Source: a bacterium (GTDB lineage: Bacteria; UBP15; UBA6099; DSWB01). Taken from it: 6,067 nt of DNA. Position numbers and translations under genes: made by a program. The notes beneath the pieces were generated by a model. It saw only the letters and a program-made list of their open reading frames with translations, made no database searches and was not told where the DNA came from. Below are positions 1-6,067 of this stretch, one piece after another. The stretch lies in contig JAGUYV010000094.1 of the NCBI GenBank assembly GCA_020061125.1, forward strand, positions 1 through 6,067, read 5' to 3'. Within the stretch, counting starts at the first letter, position 1. Each line of letters starts with the position of its first letter.

Positions 1-1652
1 GCGGGCAGCTCATCGGCGTCCGCTTCGGGGCCGCGGTTCTGCTGCGCGGCCTGTTCGCGCATCTTCTTCTGATATTTGAAGTCGTCGTAATCGCCCAGGT
101 ATTCGTCGAGGCCTTCGGGGGTCATTTCCACGATGCGGTTGGCCACCTGGTTGATGAACCAGCGGTTGTGGGACACGATGCAGAGGGTGCCGTTGTAGGA
201 GTTGAGCACGCGGGCGAGCATGGCCTGGCTGGGCGGGTCGAGGTGGTTGGTTGGTTCGTCGAGGATGAGGAAGTTGGCGGGGCTGGCCATCATGCGCGCG
301 AACAGCAGGCGGCTTTTCTCGCCGCCGCTTAACACGCGCACGGGTTTGTCCACATCGTCTCCGCTGAACAGGAACACGCCGAGCAGGGAGCGCAGGGCCG
401 TGCCCGCGGCCGCGCCGCCGGATGCGGCTTCCTCCAGAACGGTGCGGTCCGGGTTCAGCAGCTCGAACTGGTCCTGCGAGAAGTAGCCGATCTCGGTGTT
501 GTGTCCGGCCTTGCGTTCGCCTGTGAAGTCCGTGCGGCCGGCCAGCACGCGCATGAGGGTGGTTTTGCCCAAGCCGTTGGCGCCGATGATGGCCATGCGG
601 TCGCCGCGGTTGAGGGCCAGTTTCACATCCCGCAGCACGCGGTTGTCCCCGTAGGATTTATTTACGCCCGAGAGGCGGATCACTTCCTTACCGCTGGGCT
701 TCTGCACCTGGAATGAAAAATTCAGGGTGCGCTCCTGGTCCGGCATTTCCAGGCGTTCCATTTTTTCGAGGGCTTTGATGCGGGACTGCACCTGGCGCGC
801 CTTGGTTGCTTTATAGCGAAAGCGCTCGATGAAGCGCTCGGTCTGCCGGATTTCGCGCTCCTGGTTTTCGATGCGGTTGGCGAGGATTTCGAGCCGCTTC
901 TGCTTCTCGACTTCGTAGTCGGAATATCCCCCGGTGTACAGGGCGAGCTGTTTCTGCGACAGCTCCGCGATGCGGCGCACGGCGCGGTCCAGGAACGCGC
1001 GGTCGTGGCTGATGATGAGTACGGCGCCGGGGTAGGTCTGGAGAAATTCCTCGAGCCACAGGAGCGCCGGCAGGTCCAGGTGGTTGGTGGGTTCGTCCAG
1101 GAGCAGGATGTCGGGTTCCCGCAGCAGGAGGCGGGCCAGGGCCACGCGCATCTGCCACCCGCCGCTGAAGGTGCTCATGTCGCGCCGCAGGCCCGCTTCG
1201 CTGAATCCGAGGCCCGTGAGCACCTGGGCCGTGCGCGCGCGGAAGGTGAACCCGCCGCGGGTCTCGAAATCGAGGCGCGCCGCGCCCTGGCGTTCCAGCA
1301 GTTCGTCGCGCCGCGCTGCATCCAGTTCCTCGGCGGCGGCGGTGTTCAAATCCTCGATTTCCCGCTCGAGCGCCAGGAGCGGGGCGAAGGTTTCGAGGGC
1401 CGCTTCCATGACCGTGCGGCCGGAGTCGTAGATGCCCTCCTGGGGCAGGAGCGCCACGGTCACGCCCTTGCGCCGGGACACGGTTCCGGAGAAGTCGCGG
1501 ATGTCGCCCAGGATGATGCGCAGCAGTGTGGTTTTGCCCGCGCCGTTCGGACCCACAAGCCCGATGCGGTCCTGGGGCTTGATGTGCAGGCACAGCCCGG
1601 ACATAAGCTCACGGCCGCCGTAACCGAAGTTGATGTCGCGCAAGTGTATCAT
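1..1652 (-). CDS. ABC-F family ATP-binding protein (3' end beyond window)
   Basis: The frame is open from ATG 1652 to the left edge: 550 full codons, no stop. It encodes two tandem ABC ATPase domains and no membrane segment, the ABC-F architecture; these soluble proteins act on the ribosome or as resistance and translation factors. Domain 1 has Walker A GPNGAGKT (from residue 34), signature SGGWQ (163-167), Walker B with DEPTNHLD (D186, E187) and an H-loop at H216. The inter-domain linker has the typical basic ABC-F helix FIERFRYKATKARQVQSRIK (274-293). Domain 2 has Walker A GANGLGKT (357-364), signature LSGGE (441-445), Walker B with DEPTNHLD (D465, E466) and H-loop H495 in the variant SHNR instead of SHDR. 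A charged C-terminal tail begins just before the edge. Both catalytic glutamates are present, so ATPase activity is expected. The subfamily (EttA, Uup, YheS, YdiF or resistance type) cannot be settled. ATG 1652 is the start because the ABC fold begins at once (MIHLRDINFGYGG); no clear Shine-Dalgarno precedes it. Confidence 0.95.
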   Translation of the reverse strand, partial: MIHLRDINFGYGGRELMSGLCLHIKPQDRIGLVGPNGAGKTTLLRIILGDIRDFSGTVSRRKGVTVALLPQEGIYDSGRTVMEAALETFAPLLALEREIEDLNTAAAEELDAARRDELLERQGAARLDFETRGGFTFRARTAQVLTGLGFSEAGLRRDMSTFSGGWQMRVALARLLLREPDILLLDEPTNHLDLPALLWLEEFLQTYPGAVLIISHDRAFLDRAVRRIAELSQKQLALYTGGYSDYEVEKQKRLEILANRIENQEREIRQTERFIERFRYKATKARQVQSRIKALEKMERLEMPDQERTLNFSFQVQKPSGKEVIRLSGVNKSYGDNRVLRDVKLALNRGDRMAIIGANGLGKTTLMRVLAGRTDFTGERKAGHNTEIGYFSQDQFELLNPDRTVLEEAASGGAAAGTALRSLLGVFLFSGDDVDKPVRVLSGGEKSRLLFARMMASPANFLILDEPTNHLDPPSQAMLARVLNSYNGTLCIVSHNRWFINQVANRIVEMTPEGLDEYLGDYDDFKYQKKMREQAAQQNRGPEADADELP

Positions 1653-1661
1653 ACCGAACAC

Positions 1662-1667
1662 ATTATA
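1662..1667 (-). promoter_or_regulatory. -10 box (TATAAT) close to the ABC-F start codon
   Basis: A perfect TATAAT read on the minus strand ends nine bases before the ATG at 1652. With usual spacing, transcription would begin about three bases before the start codon, leaving almost no leader and no room for a Shine-Dalgarno. No TTGACA-like -35 is visible 15-19 bases upstream, where the sequence is G/C only. The -10 is directly seen; promoter activity is inferred. Confidence 0.55.
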
Positions 1668-1713
1668 GCGATTTGCGCGGGGTGGGGCGGGAATGATTGC
1701 GCCGGAGCGGAAA

Positions 1714-1892
1714 GGAGAGAGGTTTTGGCAGGATAGGCAAGATAGGCAGGATGGCGCGGCTGCGCCGCGACTATTAAGGAACAGATCAATAATCAGCGCA
1801 ATCTGCTTGAGCGGGATGCCCGCCGGTTCTGTTCATGGAATGAAATGCTTTTGCATATCTTGCGCATCCTGCCTTTCGTGCAAATTCTCTCC
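1714..1892. repeat. Imperfect inverted repeat of 9-bp units (intergenic palindromic element)
   Basis: The left arm holds three tandem 9-mers: GGCAGGATA (1727-1735), GGCAAGATA (1736-1744) and GGCAGGATG (1745-1753). The right arm, read on the minus strand, holds GGCAGGATG (1873-1865), CGCAAGATA (1864-1856) and the decayed TGCAAAAGC (1855-1847). Segments 1727-1748 and 1852-1873 are complementary at 19 of 22 positions. An outer GGAGAGA (1714-1720) pairs with TCTCTCC (1886-1892). A GC hairpin, CGCGGC-TGC-GCCGCG (1755-1769), lies just inside the left arm. The element fills most of the 280-bp gap between the divergent ABC-F and SDR genes, which otherwise holds only the two promoters. No transposase or clear target duplication is visible. 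It looks like a REP- or MITE-like non-coding repeat, but copy number cannot be judged from one window. Confidence 0.7.
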
Positions 1893-1920
1893 CGCACTCC
1901 GTTACCCCCGGCTCGTGCGG

Positions 1921-1926
1921 TATAAT
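1921..1926 (+). promoter_or_regulatory. -10 box (TATAAT) giving a probable leaderless SDR transcript
   Basis: A perfect TATAAT ends six bases before the ATG at 1933, so a start site at the usual distance falls on or next to the A of the ATG. There is no Shine-Dalgarno in the six bases between. No -35-like hexamer is found at 15-19 bases upstream. This supports ATG 1933 as the start and a leaderless mRNA. Confidence 0.6.
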
Positions 1927-1932
1927 CTGCGC

Positions 1933-2664
1933 ATGAGCGAAAACAAACCGCAGGCCATCATCATCGGGGCGAGCCAGGGGATCGGCGCGGAACTGGCGCG
2001 AGAGTTCAGCGCGCGGGGCTACGCCGTGGGCCTGGCCGCGCGCAGCGGGGACCGGCTTGAAGCCCTGCGCGCGGAGCTGTCCGGACCGGCGTTCGTCAAG
2101 GTCATGGACATCACGCGGACGGACGAGGCCATGGCCGCGTTTGAGTCGCTGATCGAGGACATGGGCGGCATGCACACGGCGGTGATCAACGCGGGCACGG
2201 GCCTGCCGAACCGGGATCTTGCGTGGGCGCCGGAAAAGGCCACCATTGATTTGAATGTCACCGGGTTTGCGGCCATGGCCGGGGTGGCGTTCCGGCACTT
2301 CGTGGGGCAGGGGCGTGGACGGCTCGCGGGTCTGTCGTCCGTGGCCGCGCTGCGCGGCATCCCCGGCAACGCGGCCTATCCCGCCACAAAAGCGTTTGTG
2401 AGCAATTATCTGGAATGCCTGCGCCTGAACGCGCGCCAGCGCAAACTGCCCATCAGCGTCACGGACCTGCGGCCGGGGTTTGTGGACACGCCCCTCACAA
2501 AGGGGCAGAAGGGCATGTTCTGGCTCACGCCCGCGCCCGTGGCTGCGCGCCACATCGCCGACGCCATCGAGCGCGGCAAATCCATCGCTTACATCCCTCC
2601 CAAGTGGCGGCTGGTGGCAACCGTCCTGCGGCACCTGCCCGACTCCATCTATTCCAAAATGTGA
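1933..2664 (+). CDS. Classical short-chain dehydrogenase/reductase (SDR)
   Basis: A 243-residue cytosolic NAD(P)-dependent oxidoreductase with a single Rossmann fold, the usual length for classical SDRs. The cofactor loop is GASQGIG (12-18). Arg37 after the second strand (LAARSGDRL) favours NADP(H). D59 lies in the adenine-site position, NAG is at 86-88 and the active-site Asn is N108. The catalytic Ser is S136, thirteen residues before the YPATK motif (Y149, K153), so the Asn-Ser-Tyr-Lys tetrad is complete. The PG motif is in LRPGFVDTP (179-187). The C-terminal part (PPKWRLVATVLRHLP) resembles SDRs of the YdfG/DltE-like general oxidoreductase type, but the substrate cannot be predicted. The frame stays open upstream to ATG 1693, but that segment translates the 9-bp repeat element and is rejected as coding. 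It stands alone, divergent from the ABC-F gene. Confidence 0.93.
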   Translation: MSENKPQAIIIGASQGIGAELAREFSARGYAVGLAARSGDRLEALRAELSGPAFVKVMDITRTDEAMAAFESLIEDMGGMHTAVINAGTGLPNRDLAWAPEKATIDLNVTGFAAMAGVAFRHFVGQGRGRLAGLSSVAALRGIPGNAAYPATKAFVSNYLECLRLNARQRKLPISVTDLRPGFVDTPLTKGQKGMFWLTPAPVAARHIADAIERGKSIAYIPPKWRLVATVLRHLPDSIYSKM

Positions 2665-2727
2665 CCCGCCGGAAAATCCCGCAAATTTTTTCCTCGAACC
2701 CGGAAACCCTACTTTGAAGTGCGGGGT

Positions 2728-2733
2728 TATACT
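2728..2733 (+). promoter_or_regulatory. -10 box (TATACT) for the 55-residue gene
   Basis: TATACT follows a G run and would start transcription near 2740, giving a leader of about 74 bases before ATG 2814. No -35 hexamer is recognisable at 15-19 bases upstream. The predicted +1 falls in the dyad at 2738-2752. Confidence 0.45.
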
Positions 2734-2737
2734 GGTA

Positions 2738-2752
2738 CAGTTCGATGAACTG
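2738..2752. promoter_or_regulatory. Perfect dyad at predicted +1 (possible operator or leader hairpin)
   Basis: CAGTTC-GAT-GAACTG is a perfect 6-bp inverted repeat with a 3-base centre, four bases after the TATACT box. A second, overlapping dyad, ACTG-GTA-CAGT (2731-2741), shares its left arm. The position at the start of the transcript fits either a repressor operator or a 5' hairpin of the mRNA. No binding protein is known from this window. Confidence 0.35.
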
Positions 2753-2813
2753 ACGAGGTTGCGAACACTCCGAAACACACCATAAACCAATTCGACGAAA
2801 GAGGTGCACGACC

Positions 2814-2981
2814 ATGATGAACAGCCACGAAGAAGTGTATGAGTTCAAAGGCCGCAAAGAGAGCATCAACTGGCGCAAAGACAGCCACGGCAACATCTTC
2901 ATGTGCCCGGCGAGCGCGAAGGACCTGTCCGAATGCGTGAGCGAGGACATTGTGGATTTGACCTACTCGCGCGGCGGCTGA
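2814..2981 (+). CDS. Small unrecognised 55-residue protein
   Basis: I do not recognise the family. The ORF is supported by context: an AAAGAGGTG Shine-Dalgarno (2798-2806) lies seven bases before ATG 2814, a TATACT box lies upstream and a strong hairpin downstream. A second ATG follows at once (2817); the spacing favours 2814. The product is soluble and charged: a basic middle (KGRKESINWRKD, about residues 12-23) is followed by an acidic C-terminal part, with no signal peptide or membrane segment. Two cysteines, C31 and C41, sit ten residues apart, the first in a CP pair. This is too few for a classical four-Cys zinc ribbon, though a dimeric metal site or a disulfide is possible. It appears monocistronic: SDR ends 149 bases upstream and tspO converges downstream. 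It could be a small regulatory or adaptor protein; function unknown. Confidence 0.72.
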   Translation: MMNSHEEVYEFKGRKESINWRKDSHGNIFMCPASAKDLSECVSEDIVDLTYSRGG

Positions 2982-3037
2982 CCGGCCCGGATGCGCGCCA
3001 GGCGTTCACGCAAGCGCGTTTACATGAGCGACACCAC

Positions 3038-3068
3038 AAGAGCCGCTCCCATGAAGGGGGCGGCTCTT
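3038..3068. terminator. Strong hairpin between convergent genes (probable terminator)
   Basis: A 13-bp stem, AAGAGCCGCTCCC (3038-3050) pairing with GGGGGCGGCTCTT (3056-3068) through one G-U pair, closes a 5-base ATGAA loop. It lies 56 bases after the small gene's stop and before the convergent tspO stop. The T run is only three bases (3067-3069), so termination may be partial. It could act in both directions. Confidence 0.65.
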
Positions 3069-3087
3069 TACATGCGCGAAGTAACGG

Positions 3088-3103
3088 CCGCGGAAGTCCG
3101 CGG
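3088..3103. terminator. GC hairpin downstream of tspO
   Basis: CCGCGG-AAGT-CCGCGG is a perfect 6-bp stem with a 4-base loop, 23 bases beyond the tspO stop. It lacks a T tract on the minus strand, so it is a weak terminator or an mRNA 3'-end stabiliser acting with the larger hairpin at 3038-3068. Confidence 0.35.
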
Positions 3104-3126
3104 TTCACAAAGAACGGCGGCAGCAT

Positions 3127-3594
3127 TTACAAGGCATTCATGCGCGCGATGGTGAAGGTGAGGTATGAGGCGAATGCGGTCCACGCGGCATAGGGCGCGA
3201 GCAGCAGGGCCGCGGTTTTTGATATGGGCCAGATCAGAAGCAACAGGGCGATGACCGTGGCTTCGAGCACCAGCGCGTGGACGAAAGCCGCAGACAGCAT
3301 GCCACGGGCGAAGAAAACATAGCTCCATGTCGCGTTCAAAAACGCATTGATCGCGAACAGGGCGATGATCGCGCGGAACGCGTCCGGCCTGGGCCAGGTG
3401 TTCCATACGATGATGGCGGATGCCGCGGTAAGGATGTAGATCACGGTCCAGACCACGCCGATGATCGATCCGGGGGGCGTCCACGGCGGCAGGTTGATGG
3501 TGCGGTACCAGTCCATGCCCGATGAAGTGAAACTTCCCCCCACTGCTGACACGCACACAGCAATCACCGGAATCACGATATAGTTCAGCTTCAT
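3127..3594 (-). CDS. tspO: TspO/MBR family tryptophan-rich membrane protein
   Basis: 155 residues, the normal length for bacterial TspO, the homologue of the mitochondrial translocator protein. The family sits in the membrane as five helices and binds porphyrins and sterol-like ligands; bacterial members are linked to tetrapyrrole handling, light-dependent porphyrin breakdown and stress responses. Family marks seen: WYRTINLPPWTPPG (29-42), VVWTVIY (47-53), NATWSYVFF (87-95) and the last-helix YAAWTAFASYL (135-145) ending in ARMN. Five hydrophobic segments can be placed at about 5-23, 43-64, 73-95, 101-122 and 127-150. The conserved aromatic residues W38, W49, W90 and W138 are present. ATG 3594 is chosen because GGAGGG (3606-3601) lies six bases before it and the family homology begins there; an open extension to 3696 runs into the upstream gene. 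It is the second gene of an operon, 17 bases after the DUF2177 gene. Confidence 0.95.
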   Translation of the reverse strand: MKLNYIVIPVIAVCVSAVGGSFTSSGMDWYRTINLPPWTPPGSIIGVVWTVIYILTAASAIIVWNTWPRPDAFRAIIALFAINAFLNATWSYVFFARGMLSAAFVHALVLEATVIALLLLIWPISKTAALLLAPYAAWTAFASYLTFTIARMNAL

Positions 3595-3611
3595 GGGATT
3601 CCCTCCGGAAT

Positions 3612-4031
3612 TTATTTTGCGGCCGCGGCGGCTGCAGCGGCTGACACGGCGCACAGGAATGCGCCCCAGGCCATGTCCGTGGCGGACAGGGACCATGTCC
3701 AGCCCTTGAGCGTGGCCATGTTCGTAAGATCGTAGATGCCATAGGAAACCAGGCCGAACAGCGCGCCCCGCACAGCCGCGCGTCCAACGCGCCCTGCTGC
3801 GGGACCGCCGTCGTCGCGCGCCCCAAAAGCCAGAATCCCAGTGACCAGCAGCACATAAACCAGAGCTGCGGCCGTCCAGTCTGGCTCGATGGCGCCGCCT
3901 GTGCCGCGCGCCAGTCCGGCGAGCTTTTCACGGTAATAATCTTTCATCACAACGCCGAGCCAGAGTGCGTCCAGGGCCAGGAGCGCGCCCGATGCCGCCA
4001 TAAATTTTTTGAGCATGCGTGCGTGTTTCAT
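3612..4031 (-). CDS. DUF2177 family membrane protein
   Basis: 139 residues with four hydrophobic segments (about 10-28, 52-70, 84-100 and 117-138). Family marks are LDALWLGVVMKDYYREKL (20-37) and the strongly conserved YGIYDLTNMATLKGW (97-111), followed by D119 in TDMAWG. These acidic residues (D21, D31, D101, D119) next to or within helices are typical of the family. No biochemical function is established for it to my knowledge. From general recall, homologues occur near genes of photo-oxidative stress and lipid modification; I could not verify this here. The start at ATG 4031 is set by GGGGGAGA (4045-4038), six bases upstream; a longer open frame to 4214 has no such site. The protein ends in eight alanines and a lysine, an odd low-complexity tail. 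It is the first gene of the operon with tspO, suggesting both proteins act in the same membrane process. Confidence 0.88.
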   Translation of the reverse strand: MKHARMLKKFMAASGALLALDALWLGVVMKDYYREKLAGLARGTGGAIEPDWTAAALVYVLLVTGILAFGARDDGGPAAGRVGRAAVRGALFGLVSYGIYDLTNMATLKGWTWSLSATDMAWGAFLCAVSAAAAAAAAK

Positions 4032-4178
4032 GATTGTCTCCCCCCGGTATGCGGCGCGTTGCCGAGTTACAGCCTTGAACGGTTCTCTTGACATATTAAA
4101 CACAACCGCGGGTGAAAAGTGCCATGGCCGAGAATTATTGTCTGCGCCAAGGCTCATAAAAACTTTGATTTGCATGGA

Positions 4179-4208
4179 TTGCCTGTCATGGCGCGGATCG
4201 GGTATACT
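4179..4208 (+). promoter_or_regulatory. Sigma-70-like promoter for the degenerate GGDEF gene
   Basis: TTGCCT (4179-4184) and TATACT (4203-4208) are separated by 18 bases, predicting a start near 4215 and a leader of about 35 bases. This is the only promoter in the window with a visible -35 hexamer. It lies in the 218-bp gap (4032-4249) shared with the divergent DUF2177-tspO operon. In that gap I find no convincing minus-strand promoter; a TTTAAT on the minus strand around 4097-4102 is the best but has no -35. Confidence 0.55.
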
Positions 4209-4249
4209 CATCACAGAACTGTTCCGAAACCATATCAGGATGTGCCGCC

Positions 4250-5326
4250 ATGGGCCAACGCAGCAATGAGGAAATCATATATATAACATTGCGCGGGATC
4301 ATGCTGGCTTGCGTGGCCGTGGCTGTGGGCGCGGAGTGGCTTGCTGCGCCGGGGGAAGCCCTGTCTCTGGCTATATATGGCATTGTGTGGGCCGCGCTGT
4401 CGTCGGCGGCGCTGTTGAGCTTGTTCGGGCGCGGACTTTCGTTCATCGCGCAATGGGCGGACATTGCGCTGCTGGGCTGGATTGCGTGGCACAACGGGGG
4501 CAACGCCAGCCCTGTGGCGTTTCTGCTGCTGCCCCAGACTGCGGCCATGGCCCTGTTCTCGGGCCGCGCCGTGGCTCTGTTCAGCGCCGTGGCGCTCATG
4601 CTTTTCCATTGGTACCTGGAGCACCTGTCCGGCCGCCCGGGATTCTATTCCGTGGCCTTCTGGTTCGCGTATGGGTTCGCCGTGCTTTGGCCCGCATATT
4701 TCGCCATGGCCGGGCAGAACATCCAGTCTCTGCGCCTGCGCCTCACGGCCCTTCAGGAACGCGAACGCTATCTGGAACGCGCCCTGTCCGCCATCGAGAA
4801 CAAATACGAAAAAAGCTCGGTGGTGGACGAAGTCACCGGGCTGAACAACTTCCGCTATTTCCGGGACCGCATTGACAAGGAAGTCAAGCGCGGGCTGCGC
4901 CAGAAGTACATCTTCAGCCTGTGCATTCTCACGGTTGACGATCTGGAGATTTACGAGAAAAAGTTCGGCGCGGCCGAAAGGGATCTGGCCCTGGGGCGCA
5001 TCGCGCGGCAGGTGATCAAGGCCATGCGCGACACGGACCTTGTGGCGCGGTTCCAGAACAACGGGTTTGCGTTTCTGCTGCCGGACACCGAGCCGCGCAG
5101 GTCCGTGGTGCCTGCGGTGCGCCTTCGGGACAAAATCACAGCCCTGCAGTTTGGAACCGAACACAACTTCCACTTCAACATCAGCATCGGGGTGGCCGGA
5201 TTCCCGTCCGACGCGGACGACATGGCCGGATTGATCAGCGCGGCCACGGCGGCGCTGCACCGCAGCGCGGCGCGCGGCGCAAATCAGATCACCCTGGCCT
5301 CGTCGCTGTTTCGCAATATTTCCTGA
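4250..5326 (+). CDS. Membrane protein with degenerate GGDEF domain (putative c-di-GMP receptor)
   Basis: 358 residues. The first ~155 form an integral membrane sensor with about five or six hydrophobic segments (12-32, 38-59, 65-80, 88-103, 107-124, 132-153). A short coiled linker rich in Leu, Arg and Glu follows (158-187), then a GGDEF-fold domain starting at DEVTGLNNFRYF (193-204). The domain is degenerate: the signature RYGGDEF is replaced by RFQNNGF (267-273), the first metal-binding Asp is T228, and the nucleotide-binding Asn/Asp positions are E236 and K237. The fold ending is well kept (SIGVAGFPSDADD, then AALHRSAARGANQI). The I-site RxxD is retained as R260-D-T-D263, exactly five residues before the signature position. 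Diguanylate cyclase activity is therefore not expected; c-di-GMP binding, as in other degenerate GGDEF receptors such as PelD, is plausible. AGGA (4237-4240) precedes ATG 4250 by nine bases. Confidence 0.88.
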   Translation: MGQRSNEEIIYITLRGIMLACVAVAVGAEWLAAPGEALSLAIYGIVWAALSSAALLSLFGRGLSFIAQWADIALLGWIAWHNGGNASPVAFLLLPQTAAMALFSGRAVALFSAVALMLFHWYLEHLSGRPGFYSVAFWFAYGFAVLWPAYFAMAGQNIQSLRLRLTALQERERYLERALSAIENKYEKSSVVDEVTGLNNFRYFRDRIDKEVKRGLRQKYIFSLCILTVDDLEIYEKKFGAAERDLALGRIARQVIKAMRDTDLVARFQNNGFAFLLPDTEPRRSVVPAVRLRDKITALQFGTEHNFHFNISIGVAGFPSDADDMAGLISAATAALHRSAARGANQITLASSLFRNIS

Positions 5327-5350
5327 CTATGCAAATGTGAACGCGAGCCG

Positions 5351-6067
5351 TCAGCGGCGCGGCTGCAAATCCGCGAGAACTTCGCGCATGGTTTCCACCA
5401 TGCCGTCGTCGCGATACAGAGTCGCGCTCCACTTGAGTCCGGGAATGGCGCGCGTGTAAGTGTCCCAGTCGCGCTCCCACTGGTTTGCGTATGCAAAGGC
5501 TTTAGCGCGGTCCGTTTCGGCGCCGCTTTCCTTCCACCGGCAGTAGTATAGATACGCGGCCGCATAGCTGCGCAGAACCCGCGCCAGGGCCAGTTCGTAC
5601 TCCAGGGACTGGACCGCGGACTGGCGCAGGTCCGCGGGCGCGGACAAATCTTTGGCGATGCCGAGCATGTCCTGGATCAGCAACACGGCGTCTTCCTTTT
5701 CACGCACCATGTGATCCACGCTCGCCGCGGCGGCCGTGTAGATTTTACGCAGGGGGCCGCTGCCTTTGATGACATCGTCGCGCACCCAGTTTTCGTTGGG
5801 CATCCAGGGGTCGCCCTTGGCCTGTGCGTATGCCTCGAAATACATGAGCTTGCGCACGGCCTCCGTGGACATTGCCAAAAGGGCCGCGATTTTGTCCGCA
5901 TCCTCGGCGCCGAAGGTGAGCGCGCCCCATTCTCGGGCCAGGTCTCCGGGGTCCAGGGCAGGATTCCAGGCCAGGTGCGCGGCGGCGTAGATGTTGGCCT
6001 GGTTCCAGAGATCGGTTTTGGGATAGGGGCCGTCCCAGCCGCCGCCGTGGTGCCAGTTCCATGCGCC
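5351..6067 (-). CDS. GH67-like glycoside hydrolase, C-terminal part (5' end beyond window)
   Basis: The frame is open from the right edge to a TGA at 5353-5351, giving the last 238 residues of a larger protein. Near the edge is WNWHHGGGWDGPYPKTDLW, then NQANIYAAAHLAWNPALDP (22-40) and LAREWGALTFG (43-53). This Asn/Gln-Ala-Asn, LAWNP, REW...TFG pattern matches my recollection of the C-terminal region of family 67 alpha-glucuronidases and related polysaccharide-degrading enzymes. A MPNENWVRDD motif follows, then an all-helical tail rich in Ala, Leu and Trp. The catalytic residues would lie upstream and are not visible. The tail differs from the GH67 ending I remember, so it may belong to a related but separate family. 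A TTG or ATG inside the frame (5878, 5872) is not taken as the start because homology continues to the edge. It converges on the GGDEF gene with only 24 bases between stops and no obvious terminator. Confidence 0.5.
   Translation of the reverse strand, partial: GAWNWHHGGGWDGPYPKTDLWNQANIYAAAHLAWNPALDPGDLAREWGALTFGAEDADKIAALLAMSTEAVRKLMYFEAYAQAKGDPWMPNENWVRDDVIKGSGPLRKIYTAAAASVDHMVREKEDAVLLIQDMLGIAKDLSAPADLRQSAVQSLEYELALARVLRSYAAAYLYYCRWKESGAETDRAKAFAYANQWERDWDTYTRAIPGLKWSATLYRDDGMVETMREVLADLQPRR

Follow-up and report, generated by a model that had tools for sequence, protein, structure and literature searches.

A degenerate GGDEF protein of the candidate phylum UBP15 that probably acts as a membrane-anchored c-di-GMP receptor

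Gene and domain architecture

The analyzed window, by which we mean the whole stretch of 6,067 nucleotides, carries on its forward strand a gene for a membrane protein with a degenerate GGDEF domain (ORF 4250-5326, +; RDTDLVARFQNNGF; Table 1). Codons 260-273 of this ORF, which correspond to window positions 5027-5068 (+), read R260-D-T-D263-L-V-A-R-F-Q269-N-N-G-F273. On the reverse strand, the genes at 3127-4214, which encode a TspO/MBR protein beside a DUF2177 membrane protein, are divergent from the GGDEF gene, and a frame at 5351-6067, cut by the end of the window, is convergent with it. The latter encodes the C-terminal portion of a protein that weakly matches the C-terminal model of glycosyl hydrolase 67 (31.8 bits). 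A further ORF of 55 aa at 2814-2981 (+) has no Pfam match above the cut-off and is without relatives in the remaining genomes of the order.

The Pfam GGDEF model (PF00990) matches residues 191-346 of the protein with 84.9 bits (E 6.6e-24; curated cut-off 23.8). A preliminary description of this DNA had proposed a multi-helix N-terminus, in agreement with which about six membrane helices are predicted there by hydropathy and, at low pLDDT, by an AF2 model. This N-terminal region (residues 1-160) shares 20-25% identity with its orthologs, and the Pfam matches that it shows (6TM_PilS, CRIM) are weak, lie below the cut-off and were left unused. A search of the protein for a GAF domain gave no Pfam match, residues 160-190 being only a short helical linker, and the model has an unbroken helix at 133-187, likewise of low confidence. 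The AF2 model, which was built with six sequences, has a pLDDT of 62 overall and of ~70-87 over most of residues 200-350, the membrane part being poor. Its domain superimposes on c-di-GMP-bound PleD (2wb4) with a Z of 22.7 and an rmsd of 2.0 over 164 residues (VIA-align), and c-di-GMP-bound GGDEF domains are among its top structural matches (Z 22-23). As modeled, the domain of the window protein has the GGDEF fold.

Table 1. Features of the receptor gene, in window coordinates
Feature	Position	Strand	Basis
Whole gene: membrane protein with degenerate GGDEF domain, 358 aa	4250..5326	+	ORF and translation, Pfam GGDEF, orthologs
N-terminal region, about six predicted membrane helices, residues 1-160	4250..4729	+	AF2 helices at low pLDDT; hydropathy
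Putative signaling helix / coiled-coil linker, residues 160-190	4727..4819	+	inference; AF2 model
GGDEF domain	4820..5287	+	PF00990 match; structural alignment (VIA-align)
R214 = PleD R313, fourth I-site residue, from partner subunit	4889..4891	+	alignment; role PMC7288161
T228 replacing metal-binding Asp (PleD D327)	4931..4933	+	alignment
E236-K237 replacing conserved Asn-Asp (PleD N335-D336)	4955..4960	+	alignment
RxxD I-site core R260-x-x-D263 (PleD R359, D362)	5027..5038	+	alignment
Degenerate GG(D/E)EF signature Q269-N-N-G-F273	5054..5068	+	alignment
R291 = PleD R390, third I-site residue	5120..5122	+	alignment; role PMC7288161, PelD mutants PMC7112168

Comparison of the active site and I-site with PleD

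We aligned the window protein to PleD, whose GGDEF reference sequence was confirmed to be identical to the PDB chains. The alignment is gapless through the motif region at an offset of 99, with T228 standing at D327, E233 at K332, E236 at N335, K237 at D336, Q269-N270-N271-G272 at G368-G369-E370-E371, and R260/D263 at R359/D362. We take D327, K332, N335, D336 and G368-E371 of PleD to have catalytic or substrate roles, and K442 and R446, which according to the alignment are likewise replaced in the window protein, to be its phosphate-binding residues. The hallmarks of a diguanylate cyclase are missing: the GG(D/E)EF signature has become QNNGF, the metal ligands D327 and E370 have given way to T228 and N271, and the substrate Asn to E236. 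The replacement of the first metal-binding Asp by T228, as previously described, is confirmed by this alignment. The companion claim that the substrate Asn/Asp pair is lost (E236, K237) stands insofar as N335 and D336 are both replaced, but in PleD the second residue that binds guanine is D344 rather than D336, and its equivalent is kept in the window protein as D245, being an Arg in all relatives.

The RDTD motif (260-263) lies five residues before QNNGF (269-273), as noted earlier and as the ORF translation shows, and this arrangement is a hallmark of I-site c-di-GMP receptors with a degenerate GGDEF domain; two further I-site arginines are present, namely R291 (=R390) and R214 (=R313). In bound PleD, one subunit contributes R359, D362 and R390 to the c-di-GMP site, and the neighboring subunit contributes R313 (PMC7288161). 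As RxxD occurs in ~53% of GGDEF domains and a degenerate signature in 24% (PMC3974145), the presence of both in one protein is unremarkable and the case rests on its relatives.

An order-specific family with an invariant I-site

Each of the other six genomes of the order (candidate phylum UBP15, UBA6099) encodes the protein, with full-length matches in five and a truncated one in the sixth (G003). In the latter, lack of the gene can be ruled out, as its 5' part was found beside FapA, cut by a contig end. A contig scan with the single protein gave no match, and a scan with the alignment recovered the order mates. With the full-length profile, members of the order score 521-665 bits, versus 133 bits for the best outside match, which covers the domain only; among the 386 genomes searched the protein family is restricted to this order. 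In a tree of 74 GGDEF domains it forms a single clade (support 100/100) that spans three families.

The catalytic residues are replaced in all five complete copies from relatives (SDTQF, SDNQF, GDNQF), which rules out QNNGF as a private oddity of one genome, since the orthologs are degenerate in different ways. The four independent lineages carry the signatures QNNGF, SDTQF, GDNQF and SDNQF, with RDTD, RNTD, RTTD and RDTD, respectively, as their RxxD motifs. Conservation of RxxD in homologs with a varying signature, which had been proposed earlier as a check, is precisely the pattern that emerges. The equivalents of R313, R359, D362 and R390 of PleD (R214, R260, D263 and R291) are the same in every one of the six complete sequences.

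For a quantitative comparison we considered positions conserved at 85% or more in 51 canonical GGDEF domains. Not one of the 10 metal, substrate or signature positions survives in every one of the four independent lineages, and 11 of the 25 other conserved positions do; the I-site positions on this list are all kept, with a count of 4/4 once R390, which is R in 80% of the canonical set, is added because the structure names it. The contrast between I-site and catalytic positions (Fisher p 0.001) is description rather than proof, four independent lineages being few for the conservation argument. Position 390 is R or K in 57 of 58 canonical domains with RxxD versus 3 of 9 without it (67 domains; p 6e-6), so that R390 marks a working I-site rather than the fold. 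I-site residues are common in the ancestors, and their retention could in part reflect inheritance and a structural role, though R390 behaves otherwise.

The GGDEF domains of three species are identical in amino acid sequence, with 23-28 synonymous differences per pair and zero nonsynonymous ones; the membrane part of the gene has a dN/dS of 0.13-0.20 in the same species. Canonical GGDEF domains of these genomes have dN/dS values of 0 to 0.11, and as one family of them also has a dN of 0, this value indicates constraint but not its cause, and argues against decay only. The degenerate domain is as constrained as working GGDEF domains, and decay is excluded for the relatives. The earlier suggestion of selection rather than decay thus agrees with both the strong purifying selection (dN 0) and the four invariant I-site residues.

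Other degenerate GGDEF-like proteins were encountered in the order. One is a second, partly degenerate family with the signature GADEF (549 aa in G001, with a middle part that looks GAF-like by eye), which no longer carries RxxD; R390 is missing as well from two of its three members. Another is a response-regulator-like protein of 304-316 aa with a strongly degenerate GGDEF-like C-terminus (GGSCF in G001), found at L102 1212-2150 (-) and with matches in G002, G003, G005 and G006.

Gene neighborhood and signaling context

In the relatives the receptor gene lies between a divergent gene for a 617-aa FapA protein and a downstream gene on its own strand for a protein of 879-902 aa, which combines an N-terminal match to TMEM260-like O-mannosyltransferases with C-terminal TPR repeats. 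In the f3 genomes the receptor and glycosyltransferase genes are separated by a 3-nt gap or overlap by 4 nt. An operon with a glycan synthesis gene is seen in the relatives; the window's receptor gene instead adjoins the TspO and DUF2177 genes, and the FapA and glycosyltransferase genes of this genome lie elsewhere. Its assembly is fragmented (4.1 Mb in 513 contigs, 79% complete), and on contig C356 (6473-8750) the FapA ortholog, which is 60% identical, stands head to head with the start of the glycosyltransferase, 178 bp away, with no receptor gene between the two. The remainder of the glycosyltransferase is probably encoded by a frame truncated at the end of contig C108, judging from matching lengths and alignment ends, the two contigs being unjoined. 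FapA matches number about 14 in the window genome, seemingly many for a beta-solenoid family.

Canonical GGDEF proteins and PilZ domains occur in all seven genomes of the order, which makes the presence of c-di-GMP likely. Six of the seven lack EAL phosphodiesterase domains, though canonical GGDEF and PilZ domains are common, and breakdown of c-di-GMP in this order probably uses another family such as HD-GYP.

Functional interpretation

Taken together, these observations suggest that the window protein is probably an enzymatically dead, membrane-anchored GGDEF protein that serves as a c-di-GMP receptor through its I-site. Such a membrane receptor had been one reading in the preliminary description, and it gains support from the invariant four-residue site, the purifying selection and the match of the model to c-di-GMP-bound GGDEF domains. 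We infer both c-di-GMP binding and a switch of the protein upon it. A c-di-GMP dimer would be bound by R260, D263 and R291 of one subunit together with R214 of its partner, and would thereby bridge two GGDEF domains and fix the dimer in one orientation; the helical linkers would then change their own orientation and relay the switch to the membrane part. The output in the relatives may be the activity of the linked TMEM260-like glycosyltransferase, by a mode of control like that of PelD and PssE.

Several other readings have to be weighed against this one. The domain might be a dead scaffold that dimerizes and passes a signal from the membrane on to a partner protein without any nucleotide, with its I-site residues kept for structure; there is a precedent in CdpA of V. 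cholerae, which needs its degenerate GGDEF domain but not c-di-GMP (PMC3974145), and full retention in the family extends to R366 and other residues that are not ligands. However, R390 is lost in six of the nine canonical domains without RxxD and is hence dispensable for the fold, yet it is kept here in every lineage, and the GADEF family of the same order has lost RxxD and mostly R390 as well, which makes a scaffold unlikely. We consider it considerably less probable still that the altered A-site senses another nucleotide, as YybT/GdpP does with ATP. Degenerate GGDEF domains with other ligands do exist (the YybT ATPase, PMC3974145), and the GdpP GGDEF model gives a weak match to the window protein (16 bits, below the cut-off), but the A-site positions differ between lineages and show no shared new motif, and the residues that are conserved as a cluster are those of the c-di-GMP site. 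A sensor for another nucleotide, which had been offered earlier as an alternative, accordingly finds no support.

Continued synthesis of c-di-GMP despite the odd signature is hardly credible. VCA0965 (AGDEF) and ECA3270 (SGDEF) are indeed active (PMC3974145), but they alter the first signature residue only, whereas the window protein lacks the two metal ligands (D327, E370) as well as K332, N335, the two glycines of the signature and K442/R446, and the lineages differ in what has replaced them. Nor is there much to recommend the idea of a former diguanylate cyclase that is decaying into a pseudogene-like relic, which we regard as highly improbable: the degenerate signature and the position of the window copy outside the operon of its relatives would fit such a history, but the frame is open in all complete copies, these form one old clade across three families, and the dN/dS of 0 for the domain in three species refutes decay for the relatives.

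If the protein is a c-di-GMP receptor, as we favor, its gene linkage in the relatives suggests by analogy that it may control the TMEM260-like glycosyltransferase. In the window genome, control would be in trans or directed at a different target, because the receptor gene is not beside that of the glycosyltransferase. More tentatively, it is conceivable that c-di-GMP acts through this receptor to control directly a bacterial enzyme related to the TMEM260/TMTC O-mannosyltransferases, a TPR protein with multiple membrane passes, and so gates protein or envelope glycosylation, with the FapA-type protein acting in the same system; we regard this as a possibility that is rather doubtful at present.

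With these observations an uncultured candidate phylum gains an order-specific family of putative I-site c-di-GMP receptors, whose signature can be read directly, in that the four ligand residues are kept and the active site is lost. The conserved link to a TMEM260-like enzyme names a concrete candidate target for c-di-GMP that is not one of the known polysaccharide synthases, and the separation of receptor and enzyme in one family offers a natural test of their joint working. Three things appear unreported, namely the lineage, the retention of all four signature residues throughout an order, and the association with the TMEM260-like enzyme. Within the literature available to us, a search for c-di-GMP with protein O-mannosyltransferases gave only an unrelated review, and one for bacterial work on DUF2723 glycosyltransferases or FapA/DUF342 found none.

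Comparison with known systems

Dead GGDEF receptors that keep their I-site are an established kind, PopA being among them, and the receptor principle itself is already known from PelD, PssE, CdgA and PopA. The canonical diguanylate cyclase PleD of Caulobacter shares with the window protein the GGDEF fold and the same four I-site residues, but it keeps a full active site and its I-site serves feedback inhibition. CdgA of Bdellovibrio bacteriovorus, in the portions of its report on which we draw, is described as a protein without cyclase activity that binds c-di-GMP at ~2 micromolar and has an altered signature (GVNEF) with RxxD 5 residues upstream; in contrast to the present family, it is a polar protein acting in prey invasion, and these portions describe no glycosyltransferase operon (PMC3271064).

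PssE of Listeria monocytogenes (Lmo0531) binds c-di-GMP with a Kd of 0.79 micromolar, has a degenerate signature (DKDDA) with RxxD five residues upstream, as in the window protein, and is encoded in a polysaccharide synthesis operon without having an enzymatic role (PMC4125290). The present proteins differ from it in lineage, sequence and operon, their neighbors in the relatives being a TMEM260-like TPR glycosyltransferase and FapA. PelD of Pseudomonas aeruginosa and Bacillus cereus is likewise a membrane protein with a degenerate GGDEF domain, and controls glycan synthesis (PMC7112168). It has a GAF domain between the membrane part and the GGDEF domain, which is absent from the window protein and rules out identity with PelD; a PDB sequence search with the family profile matched no PelD entry. 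The two nevertheless share RxxD and a downstream Arg at closely similar distances, with a spacing of 32 for R363/D366/R395 of B. cereus PelD and of 31 for R260/D263/R291 of the window protein, and in the former an alanine at R363, D366 or R395 abolishes c-di-GMP binding (PMC7112168).
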